Below are positions 1 to 64,000 of a DNA stretch of 64,000 nt, in pieces. The position numbers and the translations under genes were made by a program. The notes under the pieces were generated by a model. The model had not been told where the DNA came from. It made no database searches and was given only the letters and a program-made list of their open reading frames with translations. The DNA comes from a virus. Position 1 is the stretch's first letter; each line of letters begins with the position of its first letter. Location: IMG/VR virus record IMGVR_UViG_3300020421_001669, positions 62,001-126,000 of that record, one strand, 5' to 3'.

Positions 1-1515
1 GTTTATTTTATAGAGAACTACTGTCAAATTGTAACCTTGGATAAAGGTCTACAACCTTTTAAACTGTACGACTGTCAGAAAAGAAAGGTAGATTTCATTA
101 TGAATAATCGAAAGACTATTCTTATGGAAGGTAGACAGCAAGGTAAAACAGTAACAGCAGCTGCGTGTATATTACATTATTCTATATTCAATGCAGATAA
201 AAACATTGCTATCATGGCGAACAAAACTGCTGCTGCTCGTGAAGTATTAAACAGATATCAAACTATGTATGAGAACCTTCCTGTCTGGATGCAACAGGGT
301 GTCAAGACATGGAACAAGGGGGATGTGGACTTAGAGAATGGTTCTCGCGTGTTTACATCTGCAACCACATCATCTGGTATTCGGGGTAAATCAGTTAACT
401 GGTTGTACATTGATGAGGCTGCAATCATACCAAATAACATAGCAGAAGAGTTTTTTGCATCTGTATATCCTACTATCTCTGCTGGTGAGACCACGAAGAT
501 TCTTCTTACATCTACACCACTGGGATACAATCACTTCTGGAAGTTCTGGAATGAATCAGAAAAGGGTACGAATGGATTTCAAAATATGTTCATTCCCCAT
601 ACTGAAATCCCAGGCCGAGATGATAACTGGGTAGAAGAACAGTTCAAGTTATTAGGTGAAGTGAAGTTTAACCAAGAGGTGTTGTGTGACTTCTTGGGGT
701 CAACGAATACTTTGATTAGTGGTAAATCTCTTGCTACTATGTCATCAACAGACCCAGTATATAAGAAGGATGGTCTGGATATTTATGAAGAACCTCAAGA
801 AGATAAATATTATGTGATAGCGGCTGACACTGCGAGAGGAATAGGGGGAGATTTTTCTGCCTTTATTGTTATCGACATAACAGCGATGCCGTTTAAAGTT
901 GTTGGTAAGTATAGAGATAATAAAGTTTCACCTTTATTGTATCCAGACTTCATAGGAAAAGTTGCAAGAGACTACAACGATGCTTATGTTTTACTTGAGA
1001 CAAATGATATAGGACAACAAGTTGTAGATATACTTCACCAAGAACTAGAGTATGAGAACATTTTTAGTACAGTACAGGAAAAAACTAAACAATATGTTTC
1101 GCCTGGCTTCGGAAAACAAAGTACTCTAGGGGTGCGAACATCAAAAGCAGTAAAAAGACAGGGATGTTTGGCACTAAAAAGTTTGATTGAGGAACAGAAG
1201 TTCTTAATATTTGATGCTGAGTGTATAAGTGAACTGTCAACTTTTGTTGAGAGGAGTGGTACATTTGCTGCTGATGAAGGATACCACGATGACCTTGCCA
1301 TGTGTATGGTACTATTTGCATGGTTATCAACCAATACATTCTTTAAGGATTTGACTAATGTCGATATTCGTGACAATTTATACAATTCACAAATGAGAAT
1401 GATAGAAAATGATTTAACACCATTTGGGCTTGTGGTAGACGGACATGAACCAGAAGCAGAAGTTATGGATGGTGACTACTGGATGTTTGGTGATGAGAAA
1501 GAAAAATTTTTATAA
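1..1515 (+). CDS. 17: Terminase large subunit gp17 (5' end outside window)
   Basis: ATPase-nuclease that cuts concatemeric DNA and pumps it into the prohead. The frame is open back to base 1, and the first residues (YFIENYC) match the run-in of T4 gp17 by memory, so the true start lies upstream and the TTG at 37 is internal. Seen: Walker A GRQQGKT (130-150), Walker B LYIDEA (about 403-420), coupling motif LLTSTP, and nuclease acidic motifs AADTARG, LLETND and YHDDLA in the C-terminal half. The stop codon is embedded in a TATAAATA box serving the next gene. It heads the usual 17-18-19-20 block. Identification is secure. Confidence 0.96.
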   Translation, partial: VYFIENYCQIVTLDKGLQPFKLYDCQKRKVDFIMNNRKTILMEGRQQGKTVTAAACILHYSIFNADKNIAIMANKTAAAREVLNRYQTMYENLPVWMQQGVKTWNKGDVDLENGSRVFTSATTSSGIRGKSVNWLYIDEAAIIPNNIAEEFFASVYPTISAGETTKILLTSTPLGYNHFWKFWNESEKGTNGFQNMFIPHTEIPGRDDNWVEEQFKLLGEVKFNQEVLCDFLGSTNTLISGKSLATMSSTDPVYKKDGLDIYEEPQEDKYYVIAADTARGIGGDFSAFIVIDITAMPFKVVGKYRDNKVSPLLYPDFIGKVARDYNDAYVLLETNDIGQQVVDILHQELEYENIFSTVQEKTKQYVSPGFGKQSTLGVRTSKAVKRQGCLALKSLIEEQKFLIFDAECISELSTFVERSGTFAADEGYHDDLAMCMVLFAWLSTNTFFKDLTNVDIRDNLYNSQMRMIENDLTPFGLVVDGHEPEAEVMDGDYWMFGDEKEKFL

Positions 1516-1518
1516 ATA
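1511..1518 (+). promoter_or_regulatory. T4-type late promoter box before gp18
   Basis: TATAAATA, the T4 late -10 element read by a gp55-type sigma, overlaps the gp17 stop codon. The predicted start (about base 1524) leaves a leader of about 56 bases with an AAGGAG ribosome site before gp18. Confidence 0.7.
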
Positions 1519-1579
1519 ATTGTCAAGGAATAACTATTTAGTCAAGATAGATTAAAAACGAAATACGAAGGAGAACAAA

Positions 1580-3517
1580 ATGGCTTTCCAATTATCGCCT
1601 GGCGTCTTAACGAAAGAACAAGACCTTACTAATGTTGTCCCCGCTGTAGCCACTACTATTGGTGGAATCGTGGGAGACTTCCAGTGGGGCCCTGCTCATG
1701 AGATTGTTGCTATAACTAGTGAAAATAATCTCGTAGAGAGGTACGGCAAACCCACATCAAGTGTATATTATGACCACATGGTAGCATCAAGTTTCTTGGC
1801 TTACGGTTCACAATTGTTAACTGTCCGAGAAGTAGGAGCTGCTGCTAGAAACGCAGTTGGTACTGGTACTGCTGTAATAATCAAAAACAGAGAAGCATAT
1901 AATGAAAACTATGCTGCTGGAGAAGGTGCTGTTGGCCCTTGGGCTGCAAAATACCCCGGCACTAGAGGTAACGCGCTTAAAGTAGAAATCGCTGATATTA
2001 CTTCTGCTTCTGCTTTATCAGTAGGTTCCACAACAATAACCGCTGCTGGTTCTGGATATTCATCCGCAACAGTAACATTTTCCGACCCAACAGGTGTAAC
2101 TCCTGCTAATGGTGGTATTACTGCTACTGGAACAGTGGCTTTATCTGGTAACAATGTTGCATCAATCACAATTACAAATCCAGGCTACGGATATACATCT
2201 GCGCCTACATTGACAATTGCTGGTGATGGTTCATCTGCAACTGCTACAGCTGCATTACAAACCGCGTGGACATACAAAGACAATTTTGATTTCACACCTA
2301 CTACAACTACATGGGCAAAGAACAATGGTGCTTCACGCGACATGGTTCATGTTATTGTTGTTGATGAAACTGGAGAAATCACTGGAACTGCTGGAACAGT
2401 CCTAGAAAAATTCGCTGGACTATCCAAGGCATCTGACGCTAAAGATGACCTAAACCAGACAAACTTTTACAAAAATGTAATCAATGACCGTTCAGAATGG
2501 ATATACTGGATGGATCATCCTACAAACGGAAGCAACTGGGGTAACTCATCTGCTGGTGGAACTACTTTTGCTACATTGCTAGGTTCCTCAGATGGTGATG
2601 TTTCAACTTCACTTGGAAGTGGTGTTGACGCCTCTCCTGCTACTGCTGACCTACAATCTGGATACGGACTATTCGCAAATGACGAATTAGTAGATGTAAA
2701 CCTAATCTTAGGTTCCGCACACGCAACTGCCGTAGGTGATTACATTATCGATAATGTTGCAGAAATTCGTAAAGATGCTATGGTATTTATTTCTCCACAG
2801 AGAAGTGCCGTAGTAAACAACGAAGGTTCAGAAACAACATCAATCATTTCAACAACTGACCTTAACGCATATACTCGTTCATCTTATGCAGTATATGATT
2901 CTGGTTGGAAATATATGTACGACAAGTACAATGACAGATATGTCTACATTCCTCTGAATGGAGATATTGCTGGTACTTGTGTTGTTACAGACAAAGCTGA
3001 TGACCCTTGGTTCTCGCCAGGCGGACTTAATAGAGGACAGATTAAAAATGCAATCAAACTCGCATGGTCACCTAATAAGTCACAAAGAGATACACTTTAC
3101 ACTAAAGGTGTAAACCCTGTAATCTCAACACCAGGCTCTGGTATTGTATTGTTTGGAGACAAGACAATGCTTGATACACCAAGTGCATTTAACAGAATTA
3201 ATGTTCGTAGGTTGTTTATTGTCCTTGAGAAGGCAATCGCAACCGCTGCTAAATTCCAATTATTCGAGTTCAATGATGCATTTACAAGGGCACAATTTGT
3301 TGCTCTAGTAGAACCTTTCTTGAGAGATGTTCAAGGAAGAAGGGGTATCTTTGATTTCCGCGTAGTATGTGACGAAACAAACAATACTGCTGCTGTGATA
3401 GACGCTAATGAGTTTAGGGCTGACATATTTGTCAAACCTGCTAAGTCTATCAACTTCATAACGCTAACATTTGTTGCGACAAGAAGCGGAATATCTTTTG
3501 AAGAACTTGGCGGTTAA
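1580..3517 (+). CDS. 18: Contractile tail sheath protein gp18
   Basis: Subunit of the contractile sheath that drives the tail tube through the host envelope. 645 residues, close to T4 gp18. The N-terminus (SPGVLTKEQDLTN) and the C-terminal region (RRLFIVLEKAIATA, then FVALVEPFLRDVQGRRGI) are the conserved sheath core. Residues roughly 150-230 hold two Gly-rich beta repeats ending in GSGYSSATVTF and GYGYTSAPTLTI, which look like an inserted surface domain. AAGGAG lies 7 bases before the ATG. It is followed by the tube gene gp19, as in T4. Confidence 0.95.
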   Translation: MAFQLSPGVLTKEQDLTNVVPAVATTIGGIVGDFQWGPAHEIVAITSENNLVERYGKPTSSVYYDHMVASSFLAYGSQLLTVREVGAAARNAVGTGTAVIIKNREAYNENYAAGEGAVGPWAAKYPGTRGNALKVEIADITSASALSVGSTTITAAGSGYSSATVTFSDPTGVTPANGGITATGTVALSGNNVASITITNPGYGYTSAPTLTIAGDGSSATATAALQTAWTYKDNFDFTPTTTTWAKNNGASRDMVHVIVVDETGEITGTAGTVLEKFAGLSKASDAKDDLNQTNFYKNVINDRSEWIYWMDHPTNGSNWGNSSAGGTTFATLLGSSDGDVSTSLGSGVDASPATADLQSGYGLFANDELVDVNLILGSAHATAVGDYIIDNVAEIRKDAMVFISPQRSAVVNNEGSETTSIISTTDLNAYTRSSYAVYDSGWKYMYDKYNDRYVYIPLNGDIAGTCVVTDKADDPWFSPGGLNRGQIKNAIKLAWSPNKSQRDTLYTKGVNPVISTPGSGIVLFGDKTMLDTPSAFNRINVRRLFIVLEKAIATAAKFQLFEFNDAFTRAQFVALVEPFLRDVQGRRGIFDFRVVCDETNNTAAVIDANEFRADIFVKPAKSINFITLTFVATRSGISFEELGG

Positions 3518-3553
3518 TAGAGATAAATAAAATAAAGTTAGGAGAAAAAACAG

Positions 3554-4072
3554 ATGAATATTGAAGAGTTTAAGGCCAGACTAGGTGCTGGTGGAGCAAG
3601 ACCTAATCAGTTTAGGGTTAAGCTTGCCTTCCCTTCTTATGTTACTGGTGTTGACCCATCTTACAGTCTGCTCGTAACTGGGGCCGCCCTTCCCGCTTCC
3701 AATGTTAACCCTGCTATCATCCAATATAGAGGTAGGGAAATTAAACTTGCAGGCGAAAGGATATTCGACCCTTGGACTATTACAGTAGTTAACGACTCAG
3801 ATTTTAGTCTACGAGCACCATTTGAAGCTTGGATGAACGGTATGAATGACCGTGAAACCAACGAAGCGATTACTTTGGAACCATCAAGTTACCAAAGTGA
3901 TATCGTTGTGGAACATTTAGATAGGAATGACCGTGTGTTAGAGAATGGAACTTACACACTTAGAAACGCATTTCCTATTCAGATGTCAGAAATTGCATTG
4001 AACTATGCTCAGAATGACATCTTTGAAGAATTTACGGTGACATGGCAATACACACATTATGATGTAGAATAA
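3554..4072 (+). CDS. 19: Tail tube protein gp19
   Basis: Forms the inner tube through which DNA passes. 172 residues, near the 163 of T4 gp19. The start MNIEEFKARLGAGGARPNQFRV is typical of tube proteins in marine T4-like phages, and the order sheath-tube-portal supports it. AGGAG precedes the ATG by about 9 bases. A weaker late-type box GATAAATA (3522-3529) lies upstream. Confidence 0.93.
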   Translation: MNIEEFKARLGAGGARPNQFRVKLAFPSYVTGVDPSYSLLVTGAALPASNVNPAIIQYRGREIKLAGERIFDPWTITVVNDSDFSLRAPFEAWMNGMNDRETNEAITLEPSSYQSDIVVEHLDRNDRVLENGTYTLRNAFPIQMSEIALNYAQNDIFEEFTVTWQYTHYDVE

Positions 4073-4098
4073 TCTACGAGTTGAAGAAGGTATAAATT

Positions 4099-5616
4099 AT
4101 GGAATTATTTGGATTAGAAATAACTAGATCCAAGTCAAAGACGGAAAAATCATTCGTTCCGCCTCATGACGATGGGTCTTTAGAAAGTATAAGGGCGGGT
4201 GGATACTACGGTACTTACTTTGATATAGAAGGTACTGCTAATAGTGAAACCCAACTTATCAAAAGATATAGAGATATATCAATGATGGGCGATGTTGACG
4301 CAGCCATTGAGGATGTTGTCAACGATGCCATCGCAAACTTAGATGATGAGAAACCAGTTAAGTTAAATCTTGACAAGGTTCAACAATCTGCCACAGTTAA
4401 AAAGGCGATTGTAAATGAGTTTGACGGTGTTCTTAGAATGTTAGATTTTAACACTAGGGCACAAGATTATTTCAGACGGTGGTATATTGATGGAAGGATT
4501 TTCTTTCACAAAGTCATCGATACTGAAAAACCAAAAGAAGGTTTAAAGGATGTTCGGTATGTAGACCCAAGGAAAATCCGAAAGGTCAGAGAAGTTAAGA
4601 AAGAGAAAGATAAAAAATCTCAAGTAACTCTCGTGAAAGATGTACTAGAATATTTTGTGTTTGATGAGAAGGGGATTGCCACCAACTCACAAATGTCGTA
4701 CAGGACAGATGTAGTTAACGACAAGGCAATAAAGGTTAGCAAAGACGCCGTAACATACTGTACATCGGGTCTAGTTGACCAAGATAGGAACATACCACTT
4801 TCCTATCTTCACAAGGCGATACGCCCTGCTAACCAATTGAGAATGATGGAGAACGCAGTGGTGATTTATCGTATCACGCGAGCTCCAGAAAGAAGAATTT
4901 TTTATATAGATGTTGGAAATCTGCCAACAGGAAAGGCAGAACAATATCTAAAAGATGTTATGAGTCGCTACAGAAACAAACTTGTTTATGATAGTGATAC
5001 TGGTGAGATAAGAGATGACAAGAAGTTTATGTCAATGCTTGAAGACTTCTGGTTACCGAGGAAAGAAGGTGGCAGAGGAACAGAGATTCAAACATTGCCA
5101 GGCGGGTCTAACTTGGGTGAGATTGAAGATGTAGTTTACTTCCAAAAGAAACTATATCAGGCACTCAATGTTCCGATTTCTCGTCTGGAACAACAAAGTG
5201 GACTGAATTTTGGTAGGTCTGCTGAGATTACCAGAGATGAACTTAAATTTACAAAGTTCGTTTCTAAGTTGAGAAATAGATTTAGTGGGATATTTGATGA
5301 CCTACTAAAAACTCAACTTGTACTGAAAGGGGTCATTAACGAAGAAGAATGGCCAGAGATTAGAAATGACCTACAGTATATGTACGCTCAAGATGCCTAC
5401 TATACTGAGTCTAAGGAACAAGAAATTCTTAGAAGTAGGTTAGAGATACTAAACGGTGTGGTGCCATTTATAGGTCAATTGTTTAGTAAAGAGTATGTAC
5501 AAAAGAATATTATGCGATTCTCCGATGAGGAGATAAGTATTATAGACGGGCAAATTGCAGCTAGTCAAGAAGGAGGGGAAGAACCTCAAATAACTAATGG
5601 AGAAGATAATGAGTGA
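4099..5616 (+). CDS. 20: Portal vertex protein gp20
   Basis: Dodecameric portal: nucleates head assembly and is the channel for packaging. 505 residues (T4: 524). Recognised by DVDAAIEDVVNDAI, the RRWYIDGRIFFHKVID segment, VVIYRITRAPERRIFYIDVGNLP and NVPISRLEQQSGLNFGRSAEI, all hallmark portal segments. AGAAGG lies upstream of the ATG. The 3' end overlaps the gp67-like start by 8 bases, suggesting translational coupling of portal and core protein. Confidence 0.95.
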   Translation: MELFGLEITRSKSKTEKSFVPPHDDGSLESIRAGGYYGTYFDIEGTANSETQLIKRYRDISMMGDVDAAIEDVVNDAIANLDDEKPVKLNLDKVQQSATVKKAIVNEFDGVLRMLDFNTRAQDYFRRWYIDGRIFFHKVIDTEKPKEGLKDVRYVDPRKIRKVREVKKEKDKKSQVTLVKDVLEYFVFDEKGIATNSQMSYRTDVVNDKAIKVSKDAVTYCTSGLVDQDRNIPLSYLHKAIRPANQLRMMENAVVIYRITRAPERRIFYIDVGNLPTGKAEQYLKDVMSRYRNKLVYDSDTGEIRDDKKFMSMLEDFWLPRKEGGRGTEIQTLPGGSNLGEIEDVVYFQKKLYQALNVPISRLEQQSGLNFGRSAEITRDELKFTKFVSKLRNRFSGIFDDLLKTQLVLKGVINEEEWPEIRNDLQYMYAQDAYYTESKEQEILRSRLEILNGVVPFIGQLFSKEYVQKNIMRFSDEEISIIDGQIAASQEGGEEPQITNGEDNE

Positions 5617-5896
5617 AGTAGAAAATAAAGAAGTGGAAGTGACTGACCAAGTAACACCACAAGATGCTGTCAGAAACATGATGGATAAGTGGGCAGATGG
5701 TGACTACACAGGCGCAAACGATGACTTTGCGAAGGCGATGGGTACAAGGGCGGATGAATTAGTTTCCGCGAGAAAGGAAGAAATTGCAAATGCAATCTTT
5801 AATGACCCAGAACTACAAAAGATGGGACTTGAGGCTGCATCCGAAGAAGAATTAGAACAAACAGAAACCGAAGGGGAAACAAATGAAGACATTTAA
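5609..5896 (+). CDS. 67: Prohead core protein, gp67-like
   Basis: Small acidic protein of the prohead scaffolding core. 95 residues from the ATG at 5609; I prefer this over the ATG at 5597 because GGAG at 5599-5602 is correctly spaced only for 5609. The stretch DGDYTGANDDFAKAMGTRAD with EEIANAIF lines up with T4 gp67 (short helix, FAEAM, IA). The tail is Glu-rich as in T4. It sits between gp20 and gp21, the position of gp67 in T4. It overlaps the next gene by 14 bases. Confidence 0.75.
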   Translation: MSEVENKEVEVTDQVTPQDAVRNMMDKWADGDYTGANDDFAKAMGTRADELVSARKEEIANAIFNDPELQKMGLEAASEEELEQTETEGETNEDI

Positions 5897-6236
5897 AGAG
5901 TTACGCGAGGAAGCGCAACCAGTAGAGAAACCTAAGAAGGAAGTCTCTGCTGCCAATGTTCCTGCTGAAAAAGGAACAGAAGGTCATGTCGTTCCCCCAA
6001 AACAGGGAAGTTCGGAAGACCCGAAACTAACACATATGTGTGCTACTAAGGTTGTCCATCCCAAATTCGGTGAGGGTAAACCCATAGTAGGAGAGCATGC
6101 TGAACCAGACTCAGAAGGTAGCATTGCTTGGTATAGGGTTATGTTTGAACACGGTGTGGAAATGTGTGAAACCTATGCTTTGGAAATCTTAGCAGAAGGG
6201 CCACATGGTAACCACTCCAAGAAAAAAGGATATTAG
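5883..6236 (+). CDS. Conserved prohead-region protein of unknown function
   Basis: 117 residues in the slot held by gene 68 in T4, between the gp67-like gene and gp21. The N-terminus MKTFKELREEA is a short amphipathic helix. A disordered Pro/Lys/Glu linker follows. The C-terminal half (VVHPKFGEGKPIVGEHAEP to ETYALEIL) looks like a small beta-barrel with a Tudor-like FGxG turn. It could be a core or head-associated protein by position; I recognise no defined function. GGGGAAACAA precedes the ATG. Confidence 0.6.
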   Translation: MKTFKELREEAQPVEKPKKEVSAANVPAEKGTEGHVVPPKQGSSEDPKLTHMCATKVVHPKFGEGKPIVGEHAEPDSEGSIAWYRVMFEHGVEMCETYALEILAEGPHGNHSKKKGY

Positions 6237-6246
6237 GAGAAACTAA

Positions 6247-6636
6247 ATGGCAGTCGTAGTCGATGTTTTAAAACTTACTCAAGTTCAAGGAGTATGTGCC
6301 GTTCGTGGGACAGCTGCGACAGGCACCATTGCTCTTGCAACCACTCTGAAGAAGAGTACTGAAACTCAGAGTTCACCAAAGGCAGATATTAAAGCAATTC
6401 ATTGGACATTATCTGCAAGTGCAAGTGCTAAGATACAAAGGAATAGTGATATTCTCTATGAATTAACAGAGAGTGGTTCACTAGATTTTTACGGATTCAA
6501 TGACAATCACCAGAATGACCAAGATATAGAAGTAGTTATCGCTGGTGGTGCAGGCGGAACTGTAATAGTAGAGACTGCTAAGGTTAGTGGATACGGTTCA
6601 CAACAACACCAAGGCGCAGATGGGAGTTTAGGATAA
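6247..6636 (+). CDS. Hypothetical head-region protein
   Basis: 129 residues, rich in Ala, Thr, Ser and Gly, predicted mostly beta (LSASASAKIQRNSDILYELTE, then EVVIAGGAGGTVIVETAKV). Its place between prohead core and protease genes suggests a head structural or decoration protein, but this is inference only. AGGAGAAACTAA gives a good ribosome site. Only one base separates it from gp21. Confidence 0.6.
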   Translation: MAVVVDVLKLTQVQGVCAVRGTAATGTIALATTLKKSTETQSSPKADIKAIHWTLSASASAKIQRNSDILYELTESGSLDFYGFNDNHQNDQDIEVVIAGGAGGTVIVETAKVSGYGSQQHQGADGSLG

Positions 6637-6637
6637 A

Positions 6638-7291
6638 ATGAAACTTATAACAGAAACAACAGAAGATATTCAATATATCAAAGAAGATAAAGACGGTAAG
6701 ACAAACCTTTTCATTGAGGGTGTCTTTCTCCAATCTGACCTTAAAAACAGAAACGGTAGAGTATACCCTAAAGAAATCATGCAAAGGGAAGTAGACCGTT
6801 ATGTAAAAGAAAGTATCGATAAGAAAAGGGCAATGGGTGAGTTAGGACATCCAGATGGCCCTACAATTAATTTAGACCGCGTGTCACACATGATTACTTC
6901 TTTGAGAGAAGACGGTTCCAATTACATTGGAAAAGCAAAAATTCTTGATACACCTATGGGAAATATCGTAAAGAACCTTATAGACGAAGGTGCCTCCCTT
7001 GGTGTTAGTTCCAGAGGACTAGGAACTTTAAAAGAAAAGAATGGCATCAACGAGGTACAAGATGACTTTGTACTATCAACTGCTGCTGATATAGTTGCAG
7101 ACCCATCTGCTCCAGACGCCTTTGTTAGAGGTATCATGGAACATAAAGAGTGGGTAATGGTTGAAGGTACTTGGATGGAACAGGACATCGACTTAGCTGT
7201 AAGGCGAATCAAGAAGGCTGGTTCTCGTGAACTAGAGGAAGCGAAGATGGAAGTGTTCAGTTCATTCATGGATAAGCTGTCAAAAATCTAA
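6638..7291 (+). CDS. 21: Prohead maturation protease gp21
   Basis: Serine protease that cleaves core and capsid proteins during head maturation. 217 residues (T4: 212). Conserved blocks: FIEGVFLQSDLKNRNGRVYPK near the N-terminus, MGELGHPDGP with the catalytic His, and GVSSRGLGTL with the catalytic Ser. The C-terminal SAPDAFVRGI block also matches T4. Its expected substrates gp22 and gp23 follow directly. Confidence 0.95.
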   Translation: MKLITETTEDIQYIKEDKDGKTNLFIEGVFLQSDLKNRNGRVYPKEIMQREVDRYVKESIDKKRAMGELGHPDGPTINLDRVSHMITSLREDGSNYIGKAKILDTPMGNIVKNLIDEGASLGVSSRGLGTLKEKNGINEVQDDFVLSTAADIVADPSAPDAFVRGIMEHKEWVMVEGTWMEQDIDLAVRRIKKAGSRELEEAKMEVFSSFMDKLSKI

Positions 7292-7296
7292 AGATT

Positions 7297-7304
7297 TATA
7301 AATA
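7297..7304 (+). promoter_or_regulatory. T4-type late promoter box before gp22
   Basis: TATAAATA a few bases after the gp21 stop. The predicted start is near 7310, with AAGGAG following before the gp22 ATG. Confidence 0.7.
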
Positions 7305-7341
7305 AATACAGTATAACGCAAATCTCAAAGGAGAAATTAAC

Positions 7342-8580
7342 ATGGGCGTAGAAAGCAAAATAAGAGAAATGCTCGCTAAGGGTAAGGAAGTAGAATCCGC
7401 TCTTAATGAGGAGACTCAAGAACTGGATGAGGCAGGAGCTGCTGAAAATCTAAAGCCAAATGCAACGGCTGGTGACTCAAGTAATCCAACTCAAGGGAAC
7501 TCAAACCCTAATCCAGAAATTCAAGACCTTAGTGGAACTGGAGACAAGCATGGTGGTTTAACATCTGCAATTGGCCCCGCTTCCGCATCTAAAGTCGGTG
7601 ATGCACCAAGACCTGCTAATTCAGGCGCTGGTCAGGCACCAAACTACGATGGTGGTGAAGACACCGCATCTGTAGTTGCTCAACCATCTTCAGAGGGTAT
7701 TCGTACTCAGAAAGAAGAAGAAGAGGTTGAAGACGAGGTAATCGCTGAAGATGAAGTAGAGAACGAAGAAGAAGTTGTCTCTGAGTCTGAAGTAGAAGAA
7801 GTAGAATCAGAAGAGGAGGACGCAGAGGTGTCACAAGAAACAGAAGAAGAAACATTGTTTGAAAATGACATCCAAAACCTTTTCGCTGACGAGGAACACC
7901 TCTCAGAAGAGTTTAAAGTAAAGGCTGCAGAACTTTTTGAAACTGTAGTCACTGCAAGACTCGCTAACGAAATAGAATCCATTCAGAAAGAACTTGAAGA
8001 ACAGTCTCAAATTGAAAGAGAAACCTTCAAAGAGGAAATGGTAGGTAAAATCGATCAATACCTTAACTATGTCGCTGAAAACTGGATGAAAGAGAACGAG
8101 CTTGCTATCGAGCGCGGTCTTAGGACTGAAATAACAGAAGACTTTATTAAGTCGCTGAAAACTGTTTTCGCAGAACACTACATTGAAGTACCACAAGACA
8201 AGTACGATGTGTTAGGTGAAATGCAAGACGAAATTGAGGAACTTAAAAAGAAACTCAATGAGTCAGTCGAAGCACAAATTAATCTTACTACTGATAGAGA
8301 GTCGCTAATGCGTTCTAAAATTATCGGTGAGATTTCTGAAGACTTAACACTTACTGAACAAGAGAAACTTACTTCTCTAGTTGAAGATGTTGCCTTTGGA
8401 ACTAGTGAGATGTTTGCTGAAAAAGTAACTGTTGTTAAAGAGAACTATTTCCCTAAACAGGAAACTGTTAAGGAAGAGTCCGAGTCCGTAATGACTGACA
8501 CTGTACCCGAAGAACTAATTGAAGAGGGTTCAGCCGTTAGTAGGTACGCTCAAGCGATTTCACGACAAGTTAAAAAATAA
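7342..8580 (+). CDS. 22: Prohead core scaffold protein gp22
   Basis: Main scaffold around which the capsid assembles; degraded by gp21. 412 residues, longer than T4 gp22 (269) because of a disordered Glu-rich N-terminal half. The C-terminal half is helical and matches gp22 type: LFADEEHLSEEFKVKAAELFE, a coiled coil near residues 280-320, then EEGSAVSRYAQAISRQVKK. Directly upstream of the capsid gene, as in T4. Confidence 0.9.
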   Translation: MGVESKIREMLAKGKEVESALNEETQELDEAGAAENLKPNATAGDSSNPTQGNSNPNPEIQDLSGTGDKHGGLTSAIGPASASKVGDAPRPANSGAGQAPNYDGGEDTASVVAQPSSEGIRTQKEEEEVEDEVIAEDEVENEEEVVSESEVEEVESEEEDAEVSQETEEETLFENDIQNLFADEEHLSEEFKVKAAELFETVVTARLANEIESIQKELEEQSQIERETFKEEMVGKIDQYLNYVAENWMKENELAIERGLRTEITEDFIKSLKTVFAEHYIEVPQDKYDVLGEMQDEIEELKKKLNESVEAQINLTTDRESLMRSKIIGEISEDLTLTEQEKLTSLVEDVAFGTSEMFAEKVTVVKENYFPKQETVKEESESVMTDTVPEELIEEGSAVSRYAQAISRQVKK

Positions 8581-8586
8581 CTTTTA

Positions 8587-8594
8587 TATAAATA
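8587..8594 (+). promoter_or_regulatory. T4-type late promoter box before gp23
   Basis: TATAAATA 7 bases after the gp22 stop and 42 bases before the capsid start codon. This matches the strong late promoter expected for the major capsid gene. TAGGAG precedes the ATG. Confidence 0.75.
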
Positions 8595-8636
8595 ATACCA
8601 ATAGGTAAATAACCAGAAAGAAAATAGGAGACTACA

Positions 8637-9899
8637 ATGTATCTTTCAGAAGAAATCCAAAAAAAGTGGAGTCCAGTATTGGAACATCCCGACCTTGGCG
8701 AAATCAAGGATAGTTATCGTAAAGCGGTAACAGCTGTTATTCTTGAGAACCAAGAGAAGGCTCTTGCCGAAGAGAAAAATATCACTGAGGCAGTCCACGC
8801 AAATAATATGTCATCTGCGATTGACACTTATGACCCCATCCTTATCTCATTAGTAAGACGAGCTCTTCCTAATTTGATGGCGTATGATGTCTGTGGTGTT
8901 CAACCAATGACTGGCCCAACAGGTCTTATCTTTGCCATGAAGTCACATTACACCTCACAAACAGGTACAGAAGCTCTGTACAATGAGGCTGATACTGACT
9001 TTGCTGGTACAGGTACTCACGCTGGGTCTAATCCAGTTGACGGTTCATACACAACTGGTACTGGTATCACTAGAGACAACGCTGAGTTGTTAGGTGACAC
9101 AGTTACTTTGAACCAAATGGCGTTCTCAATCGAGAAAACAACTGTAACCGCTAAGTCAAGAGCACTTAAAGCAGAATATACTGTGGAACTTGCTCAAGAC
9201 CTTAAAGCAGTTCACGGTCTTGACGCTGAGTCAGAATTGTCAAACATTCTTTCTCAAGAAATTCTCGCTGAGATTAACAGAGAAGTAATTAGAACTATCT
9301 ACAAAGTTGCTAAGACAGGTGCTGCTTCGACTGCATCTGCTGGTACTTTCGACCTTGATGTTGATTCAAATGGTCGTTGGTCTGTAGAAAGATTCAAGGG
9401 TCTCTTGTTCAACATTGAACGAGATGCTAATGTTATCGCTCAAGATACTCGTAGAGGAAAAGGTAACTTCATCATCTGTTCTTCAGATGTTGCCTCTGCA
9501 CTTTCAATGGCTGGTGTACTAGACTACACTCCTGCTCTTGATACTAACTTGAATGTTGATGACACTGGTAACACTTTCGCCGGTACGCTTAATGGCCGAT
9601 ACAAAGTGTATGTTGACCCTTATTCTGCTAACACAGGTGCTGCTTCTCAGTTCTATGTTGTTGGTTATAAAGGAACTTCACCTTATGACGCTGGTCTGTT
9701 CTACTGTCCGTATGTTCCATTACAAATGGTTCGTGCAATTGACCCATCTACTTTCCAACCGAAAATCGGTTTCAAAACTAGATATGGTATGATTGCTAAC
9801 CCATTCGTAACACAATCAGATGGTACAACTGACGCAGATACCTTTACTGCTGATAGAAACCAGTACTACAGGTCTGTTAAGGTTTCCAACCTTATGTAA
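8637..9899 (+). CDS. 23: Major capsid protein gp23
   Basis: HK97-fold shell protein. 420 residues. Diagnostic segments: ISLVRRALPNLMAYDVCGVQPMTGPTGLIFAM near residues 70-100, FSIEKTTVTAKSRALKAEYT, ELAQDLKAVHGLDAESELSNILS, and the C-terminal RYGMIANPF. The N-terminal 60 or so residues are probably removed by gp21, as in T4. A strong terminator follows the stop codon. Codon choice is the cleanest of the window (GGT/GCT/AAC rich). Confidence 0.97.
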   Translation: MYLSEEIQKKWSPVLEHPDLGEIKDSYRKAVTAVILENQEKALAEEKNITEAVHANNMSSAIDTYDPILISLVRRALPNLMAYDVCGVQPMTGPTGLIFAMKSHYTSQTGTEALYNEADTDFAGTGTHAGSNPVDGSYTTGTGITRDNAELLGDTVTLNQMAFSIEKTTVTAKSRALKAEYTVELAQDLKAVHGLDAESELSNILSQEILAEINREVIRTIYKVAKTGAASTASAGTFDLDVDSNGRWSVERFKGLLFNIERDANVIAQDTRRGKGNFIICSSDVASALSMAGVLDYTPALDTNLNVDDTGNTFAGTLNGRYKVYVDPYSANTGAASQFYVVGYKGTSPYDAGLFYCPYVPLQMVRAIDPSTFQPKIGFKTRYGMIANPFVTQSDGTTDADTFTADRNQYYRSVKVSNLM

Positions 9900-9928
9900 T
9901 AAGAGTTGAGTTAATCAACCAAGTTTAG

Positions 9929-9957
9929 AGGGAGTCTTTCGAGACTCCCTTTTTTTT
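9929..9957 (+). terminator. Rho-independent terminator after capsid gene
   Basis: Perfect 9 bp stem AGGGAGTCT / AGACTCCCT (9929-9937 with 9942-9950) with a TTCG loop, followed by a run of eight T. It closes the head operon. Confidence 0.95.
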
Positions 9958-9961
9958 GGGC

Positions 9962-9990
9962 TTGACATTTGTTATAAATAGCAGTATAAT
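9962..9990 (+). promoter_or_regulatory. Consensus sigma70 promoter containing a late box
   Basis: TTGACA (9962-9967), 17-base spacer, TATAAT (9985-9990): an exact sigma70 consensus. The spacer holds TATAAATA (9973-9980), so host RNA polymerase and the gp55 form could both start here. It drives the tail completion gene, uvsY and uvsW. Confidence 0.85.
9973..9980 (+). promoter_or_regulatory. T4-type late promoter box inside the sigma70 spacer
   Basis: TATAAATA nested between the -35 and -10 of the consensus promoter; the late start would be about base 9986. Confidence 0.6.
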
Positions 9991-10014
9991 ATTAATCATT
10001 TTAGGTTTAGAACT

Positions 10015-10602
10015 ATGGCATACACAGTAAATCCATCGGTATCAGAAGGTAATTTTGCAGCCCAATCTGGCTCAGAACTTGATTACCTACGCCCTAATGG
10101 ATTCAAATTTCAAGTCCATAACATTCCAAATGTATCTTTCTTTTGTCAAGGTGCAAACATTCCCGATATGACTATTGGGTTTCCTGTACAAACAACACCA
10201 CTACAGGACATACCATTTCCCGGCGATAAGATTACTTTTGGTGACCTAAATATAAGATTCTTAATACAGGAAGATATGACAAACTATATCGAACTGTATA
10301 ACTGGTTGGTTGGATTAGGATTCCCAGAAAAACATTCTCAGTTCACAGAGTTTGTCAAGTCACAATCTTGGAGAACTGGTGGTCAAAAGACTGCAAAGAA
10401 TGAGGCAATAGGACAAGTGAGTGACGCGAGTCTATTTGTTTTGGATTCTAATAACAACCCCAACATGGAAATATTATTCAGAGATGCTTTTCCAATTGCA
10501 CTGAGTGGACTAGATTTTGATATATCTGGTGGAGACTCACCATACTTTACTGGACTTGCATCTTTCAAATATAGGATATTTAATATTAAATCTGTAACTT
10601 AA
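10015..10602 (+). CDS. 3: Tail completion / sheath stabiliser protein, gp3-like
   Basis: 195 residues, with a tail-tube-type fold: NGFKFQVHNIPNVSFFCQGANIPD, then PFPGDKITFGDLNIRFLIQEDMTNYIELYNWL. In cyanophage-type genomes gp3 (tail terminator) follows gp23 and precedes uvsY, and the context here is the same. A related tube-initiator such as gp54 cannot be ruled out from sequence alone, since these share the fold. The ATG lies 25 bases after the TATAAT box, with only a weak AGG ribosome site. Confidence 0.65.
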   Translation: MAYTVNPSVSEGNFAAQSGSELDYLRPNGFKFQVHNIPNVSFFCQGANIPDMTIGFPVQTTPLQDIPFPGDKITFGDLNIRFLIQEDMTNYIELYNWLVGLGFPEKHSQFTEFVKSQSWRTGGQKTAKNEAIGQVSDASLFVLDSNNNPNMEILFRDAFPIALSGLDFDISGGDSPYFTGLASFKYRIFNIKSVT

Positions 10603-10618
10603 CATTGAAGGATATATT

Positions 10619-11062
10619 ATGGCTACATTGAATGAACTTCAAGATATGTGGGCTGAAGATTGTAAAATCGATGAACTAGACCTTGGTTCAGCATCTACTA
10701 ACACACCAAATCTTCACGCAAAATATGTAACCCATCTCGCTAACTTTAAATTACAATTAAGAAAAGCGCAGTCGGACTTGGCAAGACTTGAAAGAGTTAA
10801 GTCAGAATACTTTCGTGGAGAACTATCCAAAGAGGAACTTGACCAATTAGGTTGGGAACCTTGGTACAAAAATTCCGTACTTAAATCTGACATGAGGTCA
10901 GTATTAGATGGAGATGGAGATATCATAAAACAACAAGATAAAATTTGGTACTTAGAAACAACGGTAGACTTTTTGGACAGGGTATTGCGTAGTTTAAATT
11001 CGAGGACTTGGGACATCAAGAATGCTGTTGAATGGAACAAGACACAATCTGGCCTATTATGA
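10619..11062 (+). CDS. uvsY: UvsY recombination mediator
   Basis: Loads the UvsX recombinase on SSB-coated ssDNA. 147 residues (T4: 137). Helical throughout. The pattern LNELQDMWAEDCKID, the central LRKAQSDLARLERVKSEYF with GELSKEEL, and LETTVDFLDRVLRSLNSRTWDIKNA matches UvsY. It sits next to uvsW, as in T4. The stop overlaps the uvsW start as ATGA. Confidence 0.88.
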   Translation: MATLNELQDMWAEDCKIDELDLGSASTNTPNLHAKYVTHLANFKLQLRKAQSDLARLERVKSEYFRGELSKEELDQLGWEPWYKNSVLKSDMRSVLDGDGDIIKQQDKIWYLETTVDFLDRVLRSLNSRTWDIKNAVEWNKTQSGLL

Positions 11063-12543
11063 TCTTTATAAAACAGAAAGACCATGTGCATATGCATGTG
11101 GAAGCCTCAGATGAAGGTATAACAAAGGAGATATCAGACTTCTTTACCTTTGAAGTGCCTGGCGCTTCCTTTATGCCGTCATATAGAAACCGTCATTGGG
11201 ATGGTAAGATTCGCCTGTACAATTTGTCCAGACGCGAACTGTATGTTGGTCTTTTGCCTTACCTATTAGAGTTTGCAAAACAACTTGACTATCCAGTTAG
11301 GGTAGAGATGGGTGAGATTGGTGAAGAGATGTCACGCGATGAGGTCAAAGAATTCGCCAGTAAATTAAAACTTCATAGTAACTGGAAACCTATTCAGATA
11401 AGAGACTACCAAGAAGACGCGGTGTTCGATGCAATCAACGGTGGCAGAACTCTTTTACTTTCCCCTACCGCTAGTGGTAAGTCCCTCATAATATACAATC
11501 TGGCGCGATATCATCACGCCTTAGGACGAAAACAACTTATTGTAGTCCCTACTACCAGTTTGGTTGAACAAATGTACGGAGACTTCGCTGATTACTCCAC
11601 ACACAATGGTTTTGATGTATCAAAGTACTGTCATAGGATATATGGTGGTAAAGAGAAAACAAACAAAGCGGACATTGTTATATCTACATGGCAATCTATT
11701 TACAAGTATCCAAAGAAATGGTTTGAAGAATTTGATGTAGTGTATGGTGATGAAGCACACCTATTTAAAGCAAAGTCTTTGATGACTCTTATGGATAAAT
11801 GTACCAACGCCAGATTTAGAATAGGTACTACTGGTACACTAGATGGTACACAGACGCATAGATTAGTCCTAGAAGGAGTCTTTGGTAAAGTATATAAGGT
11901 TACTACCACAAAGAAACTTATGGACAAGAAGGAACTTGCAGACCTTAAAATTATATGTATGTTAATAGACTATCCAGATGAAGAAAGAAAACTTGTATCT
12001 AAGATGCCTTATAAAGAAGAGATGGATTTTATAGTAGGACACGCGGGCAGAAATGATATTATAAGTAAACTTACCGTAGCACAGAAGGGCAACACACTTT
12101 TATTATATCAGTATGTAGAAAAACATGGCGCGGTACTACATAAAATGATATCTGAAATGACTAATCGCCCAGTTCATTTTGTATATGGTGGTACGGAAAC
12201 AGACCAAAGAGAACAGATTAGAGCATTGACAGAAAAATCTGACGATACCATTATCATTGCCAGTTACGGAACCTTTTCTACAGGTATAAATATTAGAAAC
12301 CTTAACAATATTGTATTTGCCTCACCTAGTAAGAGTAGAATCAGAAACTTACAGTCTATTGGTAGAGGTCTTAGAAAAAGTGAAGTCAAGACAAAGTGTA
12401 ACTTGTTTGACATAGGTGATGACCTTTCTTGGAAACAAAGAAAAAATTATACACTCAATCACCTTTTAGAAAGAATTAAAATGTACAATGAAGAATCCTT
12501 TGATTATAAAGTGGTTAAATTAGATTCAAGAGGAAAGATATGA
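11059..12543 (+). CDS. uvsW: UvsW RNA-DNA / DNA helicase
   Basis: SF2 helicase that unwinds R-loops and branched DNA and shifts replication from origin- to recombination-driven. 494 residues (T4: 503). I place the start at the ATGA overlap with uvsY rather than the earlier in-frame ATG at 11032. Seen: N-terminal FFTFEVPGASFMPSYRNRHWDG, motif I SPTASGKS, Ia PTTSLVEQM, II GDEAH (variant DEAH box), III TTGT, V ASYGTFSTGINI, VI QSIGRGLRK. An intragenic TATAAATA occurs at 12285-12292. Confidence 0.95.
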   Translation: MIFIKQKDHVHMHVEASDEGITKEISDFFTFEVPGASFMPSYRNRHWDGKIRLYNLSRRELYVGLLPYLLEFAKQLDYPVRVEMGEIGEEMSRDEVKEFASKLKLHSNWKPIQIRDYQEDAVFDAINGGRTLLLSPTASGKSLIIYNLARYHHALGRKQLIVVPTTSLVEQMYGDFADYSTHNGFDVSKYCHRIYGGKEKTNKADIVISTWQSIYKYPKKWFEEFDVVYGDEAHLFKAKSLMTLMDKCTNARFRIGTTGTLDGTQTHRLVLEGVFGKVYKVTTTKKLMDKKELADLKIICMLIDYPDEERKLVSKMPYKEEMDFIVGHAGRNDIISKLTVAQKGNTLLLYQYVEKHGAVLHKMISEMTNRPVHFVYGGTETDQREQIRALTEKSDDTIIIASYGTFSTGINIRNLNNIVFASPSKSRIRNLQSIGRGLRKSEVKTKCNLFDIGDDLSWKQRKNYTLNHLLERIKMYNEESFDYKVVKLDSRGKI

Positions 12544-12962
12544 TAAGCGAACCAAAAATAATTATCTTTGATAGTGGACTACAGATAGTCGCTGATGTAG
12601 AAGAGACAGATAATCTTGATGCTCTCGGAAAACTTAAAGTTCATTTCCCTATGGAAATTATGAGAATGCCTGTGTCCATGACACATGAAGCATATTCTAT
12701 CAGACCGTGGATGTCATTCTCAGACGGAACTGAATTTGAAATTAATAAAAATAATATAGTTGCAATCGCGCCTTTAAGTGAGGGATATCGAGAAGGGTAT
12801 TATAATCTTAAAGATGGGTATTTCAACAAACCAGAAGGTTTGCCCTCCCCAGAATTAATTGATGAGTATGAAGAAGAGTGGGAAGAAAACCGAATGGATG
12901 AAGATACTATCAAAGAAATGATAGACGATATTATTGGAAGAAAGAAAAGGATATTACACTAG
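12540..12962 (+). CDS. Small Sm-like domain protein (paralogue A)
   Basis: 140 residues of unknown function. The first 90 residues form beta strands (KIIIFDSGLQIVADVEETD, then SIRPWMSFSDGTEFEINKNNIVAIAPL) laid out like an Sm/Hfq barrel: G-x-x-I after the first turn and a final I-V-x-I-x-P strand. The C-terminus is acidic. It resembles the products at 34236 and 42610 in layout. It overlaps uvsW by 4 bases, so it is co-translated with it. RNA binding is inference from fold resemblance only. Confidence 0.5.
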   Translation: MISEPKIIIFDSGLQIVADVEETDNLDALGKLKVHFPMEIMRMPVSMTHEAYSIRPWMSFSDGTEFEINKNNIVAIAPLSEGYREGYYNLKDGYFNKPEGLPSPELIDEYEEEWEENRMDEDTIKEMIDDIIGRKKRILH

Positions 12963-13041
12963 ATATAGCTATCCTTAGAGGACAACCAATTATACACAAA
13001 ATTCCAAGCAGATGTCAAGTAAAATTTTATCTTTTTTTCGC

Positions 13042-13070
13042 TTGACTTTTGCATAACTTTACTATAGAAT
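13042..13070 (+). promoter_or_regulatory. Promoter for the gp55 gene
   Basis: TTGACT (13042-13047), 17 bases, TAGAAT (13065-13070). Shares the TTGACTTTTG extended -35 with other promoters of the window. The predicted start (about 13077) is only about 4 bases before the chosen gp55 start codon. Confidence 0.7.
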
Positions 13071-13080
13071 GGGTAACATT

Positions 13081-13689
13081 ATGACTAAAAAATCAGAAAC
13101 TAATAGACACTATGTCAACAACAAGGAATTTCTTGCCGCTATGACCGAGTATCGGGAGTCCCGATTGGCCGCAGAGGAGAAGGGAGAATCCAAACCGCGT
13201 GTGACAGAGTACATTGGGGAGTGTTTTGTAAAAATCGCAAATCACTTGGCATACAAATCAAATTTTGTAAACTATACATTCAGAGAAGAAATGATTTTGG
13301 ATGGTATAGAAAACTGTATCACATACATTGATAACTTCAATCCAGAAAAGTCAAAGAATCCGTTTGCATATTTTACGCAGATTACATACTATGCTTTTCT
13401 AAGAAGGATACAAAAAGAAAAGAAACAACTTGACACTAAGTACAAGTACATCCAGAACCTTGACATGCAATCTATCATAGATGGTGAAGAGGGACAGGGT
13501 GGTGGTTCTGCTGATTTCATTGAATACATGAAGAAACAAATCGATGAAGCGGAAAAACATAATGCTCAATACGCAGAACAAGATAAGAAGGTTCCTAAAA
13601 GGCGTCCAAAATATCTGGATGACAAAGAAGCAATGAAGATGGCAAAGGAGAAAATACCAGAGTTGAAAGATGCAGAAAAAAGTACTTGA
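13081..13689 (+). CDS. 55: Late-transcription sigma factor gp55
   Basis: Recognises TATAAATA late promoters and, in T4, is tethered to the sliding clamp. 202 residues (T4: 185). Matches T4 gp55 in HYVNNKEFLAAM, YTFREEMILDGIENCITYIDNF, KSKNPFAYFTQITYYAFLRRI and KEKKQLDTKYKY, the sigma region 2 equivalent. I start at 13081 because the upstream ATG at 13069 would lie inside the -10 of the promoter. The 3' end overlaps the next promoter. The many TATAAATA boxes in this window are its likely targets. Confidence 0.93.
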   Translation: MTKKSETNRHYVNNKEFLAAMTEYRESRLAAEEKGESKPRVTEYIGECFVKIANHLAYKSNFVNYTFREEMILDGIENCITYIDNFNPEKSKNPFAYFTQITYYAFLRRIQKEKKQLDTKYKYIQNLDMQSIIDGEEGQGGGSADFIEYMKKQIDEAEKHNAQYAEQDKKVPKRRPKYLDDKEAMKMAKEKIPELKDAEKST

Positions 13690-13714
13690 CTTTTGCCCTC
13701 AGATAGCGTATAAT
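13686..13714 (+). promoter_or_regulatory. Promoter for the 13.7-17 kb accessory operon
   Basis: TTGACT (13686-13691), 17 bases, perfect TATAAT (13709-13714); the spacer begins TTTGCCCTC as in sister promoters. It overlaps the gp55 stop. The leader of about 32 bases carries TTGGAG. Confidence 0.85.
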
Positions 13715-13752
13715 GTTTAGTTATATAAAGTTTAATTGGAGTTTTCTTTATC

Positions 13753-14292
13753 ATGAACATATTTTATTTACATAAAACCCCTACCGTATCAGTAAAAATG
13801 CATTGCGACAAACATGTCGTGAAGATGGTTATTGAGTACGCTCAGTTATTGTCTACTGCCCATAGGATGTTGGATGGTACACAATGGATTGATGCATCTA
13901 GTGGTAGGAGAATCAAACGGTGGCGACTAGACAATTCCAACATGGATGGTGTCCTATACAAAGCGTCACATATCAATCACCCATCTGCTATATGGGTTCG
14001 TCAAAACAATTCCCAGTATCAATACATGTACAACATGTTTACTAATCTTTGTGATGAGTACACATACAGGTACGGTAAAATACACATGACTGATTCTAAG
14101 TTGCGTGAATTGTTATCCGAGACACCAAAGAACATACCAACTGGTTCTTGGGTTGAACCACCACAATGTATGCCAGATTACTGTAAACAGTCCAACGCTC
14201 TTGATGGGTACAGAACCTATTACAGAGAAGAGAAAAAGGGTTTCGCTAAGTGGACTAACCGCGATGTACCAGAGTTTATGAATGTCGCATGA
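13753..14292 (+). CDS. Conserved phage protein of unknown function
   Basis: 179 residues. Highly patterned sequence with HCDKHVVKMVIEYAQLLSTAHR near the N-terminus, HINHPSAIWVR in the middle and PPQCMPDYCK then YRTYYREEKKGFAKWTNRDVPEF at the end. Conserved His, Cys and Trp suggest an enzyme or metal binding, but I know of no function. This family is widespread in marine T4-like phages by recollection. First gene of an operon whose members overlap as ATGA. Confidence 0.8.
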   Translation: MNIFYLHKTPTVSVKMHCDKHVVKMVIEYAQLLSTAHRMLDGTQWIDASSGRRIKRWRLDNSNMDGVLYKASHINHPSAIWVRQNNSQYQYMYNMFTNLCDEYTYRYGKIHMTDSKLRELLSETPKNIPTGSWVEPPQCMPDYCKQSNALDGYRTYYREEKKGFAKWTNRDVPEFMNVA

Positions 14293-15401
14293 TATTATCA
14301 AAAGAAGATACGATATATGCTAGTAAGATAGTTGTTGATTACTTCTCAAAGTTTGAGAGGATTGACGATTACTTTCGTGCAAGAAAAATCGAAAGGGTGA
14401 AGGCATTGCCTCCACCCCTTTTTGGTATGAGCGTAGAGGATGACATGTTCCAGAGTTGGGATATGCATCCAGAAGAAATGAATTTTGAAGTTGTTCAAAT
14501 GAACAACGAGGTGTTTGACCAGATGTTAGAGATGACTGCATCTTTTTCACCAGACCAAGCGCCAGGCAAAGAATTAAAACTGATTGTGAAGGAAACGAAT
14601 ACAAACACAGCAGTTGGTTTTATCAAGTTGGGGTCACCGTTAATAAACTCCAAACCAAGGAATGATTTTCTTGGTGGTGTCCCCGACTTGCCTATCTTCA
14701 ACAAGAGGGCAATCATGGGGTTTAATATAGTTCCAGTACAACCATTTGGATTTAATTATCTAGGTGGTAAGTTACTGGCTGCCATTTGTTGTTCACATGA
14801 AGTACGAAGGATGTTGAACAAGAAATATAATACAGAGTTCTGTTTGTTTGAGACTACATCTTTATATGGTAACATAAAGGGTGCTAGTATGTACGATGGT
14901 ATGAAACCCTTCCTAAGATACAAGGGAGATACCATGTCATCATTCTTACTGACTATGGGTGAAGAGATTTATTTTCATCTACGCGATTGGTTTGAAGAAA
15001 AGAATGGTGGTGAAGTTCTTATTCATAAAGGTGCATCTAGTAGAAAACTAAAATACCAAACAAAGATGATTCAAGTTCTCAAGGCAAATCTAAAAGAACA
15101 TGATACAAAAGCATATGAGATGTTTGATAGTGTAATCAAAAAGTCAACCGATGTGACCACACAAAAAAGATTTTATATGTCAGAGTACGGATACAAAAAT
15201 GTACGCGAAGTTCTTTTAGGTAAGACAGAAACACTAGAAAAGGCAGAAAACTTTGACAGGTTTGAACTAGAAAATGTCATTGATTGGTGGAGAAAGAAAG
15301 CCGTCAAAAGATATGACAACTTGGTATCAGATGGAAGAATACGAAAAGATTTGGAAGTCTGGAATTCTGAAACAATTGACAAAATAGATATAATAAGATG
15401 A
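14289..15401 (+). CDS. DUF4338-like (DruA-related?) phage protein
   Basis: 370 residues. The central part (AVGFIKLGSPLIN, then GFNYLGGKLLAAICCSHEVRRML, then CLFETTSLYG) resembles the acyltransferase-like DUF4338 fold, known best from the DruA protein of Druantia defence systems. The C-terminal 120 residues are helical and charged. Assignment rests on motif resemblance from memory and is uncertain. It overlaps both neighbours by 4 bases, so it is translated within the accessory operon. Confidence 0.5.
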   Translation: MILSKEDTIYASKIVVDYFSKFERIDDYFRARKIERVKALPPPLFGMSVEDDMFQSWDMHPEEMNFEVVQMNNEVFDQMLEMTASFSPDQAPGKELKLIVKETNTNTAVGFIKLGSPLINSKPRNDFLGGVPDLPIFNKRAIMGFNIVPVQPFGFNYLGGKLLAAICCSHEVRRMLNKKYNTEFCLFETTSLYGNIKGASMYDGMKPFLRYKGDTMSSFLLTMGEEIYFHLRDWFEEKNGGEVLIHKGASSRKLKYQTKMIQVLKANLKEHDTKAYEMFDSVIKKSTDVTTQKRFYMSEYGYKNVREVLLGKTETLEKAENFDRFELENVIDWWRKKAVKRYDNLVSDGRIRKDLEVWNSETIDKIDIIR

Positions 15402-15649
15402 ACATAGAAATTTATTCAAAACCAGATTGTCCCTACTGTGACAGGGCAGTGTTTATTGCACAACAAATAATTCAAGAAACAACACACATCAAGTATGAAA
15501 AGAAAATGTTAGATGAAGATTTTACATTTGACGAATTACTTGAGAAATCACCCAACGCGAAAACCTTCCCACAGATATTTGTGGATGGTGAACTCATTGG
15601 TGGATTTAATGAATTTGAAAAAATGGAATGGTGGGCAGACAGACAATGA
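15398..15649 (+). CDS. grx: Glutaredoxin
   Basis: Thioredoxin-fold reductant, 83 residues. Active site CPYC at residues 11-14 (SKPDCPYCDRA), cis-Pro region KTFPQIFVDGELIGGFNEF. Probable electron donor to the phage ribonucleotide reductase encoded at 60.7-64 kb, as for T4 NrdC; this link is inferred. ATGA overlaps at both ends. Confidence 0.95.
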   Translation: MNIEIYSKPDCPYCDRAVFIAQQIIQETTHIKYEKKMLDEDFTFDELLEKSPNAKTFPQIFVDGELIGGFNEFEKMEWWADRQ

Positions 15650-16053
15650 AAATAGGATTCACTTGCGGTGCATTTGATTTACTACACGCTGGTCATGTTG
15701 TTATGCTTCAAGAAGCAAAAAACAATTGTGACTTTTTAATTGTGGGATTACAAACAGACCCCACACTGGATAGGTCAGACAAAAACAAACCTGTTCAAAG
15801 TATATACGAAAGATATATTCAGTTGCATGGTATAGAAGCTGTAGATGAAGTTATACCATATGACAGAGAAGCATCTTTGATGGATATACTAACCACAAAA
15901 CCAATTGATATAAGATTTGTAGGCGAAGAATATAAAGATAAACAATTTACAGGACAACACTTGGATATAGAAATTTATTATACAAGTAGGACACACACTT
16001 TTTCTTCTACAGATTTGAGGAAACGAGTACAGAATGCTCCTAAACCAAAATGA
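15646..16053 (+). CDS. Cytidylyltransferase (glycerol-3-phosphate type)
   Basis: 135 residues from the ATG overlapping the glutaredoxin stop. GAFDLLHAGHVVMLQEAK is the HxGH nucleotidyltransferase signature, and RTHTFSSTDLRKR is the second conserved motif (RTxxxSTT type). TagD/RfaE2-like enzymes activate glycerol phosphate or sugar phosphates with CTP or ATP; the substrate is unknown. With the cupin and glycosyltransferase-like genes that follow, it may act on a surface glycan or small carbohydrate. Overlaps the next gene by 20 bases. Confidence 0.85.
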   Translation: MKIGFTCGAFDLLHAGHVVMLQEAKNNCDFLIVGLQTDPTLDRSDKNKPVQSIYERYIQLHGIEAVDEVIPYDREASLMDILTTKPIDIRFVGEEYKDKQFTGQHLDIEIYYTSRTHTFSSTDLRKRVQNAPKPK

Positions 16054-16366
16054 TATTGGTGGATATGTTGCTAAGGAAGACGATAGGTATATCGTCAAGG
16101 ACAATCCTTTTGGCAACACACTAGTAATTAGTAGTACGCGACTGCATGGTGGACAGGAAACCACTGGACACGAACATGATGGTCAAGAAGAGGTATATTT
16201 TTTTATTGAAGGTGAAGGTATCATAGAATTGGATTCTTTATACACCCATGTTAAGGCTGGTGATATAGTTCCAATCCAAGATGGTGTCTTTCACAAAGTT
16301 TATAATAGTTCAGATGACAATGATTTATATTTCATTTGTGTGTTTGACGGAAAGAGAAGAGTATGA
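16034..16366 (+). CDS. Single-domain cupin
   Basis: 110 residues. Cupin motif 1 with metal ligands H46, H48 and E53 (GHEHDGQEEVYFFIEGEG) and motif 2 with H87 (GDIVPIQDGVFHKV). Likely a sugar-phosphate isomerase-type or small-molecule-binding cupin. It overlaps the upstream cytidylyltransferase by 20 bases. The same pairing recurs as a fused gene at 29011. Confidence 0.85.
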   Translation: MLLNQNDIGGYVAKEDDRYIVKDNPFGNTLVISSTRLHGGQETTGHEHDGQEEVYFFIEGEGIIELDSLYTHVKAGDIVPIQDGVFHKVYNSSDDNDLYFICVFDGKRRV

Positions 16367-17349
16367 AAATAACATGTGCTAGATTGCGGTCTAATGTAAA
16401 GTATGAAGGCCCACTACAAACGGTACTAGATAGTTTCTTAGAGAACTATGTAAAGTGGATGAGGGCAAACCCCCAACACCAGTACGATACATATAACATA
16501 TCCTTTGATGGTACAAGACCTAAAAGAACACCAGAGACAATAGAATGGGCTGACGCGATAGTAATCCCTAGTGATAGTGAGTTTAGATATCATGGTGAGT
16601 TACAAATGAATCCAAAAGACTTGGCGAAGTCACAGTCTCACATGGATAACATTATACCATTCTTCAAGGACAAACATGTCATTGTCATGAGAAGTGATAG
16701 GGGTGATACTGAACAACTATATAGAGAAGAGACACTACAGAATGTTCCAATAAAATCTTACACAGAGATTGATGAGATTGATTTTCCAGGCAACATTCAT
16801 GGAATGAAGTATCACTTTATAAGAAACAAATTTGGTAACCCACTATTCACTACGGCAAAGAGAACTGACTTTGGATATTGGGGGCGCATGAAGACAGGAT
16901 GTGACCGCGATAAAATTATTAGAAAGATTTACCGTGACCCAGATTTAACCACTTGTTTGATTGGTGGATTTCCATCTGGTATTCAAAGACAATCATCGTG
17001 GATAAAGGATTGGAACCAATTGTATCCCATGTTAGAACCATGTAGATGGACACTGTGTTTCAATTGGAAGGATGAGACTGCTACCACCTCTAGGTATGTA
17101 GAGGCACTTGCAATTGGAATGATACCATTTGTCTGGCAACAATACGACAAGAACAATACATACAACATAGACCCTTGGCAAAGAATAGAAGACTTTGATG
17201 ATTTAAAATCTAAGGTCATGGAACTGAGGGATGAAAGTGTACTAGAGAGAAAACTTGAATTGTATAGAATGAACTATAATGAGAAACTATTATCCCTTGG
17301 TGGATACTACGATATTTTTAAAGGAAAAATGAACAAGGTTATTACATGA
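16363..17349 (+). CDS. Glycosyltransferase-like protein
   Basis: 328 residues. The C-terminal portion (DETATTSRYVEALAIGMIPFVW) resembles the donor-binding half of GT-B glycosyltransferases, where a conserved Glu lies in an EAL/G-x-x-P context. The N-terminal part (WADAIVIPSDSEFRYHG) is Rossmann-like. No exact family recognised. Neighbouring cytidylyltransferase and cupin genes support a role in carbohydrate chemistry. ATGA overlaps at both ends. Confidence 0.55.
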   Translation: MKITCARLRSNVKYEGPLQTVLDSFLENYVKWMRANPQHQYDTYNISFDGTRPKRTPETIEWADAIVIPSDSEFRYHGELQMNPKDLAKSQSHMDNIIPFFKDKHVIVMRSDRGDTEQLYREETLQNVPIKSYTEIDEIDFPGNIHGMKYHFIRNKFGNPLFTTAKRTDFGYWGRMKTGCDRDKIIRKIYRDPDLTTCLIGGFPSGIQRQSSWIKDWNQLYPMLEPCRWTLCFNWKDETATTSRYVEALAIGMIPFVWQQYDKNNTYNIDPWQRIEDFDDLKSKVMELRDESVLERKLELYRMNYNEKLLSLGGYYDIFKGKMNKVIT

Positions 17350-18398
17350 AGATTGCTCTAGTTAACGATACACACTTTGGTGCGAGGTCAGACAGTTTAC
17401 CGTTTGATGCGTACTTTAAGAAATTCTATGATGAGTTTTTCTTTCCCACTCTCGCGGAAAAAGAAATCAAGACTGTCATGCATTTGGGTGATATCTTTGA
17501 TAGAAGAAAGTATATGAATTATAACACACTTAAAAGTTGTAAGGAGTATTTCTTTGACCAAGCAAAAGACCTAAATATAGATATGCATGTGGTGCCTGGC
17601 AACCACGATACATATTTTAAAAACACTAACAATGTCAACGCGCCAGAACTTCTACTGCAAGAGTATGAAAATGTCAAAGTATATCCCGAAATTACTGAAC
17701 TGGAATTCGATAACAGAAAGATTCTATTCGTTCCTTGGATATGTAGCGATAACTATAGTAGTACTATGGAAATGGTCGGCAGAACAGACGCAAAAGTTTG
17801 TTTCGGACATTTCGAGTTTTCTGGGTTCCAAATGTACGCAGGCATGCCGAATGAGCATGGAATGGATCATACTGCCTTTGAGCACTTTGATTTGGTTTGC
17901 AGTGGTCATTACCACCATCGTAGTAGCAGGGATAATGTGGTCTATCTTGGTAATCCTTATGAAATTACATGGTCGGATTTTAATGATGCACGAGGGTTTA
18001 ATATCTATGACACAGAAACGAATGAATTAGAGTTCATGCAAAATCCTTATAGAATGTTTCATAAGATATTCTATAATGATGTTGACGATAATGTTGAGTA
18101 TGATTTGACAGGATTAGTTGGGGGATGTGTAAAGGTCATCGTAGTAAAGAAAGAAAACTTTACAAAGTTTGATAAACTTATTGACTCTTTGTATAGTTGT
18201 AATCTAGTAGAACTGAAAATTATCGAAGACTTCTCAGAGTTTGAGGATAATGCTGTTGGGGATATAGATTTAAAACTGGATGATACCATTACATTGTTAA
18301 ATGATTATGTTGATAACACTGTCACTGATTTAGATAAGGACAGGTTAAAGTCTCTACTACAAACGCTGTATGTAGAGGCACAACATCACGAGAATTAA
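17346..18398 (+). CDS. 47: Recombination endonuclease subunit gp47 (Mre11/SbcD-like)
   Basis: Nuclease half of the gp46/47 complex that resects DNA ends for recombination-dependent replication and host DNA breakdown. 350 residues. Calcineurin-type metal motifs: NDTHFG (residues 7-12), GDIFDRR, GNHD and GHYHHRS. Three bases separate it from gp46. Confidence 0.96.
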   Translation: MKIALVNDTHFGARSDSLPFDAYFKKFYDEFFFPTLAEKEIKTVMHLGDIFDRRKYMNYNTLKSCKEYFFDQAKDLNIDMHVVPGNHDTYFKNTNNVNAPELLLQEYENVKVYPEITELEFDNRKILFVPWICSDNYSSTMEMVGRTDAKVCFGHFEFSGFQMYAGMPNEHGMDHTAFEHFDLVCSGHYHHRSSRDNVVYLGNPYEITWSDFNDARGFNIYDTETNELEFMQNPYRMFHKIFYNDVDDNVEYDLTGLVGGCVKVIVVKKENFTKFDKLIDSLYSCNLVELKIIEDFSEFEDNAVGDIDLKLDDTITLLNDYVDNTVTDLDKDRLKSLLQTLYVEAQHHEN

Positions 18399-18401
18399 TT
18401 T

Positions 18402-20072
18402 ATGATTTTATTTGAAAAGATAAGATGGAAAAACTTTCTGTCTACAGGGAATAGTTTTACCGAAATAGAGTTTAATCGAAGTCCAAGTACATTGGTAGTT
18501 GGTGAGAATGGAAGTGGTAAATCCACAATGCTTGATGCTGTTTGTTTTGCATTGTTCAATAAACCATTTCGTAAGATTAGTAAGACACAACTAATCAACT
18601 CTATCAATAACAAAAAACTGATAGTTGAGATTGAGTTCAGAGTAGGACAGAAAGAATTCAAAGTCATTCGCGGTGTAAAACCAAGTGTGTTTGAATTGTA
18701 TTGTGACGGACAGATGTTAGACCAAGATGCTGCTGTAAGAGATACACAAAAATATCTTGAAGAAAGTATTCTCAAGATGAACTTTAAATCTTTTACACAG
18801 ATTGTTATACTGGGTAGTGCTTCATTTACACCATTCATGCAGTTGCCTACAGCATCTCGCCGTGAAATTATTGAAGACATCCTAGACATTGAAATATTTA
18901 CAACGATGAATCAAGTCTTGAGAGATAAGATTGCTGTTCTAAGGGATGAGATTAGAGATGTAGAAACAGAAGTAGAGGTAGCAAAGTCGAAGGCCAATGT
19001 TCAAAGAAAATATATTGACCAGTTGGAACGCGACAAAAAAATTAAAGTCGATAAAATTAAGGAGAAAATAGATGAAATCATCGAGGCGTCTACTGAACTT
19101 GAAATCAAACTTTCAGAGGCAACAGCAGAGAAGGAGAGTTATGATGATCCAAAGCAACGCAAACAAAAACTGGATACTCTCAAAGACAAACTCGACTCCA
19201 ATCTCAGAAAGGCAAGAAAAGAACTCGACTTCTACCACAACACAGAAGAGTGTCCAACCTGTAAACAAGGACTAACTCACGATTTCAAAGAAGAAAAACA
19301 AAAAGAAAAGTCTGATAGGATAGGTGAGTTAGAGGAAGGATTAGAAAATATGAATTCCGAATATGATTCTGTTTATGAGGCAATGGAAAAGTATGACTCT
19401 ATATCTACGGTAATACAAGAAACACAAAGTGAAATTATTACACAGGAAAGATATCGAAATAGAATGACGCTGGAATTGAATGAAGCAGAAACTAATGTTG
19501 CAGACATCGATGAAGAAAAAAGTAAACTTAAAGATTTAGCAGTTGACTTGACAACAAAAAATAAATTGAAAACTGATAAGGGTGAGGAACAACATTACAA
19601 TACTGCTGCTACTAGTCTGCTCAAGGATACAGGAATTAAGACTAGAGTTATAAGACAGTATCTACCAATCATCAATCAGTTGGTAAATAAATATTTGGCC
19701 GCGATGGATTTCTTTGTTCACTTTGACTTGGATGAAAAGTTCAATGAGACAATAAAGTCCAGACATAGAGACAAGTTTTCTTACTCTAGTTTTAGTGAGG
19801 GTGAGAAACAAAGAATAGACTTGGCATTACTATTCACATGGCGAACAATTGCTAAGATGAAGAACAGTGCCAGTACCAACCTGTTATTACTTGATGAAGT
19901 ATTTGACAGTTCCTTGGATAACAATGGTGTTGATTATGTAATGAACCTATTGAGTACCATAGGAGAGGAAACCAATGTGTTTGTGATTTCTCACAAAGGT
20001 GACCAGTTGTTTGATAAATTTAGAAATCAGATTAAATTTGAAAAGATTAGAAACTATAGTGTGATGTCATGA
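18402..20072 (+). CDS. 46: Recombination endonuclease subunit gp46 (Rad50/SbcC-like)
   Basis: SMC-like ATPase partner of gp47. 556 residues (T4: 560). Walker A GENGSGKST near residue 35, long charged coiled coil, zinc hook CPTCKQG near residue 283, signature motif FSEGEKQRIDLAL and Walker B LLLLDEVFD near the C-terminus. The long minus-strand frame opposite its first 480 bases is a shadow. The stop overlaps the deformylase start as ATGA. Confidence 0.96.
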   Translation: MILFEKIRWKNFLSTGNSFTEIEFNRSPSTLVVGENGSGKSTMLDAVCFALFNKPFRKISKTQLINSINNKKLIVEIEFRVGQKEFKVIRGVKPSVFELYCDGQMLDQDAAVRDTQKYLEESILKMNFKSFTQIVILGSASFTPFMQLPTASRREIIEDILDIEIFTTMNQVLRDKIAVLRDEIRDVETEVEVAKSKANVQRKYIDQLERDKKIKVDKIKEKIDEIIEASTELEIKLSEATAEKESYDDPKQRKQKLDTLKDKLDSNLRKARKELDFYHNTEECPTCKQGLTHDFKEEKQKEKSDRIGELEEGLENMNSEYDSVYEAMEKYDSISTVIQETQSEIITQERYRNRMTLELNEAETNVADIDEEKSKLKDLAVDLTTKNKLKTDKGEEQHYNTAATSLLKDTGIKTRVIRQYLPIINQLVNKYLAAMDFFVHFDLDEKFNETIKSRHRDKFSYSSFSEGEKQRIDLALLFTWRTIAKMKNSASTNLLLLDEVFDSSLDNNGVDYVMNLLSTIGEETNVFVISHKGDQLFDKFRNQIKFEKIRNYSVMS

Positions 20073-20602
20073 GTGAATTAGAATTATTACCATTAAACCA
20101 TCCAATGATGAAGGTTCCACCAAATGAGTTTGATTTTGAAAAAGAAGATGCAAAGGAACTCGCTGACCTAATTTGGAAGAGACAAAGAGAACTTGGTGGG
20201 GCAGGATTGTCAGCAAACCAAGTGGGACGCAATGCAAAAATGTTTACTATGGGTGTAGACAGGGGTGAAGACTATAACTATAAAAGAGTATTGTTTAATC
20301 CACAGTTAACCGCGTATAGTGAAGAGACCGATGTCATGGAAGAAGGGTGTCTCTCGGCGCCTGGCATCACGCTGATGGTGCGTAGACCTATCAAGTGTAC
20401 CATGAGTTACAAAAACGAAGACAATGAAATGGTGTTGGAAGAGTTCGATGGTCTGTGGGCCAGAGTTGCATTACACGAGTATGACCACATGTTAGGTCAA
20501 AACTTTACTCAAAGAGTATCTAAAATTAAATTGGACAGAGCCATAAAAAAGGCAAAAAAATTCCACAAAAAATTAAAACGAGCTATTGAAAATAATAAAT
20601 AG
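20069..20602 (+). CDS. def: Peptide deformylase
   Basis: Removes formyl groups from nascent proteins. 177 residues. All three motifs are present: GLSANQVG (motif 1), EGCLSAPG with the metal-binding Cys (about residue 94), and HEYDHMLG (HExDH, about residues 136-140). Phage deformylases are known from marine cyanophages, where they are thought to help turnover of host photosystem proteins; here no photosystem gene is seen, so the benefit is open. Basic Lys-rich C-terminus. Confidence 0.95.
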   Translation: MSELELLPLNHPMMKVPPNEFDFEKEDAKELADLIWKRQRELGGAGLSANQVGRNAKMFTMGVDRGEDYNYKRVLFNPQLTAYSEETDVMEEGCLSAPGITLMVRRPIKCTMSYKNEDNEMVLEEFDGLWARVALHEYDHMLGQNFTQRVSKIKLDRAIKKAKKFHKKLKRAIENNK

Positions 20603-20629
20603 TATCACATATGAATAGAGACTGTAACT

Positions 20630-21106
20630 ATGGCCTATAGTAAGGAAGTAGTAAAAAGGTTTGAAGAAGTAACCAATAATCCACAAGCACATGGCGTAGG
20701 TAGATTTGACCCTAACGACCCACATGTTGCTACAGGACTCACTGGAGCGCCTGCCTGTGGTGATGTTATGAAGTTAGATTTAAAACTTGACCCAGAAACA
20801 GATGAAATTTTAGATGTCAAGTTTAAAACATATGGATGTGGTAGTGCTATTGCTAGTTCTAGTATGTTTGTTGAAATGCTAACAGGACTTACAATCCAAC
20901 AGGCAAAAGAAATAAAGGATAAAGATATTGCGGATGCACTTGAATTACCACCCATTAAAATACATTGTTCTGTATTAGCAGAAGATAGTATTAAAAGAGC
21001 TATTCAAGATTGGGAAGAAAAGAAAGCAGGCCGTAACTCTACTTGGTTAGAGAAAATGGGTGCTAAACCTAGAGAGGGAGAAAAAATTGCGGATAACATT
21101 AACTGA
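20630..21106 (+). CDS. iscU: IscU/NifU-type Fe-S cluster scaffold
   Basis: Scaffold on which [Fe-S] clusters are built. 158 residues. All three ligand cysteines are present: C43 (GAPACGDVMKL), C70 (YGCGSAIASSS) and C113 (IHCSVLAEDSI); an Asp follows C43 as in IscU. The HscA-recognition LPPVK motif appears as LPPIKI before C113. It overlaps the IscA-type gene by 20 bases, so the two form a small Fe-S module within the gp46-def operon. Confidence 0.93.
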   Translation: MAYSKEVVKRFEEVTNNPQAHGVGRFDPNDPHVATGLTGAPACGDVMKLDLKLDPETDEILDVKFKTYGCGSAIASSSMFVEMLTGLTIQQAKEIKDKDIADALELPPIKIHCSVLAEDSIKRAIQDWEEKKAGRNSTWLEKMGAKPREGEKIADNIN

Positions 21107-21410
21107 AGATGCTAAGAAATATTGGACAAGACTTTTAGATGAGAAACCTAGTGCAAAGTATGTACGGTTGGGCGTCAAAGGTGGCGGCTGTGCCGGATTC
21201 TCATATACATGGGACTATACTGATAATTCTGATCGTGGTGTTTTAATTGATGATATCTTAGTTGTAGATGACTACGCGGAAATGTTCTTGCATGGTAGTG
21301 AGATAGTATTTGAAAAAGACCTAGGCGGGTCTCACATTCAAGTAACCAATCCAAATGAAGTAAGTGCCTGTGGTTGTGGAGAGAGTATACAATTCTCAAC
21401 CGCAGTATAG
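21087..21410 (+). CDS. iscA: IscA/ErpA-type Fe-S carrier (HesB family)
   Basis: A-type carrier that passes clusters to apo-enzymes. I start at TTG 21087, since AGGGAG lies 6 bases before it and RITLTEDAKKYW is the usual IscA N-terminus; this gives 107 residues. Ligand cysteines: C35 (GGGCAGFSY), C95 and C97 (ACGCGES), with spacing as in bacterial IscA. Candidate clients in this phage are the radical-SAM protein at 29951 and host Fe-S enzymes. Confidence 0.93.
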   Translation: MRITLTEDAKKYWTRLLDEKPSAKYVRLGVKGGGCAGFSYTWDYTDNSDRGVLIDDILVVDDYAEMFLHGSEIVFEKDLGGSHIQVTNPNEVSACGCGESIQFSTAV

Positions 21411-21419
21411 GAGCGAATT

Positions 21420-21569
21420 ATTAACGAGAAAGAACTTGAACAATGGGTAAAAGATAATCCCATTCTAGCCAATGCTGTATTTCCATCATGTGTAGTCTTA
21501 GGGGCAGTGACAATACAGGCTGGTTTAATATTATTAATTGATTGGATGTTATATATCCATTCATTCTAG
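21420..21569 (+). CDS. Small membrane protein with apparent ATT start
   Basis: 49 residues if begun at ATT 21420, which follows TAGGAG by 6 bases; ATT 21417 is the alternative. There is no ATG, GTG or TTG near the ribosome site in this frame. Sequence: charged N-terminus (INEKELEQWVKDNP), then a hydrophobic span of about 23 residues (AVFPSCVVLGAVTIQAGLIL...). It fills the gap between iscA and the next gene, with good ribosome sites on both sides. Function unknown. Confidence 0.55.
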   Translation: MNEKELEQWVKDNPILANAVFPSCVVLGAVTIQAGLILLIDWMLYIHSF

Positions 21570-21578
21570 GAGAGAAAC

Positions 21579-21944
21579 ATGGCAGATGATTTTGATTTTG
21601 GGTTTACCGCAGTAGACGATATACCAGCAGGAGAAAGACAAGAAGCTCCTGTACAGGCGGAAATCCCTTCAGACCAGATAGATAAGATAATGGATAAACT
21701 AGAACAGTTAGAGTCTAGGATTTTATCAGCAGACAATTCTGGTATGATAAATGAACACAGAGCTTTGGTAGAAAGTGATGTCGCTAATAAACTACGCGAT
21801 GCAGAAGACTTGATACTACCATTGTTGAAAAATCTCAAAAGAAATCCAGAGAAAGATTACATCCACTGGCCGAACAGGGATGTAATTATCGATAAACAAA
21901 TCGAAAGGATACAGGCAGTCACGCGATACTTTGAGCGTATATAA
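21579..21944 (+). CDS. Conserved hypothetical protein
   Basis: 121 residues, acidic N-terminus (MADDFDFGFTAVDD) with a helical middle (SDQIDKIMDKLEQLESRI) and a C-terminal helix-rich block containing DYIHWPNRDVIIDKQIERIQAVTRYF. AGGAG is well spaced before the ATG. I recall similar proteins in marine T4-like phages but no function. Its stop overlaps the next start as TAATG. Confidence 0.75.
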   Translation: MADDFDFGFTAVDDIPAGERQEAPVQAEIPSDQIDKIMDKLEQLESRILSADNSGMINEHRALVESDVANKLRDAEDLILPLLKNLKRNPEKDYIHWPNRDVIIDKQIERIQAVTRYFERI

Positions 21945-22087
21945 TGGGTAAATTCTATCGAAGAAAACGCACAGCTGAACACCAGAAACACGAGATAAAA
22001 TTCCAAGAAAAACGGATAGAAGACCAACAAAAAGCGATAAAAGAACAGCAAAAAGCGATAGAAAAGTTGATTTCAGAGAAAAAATAA
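21944..22087 (+). CDS. Small basic coiled-coil protein
   Basis: 47 residues, start codon overlapping the previous stop (TAATG). Strongly basic N-terminus (MGKFYRRKRT), then a Gln/Lys/Glu helix with the heptad-like repeat QQKAIKEQQKAIEKL. Could bind nucleic acid or another protein; no family recognised. Last gene before a promoter. Confidence 0.6.
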   Translation: MGKFYRRKRTAEHQKHEIKFQEKRIEDQQKAIKEQQKAIEKLISEKK

Positions 22088-22142
22088 TTCAACTTTTTTG
22101 CTTTTTTGTGTTAAATCAATGACTTAGAGAGGCAGCTTTTAC

Positions 22143-22171
22143 TTGACTTCTGCTATGGGATATGCGATCAT
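22143..22171 (+). promoter_or_regulatory. GATC-class promoter for the VWA protein
   Basis: TTGACT (22143-22148), 17 bases, GATCAT (22166-22171) preceded by ATATGC. The leader contains ATTGAGAGTGAGAG just before the start codon. Two other promoters (24683, 41670) share the same three blocks. Confidence 0.65.
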
Positions 22172-22197
22172 AGTATTGTAATTGAGAGTGAGAGACT

Positions 22198-24633
22198 ATG
22201 GATATAACTTCTAAATCATACCTTGCGAAACTCCTCGCCACTGAGGATGTTTCGATTGAACATAGGAATGTACCTACCGCGTATTTCGACTTGAAGTCTA
22301 GGAAAATTGTACTTCCCAATTGGAAGGACATGCCTGATTTCTTGTATGATTTATTGATTGGTCATGAAGTTGGTCACGCTCTCGTAACTCCCGCTGAAGG
22401 TTGGCACTCTGCCTCTTCTAGTAAGGGTGCAAATTTCAAATCATTCTTGAATGTTGTAGAAGATGTTAGGAATGAGAGACTAGTTAAAATCAGATATCCA
22501 GGCTTGGTCAAGTCATTCTATAAGGGATATCAAATGCTTTACAAGAAAGACTTTTTCGGTCTTTCAAAATTACAAAAGACTCCCCAAGAATTACCACTAA
22601 TTGATAGAATCAATCTTCACGCTAAGGTTGGTGCTTTCCTTACTCTACAATTCACTGCTGAGGAACAGGTCATACTTGACAAGTGTTTCGCTGCTGAGAC
22701 TTGGGATGAGGTTGTCGCCATTGCTGAGGAGTTGTATGACTTCTCTAAGACTGAAGACGCGATGCAAGATCTTTTAGATGAACAAATGGGTATGCCCCAG
22801 TTCGGTGAAGGTGAAGATGAAGATGAAGATGACTTCGCCCAAGATGAGAATGGCGAATGGTCAGAATCACCATACGGTGAAGAAGAGTCAGATGAAGGTG
22901 AGTCCGAGTCTGGTGAAGATACTGAAGAAACTGAAGAAGGTGAAGATAGTGGCGCTCAGTCTGGTGAAGGTGAAGAGACTGAAGAAGAAACTGAAGAGAC
23001 TACTCCTTCTAAAGAAGAGTCAAAAGATACTGAAGATTCTGCTGAGTCTGGTGATAGACCAGAAGATGGCGATATCATGGAAGGTTCTGATAATACTGAA
23101 GGGTACAATCCCCACGATTTCGATGACGCGGAACCTAAGTCATTTACCGATGAAGCGTTTAGAGATGCTGAATCAAACCTAGTAGAGTCTGGTAAGACCA
23201 ATGGTGTTGTTACCGCTACTATGCCTAAGTTCAAGTCTAAGTACTTTGTTTTCCCAACTACCGATGTTTGGCCTGCCCAAGATTTCAAGTATGTTTGTGG
23301 TGGAAGGTATGATGACATTCCTGCTGGTTCTGCTACGGATGTAGAGAAAACTTTGCTTGATGAATTCATGCAAAGAAACAAGGGTTCAATCAATCAACTA
23401 GTTATGCAGTTTGAGATGAAGAAAAAAGCCACCCTATTGAGGAAGGCTCAAGTCAACAAAACTGGTAAGTTGAATGAAGATAAGTTGTGGGCATACAAGT
23501 TGACTGAAGACTTGTTCCTATCAAGTACTACTGTGCCAGATGGTCAGAACCATGGCATGATGATGTTTGTAGACTTCTCTGGTTCAATGGGTAGACACAT
23601 GGCTGGTACTATTGAACAAACACTAATTCAAGTTGCCTTCTGCAAAAAAGTTGGTATCCCATTTGATGTGTACGGTTTTTCAAACTGCGCTAACTCTCTC
23701 CAAAGTGAGAAGTTCGGAAATGCTTCTAGGGGTTCTGCTTTTCAATCTGCTAATGATGGTGAGTTGTTTATTGAGTCTGGTGGGTTCGCTCTGCTTCAGT
23801 TGATATCTTCTGAATTGCCTCAGAGTGAGTACAATAGATGTTTCAAAAAGTTACTTGGTTACAAAACTTCATTTGAGTGGAGAGATATGAAACCAAGAAT
23901 GGAAAGATATGATGTTCCTTACCATCTTTATCTTGGGTCTACTCCGCTGTCAAGTTGTATGATAGTTGGTGCTAAGATTGCTAAACAGTTCAAGGAAAGA
24001 AACAGAATTGAAGTTATGAACACGATTGTTCTTTCCGATGGTGGAAACACTTCTGACTTAGAAGTAATCTCTGAAGGTCAATATGAAGAGAGTGGTAGGT
24101 TCAGATATGAAAATGCCATCTCAAAAGAGTTTGGTTATGGATACGGTGAAGAGAAAACCGAGATTGGTAAGTTCCAATTGAAAGGCAACGGTTTGTCAGT
24201 TACCACTAACATCAAAGGGATGTATGGAACAAACTACGGTAGGGTCTCTTATGAAAGTGCTACTGCTGTTACTTTCGACTACTACAAAAAGTTTGTTGGT
24301 TCCAGAATAGTTCACTTCTTCCTAGTTGATAACAACATTAGAGAAGCGAGACAGGCATGGACTGATATGACAGGAACCTTTGCCGAGTATGATGAAAACT
24401 TTGATAAAGAAAAGTCAACTAACTGGAAGCACAATAACTTCATGTCTTGCCAGTCTAAGTTGGGAAGTGATGCTTGTTTCATTCTGAAGGGTGCTAAGTC
24501 TCTTAATGAAGAAGCAGAGTTTGAAGTCAGTTCTGATAGTAAGGCTGACATTTTGAGAGGGTTCAAGAAATTCCAGAAAGGCAAGTCCAATTCCAGACAG
24601 TTCTTGAACAGATTTATTGATGAGGTCGCGTAA
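22198..24633 (+). CDS. CobT-like protein: HExxH domain plus VWA domain
   Basis: 811 residues in three parts. The N-terminal part carries HEVGH (residues 56-60), a zinc-metallopeptidase signature. A roughly 130-residue Asp/Glu/Ser linker follows (about 205-330). The C-terminal half is a von Willebrand A domain with MIDAS FVDFSGSMG (Asp near 459) and later TIVLSDGG. It pairs with the MoxR/CobS-type AAA+ ATPase that follows under a like promoter; such AAA-VWA pairs remodel or insert metal into partner proteins. The cyanophage cobS/cobT-like pair is a known relative. The real target is unknown. Confidence 0.8.
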   Translation: MDITSKSYLAKLLATEDVSIEHRNVPTAYFDLKSRKIVLPNWKDMPDFLYDLLIGHEVGHALVTPAEGWHSASSSKGANFKSFLNVVEDVRNERLVKIRYPGLVKSFYKGYQMLYKKDFFGLSKLQKTPQELPLIDRINLHAKVGAFLTLQFTAEEQVILDKCFAAETWDEVVAIAEELYDFSKTEDAMQDLLDEQMGMPQFGEGEDEDEDDFAQDENGEWSESPYGEEESDEGESESGEDTEETEEGEDSGAQSGEGEETEEETEETTPSKEESKDTEDSAESGDRPEDGDIMEGSDNTEGYNPHDFDDAEPKSFTDEAFRDAESNLVESGKTNGVVTATMPKFKSKYFVFPTTDVWPAQDFKYVCGGRYDDIPAGSATDVEKTLLDEFMQRNKGSINQLVMQFEMKKKATLLRKAQVNKTGKLNEDKLWAYKLTEDLFLSSTTVPDGQNHGMMMFVDFSGSMGRHMAGTIEQTLIQVAFCKKVGIPFDVYGFSNCANSLQSEKFGNASRGSAFQSANDGELFIESGGFALLQLISSELPQSEYNRCFKKLLGYKTSFEWRDMKPRMERYDVPYHLYLGSTPLSSCMIVGAKIAKQFKERNRIEVMNTIVLSDGGNTSDLEVISEGQYEESGRFRYENAISKEFGYGYGEEKTEIGKFQLKGNGLSVTTNIKGMYGTNYGRVSYESATAVTFDYYKKFVGSRIVHFFLVDNNIREARQAWTDMTGTFAEYDENFDKEKSTNWKHNNFMSCQSKLGSDACFILKGAKSLNEEAEFEVSSDSKADILRGFKKFQKGKSNSRQFLNRFIDEVA

Positions 24634-24682
24634 GTGGTTGAATTTAAAGGGAAAGAAAATGAAAAAAAATTCATTTTGGCCC

Positions 24683-24711
24683 TTGACTTCTGCCCCCAAA
24701 TATGGGATCAT
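24683..24711 (+). promoter_or_regulatory. GATC-class promoter for the AAA+ ATPase
   Basis: TTGACT (24683-24688), 17 bases, GATCAT (24706-24711), with a second GATC directly after (GATCATGATCA). The leader holds ATTGAGA and GTGAGAG before the start codon. Confidence 0.65.
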
Positions 24712-24745
24712 GATCAAGTAATTGAGAAAAAGTGAGAGGTAAATT

Positions 24746-25981
24746 ATGAGTGTAAAACAGAAAGAACAGTTCCTTCAGGCCCTTGCCGATGTGAACAATT
24801 CCGCGTCTGCTGTGTTCTCCAAGGCGGAGGCAATGCAGATTGCAAAATCAAATGGGTTGAAAAATCCCATGTGGTTTTTTAAAGAGTGTAAAGTTGGTAG
24901 GAACCAATTTTCGCCAAACATGGCAACTCTAATGACAGTGGGTAATACTGCTCTCAAACCTGTCGCCGCTGAGGCGACTGCCCTTGAAGAGTCAGTATCT
25001 ACCCTTGAACCAATTGAGACAATTCAGTCTCAAGCATTGGATGCCAAGATTGTAAAACAGGCAAAACTTGCGGTGGAAATAGAAAACTTAGTTCCAGATT
25101 CAGATAGTACTTATGTCCCATTTGGGTTCCATAAAGATTTGGTGAACATCATCAAGTCTGGTATGTTCTATCCTACTTTCATTTGTGGTCTATCTGGTAA
25201 CGGTAAGACTATGATGGTGGAACAGGTTTGTGCCAAACTCAAGAAAGAAGCCATTAGGGTTAACATCTCTATCGAAACCGATGAAGATGACTTGATTGGT
25301 GGTAACACTCTCGTGGATGGTAATGTGGTTTACAGGGAAGGCCCTGTGCTGACTGCCATGAAGAGAGGTGCGATTCTCATTCTGGATGAGATTGATAGGG
25401 GTTCTAACAAGTTGATGTGCCTTCAGGCAATCCTTGAAGGGAAACCTTACTTCAATAAGAAGTCTGGTGAGGTTGTCACGCCTGCTACTGGTTTCAATGT
25501 GATTGCTACTGCAAACACAAAAGGTAGGGGTTCCGATGATGGTAAGTTCATGGGTGCTCAAGTTCTGGATGAGGCGTTCCTAGAAAGGTTCGCTATCACG
25601 GTTGAACAGGAATATCCTTCTAGTGTTCAAGAGAAGAAAATTGTCATGAACAAAATGGGTGTTGCTGAGTGTGTCGATGAAGACTTTGCTGATAAGTTGG
25701 TCATGTGGGCTGACATAATCAGAAAGACTTTCTACGAAGGTGGAATCGATGAGTTGGTTTCTACCAGAAGGTTGGAACACATTGTCAAGGCATACGCCAT
25801 GTTCTCTGATAGACTCAAGGCAATTCAGTTGTGTGTCAATAGGTTTGATACCGACACCAAGTCTGCCTTCATTGACCTTTACACTAAGGTTGATGCTGGT
25901 GCCACGGTTGAAGAAATCATGGACAATCCTACCGATGGTTCTGAAGATAACAACCCAGAGGCTGATGACTATGACTTTTAA
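24746..25981 (+). CDS. cobS: MoxR/CobS-type AAA+ ATPase
   Basis: 411 residues. Walker A GLSGNGKT (about 147-154), Walker B AILILDEIDRGS, sensor 1 NVIATANTKGRG, arginine-finger region AFLERFAITVEQEYPS. The N-terminal 90 residues have a small helix-turn segment (KAEAMQIAKSNGLKNPMWFF). Cyanophages carry the same gene annotated as cobS (cobaltochelatase subunit), but the pairing with a VWA protein fits a general MoxR-VWA chaperone, and no CobN is seen. Overlaps the next gene by 11 bases. Confidence 0.88.
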   Translation: MSVKQKEQFLQALADVNNSASAVFSKAEAMQIAKSNGLKNPMWFFKECKVGRNQFSPNMATLMTVGNTALKPVAAEATALEESVSTLEPIETIQSQALDAKIVKQAKLAVEIENLVPDSDSTYVPFGFHKDLVNIIKSGMFYPTFICGLSGNGKTMMVEQVCAKLKKEAIRVNISIETDEDDLIGGNTLVDGNVVYREGPVLTAMKRGAILILDEIDRGSNKLMCLQAILEGKPYFNKKSGEVVTPATGFNVIATANTKGRGSDDGKFMGAQVLDEAFLERFAITVEQEYPSSVQEKKIVMNKMGVAECVDEDFADKLVMWADIIRKTFYEGGIDELVSTRRLEHIVKAYAMFSDRLKAIQLCVNRFDTDTKSAFIDLYTKVDAGATVEEIMDNPTDGSEDNNPEADDYDF

Positions 25982-26249
25982 CCCAGACTACAAATACAAT
26001 GAAGGAGCTCTTATCAAAGAGCTCCAAACTTATATAGATGCCACTTATGGTGAGCACTACTCTATCAATAAGTATCAGGCAACCGAATTTATTATTGACG
26101 GTGGTCATGGTGAAGGATTTTGTATCGGGAATATTTTGAAGTACGCCCAGAGATACGGTAAGAAAGACGGTTACAACCGCAAAGATTTAATGAAAGTATT
26201 GCACTATGCAATAATCGCTCTTCATGTACACGATATGGAGCACGAATAA
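25971..26249 (+). CDS. DUF3310-type small phage protein
   Basis: 92 residues from ATG 25971 (ATG 25965 is an alternative but closer to the GAGG site). NKYQATEFIIDGG, FCIGNILKYAQRYGKKDG and DLMKVLHYAIIAL are the DUF3310 pattern found in many phages, sometimes described as nucleotide-kinase related. The function is not established. It overlaps the cobS-like gene and is followed by a structured untranslated region. Confidence 0.8.
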   Translation: MTFNPDYKYNEGALIKELQTYIDATYGEHYSINKYQATEFIIDGGHGEGFCIGNILKYAQRYGKKDGYNRKDLMKVLHYAIIALHVHDMEHE

Positions 26250-26255
26250 TCAGTT

Positions 26256-26353
26256 TGCCCCCAGCGGGCAGTCGGGGCTTGGTACACCTCTCTCTTACTC
26301 TCTCACAAGAAGTATCAAGTTCCCGACAACTTTATTATAAATAAGAGAGTAAG
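26256..26353 (+). ncRNA. Candidate structured RNA with possible pseudoknot
   Basis: Untranslated gap. Hairpin 1: TGCCC/GGGCA (26256-26260 with 26266-26270). Hairpin 2: GTCGGG + CTTGGTAC (26271-26276, 26278-26285) pairs with GTATCAAG + CCCGAC (26312-26319, 26322-26327), 14 pairs with one G-U and a small internal loop. Its 26-base loop is a CT run whose CTTACTCTCT (26294-26303) is fully complementary to AGAGAGTAAG (26344-26353), which would make a pseudoknot. No U run follows, so it is not a plain terminator. Function unknown; cis-regulator of the next gene or a small RNA are both possible. Confidence 0.5.
26336..26343 (+). promoter_or_regulatory. T4-type late promoter box before gene at 26375
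   Basis: TATAAATA 32 bases before the start codon; the late transcript would begin near 26349, inside the segment complementary to the upstream hairpin loop. Confidence 0.7.
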
Positions 26354-26374
26354 AATTTTTTAGAGGAATTAACA

Positions 26375-26725
26375 ATGGCATATAGATTAACATACAATTG
26401 CACAAGGCCCGATACCACAGCAGATTGGTACTTTTTTTACGAGTCAGCTGATTCTGGTTTTGAAACAAATGCAACCCACTTTAGAAACTGGCTTGACGCG
26501 AGAAGCGATGTAACAGTGACACTTACTGTAGCAGAAGATAATCTCTCATTCAAATGGGAATTAGACTTTGCTGATGAAGCAGCTTACGATGCGTTTGTAG
26601 TCGATAGAACAGCTTTATTTGCAGATGCTCCTTACAGCGGAACCGCTCACTTACAGGAGACTGCATATCTGGATTACTTGTCCGCTAACAACATGGTAGC
26701 AACTGAGACCACTGCGGAAGTATAA
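26375..26725 (+). CDS. Hypothetical protein under a late promoter
   Basis: 116 residues, acidic, alpha/beta, rich in Asp, Ala and aromatic residues (TADWYFFYESADSG, then FKWELDFADEAAYDAFV). No Cys besides one near the N-terminus and no membrane span. A late promoter and a TAGAGG ribosome site precede it, so it is probably made with virion proteins. No family recognised. Confidence 0.7.
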   Translation: MAYRLTYNCTRPDTTADWYFFYESADSGFETNATHFRNWLDARSDVTVTLTVAEDNLSFKWELDFADEAAYDAFVVDRTALFADAPYSGTAHLQETAYLDYLSANNMVATETTAEV

Positions 26726-26734
26726 AGAAAGGGG

Positions 26735-26764
26735 TTGACATTTGCCCCTAACAAATGTTAATAT
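26735..26764 (+). promoter_or_regulatory. Promoter for the sliding-clamp operon
   Basis: TTGACA (26735-26740) followed by TTTGCCCC as in sister promoters; the -10 is weak, TTAATA at 17 bases or TAATAT at 18 bases spacing. Confidence 0.6.
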
Positions 26765-26792
26765 GTGATGTTTAATTTGATTGAGGTATATT

Positions 26793-27443
26793 ATGAAACT
26801 ATCCAAAACTACTTTGGAGCTGTTGAAAAACTTTGCTACGATTAATACCAATTTATTGGTTAAGTCTGGTAGTAGTTTATCAACTGTGTCCGCTTCAAAG
26901 TCTATTCTTGCAAAGGGCACAATTGAGGAGAACTTCCCACAGGAGTTCGCAATCTATGACTTAAATCAATTTCTATCTTTGGTCACAATGAGTGAAGATA
27001 CTGAGATTGATTTTTCCGATGATTATCTGACATGCAAATCTAATGCTGGAAGGTTCAAGTTTTATTACGCGGAACCATCTATCATTGTGGCAGCTCCAGA
27101 TAAAGAAATTGAAATTGATTCTTTCTATCAATTCAATATTACCAAAGAACAACTCAACACTATCTACAGGGCAGCAAGTGTAATCTCTGCTCCTACTCTT
27201 AGTGTTGTCGCCAATGCTGGCAATGTGGTTCTGAGTGTGGGTGACCCGAATACTCCTAAGAGTAATTCATTCACCACTGACATTGGTAATGCTAATGTAG
27301 AGTTTGATGCTAGACTAGGAATTGAAAACCTAAAAGTAATCGCGGATGATTATGAGGTTACTGTTTCCCAGAAGAAAGTATTTAAATTTTCTAACGCTAA
27401 GAGAACCTACTTCTTGGCACTTGAACCGAGTTCAAATATCTAA
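26793..27443 (+). CDS. 45: Sliding clamp gp45
   Basis: Trimeric clamp that tethers polymerase gp43 and, in T4, activates late transcription with gp55. 216 residues from ATG 26793 (GAGG 7 bases upstream); T4 gp45 has 228. MKLSKTTLELLKNFATINTNLLVKSG is nearly diagnostic, with FAIYDLNQFLSLV and the C-terminal TYFLALEP also matching. The stop overlaps the next start as TAATG. Confidence 0.96.
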   Translation: MKLSKTTLELLKNFATINTNLLVKSGSSLSTVSASKSILAKGTIEENFPQEFAIYDLNQFLSLVTMSEDTEIDFSDDYLTCKSNAGRFKFYYAEPSIIVAAPDKEIEIDSFYQFNITKEQLNTIYRAASVISAPTLSVVANAGNVVLSVGDPNTPKSNSFTTDIGNANVEFDARLGIENLKVIADDYEVTVSQKKVFKFSNAKRTYFLALEPSSNI

Positions 27444-27610
27444 TGTATTGGATTGAAGGAATGATTGCCGTCTATGGAATGATACTTTCTTTCATGGCCG
27501 GCTGGTTGATGCCTAGAGGCAATTTTATTAGAACTTCCCAGTTATGGTTAACCAAAAAAATATACAACTGGTTAGCACATGACAAGGAAAAATTGAAGGA
27601 GAAAAAATGA
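27443..27610 (+). CDS. Small membrane protein downstream of gp45
   Basis: 55 residues. Start TAATG-overlaps gp45 and stop ATGA-overlaps the peroxiredoxin gene, strong evidence that it is translated. One membrane span at the N-terminus (IAVYGMILSFMAGWLM), then a basic tail with Trp residues (QLWLTKKIYNWLAHDKEKLKEKK). Function unknown. Confidence 0.7.
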   Translation: MYWIEGMIAVYGMILSFMAGWLMPRGNFIRTSQLWLTKKIYNWLAHDKEKLKEKK

Positions 27611-28230
27611 CAGATTTTAATATTGAAGTTGGTCAAAAACTACCAGAAGATATCACTTTCCACATGAGGGTAAGGGATGAAAAGATGGTAGAACAGGGGG
27701 ATGAGAATCCATATCAGTGGCAACTAGTAAACTCAACTGACTTGTTCAAGGACAAGAGGGTTGTATTGTTTGCTTTGCCTGGCGCGTTTACTCCGACTTG
27801 TTCAACCTATCAACTACCAGATTACGACAACAATTATGAGTTGTTCAAAAGGTCTGGTATCGATGAGGTATATTGTCTATCTGTTAATGACAGTTTTGTT
27901 ATGAACAAATGGGGCGATTGGTTGGACATTGATAGTGTAAAACTAATTCCAGATGGAAGTGGTTTCTTTACAGAGGCTATTGGTGCGTTGGTAAAGAAAG
28001 ACAACTTAGGATTCGGGCCAAGGTCTTGGAGATATTCAGTCCTAGTAAATGATGGTGTTGTAGAAAAGGCATTCATCGAAGAGGGATGTGAAGATGATTG
28101 TCCCGCTGACCCATACGAAGTTTCTGACCCATACACAATGATGCAATATATTCAAAACGAAAGTCCTGTAGGACAACAGTATGAGTTGAATCTTGAAGAT
28201 GGATTGGGAACAGAAGAACAGGTTGGATAA
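27607..28230 (+). CDS. Peroxiredoxin (Prx5-like)
   Basis: Thiol peroxidase, 207 residues. Peroxidatic Cys near residue 65 in PGAFTPTCSTYQLPDY, conserved Arg in FGPRSWRYSVLVNDG, and the Prx5-type spacing. The C-terminus carries an acidic extension with CEDDCP, which could hold a resolving Cys. Probably protects phage replication from oxidative stress. Overlaps the next gene by about 32 bases. Confidence 0.93.
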   Translation: MTDFNIEVGQKLPEDITFHMRVRDEKMVEQGDENPYQWQLVNSTDLFKDKRVVLFALPGAFTPTCSTYQLPDYDNNYELFKRSGIDEVYCLSVNDSFVMNKWGDWLDIDSVKLIPDGSGFFTEAIGALVKKDNLGFGPRSWRYSVLVNDGVVEKAFIEEGCEDDCPADPYEVSDPYTMMQYIQNESPVGQQYELNLEDGLGTEEQVG

Positions 28231-29014
28231 AGTTGATTACGATATAAAACCTTTATCAAAGGAACTCGCAATCGATTTTATTCAGACGCATCATTATTCA
28301 CCAATGATGCCTAAACTGACAAAGCATTATCTAGGGTGCTTTCTCAATGGTGAACTTGTAGGTGTTTTGACTTTGGGCTGGGGTACTCAACCTAGACAAA
28401 CAATCAATAAGATGTTTACTGGTCTTGAGTCAAAACACTATTGGGAAATTGGTAAGATGTGCATGACAGATGACATGCCAACCAATTCAGAATCACAAAT
28501 GATATCCCAAACAGTCAAGTGGATAAAAGAAAATACACCCGATGTATTATTTCTTTACACAATGGCAGATGGTATCATGGGCAAATGTGGATATGTATAT
28601 CAGGCCAGTAATTTTTTATACGGTGGAAAATACTTCACTCAAGTCTACGAGATAAATGGAGAAAAGATTCACCCTAGAACGACAGGAAAACTATGTGAAG
28701 AGAACGCAAGGTTCTCTGGTAGAGATAAAATTTTTTGGTTGACTTCTGACTTTATGAAAGAAAAGGGAATCAAAAAAATTGAAGGGTATATGTTCAGATA
28801 TATCTTTCCACTAAATAAGAAAGCAAAAAGACTATTGAAAAAATCAAATATGGAATGGACTAGAAATTATCCAAAAGACCATGACTTAAAATGGTTTGAT
28901 AAAACTGGTAAACCCAAATTTGAAATTGAACAACCCCACTTTTCATATGATGAAGTATTACATAATTCTAAGAACATCGATGGTGGTGGTGCATCTTTAA
29001 GAGGTATATTATGA
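28199..29014 (+). CDS. GNAT-like protein related to Mom-type DNA modification proteins
   Basis: About 271 residues from ATG 28199; a start a few codons further on is possible. QTHHYSPMMPKLTKH, LGCFLNGELVGVLTLGWGTQP, YWEIGKMCMTDDMP and NFLYGGKYFTQVY are the pattern of phage acetyltransferase-fold proteins in the Mom neighbourhood (Mu Mom modifies adenine in DNA). DNA modification would fit the site-avoidance evidence in this genome, but the substrate is inferred, not seen. Confidence 0.6.
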   Translation: MDWEQKNRLDKVDYDIKPLSKELAIDFIQTHHYSPMMPKLTKHYLGCFLNGELVGVLTLGWGTQPRQTINKMFTGLESKHYWEIGKMCMTDDMPTNSESQMISQTVKWIKENTPDVLFLYTMADGIMGKCGYVYQASNFLYGGKYFTQVYEINGEKIHPRTTGKLCEENARFSGRDKIFWLTSDFMKEKGIKKIEGYMFRYIFPLNKKAKRLLKKSNMEWTRNYPKDHDLKWFDKTGKPKFEIEQPHFSYDEVLHNSKNIDGGGASLRGIL

Positions 29015-29778
29015 GCAAAATTATTTTAGTGTCTGGTGGATTTGACCCACTACATAAAGGACACCTTGAGTTGTTGAAAGAAGCAAAAGCAATGGGTGAC
29101 TATCTATCAGTTGGATTGAATAGTGACGCATGGTTAACTAGAAAAAAAGGTTCGCCTTTCATGACATCATGGGACAGGATGGATATGTTGATGGAGATGG
29201 AATGTGTTGACCATGTAGTTCCCTTCAATGATGATGACGATACCGCGAAAGATTTTATAGACAAAGCAATTGCTAGTTTTGGATTAGAACATAAGTTTGT
29301 ATTTGCTAATGGTGGTGACAGGACAGAAGAAAACATTCCAGAGATGGAACTAAGAGAAAAGTTTTCCCATGCTCATTTAGAGTTTGCATTTAATGTTGGT
29401 GGTGATAAAGAGTATACTAGTAGTAGTGTAAATAAGATAGACAGAGCTTGGGGACAGTACAAAGTTATACACGAAGAACAAACTGCTAAAGTTAAACTGT
29501 TAACTATCGATATTGAAAAGGCAATAAGTTATCAGAGGCATTTTTACAGAGGTGAAATTTGGCATCTTGTTTCTGGACAGGCAATGATTAAAACCAGTAA
29601 AGGTAGTCCAAGTAATTACACATACGATTACTTGACCTCTGGACAACACTTTAGTGTTGTGCCATATGAATGGCATCAAATAAAAAATATAGGGAGAGAA
29701 CCTTTGAGGATTATTGAAATTCAACACGGTTCTTATGTCGAAGAAGATGATATTGAACGCGAGGAGATAATTCATTGA
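29011..29778 (+). CDS. Nucleotidyltransferase-cupin fusion
   Basis: 255 residues. Residues 1-140: cytidylyltransferase fold with GGFDPLHKGHLELLKEAK and closing motif YTSSSVNKI (RfaE2-like). Residues 150-250: cupin like the C-terminal domain of mannose-6-phosphate isomerase/GMP fusions (YRGEIWHLVSGQAMI, VPYEWHQIKNIG, IIEIQHGSYVEEDDIER). Likely activates and isomerises a sugar phosphate. The separate genes at 15646 and 16034 hold the same two activities. ATGA and TTGA overlaps with its neighbours. Confidence 0.85.
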   Translation: MSKIILVSGGFDPLHKGHLELLKEAKAMGDYLSVGLNSDAWLTRKKGSPFMTSWDRMDMLMEMECVDHVVPFNDDDDTAKDFIDKAIASFGLEHKFVFANGGDRTEENIPEMELREKFSHAHLEFAFNVGGDKEYTSSSVNKIDRAWGQYKVIHEEQTAKVKLLTIDIEKAISYQRHFYRGEIWHLVSGQAMIKTSKGSPSNYTYDYLTSGQHFSVVPYEWHQIKNIGREPLRIIEIQHGSYVEEDDIEREEIIH

Positions 29779-29948
29779 GAAAGAAGGGTATAAAGGCAAG
29801 ACGAATGGTTGCCCTAGAAAACTTGGAGAAGGCAAAGTTCACTCCAAAACAGGTAAGGTCTGGCAAAAAAATGGTAGACCGTTCTGAGGAAACTTGGAAC
29901 AAGAATAGAGAATACCAGATAGAGGTGCTTAAGAAAAGAGTACAGTAA
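29775..29948 (+). CDS. Small basic protein with TTG start
   Basis: 57 residues. TTG 29775 overlaps the previous stop (TTGA) and lies 9 bases after GGAG (29762-29765). Very basic and helical (RKKGIKARRMVALENLEKAKF, then ETWNKNREYQIEVLKKRVQ split by a turn). Ends 2 bases before the radical-SAM gene. Function unknown; its position suggests co-translation with the fusion genes on both sides. Confidence 0.6.
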   Translation: MRKKGIKARRMVALENLEKAKFTPKQVRSGKKMVDRSEETWNKNREYQIEVLKKRVQ

Positions 29949-29950
29949 TC

Positions 29951-31681
29951 ATGTTTGATTACAACCTAATAGATGAATATCAGATAGAGGTTACCACTTA
30001 CTGTAACGCCGCTTGTCCTCAATGTCCGAGGAATATAAACGGTGGTAAGACTAACCCCTATCTGCCAGTTTGTCATTTAGATAGACATGTAATAGATGTC
30101 GCATTTCCTAAGTCCCTAGTAAAGAGACTGAGGCAGGTTTTCTTTTGTGGCAGTTATGGTGACCCTATTATGCATCCAGAGTTCTTGGATATACTCAAGG
30201 ACTTTAGAAGTAAAAACCCAACACTGCATCTCTACCTTCACACTAACGGCGGAGTCCGTAGCACTGAATGGTGGGAAGAGATTGCTGAAGTACTGGGTGA
30301 CCATGGCAAAATTGATTTTGGTATTGATGGGGTATGGGATACCAATCATCTCTACCGAAAAAATGTAGAGTTCTCTCGCGTGATTGAAAACGCGAAAGCA
30401 TTTATAAATGCTGGTGGAAAAGCACAATGGAACTATCTGGTATACAAACATAATGAACACCAGATACCAGAAGCAAGAAAGATGTCTGAAGAACTGGGGT
30501 TTGATGACATACTGTTTAGGTCAACTGGTAGGTTTATGAACCACAGAACTCTTACTGAGTTAGAAAAATGGCCAGTGCAAAATAGAGATGGTGAAGTAGA
30601 GTATTATTTAGAACCACCTACAGACAAACAGTATCACAATAGTAGTGTTGAGAATCTACCCAAACTACATGAAGAGTATCCAGATATAAAGGATTACTTC
30701 AATCAGACCAAAATAAAATGTGATGCTCTTACTGGAAAGAAAGTGGCAATTACTGCTGAAGGTTTGGTGTTGCCATGTAATTTTTTTGAACACAATCTCT
30801 ACGACATGAGATTTCATAGAAGGGATGCATTGCCTAGTAGTAATGATTATCACTTTGAAGATGGTAATAATCAAGTTATGTCTCTTATCAACAGACATAA
30901 TGGTGAAGACCAGAATTTAAACATTCACAAACAACCACTAGATAAAATTTTTAAGAGTAGGTTTTGGGAAGAGATTGTATGGTCATGGGAACAAGATATA
31001 GGGTGCGGTAAAATATTTGAGTGCGCTATGACTTGTGGACAGAAGTTAACTAAAGTATGGGATCAAAATAAAAAGATGAAAGGAACTTATCGATATTATA
31101 TTACAGGTAACAATCGCGGATTGGGACTAGATTTATCAGAGTATTTCAATGGGGATGGTTGTTCCAGAAGTAGCGGAGATATTACCACTGACATCACAAC
31201 TAAGGTTGGTATTCAGAGAATAGTAGAACAGAGTTTACATTATGATGTGTTTATCAACAATGCATTTGATGGCCCACCAGATGAACCTTGGGGTAATTTT
31301 GCTCAAGTAAATTTGTTGTTAGCAGTATTCAATAAATGGAAAGAGGAAGGTAAGTCTGGACATATTTTTAATATTGGAAGCACTGGAGCATTGAGTGCCA
31401 GAGTTAGTCATGATAGGTACGCGATTGCTAAGGATGCCCTTGCTACCGCGAGTAGACAATGTTCAAAAGCATTTAAAGATAATCTAGTAAAATTTAAAAC
31501 TACTTTGATTACGCCAGGCAGATTGGACACCCCACTGAGTAGGGATAGAGAAACATGGACAGGTAACGGTGTGAAAACGCTTGACATCTGCAAGTTTATA
31601 GAGTATACTATGGGCATTGAGAATAACAGTATAATTGAAGACATCATAATCGATGTCAATTTGGAGTATGGTAATGAATGA
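29951..31681 (+). CDS. Radical SAM - short-chain dehydrogenase fusion
   Basis: 576 residues. The N-terminal half is a radical-SAM enzyme: C18, C22, C25 in TTYCNAACPQCPRN hold the 4Fe-4S cluster, followed by FFCGSYGDPIMHPEF and LHTNGG. Further cysteines (LPCNFFEH, GCGKIFECAMTC) suggest a SPASM-like auxiliary cluster. From about residue 380 an SDR fold begins: YYITGNNRGLG (NAD(P) loop), VFINNAF, NIGSTGA with catalytic Ser, and YAIAK (Tyr near 490, Lys near 494). Substrate unknown. Phage IscU/IscA could supply its clusters. Confidence 0.88.
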   Translation: MFDYNLIDEYQIEVTTYCNAACPQCPRNINGGKTNPYLPVCHLDRHVIDVAFPKSLVKRLRQVFFCGSYGDPIMHPEFLDILKDFRSKNPTLHLYLHTNGGVRSTEWWEEIAEVLGDHGKIDFGIDGVWDTNHLYRKNVEFSRVIENAKAFINAGGKAQWNYLVYKHNEHQIPEARKMSEELGFDDILFRSTGRFMNHRTLTELEKWPVQNRDGEVEYYLEPPTDKQYHNSSVENLPKLHEEYPDIKDYFNQTKIKCDALTGKKVAITAEGLVLPCNFFEHNLYDMRFHRRDALPSSNDYHFEDGNNQVMSLINRHNGEDQNLNIHKQPLDKIFKSRFWEEIVWSWEQDIGCGKIFECAMTCGQKLTKVWDQNKKMKGTYRYYITGNNRGLGLDLSEYFNGDGCSRSSGDITTDITTKVGIQRIVEQSLHYDVFINNAFDGPPDEPWGNFAQVNLLLAVFNKWKEEGKSGHIFNIGSTGALSARVSHDRYAIAKDALATASRQCSKAFKDNLVKFKTTLITPGRLDTPLSRDRETWTGNGVKTLDICKFIEYTMGIENNSIIEDIIIDVNLEYGNE

Positions 31682-32603
31682 ATTTTTATGGGTGGAGAAA
31701 TATAGACCCCAAACTATTTCTGATTGTATTCTACCAGATGGTCTGAAACAAACTTTCCAAGAGTATGTGGATGCTGGTGAAATATCTAATATGCTTTTGT
31801 GTGGGACTGCTGGTACAGGTAAGACCACGGTGGCGAGAGCACTTTGTAATGAACTTGGTTGTGACTACATTGTTATCAACGGTTCGGATGAAAGTGGTAT
31901 CGATGTATTGCGTACTAAGATAAGAGACTTTGCGAGTACAGTCAGTTTTGAAAGTAAGGCGAAGGTTGTCATCCTAGACGAGGCAGACTATCTAAATCCA
32001 AACTCAACTCAACCAGCACTTAGAGCTTTTATTGAAGAGTTTTCTGGCAATTGCAGATTTATTTTTACATGCAATTTCAAGAATCGAATCATCGAACCTC
32101 TTCACAGTAGAACATCTGTTATCGATTTTAAGATTGATAAGAAAGATAGACCAGAGATGGCACAGAAGTTCATGGGAAGGATGCAGTATGTCCTAACACA
32201 AGAAGGTATTCCATACGAAGAGAATGTTCTCGCGGAACTATTGATGAAACACTTCCCAGACTATCGTAGGGTCATCAACGAACTACAAAGGTATTCTAGG
32301 AGTGGTTCTATTGATAGTGGTATCCTAAGTAACATCGCTGAGATAAACACTAAGGGATTGATTGACAGTCTCAAGGATAAGGATTGGAAGAAGATGAGAC
32401 AATGGGTAGTCAACAATGTTGACAATGACCCACAAGGTGTCTACAGGAAGGTCTATGACTCTCTTATCGATAAGGTAAAACAAGTACCCCACTTGGTACT
32501 ATTGATTGCTGACTACCAATACAAGAGTGCATTTGTGGCAGACCAAGAGATTAACTTGACCGCGTGTCTAACTGATATCATGGCGAGTGTTGAATTTAAA
32601 TGA
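31674..32603 (+). CDS. 44: Clamp loader large subunit gp44
   Basis: AAA+ ATPase that opens gp45 and loads it on primed DNA. 309 residues from ATG 31674, chosen because GGAG (31663-31666) fits this start and MNEFLWVEKYRPQTI is the family N-terminus. Walker A GTAGTGKTT, Walker B VILDEADYL, sensor FTCNFKNRI, SRT arginine finger motif. Overlaps gp62 by 4 bases. Confidence 0.96.
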   Translation: MNEFLWVEKYRPQTISDCILPDGLKQTFQEYVDAGEISNMLLCGTAGTGKTTVARALCNELGCDYIVINGSDESGIDVLRTKIRDFASTVSFESKAKVVILDEADYLNPNSTQPALRAFIEEFSGNCRFIFTCNFKNRIIEPLHSRTSVIDFKIDKKDRPEMAQKFMGRMQYVLTQEGIPYEENVLAELLMKHFPDYRRVINELQRYSRSGSIDSGILSNIAEINTKGLIDSLKDKDWKKMRQWVVNNVDNDPQGVYRKVYDSLIDKVKQVPHLVLLIADYQYKSAFVADQEINLTACLTDIMASVEFK

Positions 32604-33043
32604 TTGAAGGATTAGGTGAACCAGTAAAGACCTATGATGCTGAAGAGTTCAAGGTAAAGAAAAAAGCAATCAGTCCTTTTGACTTTGCGAACAGTATCAA
32701 CTACACCAAAGAAAACTTGATGGTAGATGATTGGTCTGAGAAACAGTACAATGCTTTCATTATAAACAAGTCATTGTCTCATGGCATTGATACGGTTGTG
32801 GCAGCTAATGAAATGAATGCTAGACCACACTTGGATGCAAAACTTCAGTATGATTTCTTACAGGGGTTTGTTCGCAAAAAGAAAAGATTTAATAAATGGT
32901 TGAAGGCAGAGAAGGAAGAAAACCTAGAGATTATCAAAGAATACTTTGGTTACAGTAATGTTAGAGCCCAAGAAGCACTTAGATTATTAAGTGAAGCAGA
33001 CATAGAGGCGATAAAGGGGTTACTGAAGAAGGGTGGAAAATAA
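32600..33043 (+). CDS. 62: Clamp loader small subunit gp62
   Basis: One copy joins four gp44 in the loader. 147 residues (T4: 187). SPFDFANSINYTKENLMVDD with YNAFIINKSLSHGIDTV is typical of gp62. The order 44-62-regA as in T4 supports it. Confidence 0.9.
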   Translation: MIEGLGEPVKTYDAEEFKVKKKAISPFDFANSINYTKENLMVDDWSEKQYNAFIINKSLSHGIDTVVAANEMNARPHLDAKLQYDFLQGFVRKKKRFNKWLKAEKEENLEIIKEYFGYSNVRAQEALRLLSEADIEAIKGLLKKGGK

Positions 33044-33094
33044 AAAAACCATAAATACTTTCATATTAATTAACAAAATTATGAAGGTATTATC

Positions 33095-33511
33095 ATGGTG
33101 GATGAATTTTTCGACATTGACTTCCCCGATTACAAACCAGTAGAAGTATTATTAGAAAAGGAAGATGACTTCCTAAAGGTAAGGGAAACTTTGTCGCGTA
33201 TTGGAGTGGCATCAAAGAAAGACAAGACATTATATCAGTCTTGCCATATACTCCATAAACAGGGAAGATATTTTATTACGCATTTCAAGGAGCTGTTTGC
33301 TTTAGATGGCAAAGAAGCTGACTTGACTGAGAATGATTTAAAAAGAAGGAACGCAATAGCCAAACTGCTAAGTGATTGGGGTCTGGTAAAACTTCTGGAT
33401 AAGTCAATCGAAGAAGAACTGGCTCCTATGAGTCAGATAAAAATTCTTTCTTTCAAAGAGAAAGATGATTGGTCGCTAGTAACCAAGTATAATATTGGGC
33501 GAAAAAGATAG
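33095..33511 (+). CDS. regA: RegA translational repressor
   Basis: RNA-binding protein that blocks ribosome access on early phage mRNAs. 138 residues (T4: 122). LKVRETLSRIGVASKKDKTLYQSCHILHKQGRYFI split over two strands, HFKELFALDG, and the C-terminal FKEKDDWSLVTKYNIG match T4 RegA. N-terminal 14 residues (MVDEFFDIDFPDYK) are an extension relative to T4. Confidence 0.96.
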   Translation: MVDEFFDIDFPDYKPVEVLLEKEDDFLKVRETLSRIGVASKKDKTLYQSCHILHKQGRYFITHFKELFALDGKEADLTENDLKRRNAIAKLLSDWGLVKLLDKSIEEELAPMSQIKILSFKEKDDWSLVTKYNIGRKR

Positions 33512-33521
33512 TAATTAGTAC

Positions 33522-33551
33522 TTGATTTTTTAAAAATAGTCCCCATATTAT
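33522..33551 (+). promoter_or_regulatory. Probable promoter before hsp20
   Basis: TTGATT (33522-33527) and TATTAT (33546-33551) at 18 bases spacing; the -10 runs into a TATAAATA late box, so early and late polymerases may both start here. Confidence 0.5.
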
Positions 33552-33558
33552 ATAAATA
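33551..33558 (+). promoter_or_regulatory. T4-type late promoter box before hsp20
   Basis: TATAAATA; the predicted start near 33564 coincides with the base of a 5' hairpin. Confidence 0.65.
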
Positions 33559-33562
33559 CAGT

Positions 33563-33592
33563 TGTAGATGCTCGGGTGAGGTCTACATTTTT
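33563..33592 (+). other. 5' leader hairpin of hsp20 mRNA
   Basis: TGTAGA / TCTACA (33563-33568 with 33582-33587) enclosing CTC / GAG, followed by five T. It stands at the predicted mRNA 5' end and well before the AAGGAG site, so it looks more like a stabilising cap or weak attenuator than a ribosome-site switch. Confidence 0.5.
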
Positions 33593-33615
33593 AACTCGCT
33601 TAACAAGGAGAAATT

Positions 33616-34065
33616 ATGAACCAAATAAGCACACAAGCGCATTGGGACAATTTAGTCTCTGCATTTCCACACATTCGTAGACAATTCGTAGGGTTCGATA
33701 GAGTAATCGATTTACTCAATCAGAACTTTGAGGTGTCTGTGAATTCCTATCCACCTTTCAACATCGAAAAATTAGATGAAGAAAACTACGAGATTCAAAT
33801 GGCTCTCGCTGGATTCAAAGAATCTGATTTGAATATTACAGTTGAAGATGGTACACTTACTGTAGAAGGTGACCAATCAAGTTCAGAAGAAACTGATTAC
33901 ATTCACCAAGGTATTGCCGAAAGGAAATTTAAAAAGTCATGGAGTCTTGCTGACACAGTTATTGTCGAAGGGGCAAAATTGACTGACGGTATTCTTAGAG
34001 TCGCATTGAAAAATGTTATCCCAGAGGAAAAGAAACCTCAGACTATTAAGATTAAAACAAAATAA
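33616..34065 (+). CDS. hsp20: Small heat shock protein (Hsp20/IbpA family)
   Basis: Holdase chaperone, 149 residues. Alpha-crystallin domain from about residue 45: YPPFNIEKLDEENYEIQMAL, AGFKESDLNITVEDGTLTVEG, and the closing GILRVAL strand; the IPEEKKPQTIKI tail follows. Hsp20 is a signature gene of marine T4-like phages, placed near gp43 as here. AAGGAG lies before the ATG. Confidence 0.95.
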   Translation: MNQISTQAHWDNLVSAFPHIRRQFVGFDRVIDLLNQNFEVSVNSYPPFNIEKLDEENYEIQMALAGFKESDLNITVEDGTLTVEGDQSSSEETDYIHQGIAERKFKKSWSLADTVIVEGAKLTDGILRVALKNVIPEEKKPQTIKIKTK

Positions 34066-34076
34066 CTTTAACCTGT

Positions 34077-34100
34077 GGGGGACGCCGTGAGGTGTCCCCC
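34077..34100 (+). other. Strong intercistronic hairpin with GTGA tetraloop
   Basis: Ten-pair stem GGGGGACGCC / GGTGTCCCCC (one G-U) closed by GTGA, a GNRA-type loop. There is no T run after it (CTAGAAGG), so it is more likely an mRNA stability or processing element after hsp20 than a terminator. Confidence 0.6.
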
Positions 34101-34114
34101 CTAGAAGGAGAGAA

Positions 34115-34219
34115 ATGAGAGAAAAAGCAGTATTCCGCAAATTCAATACATACGGAATCTATCTTATATCATTATGTACATTTGGAACTATGATATATAG
34201 CTTAGGTCAACTTATTTAA
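34115..34219 (+). CDS. 34-residue membrane peptide
   Basis: ATG 34115 follows AAGGAG (34105-34110) by 4 bases. Short basic N-terminus (MREKAVFRKFNT), then one hydrophobic span (YGIYLISLCTFGTMIYSL). Fits snugly between hsp20 and the next gene. Function unknown. Confidence 0.55.
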   Translation: MREKAVFRKFNTYGIYLISLCTFGTMIYSLGQLI

Positions 34220-34235
34220 TTATTAGAGGATTGTT

Positions 34236-34643
34236 ATGACAAAGAAAAAGAAAGTAGTGAAGGAAGTAGAAATTCCTAACCCAGAAATGGAAGTTACCGA
34301 AGAGGAACTTGAACAACAGCAATTACCTTCTGCCAGTTTGGTTGGAGCTAAATGTGCTGGCACAGGTGAACTTATCTGTTATTTACAGAAAGATGATGAG
34401 GGTGGTAGATATATTATTTCTAACCCCGCTGTGGTTCAATACATCCCAACGGAAAACAAGCCAGGCCAATTTAAAATAGCATTTGCACCACAGACTCCTG
34501 CTAGTCGCGGTACTTTGTTTGTTCCATTTGGTCAACTTGAATATCTTTTTGAAGTAAAAGAAGATTTGGCTTCCGAATACAAAGACAAGTTTGAACACAC
34601 TAAGGTAACTGAGACAAAGAAAAAACCGAAATTTACTGGATAA
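34236..34643 (+). CDS. Small Sm-like domain protein (paralogue C)
   Basis: 135 residues. Charged tails at both ends flank a beta core (ELICYLQKDDEGGRYIISNP, QFKIAFAPQTP, GTLFVPFGQLEYLFEV) ending in a helix SEYKDKF. The arrangement resembles proteins encoded at 12540 and 42610. Located directly upstream of DNA polymerase. Function unknown; an Sm/Hfq-like RNA-binding role is a guess from the strand pattern. Confidence 0.5.
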   Translation: MTKKKKVVKEVEIPNPEMEVTEEELEQQQLPSASLVGAKCAGTGELICYLQKDDEGGRYIISNPAVVQYIPTENKPGQFKIAFAPQTPASRGTLFVPFGQLEYLFEVKEDLASEYKDKFEHTKVTETKKKPKFTG

Positions 34644-34648
34644 ATTGC

Positions 34649-34677
34649 TTGACTTCTGATACACACTCGTGTATACT
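34649..34677 (+). promoter_or_regulatory. Promoter for DNA polymerase
   Basis: TTGACT (34649-34654), 17 bases, TATACT (34672-34677); the spacer begins TCTG like sister promoters. A near-late box TATAAATG follows at 34682-34689. Confidence 0.8.
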
Positions 34678-34705
34678 ATCCTATAAATGATGAATCGGTT
34701 TTATT

Positions 34706-37210
34706 ATGTCTAACTTTTATACTTATGCGTGGCAATATGGAAATTCCATCCTTACTCGTGGAGTGAGGAATGGAGAGCGTTTTACTGAAAAACATCCATT
34801 CCAGCCAACCTTATATGTCAGAAGTAATGAACCTTCTGAATTTACTAACATTGATGGTCACTATCTAAAACCAATTCAGTTTGGGGATAATGGCGACTGC
34901 AAAGAATTCCTAGACAAATACTCTAAGGTAGATAACTACCCCATCTATGGTCAAACTGATTTGACCTATCAGTATTTGTCTTCTATGTATCCGCAAGATA
35001 TTGAGTTTGACCTCAGTAAGATGCGGATTTTTTCAATTGATATTGAGACAACTGCCGAACACGGTTTCCCAGATACAGAGAACCCCATCGAAGAGGTTCT
35101 TCTTATTACACTCGTAGATAATTACACCAAGGAAATATTCACTTGGGGTTCGGGTGAGTGGAAGCCTGGCGAAGAAACAAAAGACCTTAATGTCACTTAC
35201 ACTTATTGTTCCGATGAGTATGACTTGTTGGAAAAATTCATGACATGGTGGGCACAAGACTATCCCGATGTGGTCACTGGTTGGAACCTAGAACTATTCG
35301 ACATGCCATATTTGGTTGGTAGAATCGACAGAATGTTTGGTAACAACGCGAAGAACAATCTCAGTCCATATGGAATGACTAGGAAGAAGGTCATCAAGGG
35401 TCACAACAATCGTGAATTGTTGAAGGTTGATATGAAGGGTGTCATTCAACTTGACTACATGGACTTGTACAAAAAGTTTACTTATACTTTCCAAGAAAGT
35501 TATCGACTTGATTACATTGCTGAGGTAGAACTTGGTAAGAAGAAACTGGAGAGTGGATACGAAACATTCCGCGAGTTCTATGAGAATGATTGGAATCGAT
35601 TCATTGACTACAACATCATCGATACTGTTCTGGTTGACGAACTTGATGACAAGATGAAATTCTTGGAACTGATTATTACAATGGGATATGACTGTAAATG
35701 TAATTACAATGATATCTTTTCATCTGTGAGAACTTGGGATTGTTTGTTATTCAATCATCTACTTGAAAAGAACATTATGATTCCTCAGAAGAAGGAACAC
35801 TTCTCTAAGGGATTTGCTGGTGGTTATGTGCAAGACCCGAAGGTGGGTAAGTACAAGTGGGTTGTATCAGTTGATGCGACTTCTCTGTATCCATCTATCA
35901 TCATGCAACATAATCTATCACCAGAGATGTTGGCAGAGGGACACAAACCTTTGGACTGTACAGTTGATAGTATTCTGGAAAGGAAACATGTTCTCAAAAG
36001 ATTGAAGGAAGCAGACTTATCCATGGCAGCCAACGGTTATATGTTTGCTAGAAACTCGCAAGGATTCATGGCAGAAATTACTCAGAAGTTTTTTGATGAC
36101 AGACAGAAGTACAAGAAACTCATGAAGAAGGCAGAACAGGATTTTGAGGATACCAAGAATCCAGAACTCAAGAAAGATATTGCGAAGTTCAACAACTTCC
36201 AGATGGCAAGAAAGATTCAATTGAACTCTCTCTTTGGTGCGATAGGTAACAAGTGGTTCAGATATTTCGATGAACGCATCGCAGAGGCAATCACACTAAC
36301 TGGTCAGTTAATCATTCGTGATACTGGTAAGGCAGTTGATGAGTTTCTAAACAAGTTTCTTGGTACAGAGGATGTTGAGTATTCGTTCTATACTGATACT
36401 GATAGTTGTTATGTGACTCTTGATAAGATGGTGGAAGAACATCTACAGGGTAAATCTCGTGATGAGATTATCAATATACTTGACAACTTTGTCGAGAACA
36501 AACTAGAACCAGCAATCAATGGTAGAATGGTTGAACTTGGTGAGTACATGAATGTATTCCAACCCAAGATATTCTTCAAACGAGAGGCGATTGCGGATAC
36601 TGGTATCTGGGTTGCAAAGAAAAGATACGCATTGAATGTATGGGACAATGAAGGTGTTCGATACAAGGAACCCAAACTCAAGGTGATGGGTCTGGAGATT
36701 GTAAGGTCTTCTACACCAGCACCAGTTCGTTCAAGTCTCAAAAAGGCAGTTGAGTTATGTTTGAACAAGGATGAAAAAGAATTACAGGATTTTGTTGAGG
36801 ATACATGGCAGGCATTTTCTAAGATGTCTCCAGAAGAAATTGCCTTCCCACGCGGATGTAACAATATTGATAAGTATTCCTCAAGAGAAACAGTTTATAC
36901 TAAGGGAACTCCGATGCATGTTCGGGGTGCCTTGGTTTACAATCACTTGATTAGGACTCAGAAACTAGAGAAGAAGTATCAAACCATTCAAGATGGTGAC
37001 AAGATTAAATTTCTTTATCTGAAAGAACCTAATCATGTGAGAGAAAATACCGTGGCGATGAATGGTCTTATGCCGAAAGAGTTTGACTTGCATCGTTACA
37101 TTGATTATGAAACAATGTTTGAGAAAGCATTTATTGACCCATTGACTACTATAGTCACCAGTTTGGATTGGAAGACTAGACCAGTAGCAACATTGGAGTC
37201 GTTATTTTAG
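34706..37210 (+). CDS. 43: DNA polymerase gp43 (family B)
   Basis: Replicative polymerase with proofreading. 834 residues (T4: 898). Exonuclease motif I FSIDIETTAE, polymerase motif A DATSLYPSIIMQHNLSPE, motif B KIQLNSLFGAIGNKW, motif C YTDTDSCYV. The extreme C-terminus ATLESLF resembles the clamp-binding tail of T4 gp43. The leader has no clear Shine-Dalgarno site (only CGG), which would make it a natural RegA-type target. Followed by uvsX, as in other marine T4-like phages. Confidence 0.97.
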   Translation: MSNFYTYAWQYGNSILTRGVRNGERFTEKHPFQPTLYVRSNEPSEFTNIDGHYLKPIQFGDNGDCKEFLDKYSKVDNYPIYGQTDLTYQYLSSMYPQDIEFDLSKMRIFSIDIETTAEHGFPDTENPIEEVLLITLVDNYTKEIFTWGSGEWKPGEETKDLNVTYTYCSDEYDLLEKFMTWWAQDYPDVVTGWNLELFDMPYLVGRIDRMFGNNAKNNLSPYGMTRKKVIKGHNNRELLKVDMKGVIQLDYMDLYKKFTYTFQESYRLDYIAEVELGKKKLESGYETFREFYENDWNRFIDYNIIDTVLVDELDDKMKFLELIITMGYDCKCNYNDIFSSVRTWDCLLFNHLLEKNIMIPQKKEHFSKGFAGGYVQDPKVGKYKWVVSVDATSLYPSIIMQHNLSPEMLAEGHKPLDCTVDSILERKHVLKRLKEADLSMAANGYMFARNSQGFMAEITQKFFDDRQKYKKLMKKAEQDFEDTKNPELKKDIAKFNNFQMARKIQLNSLFGAIGNKWFRYFDERIAEAITLTGQLIIRDTGKAVDEFLNKFLGTEDVEYSFYTDTDSCYVTLDKMVEEHLQGKSRDEIINILDNFVENKLEPAINGRMVELGEYMNVFQPKIFFKREAIADTGIWVAKKRYALNVWDNEGVRYKEPKLKVMGLEIVRSSTPAPVRSSLKKAVELCLNKDEKELQDFVEDTWQAFSKMSPEEIAFPRGCNNIDKYSSRETVYTKGTPMHVRGALVYNHLIRTQKLEKKYQTIQDGDKIKFLYLKEPNHVRENTVAMNGLMPKEFDLHRYIDYETMFEKAFIDPLTTIVTSLDWKTRPVATLESLF

Positions 37211-37218
37211 GAGTGAAT

Positions 37219-38277
37219 ATGAGCACATTAGATAAATTAAAAAAGAACTCAACGATAAAACAAACTGAAGTTTTATCCAAGAGTAAATTTCTGAACAACA
37301 AAGATGTGGTTCAGACAACTGTACCCGCCTTGAATGTGGCATTGAGTGGTAAGTTGGATGGTGGATTGAGTACAGGTCTAACAGTTTTTGCTGGCCCATC
37401 TAAACATTTCAAGACTGCTTTTGCCATGTTATTGTCAAAATCTTATTTGGATAAATATGATGATGGAGTGGTGTTATTTTATGACTCAGAGTTCGGCGCT
37501 CCTCAAGGATATTTCGACAGTTTCGGCATAGATACAGATAGGGTTGTTCACACGCCTGTCACAGACATAGAACAACTCAAACACGATGTGATGTCCCAAC
37601 TCCAAGGTATCGAAAGAGGTGACCGAGTAATTATTATTGTGGACTCAGTAGGTAACCTTGCCTCGCGTAAAGAAGTTGAAGATGCGATAGATGGTAAGTC
37701 AGTTGCCGATATGACTCGTGCAAAACAAATGAAATCCCTGTTTCGTATGGTGACTCCTCACCTAACAATCAAAGATATTCCAGCGGTGGTTGTAAACCAC
37801 ACATACAAAGAAATCGGCTTGTTCCCCAAAGATATAGTTTCTGGGGGTACTGGTGTATATTATAGTGCTGATAATATCTTTATTATTGGAAGACAACAAG
37901 AAAAACAAGGGAAGGATGTTGTAGGATACAACTTTATTATCAATGTTGAGAAGTCAAGATTTGTTCGGGAGAAGTCGCGTATACCCATTGAAGTTACATG
38001 GGAAGGTGGCATTAGCAAGTGGTCTGGTCTCCTTGATATGGCTCTTGAGTCTGGTCATGTTGTCAAACCATCAAACGGATGGTATGCGAAATCTGATGAC
38101 CCAGATGCGCCGAAATTCAGAATTAAAGATACATACACAAAAGACTTCTGGATACCTATCCTTAGCGACAAAACTTTCATCCAGTGGATTGAGGACAGAT
38201 ACCTAATGTCTGCTGACGCTATCATGCAGTCAGAAGTAAGCGAAGAGGATATACAGGATGCCTACTCCGAAGTGTGA
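37219..38277 (+). CDS. uvsX: UvsX RecA-like recombinase
   Basis: Strand-exchange ATPase. 352 residues from ATG 37219, since GGAG at 37210-37213 fits it and overlaps the alternative GTG. P-loop FAGPSKHFKT, the variant form known in T4 UvsX, Walker B VIIIVDSVGNLAS, and VVNHTYKEIG with the SGGTG loop. Works with UvsY (10.6 kb) and gp46/47. Confidence 0.96.
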   Translation: MSTLDKLKKNSTIKQTEVLSKSKFLNNKDVVQTTVPALNVALSGKLDGGLSTGLTVFAGPSKHFKTAFAMLLSKSYLDKYDDGVVLFYDSEFGAPQGYFDSFGIDTDRVVHTPVTDIEQLKHDVMSQLQGIERGDRVIIIVDSVGNLASRKEVEDAIDGKSVADMTRAKQMKSLFRMVTPHLTIKDIPAVVVNHTYKEIGLFPKDIVSGGTGVYYSADNIFIIGRQQEKQGKDVVGYNFIINVEKSRFVREKSRIPIEVTWEGGISKWSGLLDMALESGHVVKPSNGWYAKSDDPDAPKFRIKDTYTKDFWIPILSDKTFIQWIEDRYLMSADAIMQSEVSEEDIQDAYSEV

Positions 38278-38434
38278 TAGGTGTGGGACTGGCATTGACT
38301 TAGAAATTGATGCTGGAATATGTTTTAGACACGATGACGGAGAAGCATATCTCTGTGAGAAGTGTGTTGAAGAAGTGAAGACGGATTTTTATAATGAGAT
38401 TAGAACAAACAATACTATCGAATCTGATACATAA
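38258..38434 (+). CDS. Small zinc-ribbon protein between uvsX and gp41
   Basis: 58 residues, ATG 38258, 8 bases after GAGG. Two CxxC pairs (C6/C9 in KCDRCG and C33/C36 in LCEKC) suggest one bound zinc. It overlaps uvsX by 20 bases and the helicase gene by 41 bases in other frames. Position suggests a role near the replisome; no family recognised. Confidence 0.6.
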   Translation: MPTPKCDRCGTGIDLEIDAGICFRHDDGEAYLCEKCVEEVKTDFYNEIRTNNTIESDT

Positions 38435-39773
38435 CGAAGAGTATGTCAGACAATCAATTGCACATTTAAAGGCATCTTATTTTTTGGATGCTGAATACCG
38501 AGAAGTATTCAAGTGTGTTCGTGATTATGTAACTGCATATAATTCTCCACCACAGACAAGTGCAATCAAGATTGCCTTACAAGACAACAAAAAAATTACA
38601 GAAGACCTCTACTTAAAATGTGAGGAACTTATTAATAGTTGTAAGGTAGTTGATGTTGATAACAGGTGGTTGATTGACCAGACAGAAAAGTTCTGCAAAG
38701 ACAAGGCAGTTTACAATGCTATCATGCAATCTATTCAGATTATCGATGGGCAAGACAAAACACATTCAGTAGATGCTCTGCCTTCTATATTATCTGATGC
38801 TCTTAGTGTTGGGTTTGACAATAACATTGGTCACGATTATGTGGGTGATGCTGAACAACGATTTGATTTCTATCATAGACACGAAGAGAAGTTGCCATTT
38901 GACCTAGATTATTTCAACAAGATTACTGAAGGTGGATTGATAAACAAGACACTGAATATCGCTCTTGCTGGTACAGGTGTTGGTAAATCTCTTTTCATGT
39001 GTCATGTGGGTGCATCCATGATTGCTCAAGGTAAGAATGTTTTGTATATCACATTGGAAATGGCAGAAGAAAGAATCGCTGAAAGAATCGATGCGAACAT
39101 GATGGATGTTTCCATGCAAGATTTGAGAGACTTATCCAAGTCCATGTACACAGACCGTATTCAGAAAATCAAAAACAAAGTTGACGGTAGATTGATTGTC
39201 AAAGAATATCCAACTGCTACTGCTCATGCTGGTCACTTCAGAGCTCTTCTTGAAGAACTAAAACTAAAACAAAATTTCGCACCAGATATTATCTTTATTG
39301 ATTACCTAAACATTTGTGTCAGTCAAAGATTAAGAAACAATGCTGGTGCAAACTCATACACTATTGTCAAGGCAATTGCAGAAGAATTGAGAGGTTTGGC
39401 AGTTGAATATGATGTTCCTATTGTATCTGCAACACAAACCACGCGAGGTGGATTCAACAATAGTGATGTTGATTTGACAGATACTTCAGAAAGTTTTGGT
39501 TTGCCTGCAACTGCTGATTTGATGTTTGCTCTTATAAGTACAGAGGAATTAGAACAACAAGGTCACATGATGGTCAAACAATTGAAGAACAGGTACAGTG
39601 ACCCCACAAGAAACAAACGATTTATGATTGGTGTTGACAGAGCAAAAATGAGACTTTATGATTTAGATGATGCTCAACAAAATTTGGTAGACTCTGGACA
39701 GGAAGATGTACAACCAGTGTTCGACAAAGGTGCATTTGGAAGTAGAATGAACTTGTCGGATATAAAAGTATAA
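38394..39773 (+). CDS. 41: Replicative DNA helicase gp41 (DnaB family)
   Basis: Hexameric 5'-3' helicase, 459 residues (T4: 475). N-terminal domain with NEEYVRQSIAHLKASYFLD; RecA-type core with Walker A ALAGTGVGKS (about 190-199), TLEMAEERIAERID, Walker B IIFIDYLNICVS and the SATQTTRGGFN loop. Primase partner gp61 is at 57.8 kb. Followed immediately by a late promoter for lysis genes. Confidence 0.95.
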   Translation: MRLEQTILSNLIHNEEYVRQSIAHLKASYFLDAEYREVFKCVRDYVTAYNSPPQTSAIKIALQDNKKITEDLYLKCEELINSCKVVDVDNRWLIDQTEKFCKDKAVYNAIMQSIQIIDGQDKTHSVDALPSILSDALSVGFDNNIGHDYVGDAEQRFDFYHRHEEKLPFDLDYFNKITEGGLINKTLNIALAGTGVGKSLFMCHVGASMIAQGKNVLYITLEMAEERIAERIDANMMDVSMQDLRDLSKSMYTDRIQKIKNKVDGRLIVKEYPTATAHAGHFRALLEELKLKQNFAPDIIFIDYLNICVSQRLRNNAGANSYTIVKAIAEELRGLAVEYDVPIVSATQTTRGGFNNSDVDLTDTSESFGLPATADLMFALISTEELEQQGHMMVKQLKNRYSDPTRNKRFMIGVDRAKMRLYDLDDAQQNLVDSGQEDVQPVFDKGAFGSRMNLSDIKV

Positions 39774-39776
39774 ATA
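39769..39776 (+). promoter_or_regulatory. T4-type late promoter box before spanin genes
   Basis: TATAAATA overlapping the gp41 stop. T4 spacing puts +1 at about 39782, exactly the ATG of the i-spanin gene. Confidence 0.65.
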
Positions 39777-39781
39777 GGCCT

Positions 39782-40165
39782 ATGATTAGTAAAGTATTAT
39801 TTGGTGTCATTTTAGCTGGTGGGCTTGTCGGGTACTTGTATTACACAAATACTCAGGCAGAACTCATTGAGCTTCGTGAATATAATATGGCGATGGAATT
39901 ACAAGTCGCCACACAAAATGAAACCATTGATAAGATGTCTAAACAATACGAAACACAAGCAAAAGCGCTTGGTGAGTTGACTTCTAAGAATGCTGAGATT
40001 GAAGCGGAAATGTCAAGATACCTTGATATTTTTCGTAGACATGACCTTAGTAAACTTGCAGCTGCTAAACCAGGCCTAATTGAACCAAGGGTGAATAATG
40101 CAACAAAAGAAGTATTTGACAGCCTCGAAACTGATTCCAGTTTTGAGTTTGATGCTGATAATTAG
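39782..40165 (+). CDS. Inner-membrane spanin (Rz-like)
   Basis: 127 residues. One N-terminal membrane anchor (VLFGVILAGGLVGYLYY), then a long coiled coil (AELIELREYNMAMELQVATQ...), the architecture of an i-spanin that bridges the periplasm during lysis. The next gene starts inside its 3' end in another frame and encodes a lipoprotein, the classic Rz/Rz1 layout. Identified by topology and overlap, not by sequence family. Confidence 0.7.
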   Translation: MISKVLFGVILAGGLVGYLYYTNTQAELIELREYNMAMELQVATQNETIDKMSKQYETQAKALGELTSKNAEIEAEMSRYLDIFRRHDLSKLAAAKPGLIEPRVNNATKEVFDSLETDSSFEFDADN

Positions 40166-40517
40166 TGGTTGTTCTTTAATACCAAAACAACCGCGTGAGG
40201 TAGAAATCAAAACCGTAGAGGTGCGTATACCTATACAGCATCCTGTGTATCCTAGACCCATCGATATGAAAGAACCCAAGTGGTATGTCGTATCCGATAA
40301 AAATTTAGACGAATTTCTTACTAAGATAGAAAAGGAATCTGGAAAGATGGTCTTTATGGCCATGTCTGTTCCAGACTATGAGCTCATGGCGTATAATCTG
40401 CAAGAGATTAAACGATTCGTGAAAGAAACTAAAGAAGTGATTGTGTATTACAGAACTGTTATGTCAGATGATGAAGAACCATTAGGAGAAGAATCAAATG
40501 GCAAAGGAAACGATTGA
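40098..40517 (+). CDS. Outer-membrane spanin lipoprotein (Rz1-like)
   Basis: 139 residues. Lipoprotein signal with basic start, hydrophobic core VLSLMLIISGC and lipobox IISGC (Cys 25). Overlaps the i-spanin gene by 68 bases in a different frame. Longer than typical Rz1, with a mature part containing Pro-rich IPIQHPVYPRPIDM and helical segments. Together they would fuse inner and outer membranes at lysis. Confidence 0.7.
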   Translation: MQQKKYLTASKLIPVLSLMLIISGCSLIPKQPREVEIKTVEVRIPIQHPVYPRPIDMKEPKWYVVSDKNLDEFLTKIEKESGKMVFMAMSVPDYELMAYNLQEIKRFVKETKEVIVYYRTVMSDDEEPLGEESNGKGND

Positions 40518-40890
40518 CACAGGAACTAATAAAGTAGATGTTGATTTAGATAGATACACCGACTTAATTTTGAAACTTGACGAAGCGCAAGACAAGATTA
40601 GGGAGATGGAGAAAATCACAAAAGAGTTAAAGATTACAACCAAGGCTGCACAACCAAGCACAAAATTTTCATTTGGTGCTTTGTTTAGGGACGAAAACGA
40701 TATCAACGAGAAATCTATCATAGGATTTGCATCATTTATCATGATGCTCGCGTTTGGTATTGTTGACCTAGTAACAGGGTTTTGGGGTCAAGATATAACA
40801 ATATCCGATACAATCTACACTTCATTTGTGGTAGTAACTCTGGGTGCTTTTGGAATTGCTGAGGCAGGGAAGGCATTCAGTAAACAATAA
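40498..40890 (+). CDS. Holin-like two-span membrane protein
   Basis: 130 residues. Helical acidic N-terminal half, then two hydrophobic spans (GFASFIMMLAFGIVDLV and YTSFVVVTLGAFGIAEA) with a short loop. The place after the spanins, in a late-transcribed lysis block, suggests a holin or pinholin, but no holin family is recognised. Overlaps the o-spanin gene by 20 bases. Confidence 0.55.
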   Translation: MAKETIDTGTNKVDVDLDRYTDLILKLDEAQDKIREMEKITKELKITTKAAQPSTKFSFGALFRDENDINEKSIIGFASFIMMLAFGIVDLVTGFWGQDITISDTIYTSFVVVTLGAFGIAEAGKAFSKQ

Positions 40891-40913
40891 CTTGACATAA
40901 GGAGAAAATAGAA

Positions 40914-41129
40914 GTGAAAAAAGCGATAGTTTTCGCAACACTTTTTTTACTAACTACTGGATGTACAACATCTGGACAAAAAATTAAATCAATGAAACAA
41001 TACTCTAATCCAGACGAGATGGTATATTGCGAAACTTTTGGCGGAAAGAAGTATTGTACTGTTATGAGTGAAGGGCAGATTAACGAAAAGTTAAATGCCC
41101 TTTTAAGTTCGCCGAGGATGAGGTTTTAG
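40914..41129 (+). CDS. Small lipoprotein
   Basis: 71 residues, GTG start after AAGGAG. Signal MKKAIVFATLFLLTTGCTTSG with lipobox TTGC (Cys 17). Mature part of about 54 residues with two more Cys (YCETF, KYCTV) that could form a disulfide. Ends directly at the next start codon. Could belong to the lysis group or alter the host envelope. Confidence 0.75.
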   Translation: MKKAIVFATLFLLTTGCTTSGQKIKSMKQYSNPDEMVYCETFGGKKYCTVMSEGQINEKLNALLSSPRMRF

Positions 41130-41633
41130 GTGACTCGTTTTTCTCCAAATCAATGGTTTGAACTTCCTCTTTCTATATCTGAGGACTTGAAAGAAGAACT
41201 ACTGAACTGGGATATAGAGAACGCGAAAAACTATTTTATCCATGAACCAGAAGAAAACCATAGATTAGAGTTTTTGGAAATTCCTTTAACTAGGGTCAAA
41301 GAAGTGGCAGATAAATTTATGATTACTCCCACTAGAGCAACACTGGTTGCAATAGAACCCAATAGTGGTATTCCATTCCATACGGATGGGCAAACACACG
41401 ATTATTGGAGACCAACCATAGCTTGTTTTCCACTATTTCCAAACTCTAAAACCTATGAATGTACTGAGTACAGGGATGGATTTGTGCCATATTGTGACTC
41501 TTATATCTTTAACACACAAGAAGAACACAGGGCAGCAGCTGGTGATTGTAGGAGAATAAACCTACAATTATGGTTCGACCAACTCTTTGGAGAGGTAAAA
41601 ACTTTATTCGACAGCGGTAAGTTGTTGATTTAA
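41130..41633 (+). CDS. Fe(II)/2-oxoglutarate oxygenase-like protein
   Basis: 167 residues, GTG start right after the previous stop. HxD at residues 84-86 (IPFHTDGQTHDYWRP), distal His 133 (EEHRAAAGD) and Arg 141/142 give the HxD...H...R layout of 2OG oxygenases of the Asp/Asn hydroxylase type. Substrate unknown. Similar small oxygenases are common in marine myoviruses. Confidence 0.65.
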   Translation: MTRFSPNQWFELPLSISEDLKEELLNWDIENAKNYFIHEPEENHRLEFLEIPLTRVKEVADKFMITPTRATLVAIEPNSGIPFHTDGQTHDYWRPTIACFPLFPNSKTYECTEYRDGFVPYCDSYIFNTQEEHRAAAGDCRRINLQLWFDQLFGEVKTLFDSGKLLI

Positions 41634-41669
41634 AACGATATTTAATTTCACTTTTTTTCGCTTTGGCCC

Positions 41670-41698
41670 TTGACTTTTGGGTCAAAATATGGGATCAT
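41670..41698 (+). promoter_or_regulatory. GATC-class promoter for the 41.7 kb operon
   Basis: TTGACT (41670-41675), 17 bases ending ATATGG, GATCAT (41693-41698) with a second GATC directly after. Leader with TTAGAGAAGTGAGAG before the ATG. Nearly the same as the promoter at 24683. Confidence 0.65.
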
Positions 41699-41729
41699 GA
41701 TCATATAAATTAGAGAAGTGAGAGAAAAT

Positions 41730-42092
41730 ATGCAAAAACAAATCGAAAACCTACTAACCTTAATCAACGAAGACTACGCGAGGTGGACTACTCGTTCTTG
41801 GGAAGCCAATGACTTTGGTGGAGAAGAAAGGCGAGATGCTCGCATTGCTGAGTTCGCTGATAAACTGGTTGTCAAAGAAGGTCAGAAATACATCAAGATT
41901 ATTTCAGACAATTCAGTCTGGGGATTCATTGTCAAGGGTGACAATGATAAGTTATTTCAAAAGGGTGATGTTTTAAAACCCGCTGGTTGGGCTGCCCCCG
42001 CTAGGAACAAACCTAGAGGCAATGTCTTTGAGATGTTGGAAGGTAAGGGAACTGGTTGGGTAAGATGGACTGGCCCTCAGTACTTACGATAG
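41730..42092 (+). CDS. Hypothetical protein
   Basis: 120 residues from ATG 41730; the in-frame GTG at 41718 is part of the leader GTGAGAG that likely acts as ribosome site. Basic/aromatic alpha-beta protein with RWTTRSWEANDFGGEERRDARIAEF split by a turn, KYIKIISDNSVWGFIVKGD and GTGWVRWTGPQYLR. No function recognised. First gene under the GATC-class promoter. Confidence 0.7.
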   Translation: MQKQIENLLTLINEDYARWTTRSWEANDFGGEERRDARIAEFADKLVVKEGQKYIKIISDNSVWGFIVKGDNDKLFQKGDVLKPAGWAAPARNKPRGNVFEMLEGKGTGWVRWTGPQYLR

Positions 42093-42102
42093 GAGAATGA
42101 GA

Positions 42103-42504
42103 ATGATTGGTGATATAATTGCTGAAAAAGCTTATCTCAAAACCCAGATAAATAAATGGGAAGAAATTGTAGACAACATTGATTCTGCTGTTCGCAAGGT
42201 GAACGAAGAAACAAAAGTTATCAAGTACAATGATGTTCCTAGTAACATTTATATTACGGTTGAAGGGATTGCCGATGATTTGGGACTAAAGTTAAGTTCC
42301 GAAAAAAGTCAAGAACTGAAAAAAGAACTTGAATGGAAAATCAACGAAGTCCGTGAGGCGGTTAGCACTCTGGAATCTGCCATGTACAATTTGGTAGAAC
42401 CATTTGAAGACATGAAAAGTGATGCTGAAAACAAGAAAGATGATTTTGAGTATGAACTTGATGACTTGGAGTGGGAAGAGGAAAAACTTCAAAACGCTTC
42501 ATAG
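42103..42504 (+). CDS. Acidic coiled-coil protein
   Basis: 133 residues, starting at ATG 42103, 7 bases after AGGAG; ATG 42097 is too close. Helical nearly throughout (YLKTQINKWEEIVDNIDSAV, ELKKELEWKINEVREAVSTL) with a strongly acidic C-terminus (ELDDLEWEEEKLQ). No family recognised. Confidence 0.7.
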   Translation: MIGDIIAEKAYLKTQINKWEEIVDNIDSAVRKVNEETKVIKYNDVPSNIYITVEGIADDLGLKLSSEKSQELKKELEWKINEVREAVSTLESAMYNLVEPFEDMKSDAENKKDDFEYELDDLEWEEEKLQNAS

Positions 42505-42515
42505 TTTTAAGGCGA

Positions 42516-42591
42516 ATACAGGATGCCTGCTAAAGTCTGTATAGGTTGATGACCGAACATCCGCGAGGGGAATGAAAACGCCCCTCAACCT
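42516..42591 (+). ncRNA. Candidate structured leader RNA
   Basis: The 105-base gap before the gene at 42610 folds on paper into stem ATACAG / CTGTAT (42516-42521 with 42537-42542) and stem AGGTTGA / TCAACCT (42543-42549 with 42585-42591), enclosing GGGG / CCCC (42567-42570 with 42581-42584). GGATG (42521-42525) can also pair with CATCC (42558-42562). It does not match a tRNA. Could be a leader regulator; no known class recognised. Confidence 0.4.
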
Positions 42592-42609
42592 TTATTAATT
42601 GGAGAAATT

Positions 42610-42882
42610 ATGAATCAGAATGATATAGTATCGGTGATTACACCAGCTGGTGAGTTTATAGGTAAACTTGCTTTTGAAACAGACACGCGATTGAAATTAA
42701 ATGACCCACGCATGTTGATTACAACAAATGAAGGCATGGGGTTTGCTCGGGGAGTTTGCCTTACTGGTGTTGAGAATCCCGATGAGATGACATTTTACTC
42801 TGGTGGGATTGTTTTTGTTTCCCCAACCAATGAAGATGTGCAAAAATCTTATCGTAAATTCACAAGTGGAATTATAACATGA
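42610..42882 (+). CDS. Small Sm-like domain protein (paralogue B)
   Basis: 90 residues, almost only the barrel-like core: VSVITPAGEFIGKLAFETD, LKLNDPRMLI, MTFYSGGIVFVSP, and the closing helix DVQKSYRKF. Similar in layout to the products at 12540 and 34236. TTGGAG precedes the ATG and a structured leader lies upstream. RNA binding is inference only. Confidence 0.5.
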   Translation: MNQNDIVSVITPAGEFIGKLAFETDTRLKLNDPRMLITTNEGMGFARGVCLTGVENPDEMTFYSGGIVFVSPTNEDVQKSYRKFTSGIIT

Positions 42883-43100
42883 CCGAAAAATTACAAAAGA
42901 TTGCTGATGAAATTTCAAAGTGGGATGATAAACACGAACCTCTCGCTCAAGATATTTTAGATGCGTACAAATTTATATATAGATTACTAGACCCAGAAGG
43001 ATTTGGGTTTGCTGTATCCGCTGAGGTTAGGGATGCTGCTCGAGTAGTCGTAGGACTAGAACCAGTGGAACAAAACCTATACAAAGCGAAAGATGAGTGA
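42879..43100 (+). CDS. Hypothetical protein
   Basis: 73 residues, helical (LQKIADEISKWDDKHEPLAQD, then AEVRDAARVVVGLEP). ATGA overlap with the previous gene and 8-base overlap with the next show it is translated in the operon. No family recognised. Confidence 0.65.
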   Translation: MTEKLQKIADEISKWDDKHEPLAQDILDAYKFIYRLLDPEGFGFAVSAEVRDAARVVVGLEPVEQNLYKAKDE

Positions 43101-43461
43101 CGAAACTAAGCAATTAGAATTAGACCTAAAAATACCTAAGTCAGATGAGGGAGAAGAGATGACCCCGAAATTCACTCCAGAAGAGATAGAAAATTCCAAA
43201 AGGATTTTTAAATCTGCTACACCAAAGTATGACCTTAGTTGGTATGTTAAGTGGGCATCTTCAATTCTTATTCTGATTGCTCTTACTATAAGAGCTGCTG
43301 ATTATCCACGCATATACGATATGTGGTTTGGATTTGTTGGTATGATTGGTTGGACTTATGTTGGAATTCTATGGAAAGATAGGGCGATAATCATCATGAA
43401 CATTATCAGTACAATCCTTCTGGCTATTGGTCTCTTAACACATTATAGAGGATTATTCTAA
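43093..43461 (+). CDS. Membrane protein of unknown function
   Basis: 122 residues. Charged 55-residue N-terminal tail, then three hydrophobic segments (ASSILILIALTIRAA, WFGFVGMIGWTYVGIL, IIIMNIISTILLAIGLL). No family recognised. Stop and next start overlap as TAATG. Confidence 0.7.
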   Translation: MSDETKQLELDLKIPKSDEGEEMTPKFTPEEIENSKRIFKSATPKYDLSWYVKWASSILILIALTIRAADYPRIYDMWFGFVGMIGWTYVGILWKDRAIIIMNIISTILLAIGLLTHYRGLF

Positions 43462-43781
43462 TGCCAATTTACGAAATTGAGAACACCGAAACAGGTGAAG
43501 TCTTTGAAGTCATGATGAGGATTGATGACAAAGAAAAAATGATGAAGAAAAATCCACACTTTCGACAAGTACCATCCGCACCAGCTTTAAACTTTGGTGG
43601 TGTTGGAGATAGGGTAAAACCCGATGGTGGATTTAAAGATGTTCTGTCCAGAATCGCAGATTCAAATCCAACATCAGCTCTTGCAGATGATTATGGAAAG
43701 AAAGATAAAAAATCAGTCGCTGTCCGTGACAGTATGAAACGAGTCAAAAAGAAATTAGGTTCTATCACAGACGGTTCATAA
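43461..43781 (+). CDS. FmdB-like protein lacking zinc cysteines
   Basis: 106 residues. The N-terminus MPIYEIENTETGEVFEVMM follows the FmdB zinc-ribbon layout (M-P-x-Y-E...), but no Cys is present in the whole protein, so no zinc site can form. The rest is basic and likely unstructured (FKDVLSRIADSNPTSALADD, KRVKKKLG). Function unknown. Confidence 0.55.
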   Translation: MPIYEIENTETGEVFEVMMRIDDKEKMMKKNPHFRQVPSAPALNFGGVGDRVKPDGGFKDVLSRIADSNPTSALADDYGKKDKKSVAVRDSMKRVKKKLGSITDGS

Positions 43782-43785
43782 TATT

Positions 43786-44226
43786 ATGAAGATAATGACA
43801 TTGTGGGGTGAAGAAGAAGTTCATAACACAAGAATGTGTATACACTGTAAACAGGTAAAACACGAAGACGAATTTGGTATAAGGTCATATACGAAAAATG
43901 GAGTTAAATCAGAAAGAAGAAATGATTGCAATTCCTGTCGTAAAAAAGAAACTAAAATAAGAAATCAATTAAAGAAACAATATCCTAGACCTACTAATAA
44001 GGACTATAAATGTCCTAGATGTAATAGAAGTCAACAAGACTTTATTGATGAGGGTAGATTTGTTCATACCAAGAAGAAGTCTATATTTGTTTTAGACCAT
44101 GACCATGAAACAGGACAATTCAGAGGATGGATATGTGACTACTGTAATACTATATGTGCAAGAGCATACGATGACCCCAGTATATTAGAGGCAAATGCAA
44201 GGGCATTAAGAGAATTCAAATTGTGA
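43786..44226 (+). CDS. 49: Recombination endonuclease VII-like (gp49 type)
   Basis: Resolves branched DNA before packaging in T4. 146 residues (T4 gp49: 157). Core HNH motif VLDHDHETGQFRGWICDYCN matches endonuclease VII. The N-terminal part has extra CxxC pairs (MCIHC, DCNSC, KCPRC) that suggest zinc sites not found in T4 gp49. The C-terminal dimer region of T4 gp49 is missing, so it may instead be a free-standing endonuclease VII-type homing enzyme; both are open. Confidence 0.75.
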   Translation: MKIMTLWGEEEVHNTRMCIHCKQVKHEDEFGIRSYTKNGVKSERRNDCNSCRKKETKIRNQLKKQYPRPTNKDYKCPRCNRSQQDFIDEGRFVHTKKKSIFVLDHDHETGQFRGWICDYCNTICARAYDDPSILEANARALREFKL

Positions 44227-44245
44227 ATATTACCACTTTTTATTA

Positions 44246-44274
44246 TTGACTTTTGATTCAAATTAGTGTTAAAT
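44246..44274 (+). promoter_or_regulatory. Promoter before lipoprotein gene
   Basis: TTGACT (44246-44251) with TTTG following, 17 bases, weak -10 TTAAAT (44269-44274). The predicted start (about 44281) coincides with a hairpin GTGTCA / TGACAC (44281-44286 with 44293-44298). Confidence 0.6.
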
Positions 44275-44327
44275 ATATAGGTGTCAAATAAGTGACACAA
44301 CTCATAACTCGACAAGAGGACTATGTT

Positions 44328-45212
44328 ATGAAATGGCTCAAAATGATTACTGCAATCTTTTTGATTTCAGTAGTAAATGTGGGGTGCGCTTCAGCCTCTG
44401 GTGGTAATTACTATGAAGCCGTGCAAAGGGCAGCAGAGGCGAAAGCTAAAGTGTCTGAAGCACGATATCGAGCTCTCGCTCAAGTCGCATCTAGTGGTGA
44501 TGGTCAGGCTGCATCTGCAGCTGTTATGGCAATCGCACTATCGAATGAAGACACAATCGTTCCACAGTATGTCGAATCTTCTGCTCTGAAATGGGCGCAA
44601 GTATTGACACCAACTATCGGAACACTGGGGTTGGGTATCGTTCAAGCAAATGTTGCTAAGAACGCCGCTAACAAGGCTGCCGAAGTTCAAATGGCTTCTA
44701 TGCAGGCAAACGCGGATATCCAATTAGGTCAACAAACCATGATTAGTAACATGGGTGGACAGTGGGCAGAGGTTGCAGCTGCTGGCGGACAGGCAACAGT
44801 TGATGTTGCTCTCGCTGGATTTGGCGCACTCAATACCGCTGGTGACCAAACTGTTACACTCGGTCTCGCTGGGTTAGATACTGCTGACAGTATCGCAACC
44901 ACTGGTTTCACCACTGCTGGTGACATTGCTACAGTTGGTATGAACAACCTCAACGATATGGGTCAGTTTGGTATTACCACTGTTGGCGCAGTCGGAATGT
45001 ACGGTATCGATGCAGCTGAAACTTTAGGTATTCAAGGTATGTTGGGTATTCATGAAACCAATGAAGATTGGTTAACTTATACCACTAGTAGTGATACTAA
45101 CTTTGCTCAGATTCTTGCAGATTTTAACGCAACAATCTTGCAATTTGGAACTGATTTGGGAACCCCTATCACATGTAACAATGACGGAAATGGAGTATTC
45201 AACTGTCAATAG
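44328..45212 (+). CDS. Secreted or lipid-anchored Ala/Gly-rich repeat protein
   Basis: 294 residues from ATG 44328 after AGAGG. N-terminal signal (WLKMITAIFLISVVNVGCASASG) with a possible but atypical lipobox (NVGC, Cys 20). Then a long Ala-rich helix region and a Gly/Ala/Thr repeat zone (LGLAGLDTAD, TTGFTTAGDI, ATVGMNNLND). Two Cys near the C-terminus (ITCNNDGNGVFNCQ) may form a disulfide. Probably in the periplasm or outer membrane. Ends just before a terminator. Confidence 0.7.
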   Translation: MKWLKMITAIFLISVVNVGCASASGGNYYEAVQRAAEAKAKVSEARYRALAQVASSGDGQAASAAVMAIALSNEDTIVPQYVESSALKWAQVLTPTIGTLGLGIVQANVAKNAANKAAEVQMASMQANADIQLGQQTMISNMGGQWAEVAAAGGQATVDVALAGFGALNTAGDQTVTLGLAGLDTADSIATTGFTTAGDIATVGMNNLNDMGQFGITTVGAVGMYGIDAAETLGIQGMLGIHETNEDWLTYTTSSDTNFAQILADFNATILQFGTDLGTPITCNNDGNGVFNCQ

Positions 45213-45226
45213 TTACATAAAAGTTG

Positions 45227-45234
45227 TATAAATA
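45227..45234 (+). promoter_or_regulatory. T4-type late promoter box overlapping a terminator
   Basis: TATAAATA two bases before the terminator stem. T4 spacing puts +1 near 45240, inside the 5' arm of the stem, so late transcripts would lack the hairpin. Confidence 0.7.
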
Positions 45235-45236
45235 GA

Positions 45237-45261
45237 GGGGACATTGAGTCCCCTTTTTTTT
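45237..45261 (+). terminator. Rho-independent terminator
   Basis: Stem GGGGAC / GTCCCC (45237-45242 with 45248-45253), loop ATTGA, then eight T. Ends the operon of the Ala/Gly-rich protein. Confidence 0.9.
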
Positions 45262-45277
45262 AATTATGAGGTAAATT

Positions 45278-45748
45278 ATGGCAGATATAAAGAAAATTCT
45301 TGACGGTGAGGAATTCGTAGTTCAACCCCCCGAAGAATTAAAACTAGAAGAACAAACAGTCAATCCAAAATTAATGGGTGACGATGAACTATATGATGAA
45401 GACTTAGATGCTGAAACTGTCAAGGCACTATCACATGCTTTAGAACTTGACTATATTGAGAAGTGGAAAGTCTTTGCTCAAATGAAACTCCTAGAAAGAA
45501 ATTTTGCAGTCGCTGAAGCGGCGAGGGTTGTTTTGCGTGACCAGTTAATTAAAGCAAATGCCAATGTACAAATTCTTCTGAGAAACTATGAAGAAAAGAA
45601 GATTGGTTTAGACCACGAGATAAAGCAAAAGTTGAAAGTTCAAGAAGAACTCAAGACAGTTCGTGCTGAGTTAAGGTCGCTTAAAAAAACTAAAGACATT
45701 TCCGAAGCGAAAAGCGCTAAAAATAAATCCGAGCCAAAAAACGCCTAG
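45278..45748 (+). CDS. Coiled-coil protein under late promoter
   Basis: 156 residues. Acidic N-terminus (GDDELYDEDLDAETVKAL), helical remainder with a coiled coil (NYEEKKIGLDHEIKQKLKVQ...) and basic tail. Probably a virion or assembly protein given the late box. No family recognised. Confidence 0.7.
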   Translation: MADIKKILDGEEFVVQPPEELKLEEQTVNPKLMGDDELYDEDLDAETVKALSHALELDYIEKWKVFAQMKLLERNFAVAEAARVVLRDQLIKANANVQILLRNYEEKKIGLDHEIKQKLKVQEELKTVRAELRSLKKTKDISEAKSAKNKSEPKNA

Positions 45749-45757
45749 CTGGTTTTT

Positions 45758-45765
45758 TATAAATA
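45758..45765 (+). promoter_or_regulatory. T4-type late promoter box
   Basis: TATAAATA ten bases after the preceding stop codon; +1 near 45771 gives a leader of about 28 bases with GGAAGAAG before ATG 45799. Confidence 0.7.
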
Positions 45766-45798
45766 GTGGGAAACAGATGTTTATGGAAGAAGCAATTA

Positions 45799-47052
45799 AT
45801 GGTCGGATTTTTATCATATCTAAACGAAGATGCACAGGGGAAAAACCTACATCTTGAACACCTAGAAGACGAAATTCTTAATTTCGGAATAGGTGGAGCT
45901 CGTGGTGCAATTAATTTCCTACAGTCATTAAGAGATATGCTGTCGGGAAGTTCTCGTTCATCTGTAAACATGACAGTCAAGTGGGATGGCGCACCCGCTA
46001 TATTTGCTGGTATAGACCCCAGTGATGGTAAATTCTTTGTTGCTAAGAAAGGTGTATTCAACAAGACACCACTATTATATAAGTCCACGCAAGAGATAAA
46101 CAAAGATAGTAAATTACCACAAGCACTAAAACCCGCCTTTATAATCGCATTACAAGAATTTAGTAAACTCGGAATCAAGGGTGTATTACAGGGTGACTTA
46201 ATGTTCACTTCTGGTTCACTTGAGTCCGAGACCATTGATGGTGAAAGATACACCACATTCCAACCAAATACAATAGTCTATGCTGTTCCTAAAATGTCAG
46301 AACTGGAACAGAAAATCAAAGCGGCTAAAATTGGTGTGGTATGGCACACTACATATACTGGTAACACACTAGAGAGTATGAAGGCATCTTTTGGTGTAAA
46401 CATTAGTGGTCTCAGAAAATCAAAAAATGTCTGGATGGATGATGCTAGTTATAGAGATACTAGTGGAACTTCTACATTCACAAAAGCAGAAACCGCCGCT
46501 GTAACCACGAAGTTGGCTAACTGTGGTAGGATATTTCAGAAAATAAATTCAGCACAATTAAGCAGTTTCTTAAAATTTCAAGCTGGGTTTACGGGCAAAA
46601 TGGTTGGCGCCAACATCAAAACATATAACAATTCAAAAGTAAAAGTTGGTGCGAAGATATCAAATGTCGCTGGACATGTGTCTGGATATGCAAAATGGGT
46701 AGAAGACAAATTTGATTCAGAGATAAATAAGTTAAAGACGGAGAAATCTAAAAGTCAACTAGAAAAAAGAAAGACTGAAACTCTAAGAGAACTATCTAAG
46801 TATAGTGTTCTTCTTACAAATGTCATCAATTTTCAGAACTCTATGGTAGAGGCGAAAATGATAATCGTTAGTAAATTAAATAGAGTAAAACAGTTAATGG
46901 ATACCTTTGTTAGAACCAAACAGGGATTTAAAGTTACAAATCCAGAAGGATATGTTGCTATAGATAGGGTTTCTGGTAACGCGGTCAAACTAGTAGACAG
47001 AATGGAATTCAGTTATAATAATTTTACAGCAATTAAGGCGTGGGATAGATGA
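45799..47052 (+). CDS. Putative nucleotidyltransferase/ligase-like late protein
   Basis: 417 residues from ATG 45799 (MVGFLSYLNED); an upstream in-frame GTG at 45766 would leave no room for a leader. K61 in NMTVKWDGAPAIF is a KxDG motif I of DNA/RNA ligases and capping enzymes; GVLQGDLMF (motif III-like), IVYAVP (IIIa-like), PEGYVAI near 383 (motif IV, EGxV) and AVKLVDR near 397 (motif V) are in the right order. An insertion of about 130 coiled-coil residues separates III and IV. I know related sequences only as uncharacterised phage proteins, so activity is inference. Confidence 0.55.
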   Translation: MVGFLSYLNEDAQGKNLHLEHLEDEILNFGIGGARGAINFLQSLRDMLSGSSRSSVNMTVKWDGAPAIFAGIDPSDGKFFVAKKGVFNKTPLLYKSTQEINKDSKLPQALKPAFIIALQEFSKLGIKGVLQGDLMFTSGSLESETIDGERYTTFQPNTIVYAVPKMSELEQKIKAAKIGVVWHTTYTGNTLESMKASFGVNISGLRKSKNVWMDDASYRDTSGTSTFTKAETAAVTTKLANCGRIFQKINSAQLSSFLKFQAGFTGKMVGANIKTYNNSKVKVGAKISNVAGHVSGYAKWVEDKFDSEINKLKTEKSKSQLEKRKTETLRELSKYSVLLTNVINFQNSMVEAKMIIVSKLNRVKQLMDTFVRTKQGFKVTNPEGYVAIDRVSGNAVKLVDRMEFSYNNFTAIKAWDR

Positions 47053-47636
47053 AAACATTAGTATATGCATTTGGTAGGATGAACCCACCCACGGCGGGAC
47101 ACGGAAAACTTATCCAGAAAGTAAAACAACTTGCTCAAAGAGAAAGAGCAGACCATCTTATTGTAGTCAGTCACAGTCAAGATAAAATTAAAAACCCACT
47201 GACACCACAAAGAAAGGTTGCACATCTCAAAAAGATGTTTCCACAAACAAAATTTAAAGCATCTGATAGAGTCAACCCGAATTTTATCAAACAACTTGGA
47301 TTACTTACAGGTAAATATGATAAAGTTATCATGGTTGCTGGTTCAGATAGGGTTCAAGAATTCCAAAGAATATTGGACAGGTACAACGGTAAAGATTTTA
47401 AATTTGATGAAATAGATGTTATCTCTGCTGGTGCAAGAGACCCAGACGCGGAAGGCGTAACTGGTATAAGTGCTAGTAAAATGAGACTATTTGTCAAGAA
47501 CAATGATTTTAACTCCTTCAAACGAGGACTGCCCGCTGGATATAGTGGGTCTCAAGCTTTGTTTAATGATGTGAAGAAGGGAATGGAGTTGAAAGAAGGA
47601 AACTACAACACTTTTTCACAGTTTTTAAGAGGATAA
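47049..47636 (+). CDS. Nucleotidyltransferase (NMNAT/PPAT-like fold)
   Basis: 195 residues. FGRMNPPTAGHGKLI is the GxxxPxxxGH signature and GISASKMRLF the second motif of the cytidylyltransferase superfamily; MVAGSDRVQEF is a further match. NMN adenylyltransferase or a related activity is likely. It overlaps the ligase-like gene by 4 bases, suggesting the two act in one process. Late-transcribed, unlike the nucleotidyltransferases at 15.6 and 29.0 kb. Confidence 0.8.
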   Translation: MKTLVYAFGRMNPPTAGHGKLIQKVKQLAQRERADHLIVVSHSQDKIKNPLTPQRKVAHLKKMFPQTKFKASDRVNPNFIKQLGLLTGKYDKVIMVAGSDRVQEFQRILDRYNGKDFKFDEIDVISAGARDPDAEGVTGISASKMRLFVKNNDFNSFKRGLPAGYSGSQALFNDVKKGMELKEGNYNTFSQFLRG

Positions 47637-47639
47637 CTT

Positions 47640-48344
47640 ATGTCAAAATATTTAAAGGGTTTATTACCCACAACAGGATTGGAGTTCGACCCTAGTTCGG
47701 CACCTCATGGATACGCAGACGAAACTTCTAGTGGGGATGCTGCTTTACCAGATATTGATTTTCCAAATGGGAAATGGGGAATGTTTGGATTAAAATCAAG
47801 TGGGCCTGGCATCAGTGAACCAACTGATTTACCAGATGAATACTATGAAGAAGTCGCTGAAAGAGAAGAACTTCTCGAACAACTAAAAGAGGATGAGGGA
47901 GTAAAATATGAAGTCTATCTTGACCATCTTGGGTACGCCACCTGTGGTATCGGTCACCTCATTAAACCAGAAGATGCCGAAGCGAAACTCGACATTGGAG
48001 ATGAAGTCTCAGAAGAAAGAGTCATCGAACTCTTCAAACAAGATATCGGAATTGCCTGCCGAGACGCCGTTAATCTATACGGCTGGTCTGGATTTTGTGA
48101 ATGGCCCGAGGAAGTCCAAAATATCCTTATTAATATGATTTTTAATTTGGGTATGACTAGACTCAGCAAGTTTAAAAACATGCATAGGGCATTAGAACAA
48201 CAGAACTGGAAACAAGCAGCTATCGAAGGACGCGATAGTAAATGGCACAAACAAGTTACTAACAGGGCAGAAAGATTGATGTCCAAACTAGAAACAATTC
48301 CAAACATTGTCCGTCAATCGGGCCCGATTGGAATTGTTGGTTAA
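47640..48344 (+). CDS. T4-type lysozyme (GH24) with N-terminal extension
   Basis: Muramidase that cleaves peptidoglycan. 234 residues; catalytic E86, D95 and T101 have the same spacing as E11, D20 and T26 of T4 lysozyme (DEGVKYEVYLDHLGYATCGIGH). NLGMTRLSKFKNMHRAL matches the second lobe. The first 75 residues (PTTGLEFDPSSAPHGYADE...) are extra and without a signal peptide, so it may be virion-attached or need a holin. The spanins lie 7.5 kb upstream. Confidence 0.93.
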   Translation: MSKYLKGLLPTTGLEFDPSSAPHGYADETSSGDAALPDIDFPNGKWGMFGLKSSGPGISEPTDLPDEYYEEVAEREELLEQLKEDEGVKYEVYLDHLGYATCGIGHLIKPEDAEAKLDIGDEVSEERVIELFKQDIGIACRDAVNLYGWSGFCEWPEEVQNILINMIFNLGMTRLSKFKNMHRALEQQNWKQAAIEGRDSKWHKQVTNRAERLMSKLETIPNIVRQSGPIGIVG

Positions 48345-48364
48345 TTAAAGGAAAGGAGACCCAA

Positions 48365-48949
48365 ATGTTGCAAGTCATTTTAGACCTTGCGGTTACCTTC
48401 TGGATGTGGACTATTCTAATCGCCATCATCCTAGTAGGCTGGATTATTGATAGATTAGATATGAGACAAAAAACGAATTTGACATTTACCATGAAGGAAA
48501 TGCCACAATTAAGACCGATTGTCATAGAGACAAAAGGAAAAGGTTTTTGGAAATCAATGTTACATTGGTTTTTATCAACTAGAAATTGGGAAGTTACCAA
48601 AGACTGGCACTATACAATAGATGATATTGAGTATGTGATTCCAAAAGGATTCCAGTTTGATGGTGCTAGTATACCTAAATTTTTAAGAACTTTTTTCTCG
48701 CCAGTAGGCATTATGTTAGTCGGTGGGTTGGTTCATGATTATGGATATAAGTATGAAACCTTATTACTAAAAGGTAAAAAGGATACTATCGGAACCAAAA
48801 ATCAAAAATTTATGGATGAGGTTTTCAAAGATATTAATATCAATGTAAATGGGTTTTATCTATTCAATATACTCTCTTATTGGTCATTGCGACTGGCAGG
48901 GTTTATTGCGTGGAACGGACACAGAAAAAGAAATCTCTCCCCAGTATAA
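48365..48949 (+). CDS. DUF1353-type membrane-anchored protein
   Basis: 194 residues. N-terminal membrane span (WTILIAIILVGWIID), then the DUF1353 pattern: YVIPKGFQFDGASIPKFL, SPVGIMLVGGLVHDYGY and MDEVFKDI. DUF1353 proteins are common near phage lysozymes, and the HDYGY box looks like a metal or catalytic site. Possibly linked to cell-wall breakdown. AAAGGAG precedes the start region. Confidence 0.75.
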   Translation: MLQVILDLAVTFWMWTILIAIILVGWIIDRLDMRQKTNLTFTMKEMPQLRPIVIETKGKGFWKSMLHWFLSTRNWEVTKDWHYTIDDIEYVIPKGFQFDGASIPKFLRTFFSPVGIMLVGGLVHDYGYKYETLLLKGKKDTIGTKNQKFMDEVFKDININVNGFYLFNILSYWSLRLAGFIAWNGHRKRNLSPV

Positions 48950-48964
48950 TATCAAGGAGTGAAA

Positions 48965-49180
48965 ATGAATGAGAAGATTCTCATAGAACATTATTCAAAG
49001 AAACTTGCAGAACTAAACGAATTATTGGATAGTGGTATGTTAAGTTTCTCGGAGTATGATGAATTAGTGAAAGATTTTAGAGATGTAAGGGCAATTGAGT
49101 CCGATATTGAGGATATTAAGTTAAAAGTATTCGCTGGTGCGGTGGTATCTAGCCTCTCGCCCCAAATTAAATCTTTATAA
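48965..49180 (+). CDS. Small helical protein
   Basis: 71 residues from ATG 48965, which is correctly spaced from GGAG (48955-48958); GTG 48959 is not. Helical (YSKKLAELNELLDSGMLSFS) with a C-terminal hydrophobic patch (LKVFAGAVVSSL). The stop codon lies in the late box of the next gene. No family recognised. Confidence 0.6.
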   Translation: MNEKILIEHYSKKLAELNELLDSGMLSFSEYDELVKDFRDVRAIESDIEDIKLKVFAGAVVSSLSPQIKSL

Positions 49181-49183
49181 ATA
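49176..49183 (+). promoter_or_regulatory. T4-type late promoter box before the kinase fusion
   Basis: TATAAATA overlapping the previous stop; +1 near 49189, only 3 bases before ATG 49192. Confidence 0.7.
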
Positions 49184-49191
49184 GTCATACT

Positions 49192-51498
49192 ATGGAAAAG
49201 ACTTTTGCAGACTTTGTAGATATACCAGAGCTTGAAGAAGGTGTCAATGACCCTGCTATCTTCAAAGCAGTTTTCCTTGCCGGCGGGCCTGGGTCTGGTA
49301 AGTCTTTCATGGTTGGACAAACAGGTCTAACTGGATTGGGTTTCAAGATAGTCAACTCTGACACGGCATTTGAGATGGCCATCAAAAAAGAATTCTCAGA
49401 TAAAATATCACCCATGTCTCCCGAAAATATTTTTTCACTCAAAGGTCAATCTCTCAGAGACCGCGCTAAATTTACAACACAAAAAAGAAAAGATGGATAT
49501 CTTGCTGGTAGACTTGGATTAGTTATTGACGGTACTGGTAGAGAGTACGACAAAATATCAAAACAAAAAGCAGAACTAGAAAAACTGGGATATGAAACTG
49601 CCATGATAATGGTAAATACATCCCTACAAACTGCTGTTGGCAGAGACCAAGCAAGAGACAGGACATTGGGTAAGGCCGCTATCACTCCAATGTGGAAAGC
49701 AGTTCAACAAAACATTGGTAAATTTTCAAACCTTTTTAAACAGAATTTTTATATTGTAGATAATTCAGATGGTGCCGACTTTAAAAAGGGTGCGTTGTCT
49801 GTATATAGAAGTCTTATGTCTTGGTCAAAGAGACCACCACAAGACAGACGGGCGAAGGCATGGATTAAAGACCAGAAACAACAACGCAATATTAAAGAGG
49901 AATTACCACCACATTTAAAAAGACATTTCGATAAGAAAGGAAATGTAATCAAGGGTACATGGAAGGATGGTAAGTGGAGTCCAAATAAGAAACAACCAAA
50001 AATAAAAACCACTATCAAGGATGTGACACCAAAAGGATATGGCCCAACCGAAGATATCAAGAACATGGATATGGGTGATGTCATCAAAGATTTTTACAAG
50101 AGTGATGCACCTCAGTTCAAAGGCAAATCCAAGAAGAAACGCAGAGAGATGGCGATTGCCGCTAAACTTTCCACTGAAGGAGTTTTTGACAGGGATTCCA
50201 AATCAAACTCTTTCAACAGAACTAAGTCTAAAACCACAAAAGTAAAATTGGGTACTAAGGGTGGTAAACCAGTATACGGAAAATCTACTGCACCACAAGG
50301 ATTCCCAAAACTATCTAGTGAAGAAAGAGCTCAAATGGCAATGGAAGATTTACGCAAGTGGTTTGGTAAAGGCCCAAAAGGTGATTGGGTTCGCGTAGGT
50401 ACAGACGGTGAAATTAAAGGAGATTGTGCAAGAGAGCCTGGCGAAGGTAAACCAAAGTGTATGCCTCGTTCAAAAGCTCACAGTATGTCTAAAGATGACA
50501 GAGCAACATCTGCCAGAAGAAAACGCAGAAAAGACCCAGTTGCAGACAGAAAGGGTAAAGGTGGAAAACCAGTTATGGTTAAAACCGATGTCAAAGAAGA
50601 TGTCCAAATTAGTAGGTACGAATGGGGTAGACCAGATGGTACTGCTTATATGAAAGCATTAACGCCTGGCGAGCCTGGAAAAACTACTAAAAAGAACAGG
50701 TCTAATGGAAATAAGAAACATTACAAAGCAGTAATGGAAGCAGGAGATACAGAAGAATTAAAATCAATAGCATCTGCAACCCATGACCAAATGCACAAAG
50801 ATGTAGATGGGACTCAAGATGACTTTGAGGGAATTATCACTCTTGATACCATTGATAACGATTGGACTGCAATATTCACGGAACCAGAAATAGAAGCACT
50901 TGAACACGAAGTTGATGAATTATCTTTTGAAGATATGATGGGTCTGGGAATGTATGACGAAGACGAATTAGAAGATTTTGAGGCATTTGACCAAGATATA
51001 GACTGGCACGATGAAGTACAAATAACTGAAGTTCTATCCATTCAAGGTAGAATGAAAAGACGATTCGCTGCTAGAAGAAACAGACAAAAACTCAAAGTTG
51101 CTCGTATGAGAGCCGCGAGGAGGGCAGCTGACCCAACTAGATTGAAGAGGCGTGCTACTCGTGGTGCAAGAAATATGTTGAAGAACAGGATTGCGAGAGG
51201 TAGGGATTTAAGTGCATTGCCACCTGCTGAGAAGGCTCGTATTGAAGGTATGGTTATGAGATTTTCTGGATTAGTATCTAGGATTGCTCAGAGAATGATA
51301 CCTATTGTTCGTAAGAACGAAATGAAAAGATTGAAATCTGGTTCAAGACAGAAATCCCAGAAGGCGAAGAAGTATAATCCAAAGAAAGCATTGGCTTCTG
51401 CTTCAAAACAGAAGGGTAAAAAGTTTAAGGCAAGTAAAAAAACATTTGCTAAACCAAAATTAGCAAGTAAACCAAAGGCGGCGAAGAAAACGAAATGA
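49192..51498 (+). CDS. P-loop kinase fused to basic virion-like protein
   Basis: 768 residues. N-terminal 200 residues: kinase of the zeta-toxin/polynucleotide-kinase type with Walker A FLAGGPGSGKS (about 28-38), LVIDGTGREYDK and a MIMVNTSLQTAVGRDQARDR lid region. Middle: linkers plus a small Cys module (WFGKGPKGDWVRV, DCAREPGEGKPKCMPRSK) seen in other phage virion proteins. Acidic zone near 530-610, then about 150 residues extremely rich in Lys/Arg (RMKRRFAARRNRQKLKVARM, SKPKAAKKTK). Late transcription and basic tail suggest a DNA-bound internal virion protein. No clear ribosome site. Confidence 0.7.
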   Translation: MEKTFADFVDIPELEEGVNDPAIFKAVFLAGGPGSGKSFMVGQTGLTGLGFKIVNSDTAFEMAIKKEFSDKISPMSPENIFSLKGQSLRDRAKFTTQKRKDGYLAGRLGLVIDGTGREYDKISKQKAELEKLGYETAMIMVNTSLQTAVGRDQARDRTLGKAAITPMWKAVQQNIGKFSNLFKQNFYIVDNSDGADFKKGALSVYRSLMSWSKRPPQDRRAKAWIKDQKQQRNIKEELPPHLKRHFDKKGNVIKGTWKDGKWSPNKKQPKIKTTIKDVTPKGYGPTEDIKNMDMGDVIKDFYKSDAPQFKGKSKKKRREMAIAAKLSTEGVFDRDSKSNSFNRTKSKTTKVKLGTKGGKPVYGKSTAPQGFPKLSSEERAQMAMEDLRKWFGKGPKGDWVRVGTDGEIKGDCAREPGEGKPKCMPRSKAHSMSKDDRATSARRKRRKDPVADRKGKGGKPVMVKTDVKEDVQISRYEWGRPDGTAYMKALTPGEPGKTTKKNRSNGNKKHYKAVMEAGDTEELKSIASATHDQMHKDVDGTQDDFEGIITLDTIDNDWTAIFTEPEIEALEHEVDELSFEDMMGLGMYDEDELEDFEAFDQDIDWHDEVQITEVLSIQGRMKRRFAARRNRQKLKVARMRAARRAADPTRLKRRATRGARNMLKNRIARGRDLSALPPAEKARIEGMVMRFSGLVSRIAQRMIPIVRKNEMKRLKSGSRQKSQKAKKYNPKKALASASKQKGKKFKASKKTFAKPKLASKPKAAKKTK

Positions 51499-51971
51499 TT
51501 ACATTCAAACAACTATTAGAAAAAAATGTACCGACCAATCCAAAGTTATGGTCTAAATTTAAATCACAAGCAAAATCAAAGTTTGATGTCTATCCTTCAG
51601 CATATGCGAATGGATGGGCTGCTAAACAGTACAAGAAAGCTGGTGGTGGATGGAAGACTGTATCTGAATCTTTATCTGAAGAGACTGGCGAAGAAATCAC
51701 TATTATTACAGAAGAAGGTGAAAAGAAAAAAGTCAAATTAGGTAAAGTCCAGAGAGGTGGTAGTAAGAAATTTTATGTACATGTCAAGAACGATAAAGGC
51801 AATGTTGTCAAAGTATCGTTTGGAGACCCAAATATGGAAATCAAACGAGATGACCCAGAACGCAGAAAGTCATTTCGTGCAAGGCACAATTGTGACAATC
51901 CAGGCCCTCGCTGGAAAGCAAGATACTGGAGTTGTAAGCAATGGAGGGCCGGTTCCAAAGTAGAGGATTAG
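51495..51971 (+). CDS. Conserved virion-type protein
   Basis: 158 residues, ATGA overlap with the kinase fusion. Two recognisable repeats of marine myovirus proteins: KFDVYPSAYANGWAAKQYKK with GGGW, and a C-terminal block SFRARHNCDNPGPRWKARYW with SCKQW whose Cys/Trp pattern may bind metal or DNA. Basic overall. Likely part of the same particle or assembly process as the previous gene. Confidence 0.7.
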   Translation: MITFKQLLEKNVPTNPKLWSKFKSQAKSKFDVYPSAYANGWAAKQYKKAGGGWKTVSESLSEETGEEITIITEEGEKKKVKLGKVQRGGSKKFYVHVKNDKGNVVKVSFGDPNMEIKRDDPERRKSFRARHNCDNPGPRWKARYWSCKQWRAGSKVED

Positions 51972-51972
51972 T

Positions 51973-52212
51973 ATGATTGAGTGGTTAAAGCGGTTACTTT
52001 ACGAAGAGTGGGAGATAACAATTTTCTATCCCGCTGAGACAAGAGTATTAGCAGATGGAACCAGAGTCGAAAGTTTGAAACCAAAAACATATAGGGCGAA
52101 AGCTTTAAAAAAGATATCGGAAAAACATTTTAAGTTCGTTGATACTGAAGGTGTATTGCACGAAATTAGAGTGGTAAGTCCTGTAGGATATGATATCAAG
52201 AAGGTTTACTAA
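51973..52212 (+). CDS. Small hypothetical protein
   Basis: 79 residues: amphipathic start MIEWLKRLLYEEWEITIFYP, then a beta-rich body (KTYRAKALKKISEKHFKFVD, LHEIRVVSPVGYDIKK). Two bases after the previous stop. No family recognised. Confidence 0.65.
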   Translation: MIEWLKRLLYEEWEITIFYPAETRVLADGTRVESLKPKTYRAKALKKISEKHFKFVDTEGVLHEIRVVSPVGYDIKKVY

Positions 52213-52252
52213 TATTATGTTCCTGTGATTGGAATCCCTAGCACTTGAACTT

Positions 52253-52260
52253 TATAAATA
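52253..52260 (+). promoter_or_regulatory. T4-type late promoter box before 642-residue protein
   Basis: TATAAATA 35 bases before the ATG at 52295; leader with TTGGAG. Confidence 0.7.
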
Positions 52261-52294
52261 ATACCTATAAACAAATTTATATTGGAGACACCAA

Positions 52295-54223
52295 ATGTCC
52301 AGCAGATTAGACAGAATAATTAGGGAAGTTCTTGAAGGCGGAGAAAGTACCCTATTAGAAGCGGATATGTCAAGAAGACTTGATATGCTCGTAAGACAGG
52401 GATTAATGCCTGCATCACAATTACCCATTTTAAAACGCGGTTTAGAGAAATTCAATCAAGGTAAAGTGCCTGCGCCGAATGAAAGAAACGCGGTCAACAC
52501 ACTATTGAACGGTATGATGTTCATCGTACTAGGTGACGATACTGTATTCAATAGAGCAAGAACCTCTGTACAACAGAAGAAATATCAAACAGAAGAAGAG
52601 AAAAAAGATTACGATTCTGATAAAGAACACACTATGGATCCTACTAGTCATGTCAAGAAAGAGGGTGAGAAGTTCTGCGTATATGATATGAAAGGTAAGA
52701 AAGTTGCTAGTTTTGAGACAAAAGACGAAGCAGATGCATATGCTAAAAAGAATCACGATGACCTCATGAACGAAGAACTAGAAGAAAACAGAGCAGCTTT
52801 CTCAGGCGCTGCTGACAGAAATAGACTTCTAAAAAAATTACAAAAAACTGGTAAGGTCGCTGATGAAATTGGTGAACCAAAAAAACGAGCGGCCGCCAAA
52901 AAAGAACTTCCTAAAATAATGAAACAGTTGGACACAGGAATTAGGGAAGAAGAACAACTAGACGAGTACGGTGCAATGTCAAGTGATAAGGCATCACATA
53001 ATACTGGTGGATTCAGAATTTCAAATAAAGACGCAGCTGCTGCTAAAGAAAGAGCAAAGAAAAAGAGTGCAGAGAAACGCGACAAGTTATCAAATATAAT
53101 CAAAAAGAACACCATTCAGAAAGGGCCTATGAAAGGTTACATGACGGATGAAGTTAATCAAGGGGAAGAAAAAATGGATATTGATTGGACAAAAAATCCT
53201 TTCGCTCAAGCAAAAGCCATAGAGGAAGGTAAATTTAAGGATATGGCTACTAGGGCATCCGAAGACGAAAGACTCAAGGCAGAGAAAAAAGCTAAAAGAC
53301 TTTCTGATAAGAAGGGTAGAGAAGAAAAAGAAACTGACCCAGGCTTGAAGACTGAAGGTGTTGCTAAGAATACTCTTGATATCTATCAGGCTGCTAAAGA
53401 CTCGAAAGATAAAAAATCTCTCAAGTCTATGGAAAAACAGATGGACAAGGCAGTTGATAAAGCAAACGCTAAACTCAAGGAAGAACTAGAAGGACTACCA
53501 GAGTTAGATGCAATGGACTATGAGATGTGGGAAGCATATCAGTCCCCTACAAAGAACAACTACACCGACAAGGAACTTAGACAGGCGAAAGGTATCGCAT
53601 TTGATAAGAGATACAAAGGCGGTAACATGACAGGTGCTGCTAAGGCAATGGAGAAAATCAAGAAAGGTTTATCCGACCATCCTGTTGCTTCTAAAGCATT
53701 AAGAAAAGCAAACGAAGAGAACATGAAAGATGAGTGGTTGGACTTGTTTGATGGTGTAGAAGATTTCAATGAAATTATGGAGATGTCTTACAAAGAGAAG
53801 TTTACTTCTATGTTGAAGAAGACAGGTAAATCTCTTGCTGGTATGTCACCAGAAGAGAAGAAGAAATTCTTTAACAAAGTAGATGGCGCCCACGATGCAG
53901 TAAACGAGAACAAAGCATTTAGAGATGCTGCTAGGGATTACTCAAAAGATGATAAAAGAGGTATGGCACCCTTAAAGAAGGATGCACCTAAAGTATCAGA
54001 CGCGAAGAACGCCAAAGAAATCGAACATATCGTTCCTCAAATGAGGAAAGCTATTTCAGTAGGTAAGAAAGTACAATTCAAAGATGGTAAACATCACACA
54101 GTTTCCAAGGCACACGCCGCTAAATTCTTGAATAAATACATGAGTGGCAAACCTGCTGATAAAGAAAAAATGCAATCGCATGCCCACGCAAGTCATAAGA
54201 ACTTTATGGATCATGCAAAATAG
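52295..54223 (+). CDS. Large charged virion-type protein
   Basis: 642 residues, Lys/Glu-rich and low in aromatic residues, probably multi-segment and partly disordered. N-terminal 90 residues look folded (RLDMLVRQGLMPASQLPILK, NTLLNGMMFIVLGDDTVFNR). Short segments such as FCVYDMKGKKVASFETKDEA and FSGAADRNRLLKKLQKTGK recur in marine myovirus proteins. Several L-x-E/I-x-E sites could be cut by gp21, as in T4 internal head proteins. Late promoter supports a structural role; exact role unknown. Confidence 0.65.
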   Translation: MSSRLDRIIREVLEGGESTLLEADMSRRLDMLVRQGLMPASQLPILKRGLEKFNQGKVPAPNERNAVNTLLNGMMFIVLGDDTVFNRARTSVQQKKYQTEEEKKDYDSDKEHTMDPTSHVKKEGEKFCVYDMKGKKVASFETKDEADAYAKKNHDDLMNEELEENRAAFSGAADRNRLLKKLQKTGKVADEIGEPKKRAAAKKELPKIMKQLDTGIREEEQLDEYGAMSSDKASHNTGGFRISNKDAAAAKERAKKKSAEKRDKLSNIIKKNTIQKGPMKGYMTDEVNQGEEKMDIDWTKNPFAQAKAIEEGKFKDMATRASEDERLKAEKKAKRLSDKKGREEKETDPGLKTEGVAKNTLDIYQAAKDSKDKKSLKSMEKQMDKAVDKANAKLKEELEGLPELDAMDYEMWEAYQSPTKNNYTDKELRQAKGIAFDKRYKGGNMTGAAKAMEKIKKGLSDHPVASKALRKANEENMKDEWLDLFDGVEDFNEIMEMSYKEKFTSMLKKTGKSLAGMSPEEKKKFFNKVDGAHDAVNENKAFRDAARDYSKDDKRGMAPLKKDAPKVSDAKNAKEIEHIVPQMRKAISVGKKVQFKDGKHHTVSKAHAAKFLNKYMSGKPADKEKMQSHAHASHKNFMDHAK

Positions 54224-54256
54224 TTTTAATAACCAAAAACACATAGGAGAGAAAAA

Positions 54257-54847
54257 ATGAGTGGATGGGGAGCAACTGATTCAGACGAATCAAAACCAAA
54301 GTGGTTAACAGCAGACCAAAAAGAAGATGTCTTTGCTAACTCTAGTGGTTGGGTTGTAAAAGCTGGGTCAACTATGACAGGAAATGGCAATACAAGTGCC
54401 ACTCCAGAAGTTTTAGTTGCACTTGGTTCACTTGCGACTTCACTAGGACAAGCAACTATTGATGCTGTAGATTTTGTAAGCACAGCGTTTGATGTTTCAG
54501 ACGGAGGCGTAATTTCAGCTGAAGTCAGTTACAACGAACAAGTAACCGTAGCAACAGCATTCCCGCTGTTAGTTTTAACAAACAACCAAGCGGGTGGTGG
54601 TTCAGCAGCTAGTGTTACACTAACAATGGATGGAACTTTACCAGTAACTTCTGATAAACTTACATTTAGTGTTACAATAGGTGCTGGTGGTTCAACAATT
54701 GTTGCAGACGATGTACTTTCAATTGGAGCACAATCACTTAACCTCAACGGCGGTACAATCGTTGACACAATCGGTGGTGGAAATGCAGAAAGAGCAATCA
54801 CAGCTGCACAGGGAACTGCTGGTGGAACACTAACCGCAACTGCATAA
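54257..54847 (+). CDS. Virion structural protein (MSGWGATDSDESKP family)
   Basis: 196 residues. The opening SGWGATDSDESKPKWLTADQ belongs to a family I recall in virions of marine T4-like phages. The rest is beta-rich with Gly/Ala/Thr/Val (VTLTMDGTLPVTSDKLTFSV), typical of a surface or decoration domain. AGGAG precedes the ATG, and the stop codon overlaps the ribosome site of the 16-residue peptide gene. Confidence 0.7.
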   Translation: MSGWGATDSDESKPKWLTADQKEDVFANSSGWVVKAGSTMTGNGNTSATPEVLVALGSLATSLGQATIDAVDFVSTAFDVSDGGVISAEVSYNEQVTVATAFPLLVLTNNQAGGGSAASVTLTMDGTLPVTSDKLTFSVTIGAGGSTIVADDVLSIGAQSLNLNGGTIVDTIGGGNAERAITAAQGTAGGTLTATA

Positions 54848-54858
54848 GGAGATAAAGC

Positions 54859-54909
54859 ATGTGTAAATGTTGCAAGTGTTGTACATGTACATGCCCAGAG
54901 TGTAACTAA
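54859..54909 (+). CDS. 16-residue cysteine-rich peptide
   Basis: Encodes MCKCCKCCTCTCPECN: 8 Cys in 16 residues in CxCC/CxC patterns as in metallothioneins. ATG lies 7 bases after AAGGAG (54846-54851), and its stop overlaps the next start as TAATG, the same coupling used by genuine genes here. Could bind zinc or copper, or act as a knot or crosslink in the virion. The size is far below usual gene callers. Real translation is inferred from the ribosome site and coupling. Confidence 0.6.
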   Translation: MCKCCKCCTCTCPECN

Positions 54910-55355
54910 TGGCTGATAGTAAACTTTCAGAATTAACGGCAGCTACATCTGTAGCTGCCGCTGACACCTTTTATCTAGTACAAAGTTCTACTAGTAAAGG
55001 TGTGACAGCTGCAAATCTATTCGCTGATGTGGCGACACCTGTATCTTTTTCAGATAAGGTATCAATCGCGGATGTGGATACAGTAACAGGGCCAGGCGCA
55101 GTCTCAGTCGCAACGAATGTGACTAGATTGACAAACCCAGGCACAGGTGGTACACTAACCATTGGTGCTGGTACAGAAGGTCAATTGAAAATTATTGTTA
55201 TGGATGGCAATTCTAGTGCGGTAACACTGACACTAGATGATTCAGACTTGGGTCACGACACCATTACATTCAATAATGCTGGTGATACGGCAACCCTCAT
55301 ATATACTAATAGTAAATGGTGGATGATAGGGGGAACTGCTACAGTTGCCAATTAG
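54909..55355 (+). CDS. Tail-fibre-type structural protein
   Basis: 148 residues. The N-terminus KLSELTAATSVAAADTFYLV with SSTSKGVTAANLF is a module common at the start of fibre and appendage proteins. The C-terminal half is a small beta domain (LTIGAGTEGQLKIIVMDG to SKWWMIGGTA) seen as a fibre repeat/cap. Translationally coupled to the Cys-rich peptide upstream. Confidence 0.75.
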   Translation: MADSKLSELTAATSVAAADTFYLVQSSTSKGVTAANLFADVATPVSFSDKVSIADVDTVTGPGAVSVATNVTRLTNPGTGGTLTIGAGTEGQLKIIVMDGNSSAVTLTLDDSDLGHDTITFNNAGDTATLIYTNSKWWMIGGTATVAN

Positions 55356-55375
55356 ATAATAAAAAGATTTTATGA

Positions 55376-55753
55376 ATGATTGAATTGAATGAAGAGAACT
55401 ATTTAGTATACGCATTGAAGAATTATAATAGTCCAGAGTGTTCTGGAATGGATGATTTTGAAGAAGATATCAAGCGTTTTAAATACCTAAAAAGGTTATT
55501 TCGTAGGTACGAAAGAACAGAGGTTTTAAACGACAGACTTATTTTAAATCATCTTATAGTATTATACAATGTTTTCGACAAGGCGGCGACACCCTTGCTG
55601 TTCTATAAAATAGACAAAGAACATTGGCCTATACTAAAAACTTTTCTGGTATTCTTGAATAGGATGCCAATGGAACAGATAATCACTGGTGGTGTTAGGG
55701 GAGATGATATCCAACTAGACATGAAAGTGATTAATATTTTAAGGAAAATTTAA
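55376..55753 (+). CDS. Conserved phage protein, assembly-type
   Basis: 125 residues, helical: LNEENYLVYALKNYNSPECSG, DDFEEDIKRFKYLKRLFRRY, LILNHLIVLYNVFD. I recall this as a conserved family in marine T4-like phages without an assigned function. No strong ribosome site. The stop overlaps the next start as TAATG. Confidence 0.75.
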   Translation: MIELNEENYLVYALKNYNSPECSGMDDFEEDIKRFKYLKRLFRRYERTEVLNDRLILNHLIVLYNVFDKAATPLLFYKIDKEHWPILKTFLVFLNRMPMEQIITGGVRGDDIQLDMKVINILRKI

Positions 55754-56298
55754 TGTCCAGAGTTGTAGACAGTTTAATCGCATATAGGATACTTAGGATG
55801 TTCTCACAACCTATTAAGAAACATCCAGCGTATCTCATGGGAATTGTCGATGCAGACGGTAACAAGATAAAAGAACCATCTGGTTCTCAAGAATTGGATG
55901 CATATACTTTACTGGACAAACTCGCTTTTAAAATTAAGCGAGCGTTAATGAAGTCTCCAGATAGAACCTCTAAAAGACTTCTTACATTTGCTGCCGCTAT
56001 TGCTCTTCTACGCGAAAATAAAAATGTAGAAGATATGGAAGATGGTGAGTTTGAGGCATTGATTGATTTGTATTCAGAAGATGAAGATGTAATCAAAGAA
56101 TCAAAAATGTTAGAAATGGGTAGAACACCTTTCACCTATTTCGCCTTGGATGAAGAGATTGCAAATGTAGCAGGCCCGATGGGTGGTGGTGCAATTGCTG
56201 GTATAGGAACAGGCCCACAAGGAGAACCCGGCCGAAACCCTAGTCTCATGCCTCTTCAAAGAAGGAAGAAAAAGAGGCAATCTAATGGCAAACGGTAG
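55753..56298 (+). CDS. Conserved hypothetical protein
   Basis: 181 residues. Helical N-terminal 130 residues (SLIAYRILRMFSQPIKKHPA, LLTFAAAIALLRENKNVEDM), then a Gly-rich linker (GPMGGGAIAGIGTGPQGEPG) and a basic tail RRKKKRQSNGKR. The tail suggests DNA or capsid contact. Overlaps the next gene by 14 bases. Confidence 0.7.
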   Translation: MSRVVDSLIAYRILRMFSQPIKKHPAYLMGIVDADGNKIKEPSGSQELDAYTLLDKLAFKIKRALMKSPDRTSKRLLTFAAAIALLRENKNVEDMEDGEFEALIDLYSEDEDVIKESKMLEMGRTPFTYFALDEEIANVAGPMGGGAIAGIGTGPQGEPGRNPSLMPLQRRKKKRQSNGKR

Positions 56299-56734
56299 TA
56301 TCGAAACGAAAATCGCAGTTATGGAACAAGACCTCAAACAAATGACAGGTTTGTTTGATAGACTAGACATTTCCATAGAAAAAATCACTGAACTAAATAT
56401 TAGTATAAAGGAAGTTTTAGCTGTGCATGAACAACGAATTACCGCAACGGAGGTTGACATAGAAAGAACATACGATACTTTTGAGGAGAAGTACGAACAA
56501 CTACACTCTCGTATATCAACAGTAAACCGAGAGATATCTAAAGAACTAAAAGACAATACTAATTCTGTACAAGATGCATTAAAAGAACTTACTCTTTTAA
56601 TCTCAGAACACGCGAATCAACATGATGACAGAATTAGGTCTCTTGAAAAGAGACAATGGATGATGATGGGTGCTGCTGCTGTTCTGGGCTTTTTAATAGG
56701 GAATACCGAGTTTTTTCAATTGATTCTCTCTTAA
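56285..56734 (+). CDS. Coiled-coil protein with C-terminal membrane span
   Basis: 149 residues: long coiled coil (MEQDLKQMTGLFDRLDISIE through LRSLEKRQW) followed by one C-terminal hydrophobic span (MMGAAAVLGFLIGNTEFF). The topology resembles the XhlA family of phage membrane proteins linked to lysis, but no sequence family is secure. Confidence 0.6.
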   Translation: MANGSIETKIAVMEQDLKQMTGLFDRLDISIEKITELNISIKEVLAVHEQRITATEVDIERTYDTFEEKYEQLHSRISTVNREISKELKDNTNSVQDALKELTLLISEHANQHDDRIRSLEKRQWMMMGAAAVLGFLIGNTEFFQLILS

Positions 56735-56752
56735 ATTTTATGGATTTTTGTT

Positions 56753-57742
56753 ATGATTATTTTATCAACTTTTGATGAAAGATTTGATGATTTGATAAGA
56801 GGTGACTATGAACATGAAGATGTCATGGTCTACAATGCCGAAGAAATAGAAATCAGGTCAGATTTCGATTACTCCAAACTAAAAACAAAATCTTATACTG
56901 AAGTTACTGGTAACATTGATGGCATCGACTCTATCGATTCACCTGTTTATCCTTGGTTCTGGTTGACAGATACGATTAGACACTGCTGGGATTTATCTTG
57001 GAATAAAGAACAACAGGACACATTGTCTGGAACAGACCCCAAACAATACTGGCAAACATCAAAGGAACCATCGACACTTTTTACATGTATGTTAGGACAA
57101 GGCCGTCCACATAGAAAAGTCATTTTTGATTTTCTTGAATTTTATAACATGCCGTTAAAATATGTAAGTTTTGCTACCAAGGGTATCTGGATAGATTTGA
57201 GACCAGAAACAATTTACCACAACAAGAATATAGATGAATTAGATTATCTGGTATGGACAGGTCAAAATAGACAGAAGACACATAGATTTCCTCCTTGGTA
57301 TGATGAGGTATTGATAGACTTAGTAGTGGAAACACATGACGATGCAGTTTTTTATACAGAGAAAACTTGGAAACCTTTTTTGGGTATGAGACTGCCTATG
57401 ATTTTTGGTGGTGCTGGTATGAATGTCTTTTTAAAAGATAATGGATTTAAATTTGCAGACAATTTAATTGATTATTCTTATGATAAAGTAGAAGACCCAT
57501 ATCTCAGAGCACAAGCCTTAGTTTCAGAACTTAAAAGACTCAATGAATTAGACTTGAATACATTACATCATGAGACTTTGGAAATACGAAAATATAACCA
57601 GAAAAGAGCCCTAGAGATACCAAAAGAGATTGATGTGCCAAAGTTCCGCAAATATGAGGAAACCCACCAACACGCGATTGGTATTGGTAGTGCTATAATT
57701 AACGAAGATTATAGCTATTTTGTAGAAGATTTTTCAAAATAA
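56753..57742 (+). CDS. Glycosyltransferase-like protein with FYTEKTWKPF motif
   Basis: 329 residues. The segment VFYTEKTWKPFLGMRLPMIF, then GFKFADNLIDYSYD, is a pattern I know from uncharacterised phage and giant-virus proteins thought to be glycosyltransferases, in which Glu-Lys contacts the nucleotide sugar. N-terminal half alpha/beta. No upstream late box. Function is inferred from this motif only. Confidence 0.5.
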   Translation: MIILSTFDERFDDLIRGDYEHEDVMVYNAEEIEIRSDFDYSKLKTKSYTEVTGNIDGIDSIDSPVYPWFWLTDTIRHCWDLSWNKEQQDTLSGTDPKQYWQTSKEPSTLFTCMLGQGRPHRKVIFDFLEFYNMPLKYVSFATKGIWIDLRPETIYHNKNIDELDYLVWTGQNRQKTHRFPPWYDEVLIDLVVETHDDAVFYTEKTWKPFLGMRLPMIFGGAGMNVFLKDNGFKFADNLIDYSYDKVEDPYLRAQALVSELKRLNELDLNTLHHETLEIRKYNQKRALEIPKEIDVPKFRKYEETHQHAIGIGSAIINEDYSYFVEDFSK

Positions 57743-57755
57743 TTTAAAAAATCGC

Positions 57756-57784
57756 TTGACTTCTGCCCCCGGCGAATGTATAAT
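57756..57784 (+). promoter_or_regulatory. Promoter for the primase operon
   Basis: TTGACT (57756-57761), 17 bases starting TCTGCCCCC, perfect TATAAT (57779-57784). +1 falls near 57791, one base before the primase ATG. Confidence 0.85.
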
Positions 57785-57791
57785 ATGACCT

Positions 57792-58835
57792 ATGCTTTAT
57801 GTAGATGTGAAATATATCAACTTGATATCTCATCATTTTGAGAAATTCAAGAAAAAGAATGATTATCTTTGGAATGTAAGATGCCCGTTCTGTGGCGATT
57901 CACGCAAGAATCAAAACAAGATGCGTGGATATTTTTTCCGCAAAGAAAACAATATGATTTACAAATGCCACAACTGTGGTTTTGGTGCTAGCGTTGCGAC
58001 TGTTCTCAAAGAACTCGCACCTACTACACACAAGGAATATTGTCTTGAAAGATTTGGTGAGAATGAGAATAAAAACTGGGAACCAAAGGGCGCAAACTGG
58101 ACTCCAAACGGACACAAATTGTTTGATGATAAACCAGTAGAACCACCCAAGTTCACACCAAAATTTAGTTTATTTGATAAACTTGTGGATAGATTGGATA
58201 CACTTCCATATGACCATGAGGCAGTTCAATATGTGAAAAGTAGAAATATTCCAAATGATAAATTGGATCGACTTTACTATATTGATAACATAAAAAATAT
58301 AGTACAACTTAATGACAAATACTCTAAATCGATAGTAACAGAAGAACCCAGATTGGTCATTCCCTTCTTTGACCAAGATGGACAGTTGATGTCGGTGTCA
58401 TTAAGAGCTATGAGAGGGGAAACACTGAGGTATATTCTAGTTAAAGTTAAAGAGGATGCACCTACAGTATTCGGTTTGGATAGAGTTGATATGTCTAAAC
58501 CTATATCAGTTGTTGAAGGGCCGATAGATAGTCTGTTTCTTGAAAACAGTATTGCCTGTTCTGGCACTTCATTCAACAAAATTGAACAATTGGGAATCAA
58601 CCATGATAAGATTACAATCGTGTTCGACAATCAACCGCGTAACAAAGATGTTGTTAAGTTGGTTGAAAAATATGTTGACCTTGATTATAATGTTGTCATA
58701 TGGCCAGAATCAATTGTACAAAAAGATATAAATGATATGGTGAACGATGGTATTGATGTACGCGATGTTATTAGTAGTAATACACAGAGTGGACTGACTG
58801 CCAAGTTTTTATTAAATCAATGGAAAAAATGTTAG
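57792..58835 (+). CDS. 61: DNA primase gp61 (DnaG/T7-like fold)
   Basis: Makes RNA primers for lagging-strand synthesis with gp41. 347 residues (T4: 342). Zinc-binding module CPFCGDSRKNQNKMRGYFF with YKCHNCGFG, TOPRIM region SVVEGPIDSLF (Glu) and ITIVFDNQPRNKD (DxD variant). No ribosome site precedes the ATG, and the promoter lies directly upstream, suggesting a leaderless mRNA. Confidence 0.93.
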   Translation: MLYVDVKYINLISHHFEKFKKKNDYLWNVRCPFCGDSRKNQNKMRGYFFRKENNMIYKCHNCGFGASVATVLKELAPTTHKEYCLERFGENENKNWEPKGANWTPNGHKLFDDKPVEPPKFTPKFSLFDKLVDRLDTLPYDHEAVQYVKSRNIPNDKLDRLYYIDNIKNIVQLNDKYSKSIVTEEPRLVIPFFDQDGQLMSVSLRAMRGETLRYILVKVKEDAPTVFGLDRVDMSKPISVVEGPIDSLFLENSIACSGTSFNKIEQLGINHDKITIVFDNQPRNKDVVKLVEKYVDLDYNVVIWPESIVQKDINDMVNDGIDVRDVISSNTQSGLTAKFLLNQWKKC

Positions 58836-58845
58836 GAGCAAATAC

Positions 58846-59166
58846 ATGATTGAAGAAAATGTACTAGCAGCTACTGATACACTCATATTACTTGGTGTTC
58901 TGGTAATTTCTGCACTCTTCATCGGCGCTTTCACTATTAGACCAAAGGTAGAAAAAAGTCTGCAAAATGTTACAGATAAAACTGTGACTATGGAAGACAA
59001 AATCAAAGAACAGTCTACTGTCGATTTTGGTAAAATGACAAAAGCAAAGCTTGATGAGTACGGAGAGTCAAAAGGAATTAAACTTGACCGAAGAAAAACC
59101 AAAGCAAATATGATTGCGGATTTAGAAGCTGCAATGAAAGGTAACAATCACAAACTAGGAAAATAA
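58846..59166 (+). CDS. Membrane protein with SAP/HeH-like C-terminus
   Basis: 106 residues. N-terminal membrane span (TLILLGVLVISALFIGAF), helical linker, then MTKAKLDEYGESKGIKLDRR with KANMIADLEAA, a helix-extended-helix (SAP/LEM-like) motif that often binds DNA. It may tether phage DNA to the membrane; inference only. AGGAG before the start. Confidence 0.6.
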   Translation: MIEENVLAATDTLILLGVLVISALFIGAFTIRPKVEKSLQNVTDKTVTMEDKIKEQSTVDFGKMTKAKLDEYGESKGIKLDRRKTKANMIADLEAAMKGNNHKLGK

Positions 59167-59171
59167 AAATT

Positions 59172-59855
59172 ATGAACCATGAAGTGAGTTTGATAGGTTT
59201 AACACAACCTTCAGCCTATACTGGTTGTCGTACTGCAAATGAACTAATTGCATACGCGGCTAGGGTTAGTAACCCAGAAAACCAGATGAATGTAAAAACC
59301 GCACCAAAGTTATTGGCTTATCTTATTAAGCATGAACATTGGTCACCTTTTGAAATTGTTTCTTTGACGATGGAAATTAAAACAACGCGAGATATTGGTA
59401 GACAAATACTAAGACATCGTAGTTTTTCTTTCCAAGAGTTTAGTCAAAGATATGCTGTATCAGAAGATTTTGTAACTAGGGATGCTAGATTACAGGATGA
59501 GAAGAACAGACAAAATTCTATCGAAATTGGTGAGGCTATTGAAGAACAACAATTCAAAGAGCAGTGGTCTATGCAACAGGCGAAAGTTATGCATGAATCT
59601 AAAAAAGCTTACCAGTGGGCCCTAGATAATGGGATTGCTAAGGAACAAGCTAGAGCAGTGTTACCAGAAGGTAATACTATGACCACCATATACATGGCTG
59701 GTACACTGCGGTCTTGGATTCATTATTGTGGTCTTAGGGGTGGACATGGTACACAGTTAGAACACACTAAGATAGCAAACATATGCTGGGAAATAATAGG
59801 ACAACACTTCCCAGATGTAGTAAAGGCGGTACAAGATGCGAGACAAGGCGACTAG
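59172..59855 (+). CDS. thyX: Flavin-dependent thymidylate synthase ThyX
   Basis: Makes dTMP from dUMP with FAD and methylene-THF. 227 residues. ThyX motif RHRSFSFQEFSQRY (residues 81-94), and ARAVLPEGNTMT with the Arg that binds dUMP. It stands just before the RNR genes, completing a dNTP supply module. Overlaps the next gene by 20 bases. Confidence 0.96.
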   Translation: MNHEVSLIGLTQPSAYTGCRTANELIAYAARVSNPENQMNVKTAPKLLAYLIKHEHWSPFEIVSLTMEIKTTRDIGRQILRHRSFSFQEFSQRYAVSEDFVTRDARLQDEKNRQNSIEIGEAIEEQQFKEQWSMQQAKVMHESKKAYQWALDNGIAKEQARAVLPEGNTMTTIYMAGTLRSWIHYCGLRGGHGTQLEHTKIANICWEIIGQHFPDVVKAVQDARQGD

Positions 59856-60678
59856 TAGGTATAAAGCATTTGAAAGGATTTATTTCGGTAAAACCGAGGA
59901 TGAAGATAAACACATTGATTTAGTCAAGGGTAGAATACCATATGCCTTTGGTTGGAATAGGAAACTAAACGAACCAGTAAGACATAAATGGAGTTCTACT
60001 GATAGTGAAGATGCTTGGGAGTCTAATTTAAAAAACCAGAAAGACCTTTTGGAAAAGTATGGTTGGTTGGACACTGAAGTTTACTATGACCTTAACTCAC
60101 ATGGATATCGTACAGATGAATTTCGGGAGTCGCCGGACTCTATTGTTGCTATAGGAGAATGTTTTACCTATGGCACTGGACTACCAGTAGAGATGACATG
60201 GCCATATCTATTGGGTAAAGAGATTGATACTAAGATATGGAACTTGGGATTATGTACTACAGGACTTGATGTTAGTTTTAGAAGTCTGATAAGTTGGTTA
60301 CCTGTAATAAAACCTAAGATGGTTCTATTATTAGAGAACAGTCAATTGGGTAGAGAAGTATGGTACATAGATGAAGAGAAGGATGAGTGGAATACTCAGA
60401 TTGGATTTTGGTCTGACCACGACTGGCAAAGAGAATTGGTAGAATCTAAAACAGAAAGATTTATATCAAGACAAAAGAATTTACTTGCCATAAAACAGTT
60501 GTGTCAAATACACGACATAGAGTTGAAAATCATATCCGCGAGAGAAAGAAACGAGATAGGATTGTCAAATTGGAATGAACATAAAGAAGAAAAGTATGCA
60601 TTGTCTAGGGATTTAATGCACCCAGGCCTTGCATTTCATCAAGAGATGGTAAAACGCTGGAAAGAGGAACAACTATAA
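59836..60678 (+). CDS. SGNH-hydrolase-like protein with Cys in the nucleophile position
   Basis: 280 residues. Block I reads AIGECFTYGTGLP where SGNH enzymes have GDSxTxG, so Cys 109 replaces the Ser and Glu the Asp. Block V is present as D259-x-x-H262 (RDLMHPGLAFH). Phage SGNH-like proteins may trim acyl groups from surface sugars or simply be structural. Overlaps thyX by 20 bases and nrdA by 1. Confidence 0.6.
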   Translation: MRDKATSRYKAFERIYFGKTEDEDKHIDLVKGRIPYAFGWNRKLNEPVRHKWSSTDSEDAWESNLKNQKDLLEKYGWLDTEVYYDLNSHGYRTDEFRESPDSIVAIGECFTYGTGLPVEMTWPYLLGKEIDTKIWNLGLCTTGLDVSFRSLISWLPVIKPKMVLLLENSQLGREVWYIDEEKDEWNTQIGFWSDHDWQRELVESKTERFISRQKNLLAIKQLCQIHDIELKIISARERNEIGLSNWNEHKEEKYALSRDLMHPGLAFHQEMVKRWKEEQL

Positions 60679-62477
60679 TGGCGACAGAAGATTATTTAGG
60701 AATTAAAATAGACAGGGAGAGAGACCAGTTATTCGATAAGTTGGGTATTCAGCGTCTACAAGAAAGTTACATGAAAGAGGAAGAAGATAGTCCACAACAG
60801 AGGTTTGCTTTTGTGAGCAAGTCATTTGCTTCAAATGATGAACACGCACAGAGGTTATACGACTATTCTAGTAAACACTGGTTGTCTTACTCTACACCTA
60901 TCCTATCATTTGGTAGGTCTAATAAGGGACTACCTATTTCATGTTTTTTAAATTACATTAACGATACAGCGGAGGGATTAGTTGAAAATCTATCAGAAAC
61001 AAATTGGCTTAGTATGCTTGGGGGCGGTGTTGGTATTGGGTTTGGTATCCGAGCTAGCGATGATAAGTCTACTGGCGTCTTGCCACATCTCAAAACCTAT
61101 GACTCAAGTTCACTCGCCTATAGACAGGGTAAGACACGAAGGGGTAGTTATGCCGCTTACCTCGACATTAGTCACCCCGATATTACAATGTTTCTCGAAA
61201 TGCGTAAACCAACAGGAGACCAAAACCTCAGATGTCTAAATCTACATCACGGTATTAATATCAGTGATAGGTTTATGCAACTAATTGAGAAGTGCATGTC
61301 AGACCCAGATGCTGATGATAGGTGGAATCTAACAGACCCACACACAGGGGAAGTGCGAGATACAGTATCAGCGAAAGCATTGTGGCAGAAAATACTAGAA
61401 ATGAGAATGGAGACAGGAGAACCTTATTTACATTTTGTTGATGCAAGTAATCGTGGATTGCCAGAGTGGTTAAAAGAGAAGGGATTAAAAATTAATCAGT
61501 CTAATCTTTGTTCAGAGATTATATTACCAACCAATGAAAACAGAACTGCTGTTTGTTGTTTATCATCTGTGAACCTAGAACACTATGACGCATGGTCAAA
61601 GAGTACCACATTCTTGAGAGATGTGGCAGAGATGTTAGATAATGTATTACAGTATTTTATTGACAACGCACCAGATACAGTATCAAGAGCAGTATTTTCA
61701 GCGAAACAGGAAAGAAGTATTGGGATTGGTGCATTAGGATTTCATGCATATCTCCAGAAAAACAGTATACCATTTGAAGGATTTATGGCGAAGTCAACAA
61801 ATATCAGAATGTTCAAACTAATAAGGGGAAAACTAGATGAAGCAAACTTGGACTTGGGTAAAGAAAGAGGGGAAGCTATTGATGCGAAGGGGACAGGAAG
61901 AAGATTTAGTCATGTTATGGCTATCGCTCCCAATGCTAGTAGCTCTATTATTATGGGAAACACCTCGCCGTCTATTGAACCGTATCGTGCAAACGCTTAC
62001 AGGCAGGACACATTATCTGGAGCGTATCTCAATAAGAATAAGCACTTGGATATTATTATTAAAGATAAATGCGAGACTAACAAAAGACTCGATTATGACA
62101 AAATTTGGTCATCGATAATTGCCAACGATGGGTCAGTACAACATGTAACATGTCTGGATGATAAAGAAAAAGAAATCTACAAGACTGCCATGGAGATTGA
62201 CCAACGATGGGTAGTAGAACATGCATCTACTAGACAAGAGTGGATTGACCAAGCACAGTCTGTTAATTTATTTTTCAGACCAGATGTTAATATTAAATAT
62301 TTACACGCGATACATTATCTAGCATGGAAACAAGGGATGAAGACTCTATACTATTGTAGGTCAGAAAAACTTGGTAAAGCAGATAAGGTCTCTAAAAGAA
62401 TTGAAAGGGAAGCAATAAAAGAGATTGATTTTCAGAGTATGATTGATGGTGAAAATTGTGTTGCATGTGAAGGATGA
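60678..62477 (+). CDS. nrdA: Ribonucleotide reductase alpha subunit
   Basis: Class I RNR large subunit. 599 residues, about 160 shorter than E. coli NrdA; the N-terminal ATP-cone is missing, so dATP feedback control is probably lost. Seen: ISCFLNYI (redox Cys), NLCSEI (Asn, thiyl Cys, Glu of the active site), AVCCLSSVNL (second redox Cys), IAPNASSS, TLYYCRS (radical-transfer Tyr pair), C-terminal CVACEG for reduction by glutaredoxin. Overlaps the QueC-like gene by about 32 bases. Confidence 0.95.
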   Translation: MATEDYLGIKIDRERDQLFDKLGIQRLQESYMKEEEDSPQQRFAFVSKSFASNDEHAQRLYDYSSKHWLSYSTPILSFGRSNKGLPISCFLNYINDTAEGLVENLSETNWLSMLGGGVGIGFGIRASDDKSTGVLPHLKTYDSSSLAYRQGKTRRGSYAAYLDISHPDITMFLEMRKPTGDQNLRCLNLHHGINISDRFMQLIEKCMSDPDADDRWNLTDPHTGEVRDTVSAKALWQKILEMRMETGEPYLHFVDASNRGLPEWLKEKGLKINQSNLCSEIILPTNENRTAVCCLSSVNLEHYDAWSKSTTFLRDVAEMLDNVLQYFIDNAPDTVSRAVFSAKQERSIGIGALGFHAYLQKNSIPFEGFMAKSTNIRMFKLIRGKLDEANLDLGKERGEAIDAKGTGRRFSHVMAIAPNASSSIIMGNTSPSIEPYRANAYRQDTLSGAYLNKNKHLDIIIKDKCETNKRLDYDKIWSSIIANDGSVQHVTCLDDKEKEIYKTAMEIDQRWVVEHASTRQEWIDQAQSVNLFFRPDVNIKYLHAIHYLAWKQGMKTLYYCRSEKLGKADKVSKRIEREAIKEIDFQSMIDGENCVACEG

Positions 62478-63087
62478 TATAGAAAAAGAAATACCACTAA
62501 ATAAGAAGATTGCGGTTTTAGTTAGTGGTGGATGGGACAGTGCCATTATGTGGTATCTGGTCAAATCAGTGTGTATGGAACGCAATCAAGAGTGTAATCC
62601 GTTTACAGTACCAAAGATTGATGGTGCGGAACATTACGCTAATATGGTGCTAGAATGGTCTTCTAACCGTCTAGGACACGCCAAGATAAAGACAACCATT
62701 GTAGGGGATGTATCATCCGATAATCCTTCTGATTATGTTACCAGTGGTGGTTGGGATATCTGGAACAGAGGTTTGGGTGAACATTTATTCAGCGCAGTAA
62801 ATGCCTACCCACCAAATCAAAGGTCTATGCTACCAGAGGGTTACCCTTTACCCAATGATAGATTTATTAAGACCGATGAACACAAGCATTTAAGTGTGCC
62901 TTTCGCAGACTTTACAAAAGATAAAATTGTACAGTTAGGATTTGATTTAGGTATAGCAGAAGACATTATGCCTATCACTCATAGTTGTACGGAATTGGAC
63001 AGGGGCCGATGTGGTAACTGCTGGTGGTGTAAAGAAAGAGAGTGGGCTTTTAACGAAATAGGTCAAAAAGATACTGGAGAGAACTAA
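62446..63087 (+). CDS. QueC-like PP-loop ATPase (7-cyano-7-deazaguanine synthase type)
   Basis: About 213 residues; the start is uncertain (ATG 62446 or a non-ATG start up to 62476). PP-loop VLVSGGWDSAIMW near the N-terminus and a C-terminal zinc site SCTELDRGRCGNCWWCKERE match QueC, which makes preQ0 for tRNA queuosine or for deazaguanine in phage DNA. QueD, QueE and FolE are not in this window. Lies between the two RNR subunit genes. Confidence 0.75.
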   Translation: MVKIVLHVKDDIEKEIPLNKKIAVLVSGGWDSAIMWYLVKSVCMERNQECNPFTVPKIDGAEHYANMVLEWSSNRLGHAKIKTTIVGDVSSDNPSDYVTSGGWDIWNRGLGEHLFSAVNAYPPNQRSMLPEGYPLPNDRFIKTDEHKHLSVPFADFTKDKIVQLGFDLGIAEDIMPITHSCTELDRGRCGNCWWCKEREWAFNEIGQKDTGEN

Positions 63088-64000
63088 TGACACCTAAACA
63101 AGATTTAACAAGTAAAAGAGAATATTTTAAACCCTTCAACTACCCTTGGGCATACGAGGCATGGTTGAAACATGAACAGTCTCATTGGTTACATACCGAA
63201 GTACCGATGGCAGAAGATGTAAAAGATTGGAAGGAACGATTATCACAAGAAGAGAAAGCATTTCTCACTAATATATTTCGATTCTTCACACAGGGTGACA
63301 TAGATGTGGCAGATGGGTATGTGACTAACTATCTGCCATATTTTCCGCAACCAGAAATACGAATGATGTTATCTGGATTTGCCGCTCGAGAAGCATTGCA
63401 TGTTGCCGCTTACTCACATCTAATTGAGACTCTTGGGATGCCTGAAAGTACATACAGTGAGTTCTTGGAGTATCAGGCAATGGCAGATAAACACGAATAC
63501 TTTATGGACTTATCAAAAGCAAATGGAACCGCAGAGAGTGTTGCCACTAATATCGCCGCCTTTAGTGCATTTACTGAGGGTATGCAGTTGTTTAGTTCTT
63601 TCATTATGTTATTGAACTTTCCGCGTCACGGTAAGATGAAAGGTATGGGTCAGATTATTACATGGTCTATTGTAGATGAGACTATGCACGCTGAGTCTAT
63701 GATTAAGTTGTTTAGAACTTACATAGAGGAGAACAGAAGACTATGGAAGGATTCTCTTAAAAGAGAAATATATACCATTGCTGAAAATATGGTAGAGTTA
63801 GAAGAAAAATTTATTGACCTTGCATTTGCTATGGGGCCAATGGAGAATCTAAAACCAGAAGATGTTAAAACATATATTCGATACATTGCTGACAGGAGAT
63901 TGATTAGTTTGGGTATGAGAGGTATATTCAAGGTAAAAAGAAATCCACTATTGTGGGTAGAAGAAATGATTAACGCACCTACACATACAAACTTCTTTGA
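63087..64000 (+). CDS. nrdB: Ribonucleotide reductase beta subunit (3' end outside window)
   Basis: Radical-generating small subunit. 304 residues are visible, the frame being open to the last base. Di-iron ligands: Asp in TQGDIDVADGY, Glu and His in AAREALHVAAYSH, Glu in FTEGMQLF, Glu and His in VDETMHAE. The Tyr after LHVAA is in the position of the E. coli Y122 radical site. Start codon TAATG-overlaps the QueC-like gene. Confidence 0.95.
   Translation, partial: MTPKQDLTSKREYFKPFNYPWAYEAWLKHEQSHWLHTEVPMAEDVKDWKERLSQEEKAFLTNIFRFFTQGDIDVADGYVTNYLPYFPQPEIRMMLSGFAAREALHVAAYSHLIETLGMPESTYSEFLEYQAMADKHEYFMDLSKANGTAESVATNIAAFSAFTEGMQLFSSFIMLLNFPRHGKMKGMGQIITWSIVDETMHAESMIKLFRTYIEENRRLWKDSLKREIYTIAENMVELEEKFIDLAFAMGPMENLKPEDVKTYIRYIADRRLISLGMRGIFKVKRNPLLWVEEMINAPTHTNFF

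Follow-up and report, generated by a model that had tools for sequence, protein, structure and literature searches.

Mycobacteria have short Cys-rich leader ORFs for Cys-responsive leader peptides, located just upstream of another gene and overlapping it. Among the metallothioneins, the 26-residue protein of Neurospora crassa was once considered the shortest (PMC4755600). IscU and ATC genes have been reported as auxiliary genes carried by marine phages (PMC5332604, PMC9038755), in passages that make no mention of a micropeptide. The gene analyzed here encodes MCKCCKCCTCTCPECN, a peptide of 16 amino acids of which eight are Cys. No description of such phage peptides was found in the open-access literature searched.

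The phage peptides resemble metallothioneins in composition but differ in size, spacing, and genomic setting. They share with metallothioneins, especially the Cu-thionein of N. crassa, a predominance of Cys, CxC motifs, hydrophilic spacers, and very short length, and the class I core described below is without aromatic residues. The micropeptide of this virus likewise has the high Cys content in CxC and CC arrangements, and the scarcity of aromatics, that are expected of a metallothionein. Unlike metallothioneins, the phage peptides are mostly 13 to 24 residues long, have the spacing CxCCxCCxCxC or CxCxxCxCxxCxC, are carried by viruses, and occur near Fe-S genes; their metal binding is predicted by analogy. 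They match no Pfam, NCBIfam, or PHROG model, and no solved chain in the PDB sequences matches a 22-residue form (from L104), although such very short queries have low power. The first-pass annotation expected standard gene callers to miss a gene of this size, and it is absent from every family library. The IscU and ATC auxiliary genes occur in the same viruses and often in the same gene string as the micropeptides, which have no homology to IscU, ATC, or Nfu. Like the mycobacterial leaders, the phage gene is a short Cys-rich ORF that lies just upstream of another gene and overlaps it, but it has no constant regulated gene, its spacing and non-Cys residues are conserved, and it is a single copy that changes location.

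The micropeptide gene has the signals of a translated gene and lies in a string that may be expressed late. The window is the 64,000-nt stretch at positions 62,001 to 126,000 of IMG/VR record IMGVR_UViG_3300020421_001669, a virus record of 161 kb (Table 1). Its nearest annotated relatives, identified through the gene upstream of the micropeptide, are marine T4-like Kyanoviridae (Melnitz, HTVC008M, and cyanophages). The frame, its eight Cys, the spacing of the AAGGAG, and the TAATG overlap are all exactly as first described. The AAGGAG overlaps the stop codon of the upstream gene and is present in every occupied near relative, and the last A of the micropeptide stop codon TAA (54907-54909) is the first base of the next ATG. 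The gene had been placed between virion genes. This is partly supported on the upstream side, where homologues in cyanophages, HTVC008M, and Melnitz carry the annotation S-layer domain protein, but the homologues of the downstream protein, in Melnitz phages, are all hypothetical. Motifs of the TATAAATA late type occur 12 times on the + strand of the window and never on the - strand, and no terminator-like site was found on the + strand between the motif at 52253 and the micropeptide, whose late expression is suggested by that motif. A ten-pair hairpin (54936-54960) falls within the early part of the gene for the 148-aa protein and accounts for much of the region's low fold energy.

Table 1. 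Positions in the window of the micropeptide gene, its signals and neighbours, and other features discussed
Feature	Position	Strand	Basis or remark
Cys-rich micropeptide MCKCCKCCTCTCPECN, core CxCCxCCxCxCxxC (further peptide sequence quoted alongside: MCKCKDCKCNPCECN)	54859..54909	+	Translation, conservation, family
Shine-Dalgarno AAGGAG of micropeptide, 7 nt spacer to ATG	54846..54851	+	Sequence
196-aa protein, phrog_11617 (function unknown)	54257..54847	+	Upstream neighbour of micropeptide
148-aa protein, function unknown, start overlapping micropeptide stop, without good SD of its own	54909..55355	+	
T4-type late promoter motif TATAAATA	52253..52260	+	Precedes the gene string containing the micropeptide
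ATGA junction DUF6267 / cytidylyltransferase	47049..47052	+	Micropeptide slot in several relatives; empty in window
Phage IscU (NifU_N, PF01592)	20630..21106	+	Domain match
Phage A-type Fe-S carrier, IscA (PF01521)	21060..21410	+	Domain match

The Cys codons of the micropeptide are under purifying selection. Fifteen near relatives, collected through the downstream gene, have an intact micropeptide, one of them truncated by the end of its contig. Core differences among the near relatives of the window group are silent only, including all four variable core codons. One near relative has a longer start (MKTTTSK-), and another retains the micropeptide behind a different upstream gene. Further cases were gathered through neighbouring cytidylyltransferase and PD-(D/E)XK nuclease genes, without use of Cys content. 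Over these three sets of loci, each assembled from flanking genes alone, nine Cys codon columns alternate between TGT and TGC, and none shows replacement. A short frame missing from this gap in relatives, or broken in near ones, would have refuted the first-pass annotation; the near relatives pass this check, with silent core changes, but the gap is empty in more distant relatives.

Cys-rich short ORFs are also far more frequent than controls. In 216 loci collected by neighbouring proteins (1.03 Mb), 48 ORFs of 8 to 40 aa that are preceded by a ribosome binding site (RBS) have at least 36% Cys, and they favor the coding strand 48:0. When other residues take the place of Cys, the same loci yield at most 19 ORFs (for Leu), and three Markov-1 simulations of these loci yield no Cys-rich RBS-led ORFs. 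Across the whole viral contig collection the pattern of RBS, ATG, and Cys occurs in at least 119 contigs, as against 6 for a control pattern with TAY for TGY. Many raw matches were antisense repeats of Thr/Ala/Gln-rich genes, which were filtered out by requiring an RBS and a short frame. The micropeptide thus appears to be a functional phage micro-gene with a predicted translation product, rather than a product of chance.

The micropeptide belongs to a large group of very small metallothionein-like peptides, not listed before, which seem to be largely confined to viruses. Viral contigs were scanned for the class I spacing CxCCxCCxCxC together with a ribosome site and ATG, and the matches listed include at least about 50 distinct peptides, mostly of 13 to 24 aa. 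The CxCCxCCxCxC is constant and the tails vary (CC, CCG, ExCC, PECN), and most peptides have eight or nine Cys. The core spacers are K, E, D, N, S, T, G, A, and Q with single P, I, and R and a few C; F, W, and Y are absent. The second spacing was scanned because MCKCESCKCDPCTCSN sits in a class I slot in L393-L395. The two classes interchange in this one slot, which holds CxCCxCC forms in other loci. Class II (CxCxxCxCxxCxC) is found as an in-frame RBS-led ORF in at least 103 contigs, with at least about 75 distinct peptides, mostly of 14 to 40 aa; a few of these rows are unconvincing.

In the sampled cellular genomes the group is nearly missing. When 257 Gb of bacterial and archaeal genomes was scanned with the strict class I pattern, two contigs matched, and the genes of both are phage-like. 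The 369 genomes of one bacterial class gave one unconvincing match per pattern besides the known phage-like contig. Searches with 22- and 38-aa members by tblastn found no match in phage records, but this method is insensitive here because of the low-complexity filter and the short length. The CxCCxCCxC frame is absent from ten named marine T4-like phages searched whole (HTVC008M, Melnitz, S-SSM7, P-SSM7, and others). The sole match to CxCCxCCxC, in P-SSM7, was rejected for an in-frame TAG.

The gene is present as one copy per genome and is independent of its neighbours. Exactly one copy is found in each of the 27 large class I carriers searched whole (27/27), while the control pattern gives none. 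In relatives the gene lies in front of the cytidylyltransferase, between the PhoH and nuclease genes, downstream of Nfu, next to IscU on either side, or 5' of tmRNA. In L071 and L072 the site occupied in the window is empty, and an AAGGAG there directly provides the ribosome site of the 148-aa gene. The upstream gene of L071, a close relative, is 81% identical to that of the window, and the same contig encodes MQKKCKCCECCSCTCCG between Nfu and the cytidylyltransferase, roughly 8.5 kb upstream of the empty site. A single copy with shifting neighbours suggests that the product acts in trans in the cell and is not a partner of the two flanking genes.

Several other neighbours were observed. A tmRNA lies directly 3' of the micropeptide in the same orientation in L104 (736-1022), L248 (2978-3286), L254 (646-980), and L263 (4101-4440). 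The arrangement looks similar by eye in L115, L152, L289, and L290, with no ARAGORN call in L115 and L152. An Hsp20 small heat-shock gene is the neighbour on the upstream side in 11 class II loci (L427, L431, L432, L460, L489, L490, L491, L498, L505, L513, and L516). In L471 and L535 the class II peptide is preceded by a His-rich membrane protein that is TauE/metal-transporter-like, with a Pfam match below the cut-off. The extreme member MKNQKKCECCCCCACCCNCACHKE (L243, about 1200-1280) lies some 30 nt downstream of a phage gene for a cysteine-synthase-type PLP enzyme (PF00291). In the window, a peptide-deformylase-like ORF (20069-20602), recognized by eye, lies directly 5' of the phage genes for IscU and the A-type carrier.

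As a group, the micropeptides cluster with Fe-S assembly genes. The class I neighbours include Nfu (with NifU and Fe-S_biosyn domains), the A-type carrier, and IscU. Five of the 11 class I carriers that have an Fe-S gene have the peptide within 1.7 kb of it (p ~4e-5, assuming random placement and calculated post hoc). The class II sample was gathered later, by pattern alone, from the matches listed. IscU, ATC, or Nfu is found within 1.7 kb in 29 of 101 class II loci and in 0 of 88 control loci (p ~1e-9 by locus); the controls are pattern-collected loci without a genuine peptide, unmatched for virus type or habitat. All of the class II Fe-S neighbours are on the same strand as the peptide (45/45). 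In L518 and L439 the peptide starts at the very end of iscU, and some peptides overlap the iscU end. With strict dereplication the adjacency is weaker, at 4 of 26 class II groups versus 0 of 54 (p = 0.009) and 2 of 20 for class I (p = 0.07); strict DNA dereplication is conservative because the groups chain through the Fe-S genes themselves. The mere presence of Fe-S genes was rejected as a predictor of the micropeptide, since it shows no clear enrichment (11/27 carriers versus 8/28 non-carriers); adjacency alone is enriched. The linkage is a property of the group and not of the window copy, which is 34 kb from the phage IscU and IscA genes. The IscU of L182, which is 78% identical to that of the window, has a Cys-rich micropeptide directly upstream.

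These properties favor, with moderate confidence, a micro-metallothionein of the infected cell, with a probable role in handling metal or thiol during Fe-S assembly. The 16-residue peptide would be soluble and made inside the infected cell, where its clustered Cys thiolates would bind metal ions as in metallothioneins. Cytosolic metal binding is suggested by analogy with Cu-thionein, and the composition and fixed spacing would suit a polynuclear metal-thiolate cluster. Metal binding is the most plausible chemistry for the micropeptide. The peptide may hold or buffer thiol-bound metal (putatively Fe, Cu(I), or Zn) and so support or protect the Fe-S assembly that is run in many such phages by phage IscU, A-type carrier, or Nfu. 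The gene linkage suggests that the likeliest use is supply of metal or thiol to phage-directed Fe-S assembly, or its protection. The distance of the window copy from iscU and iscA, and its position in a putative late string, count against an Fe-S role.

The strongest rival is that the peptide serves phage Fe-S assembly as a sulfur or persulfide carrier or as a cysteine or thiol reservoir, and not as a metal store. Adjacency to IscU, ATC, and Nfu agrees with this idea, as does the cysteine-synthase-type enzyme before the L243 member. It is unlikely; strict CxC and CC spacing over many sequences is better suited to multidentate metal coordination than to single-thiol chemistry. Rather improbable is a redox or metal weapon that deprives the host of metal or thiols, or defeats a metal- or ROS-based host defence, with the Fe-S genes as mere companions. 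A single accessory gene with shifting position and patchy presence is typical of host-interaction genes, and some neighbours are of the Hsp20 or AhpC/TSA type, but this proposal is at odds with the specific same-strand clustering with Fe-S assembly genes.

The first-pass annotation proposed metal binding or disulfide crosslinking within the particle, and a virion component of this kind is now very unlikely. It would fit the gene string of the window clade, which follows the TATAAATA late motif and places the peptide between S-layer-type and fibre-type genes. Its place in a structural string is not constant across relatives: other carriers have the copy beside Nfu, IscU, PhoH/nuclease, tmRNA, and other unrelated genes, and the homologous gap is empty in relatives that have the same two flanking genes. 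The particle role is unsupported.

Regulation in cis by a leader peptide is highly improbable. In this view, scarcity of Cys-tRNA would stall ribosomes on the Cys codons and so control the overlapping downstream gene, as the TAATG coupling, the lack of an SD dedicated to the 148-aa gene, and the mycobacterial precedent might suggest. A leader would be expected at a conserved place in front of a single regulated gene or operon, but almost every context has a different downstream gene, and certain copies are followed by tmRNA or by a gene hundreds of nucleotides away. The non-Cys residues and exact spacing are conserved as well. Neither an Rfam match nor a + strand terminator-like site is found in the near string, and the fold z-score of -2.84 (for one window sequence) rests largely on the hairpin inside the downstream gene. 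A chance ORF or repeat artefact, which the very short length and the antisense repeats among some pattern matches elsewhere might suggest, is refuted by the silent-only change, the RBS, the strand bias, and the Tyr control, and its likelihood is negligible.

A broader form of the micro-metallothionein reading is offered tentatively. A large class of phage Cys-cluster peptides of 13 to 40 residues, in two interchangeable spacing types, overlooked until now and near-absent from the sampled cellular genomes, could be a dedicated small component of virus-directed Fe-S assembly, acting as metal donor, thiolate carrier, or protector. They might then represent a novel type of Fe-S assembly factor, and no metallothionein-like protein encoded by a gene would be smaller. 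The finding would show that viruses encode metallothionein-like peptides well below the 26 residues once held to be minimal. Peptides of such length tend to escape gene callers and family libraries. The finding also provides a simple, testable rule for recognizing these genes in sequence, and a direct way to test why marine phages have IscU and IscA. The micropeptides may be a new component in phage control of Fe-S clusters in the metal-poor ocean.
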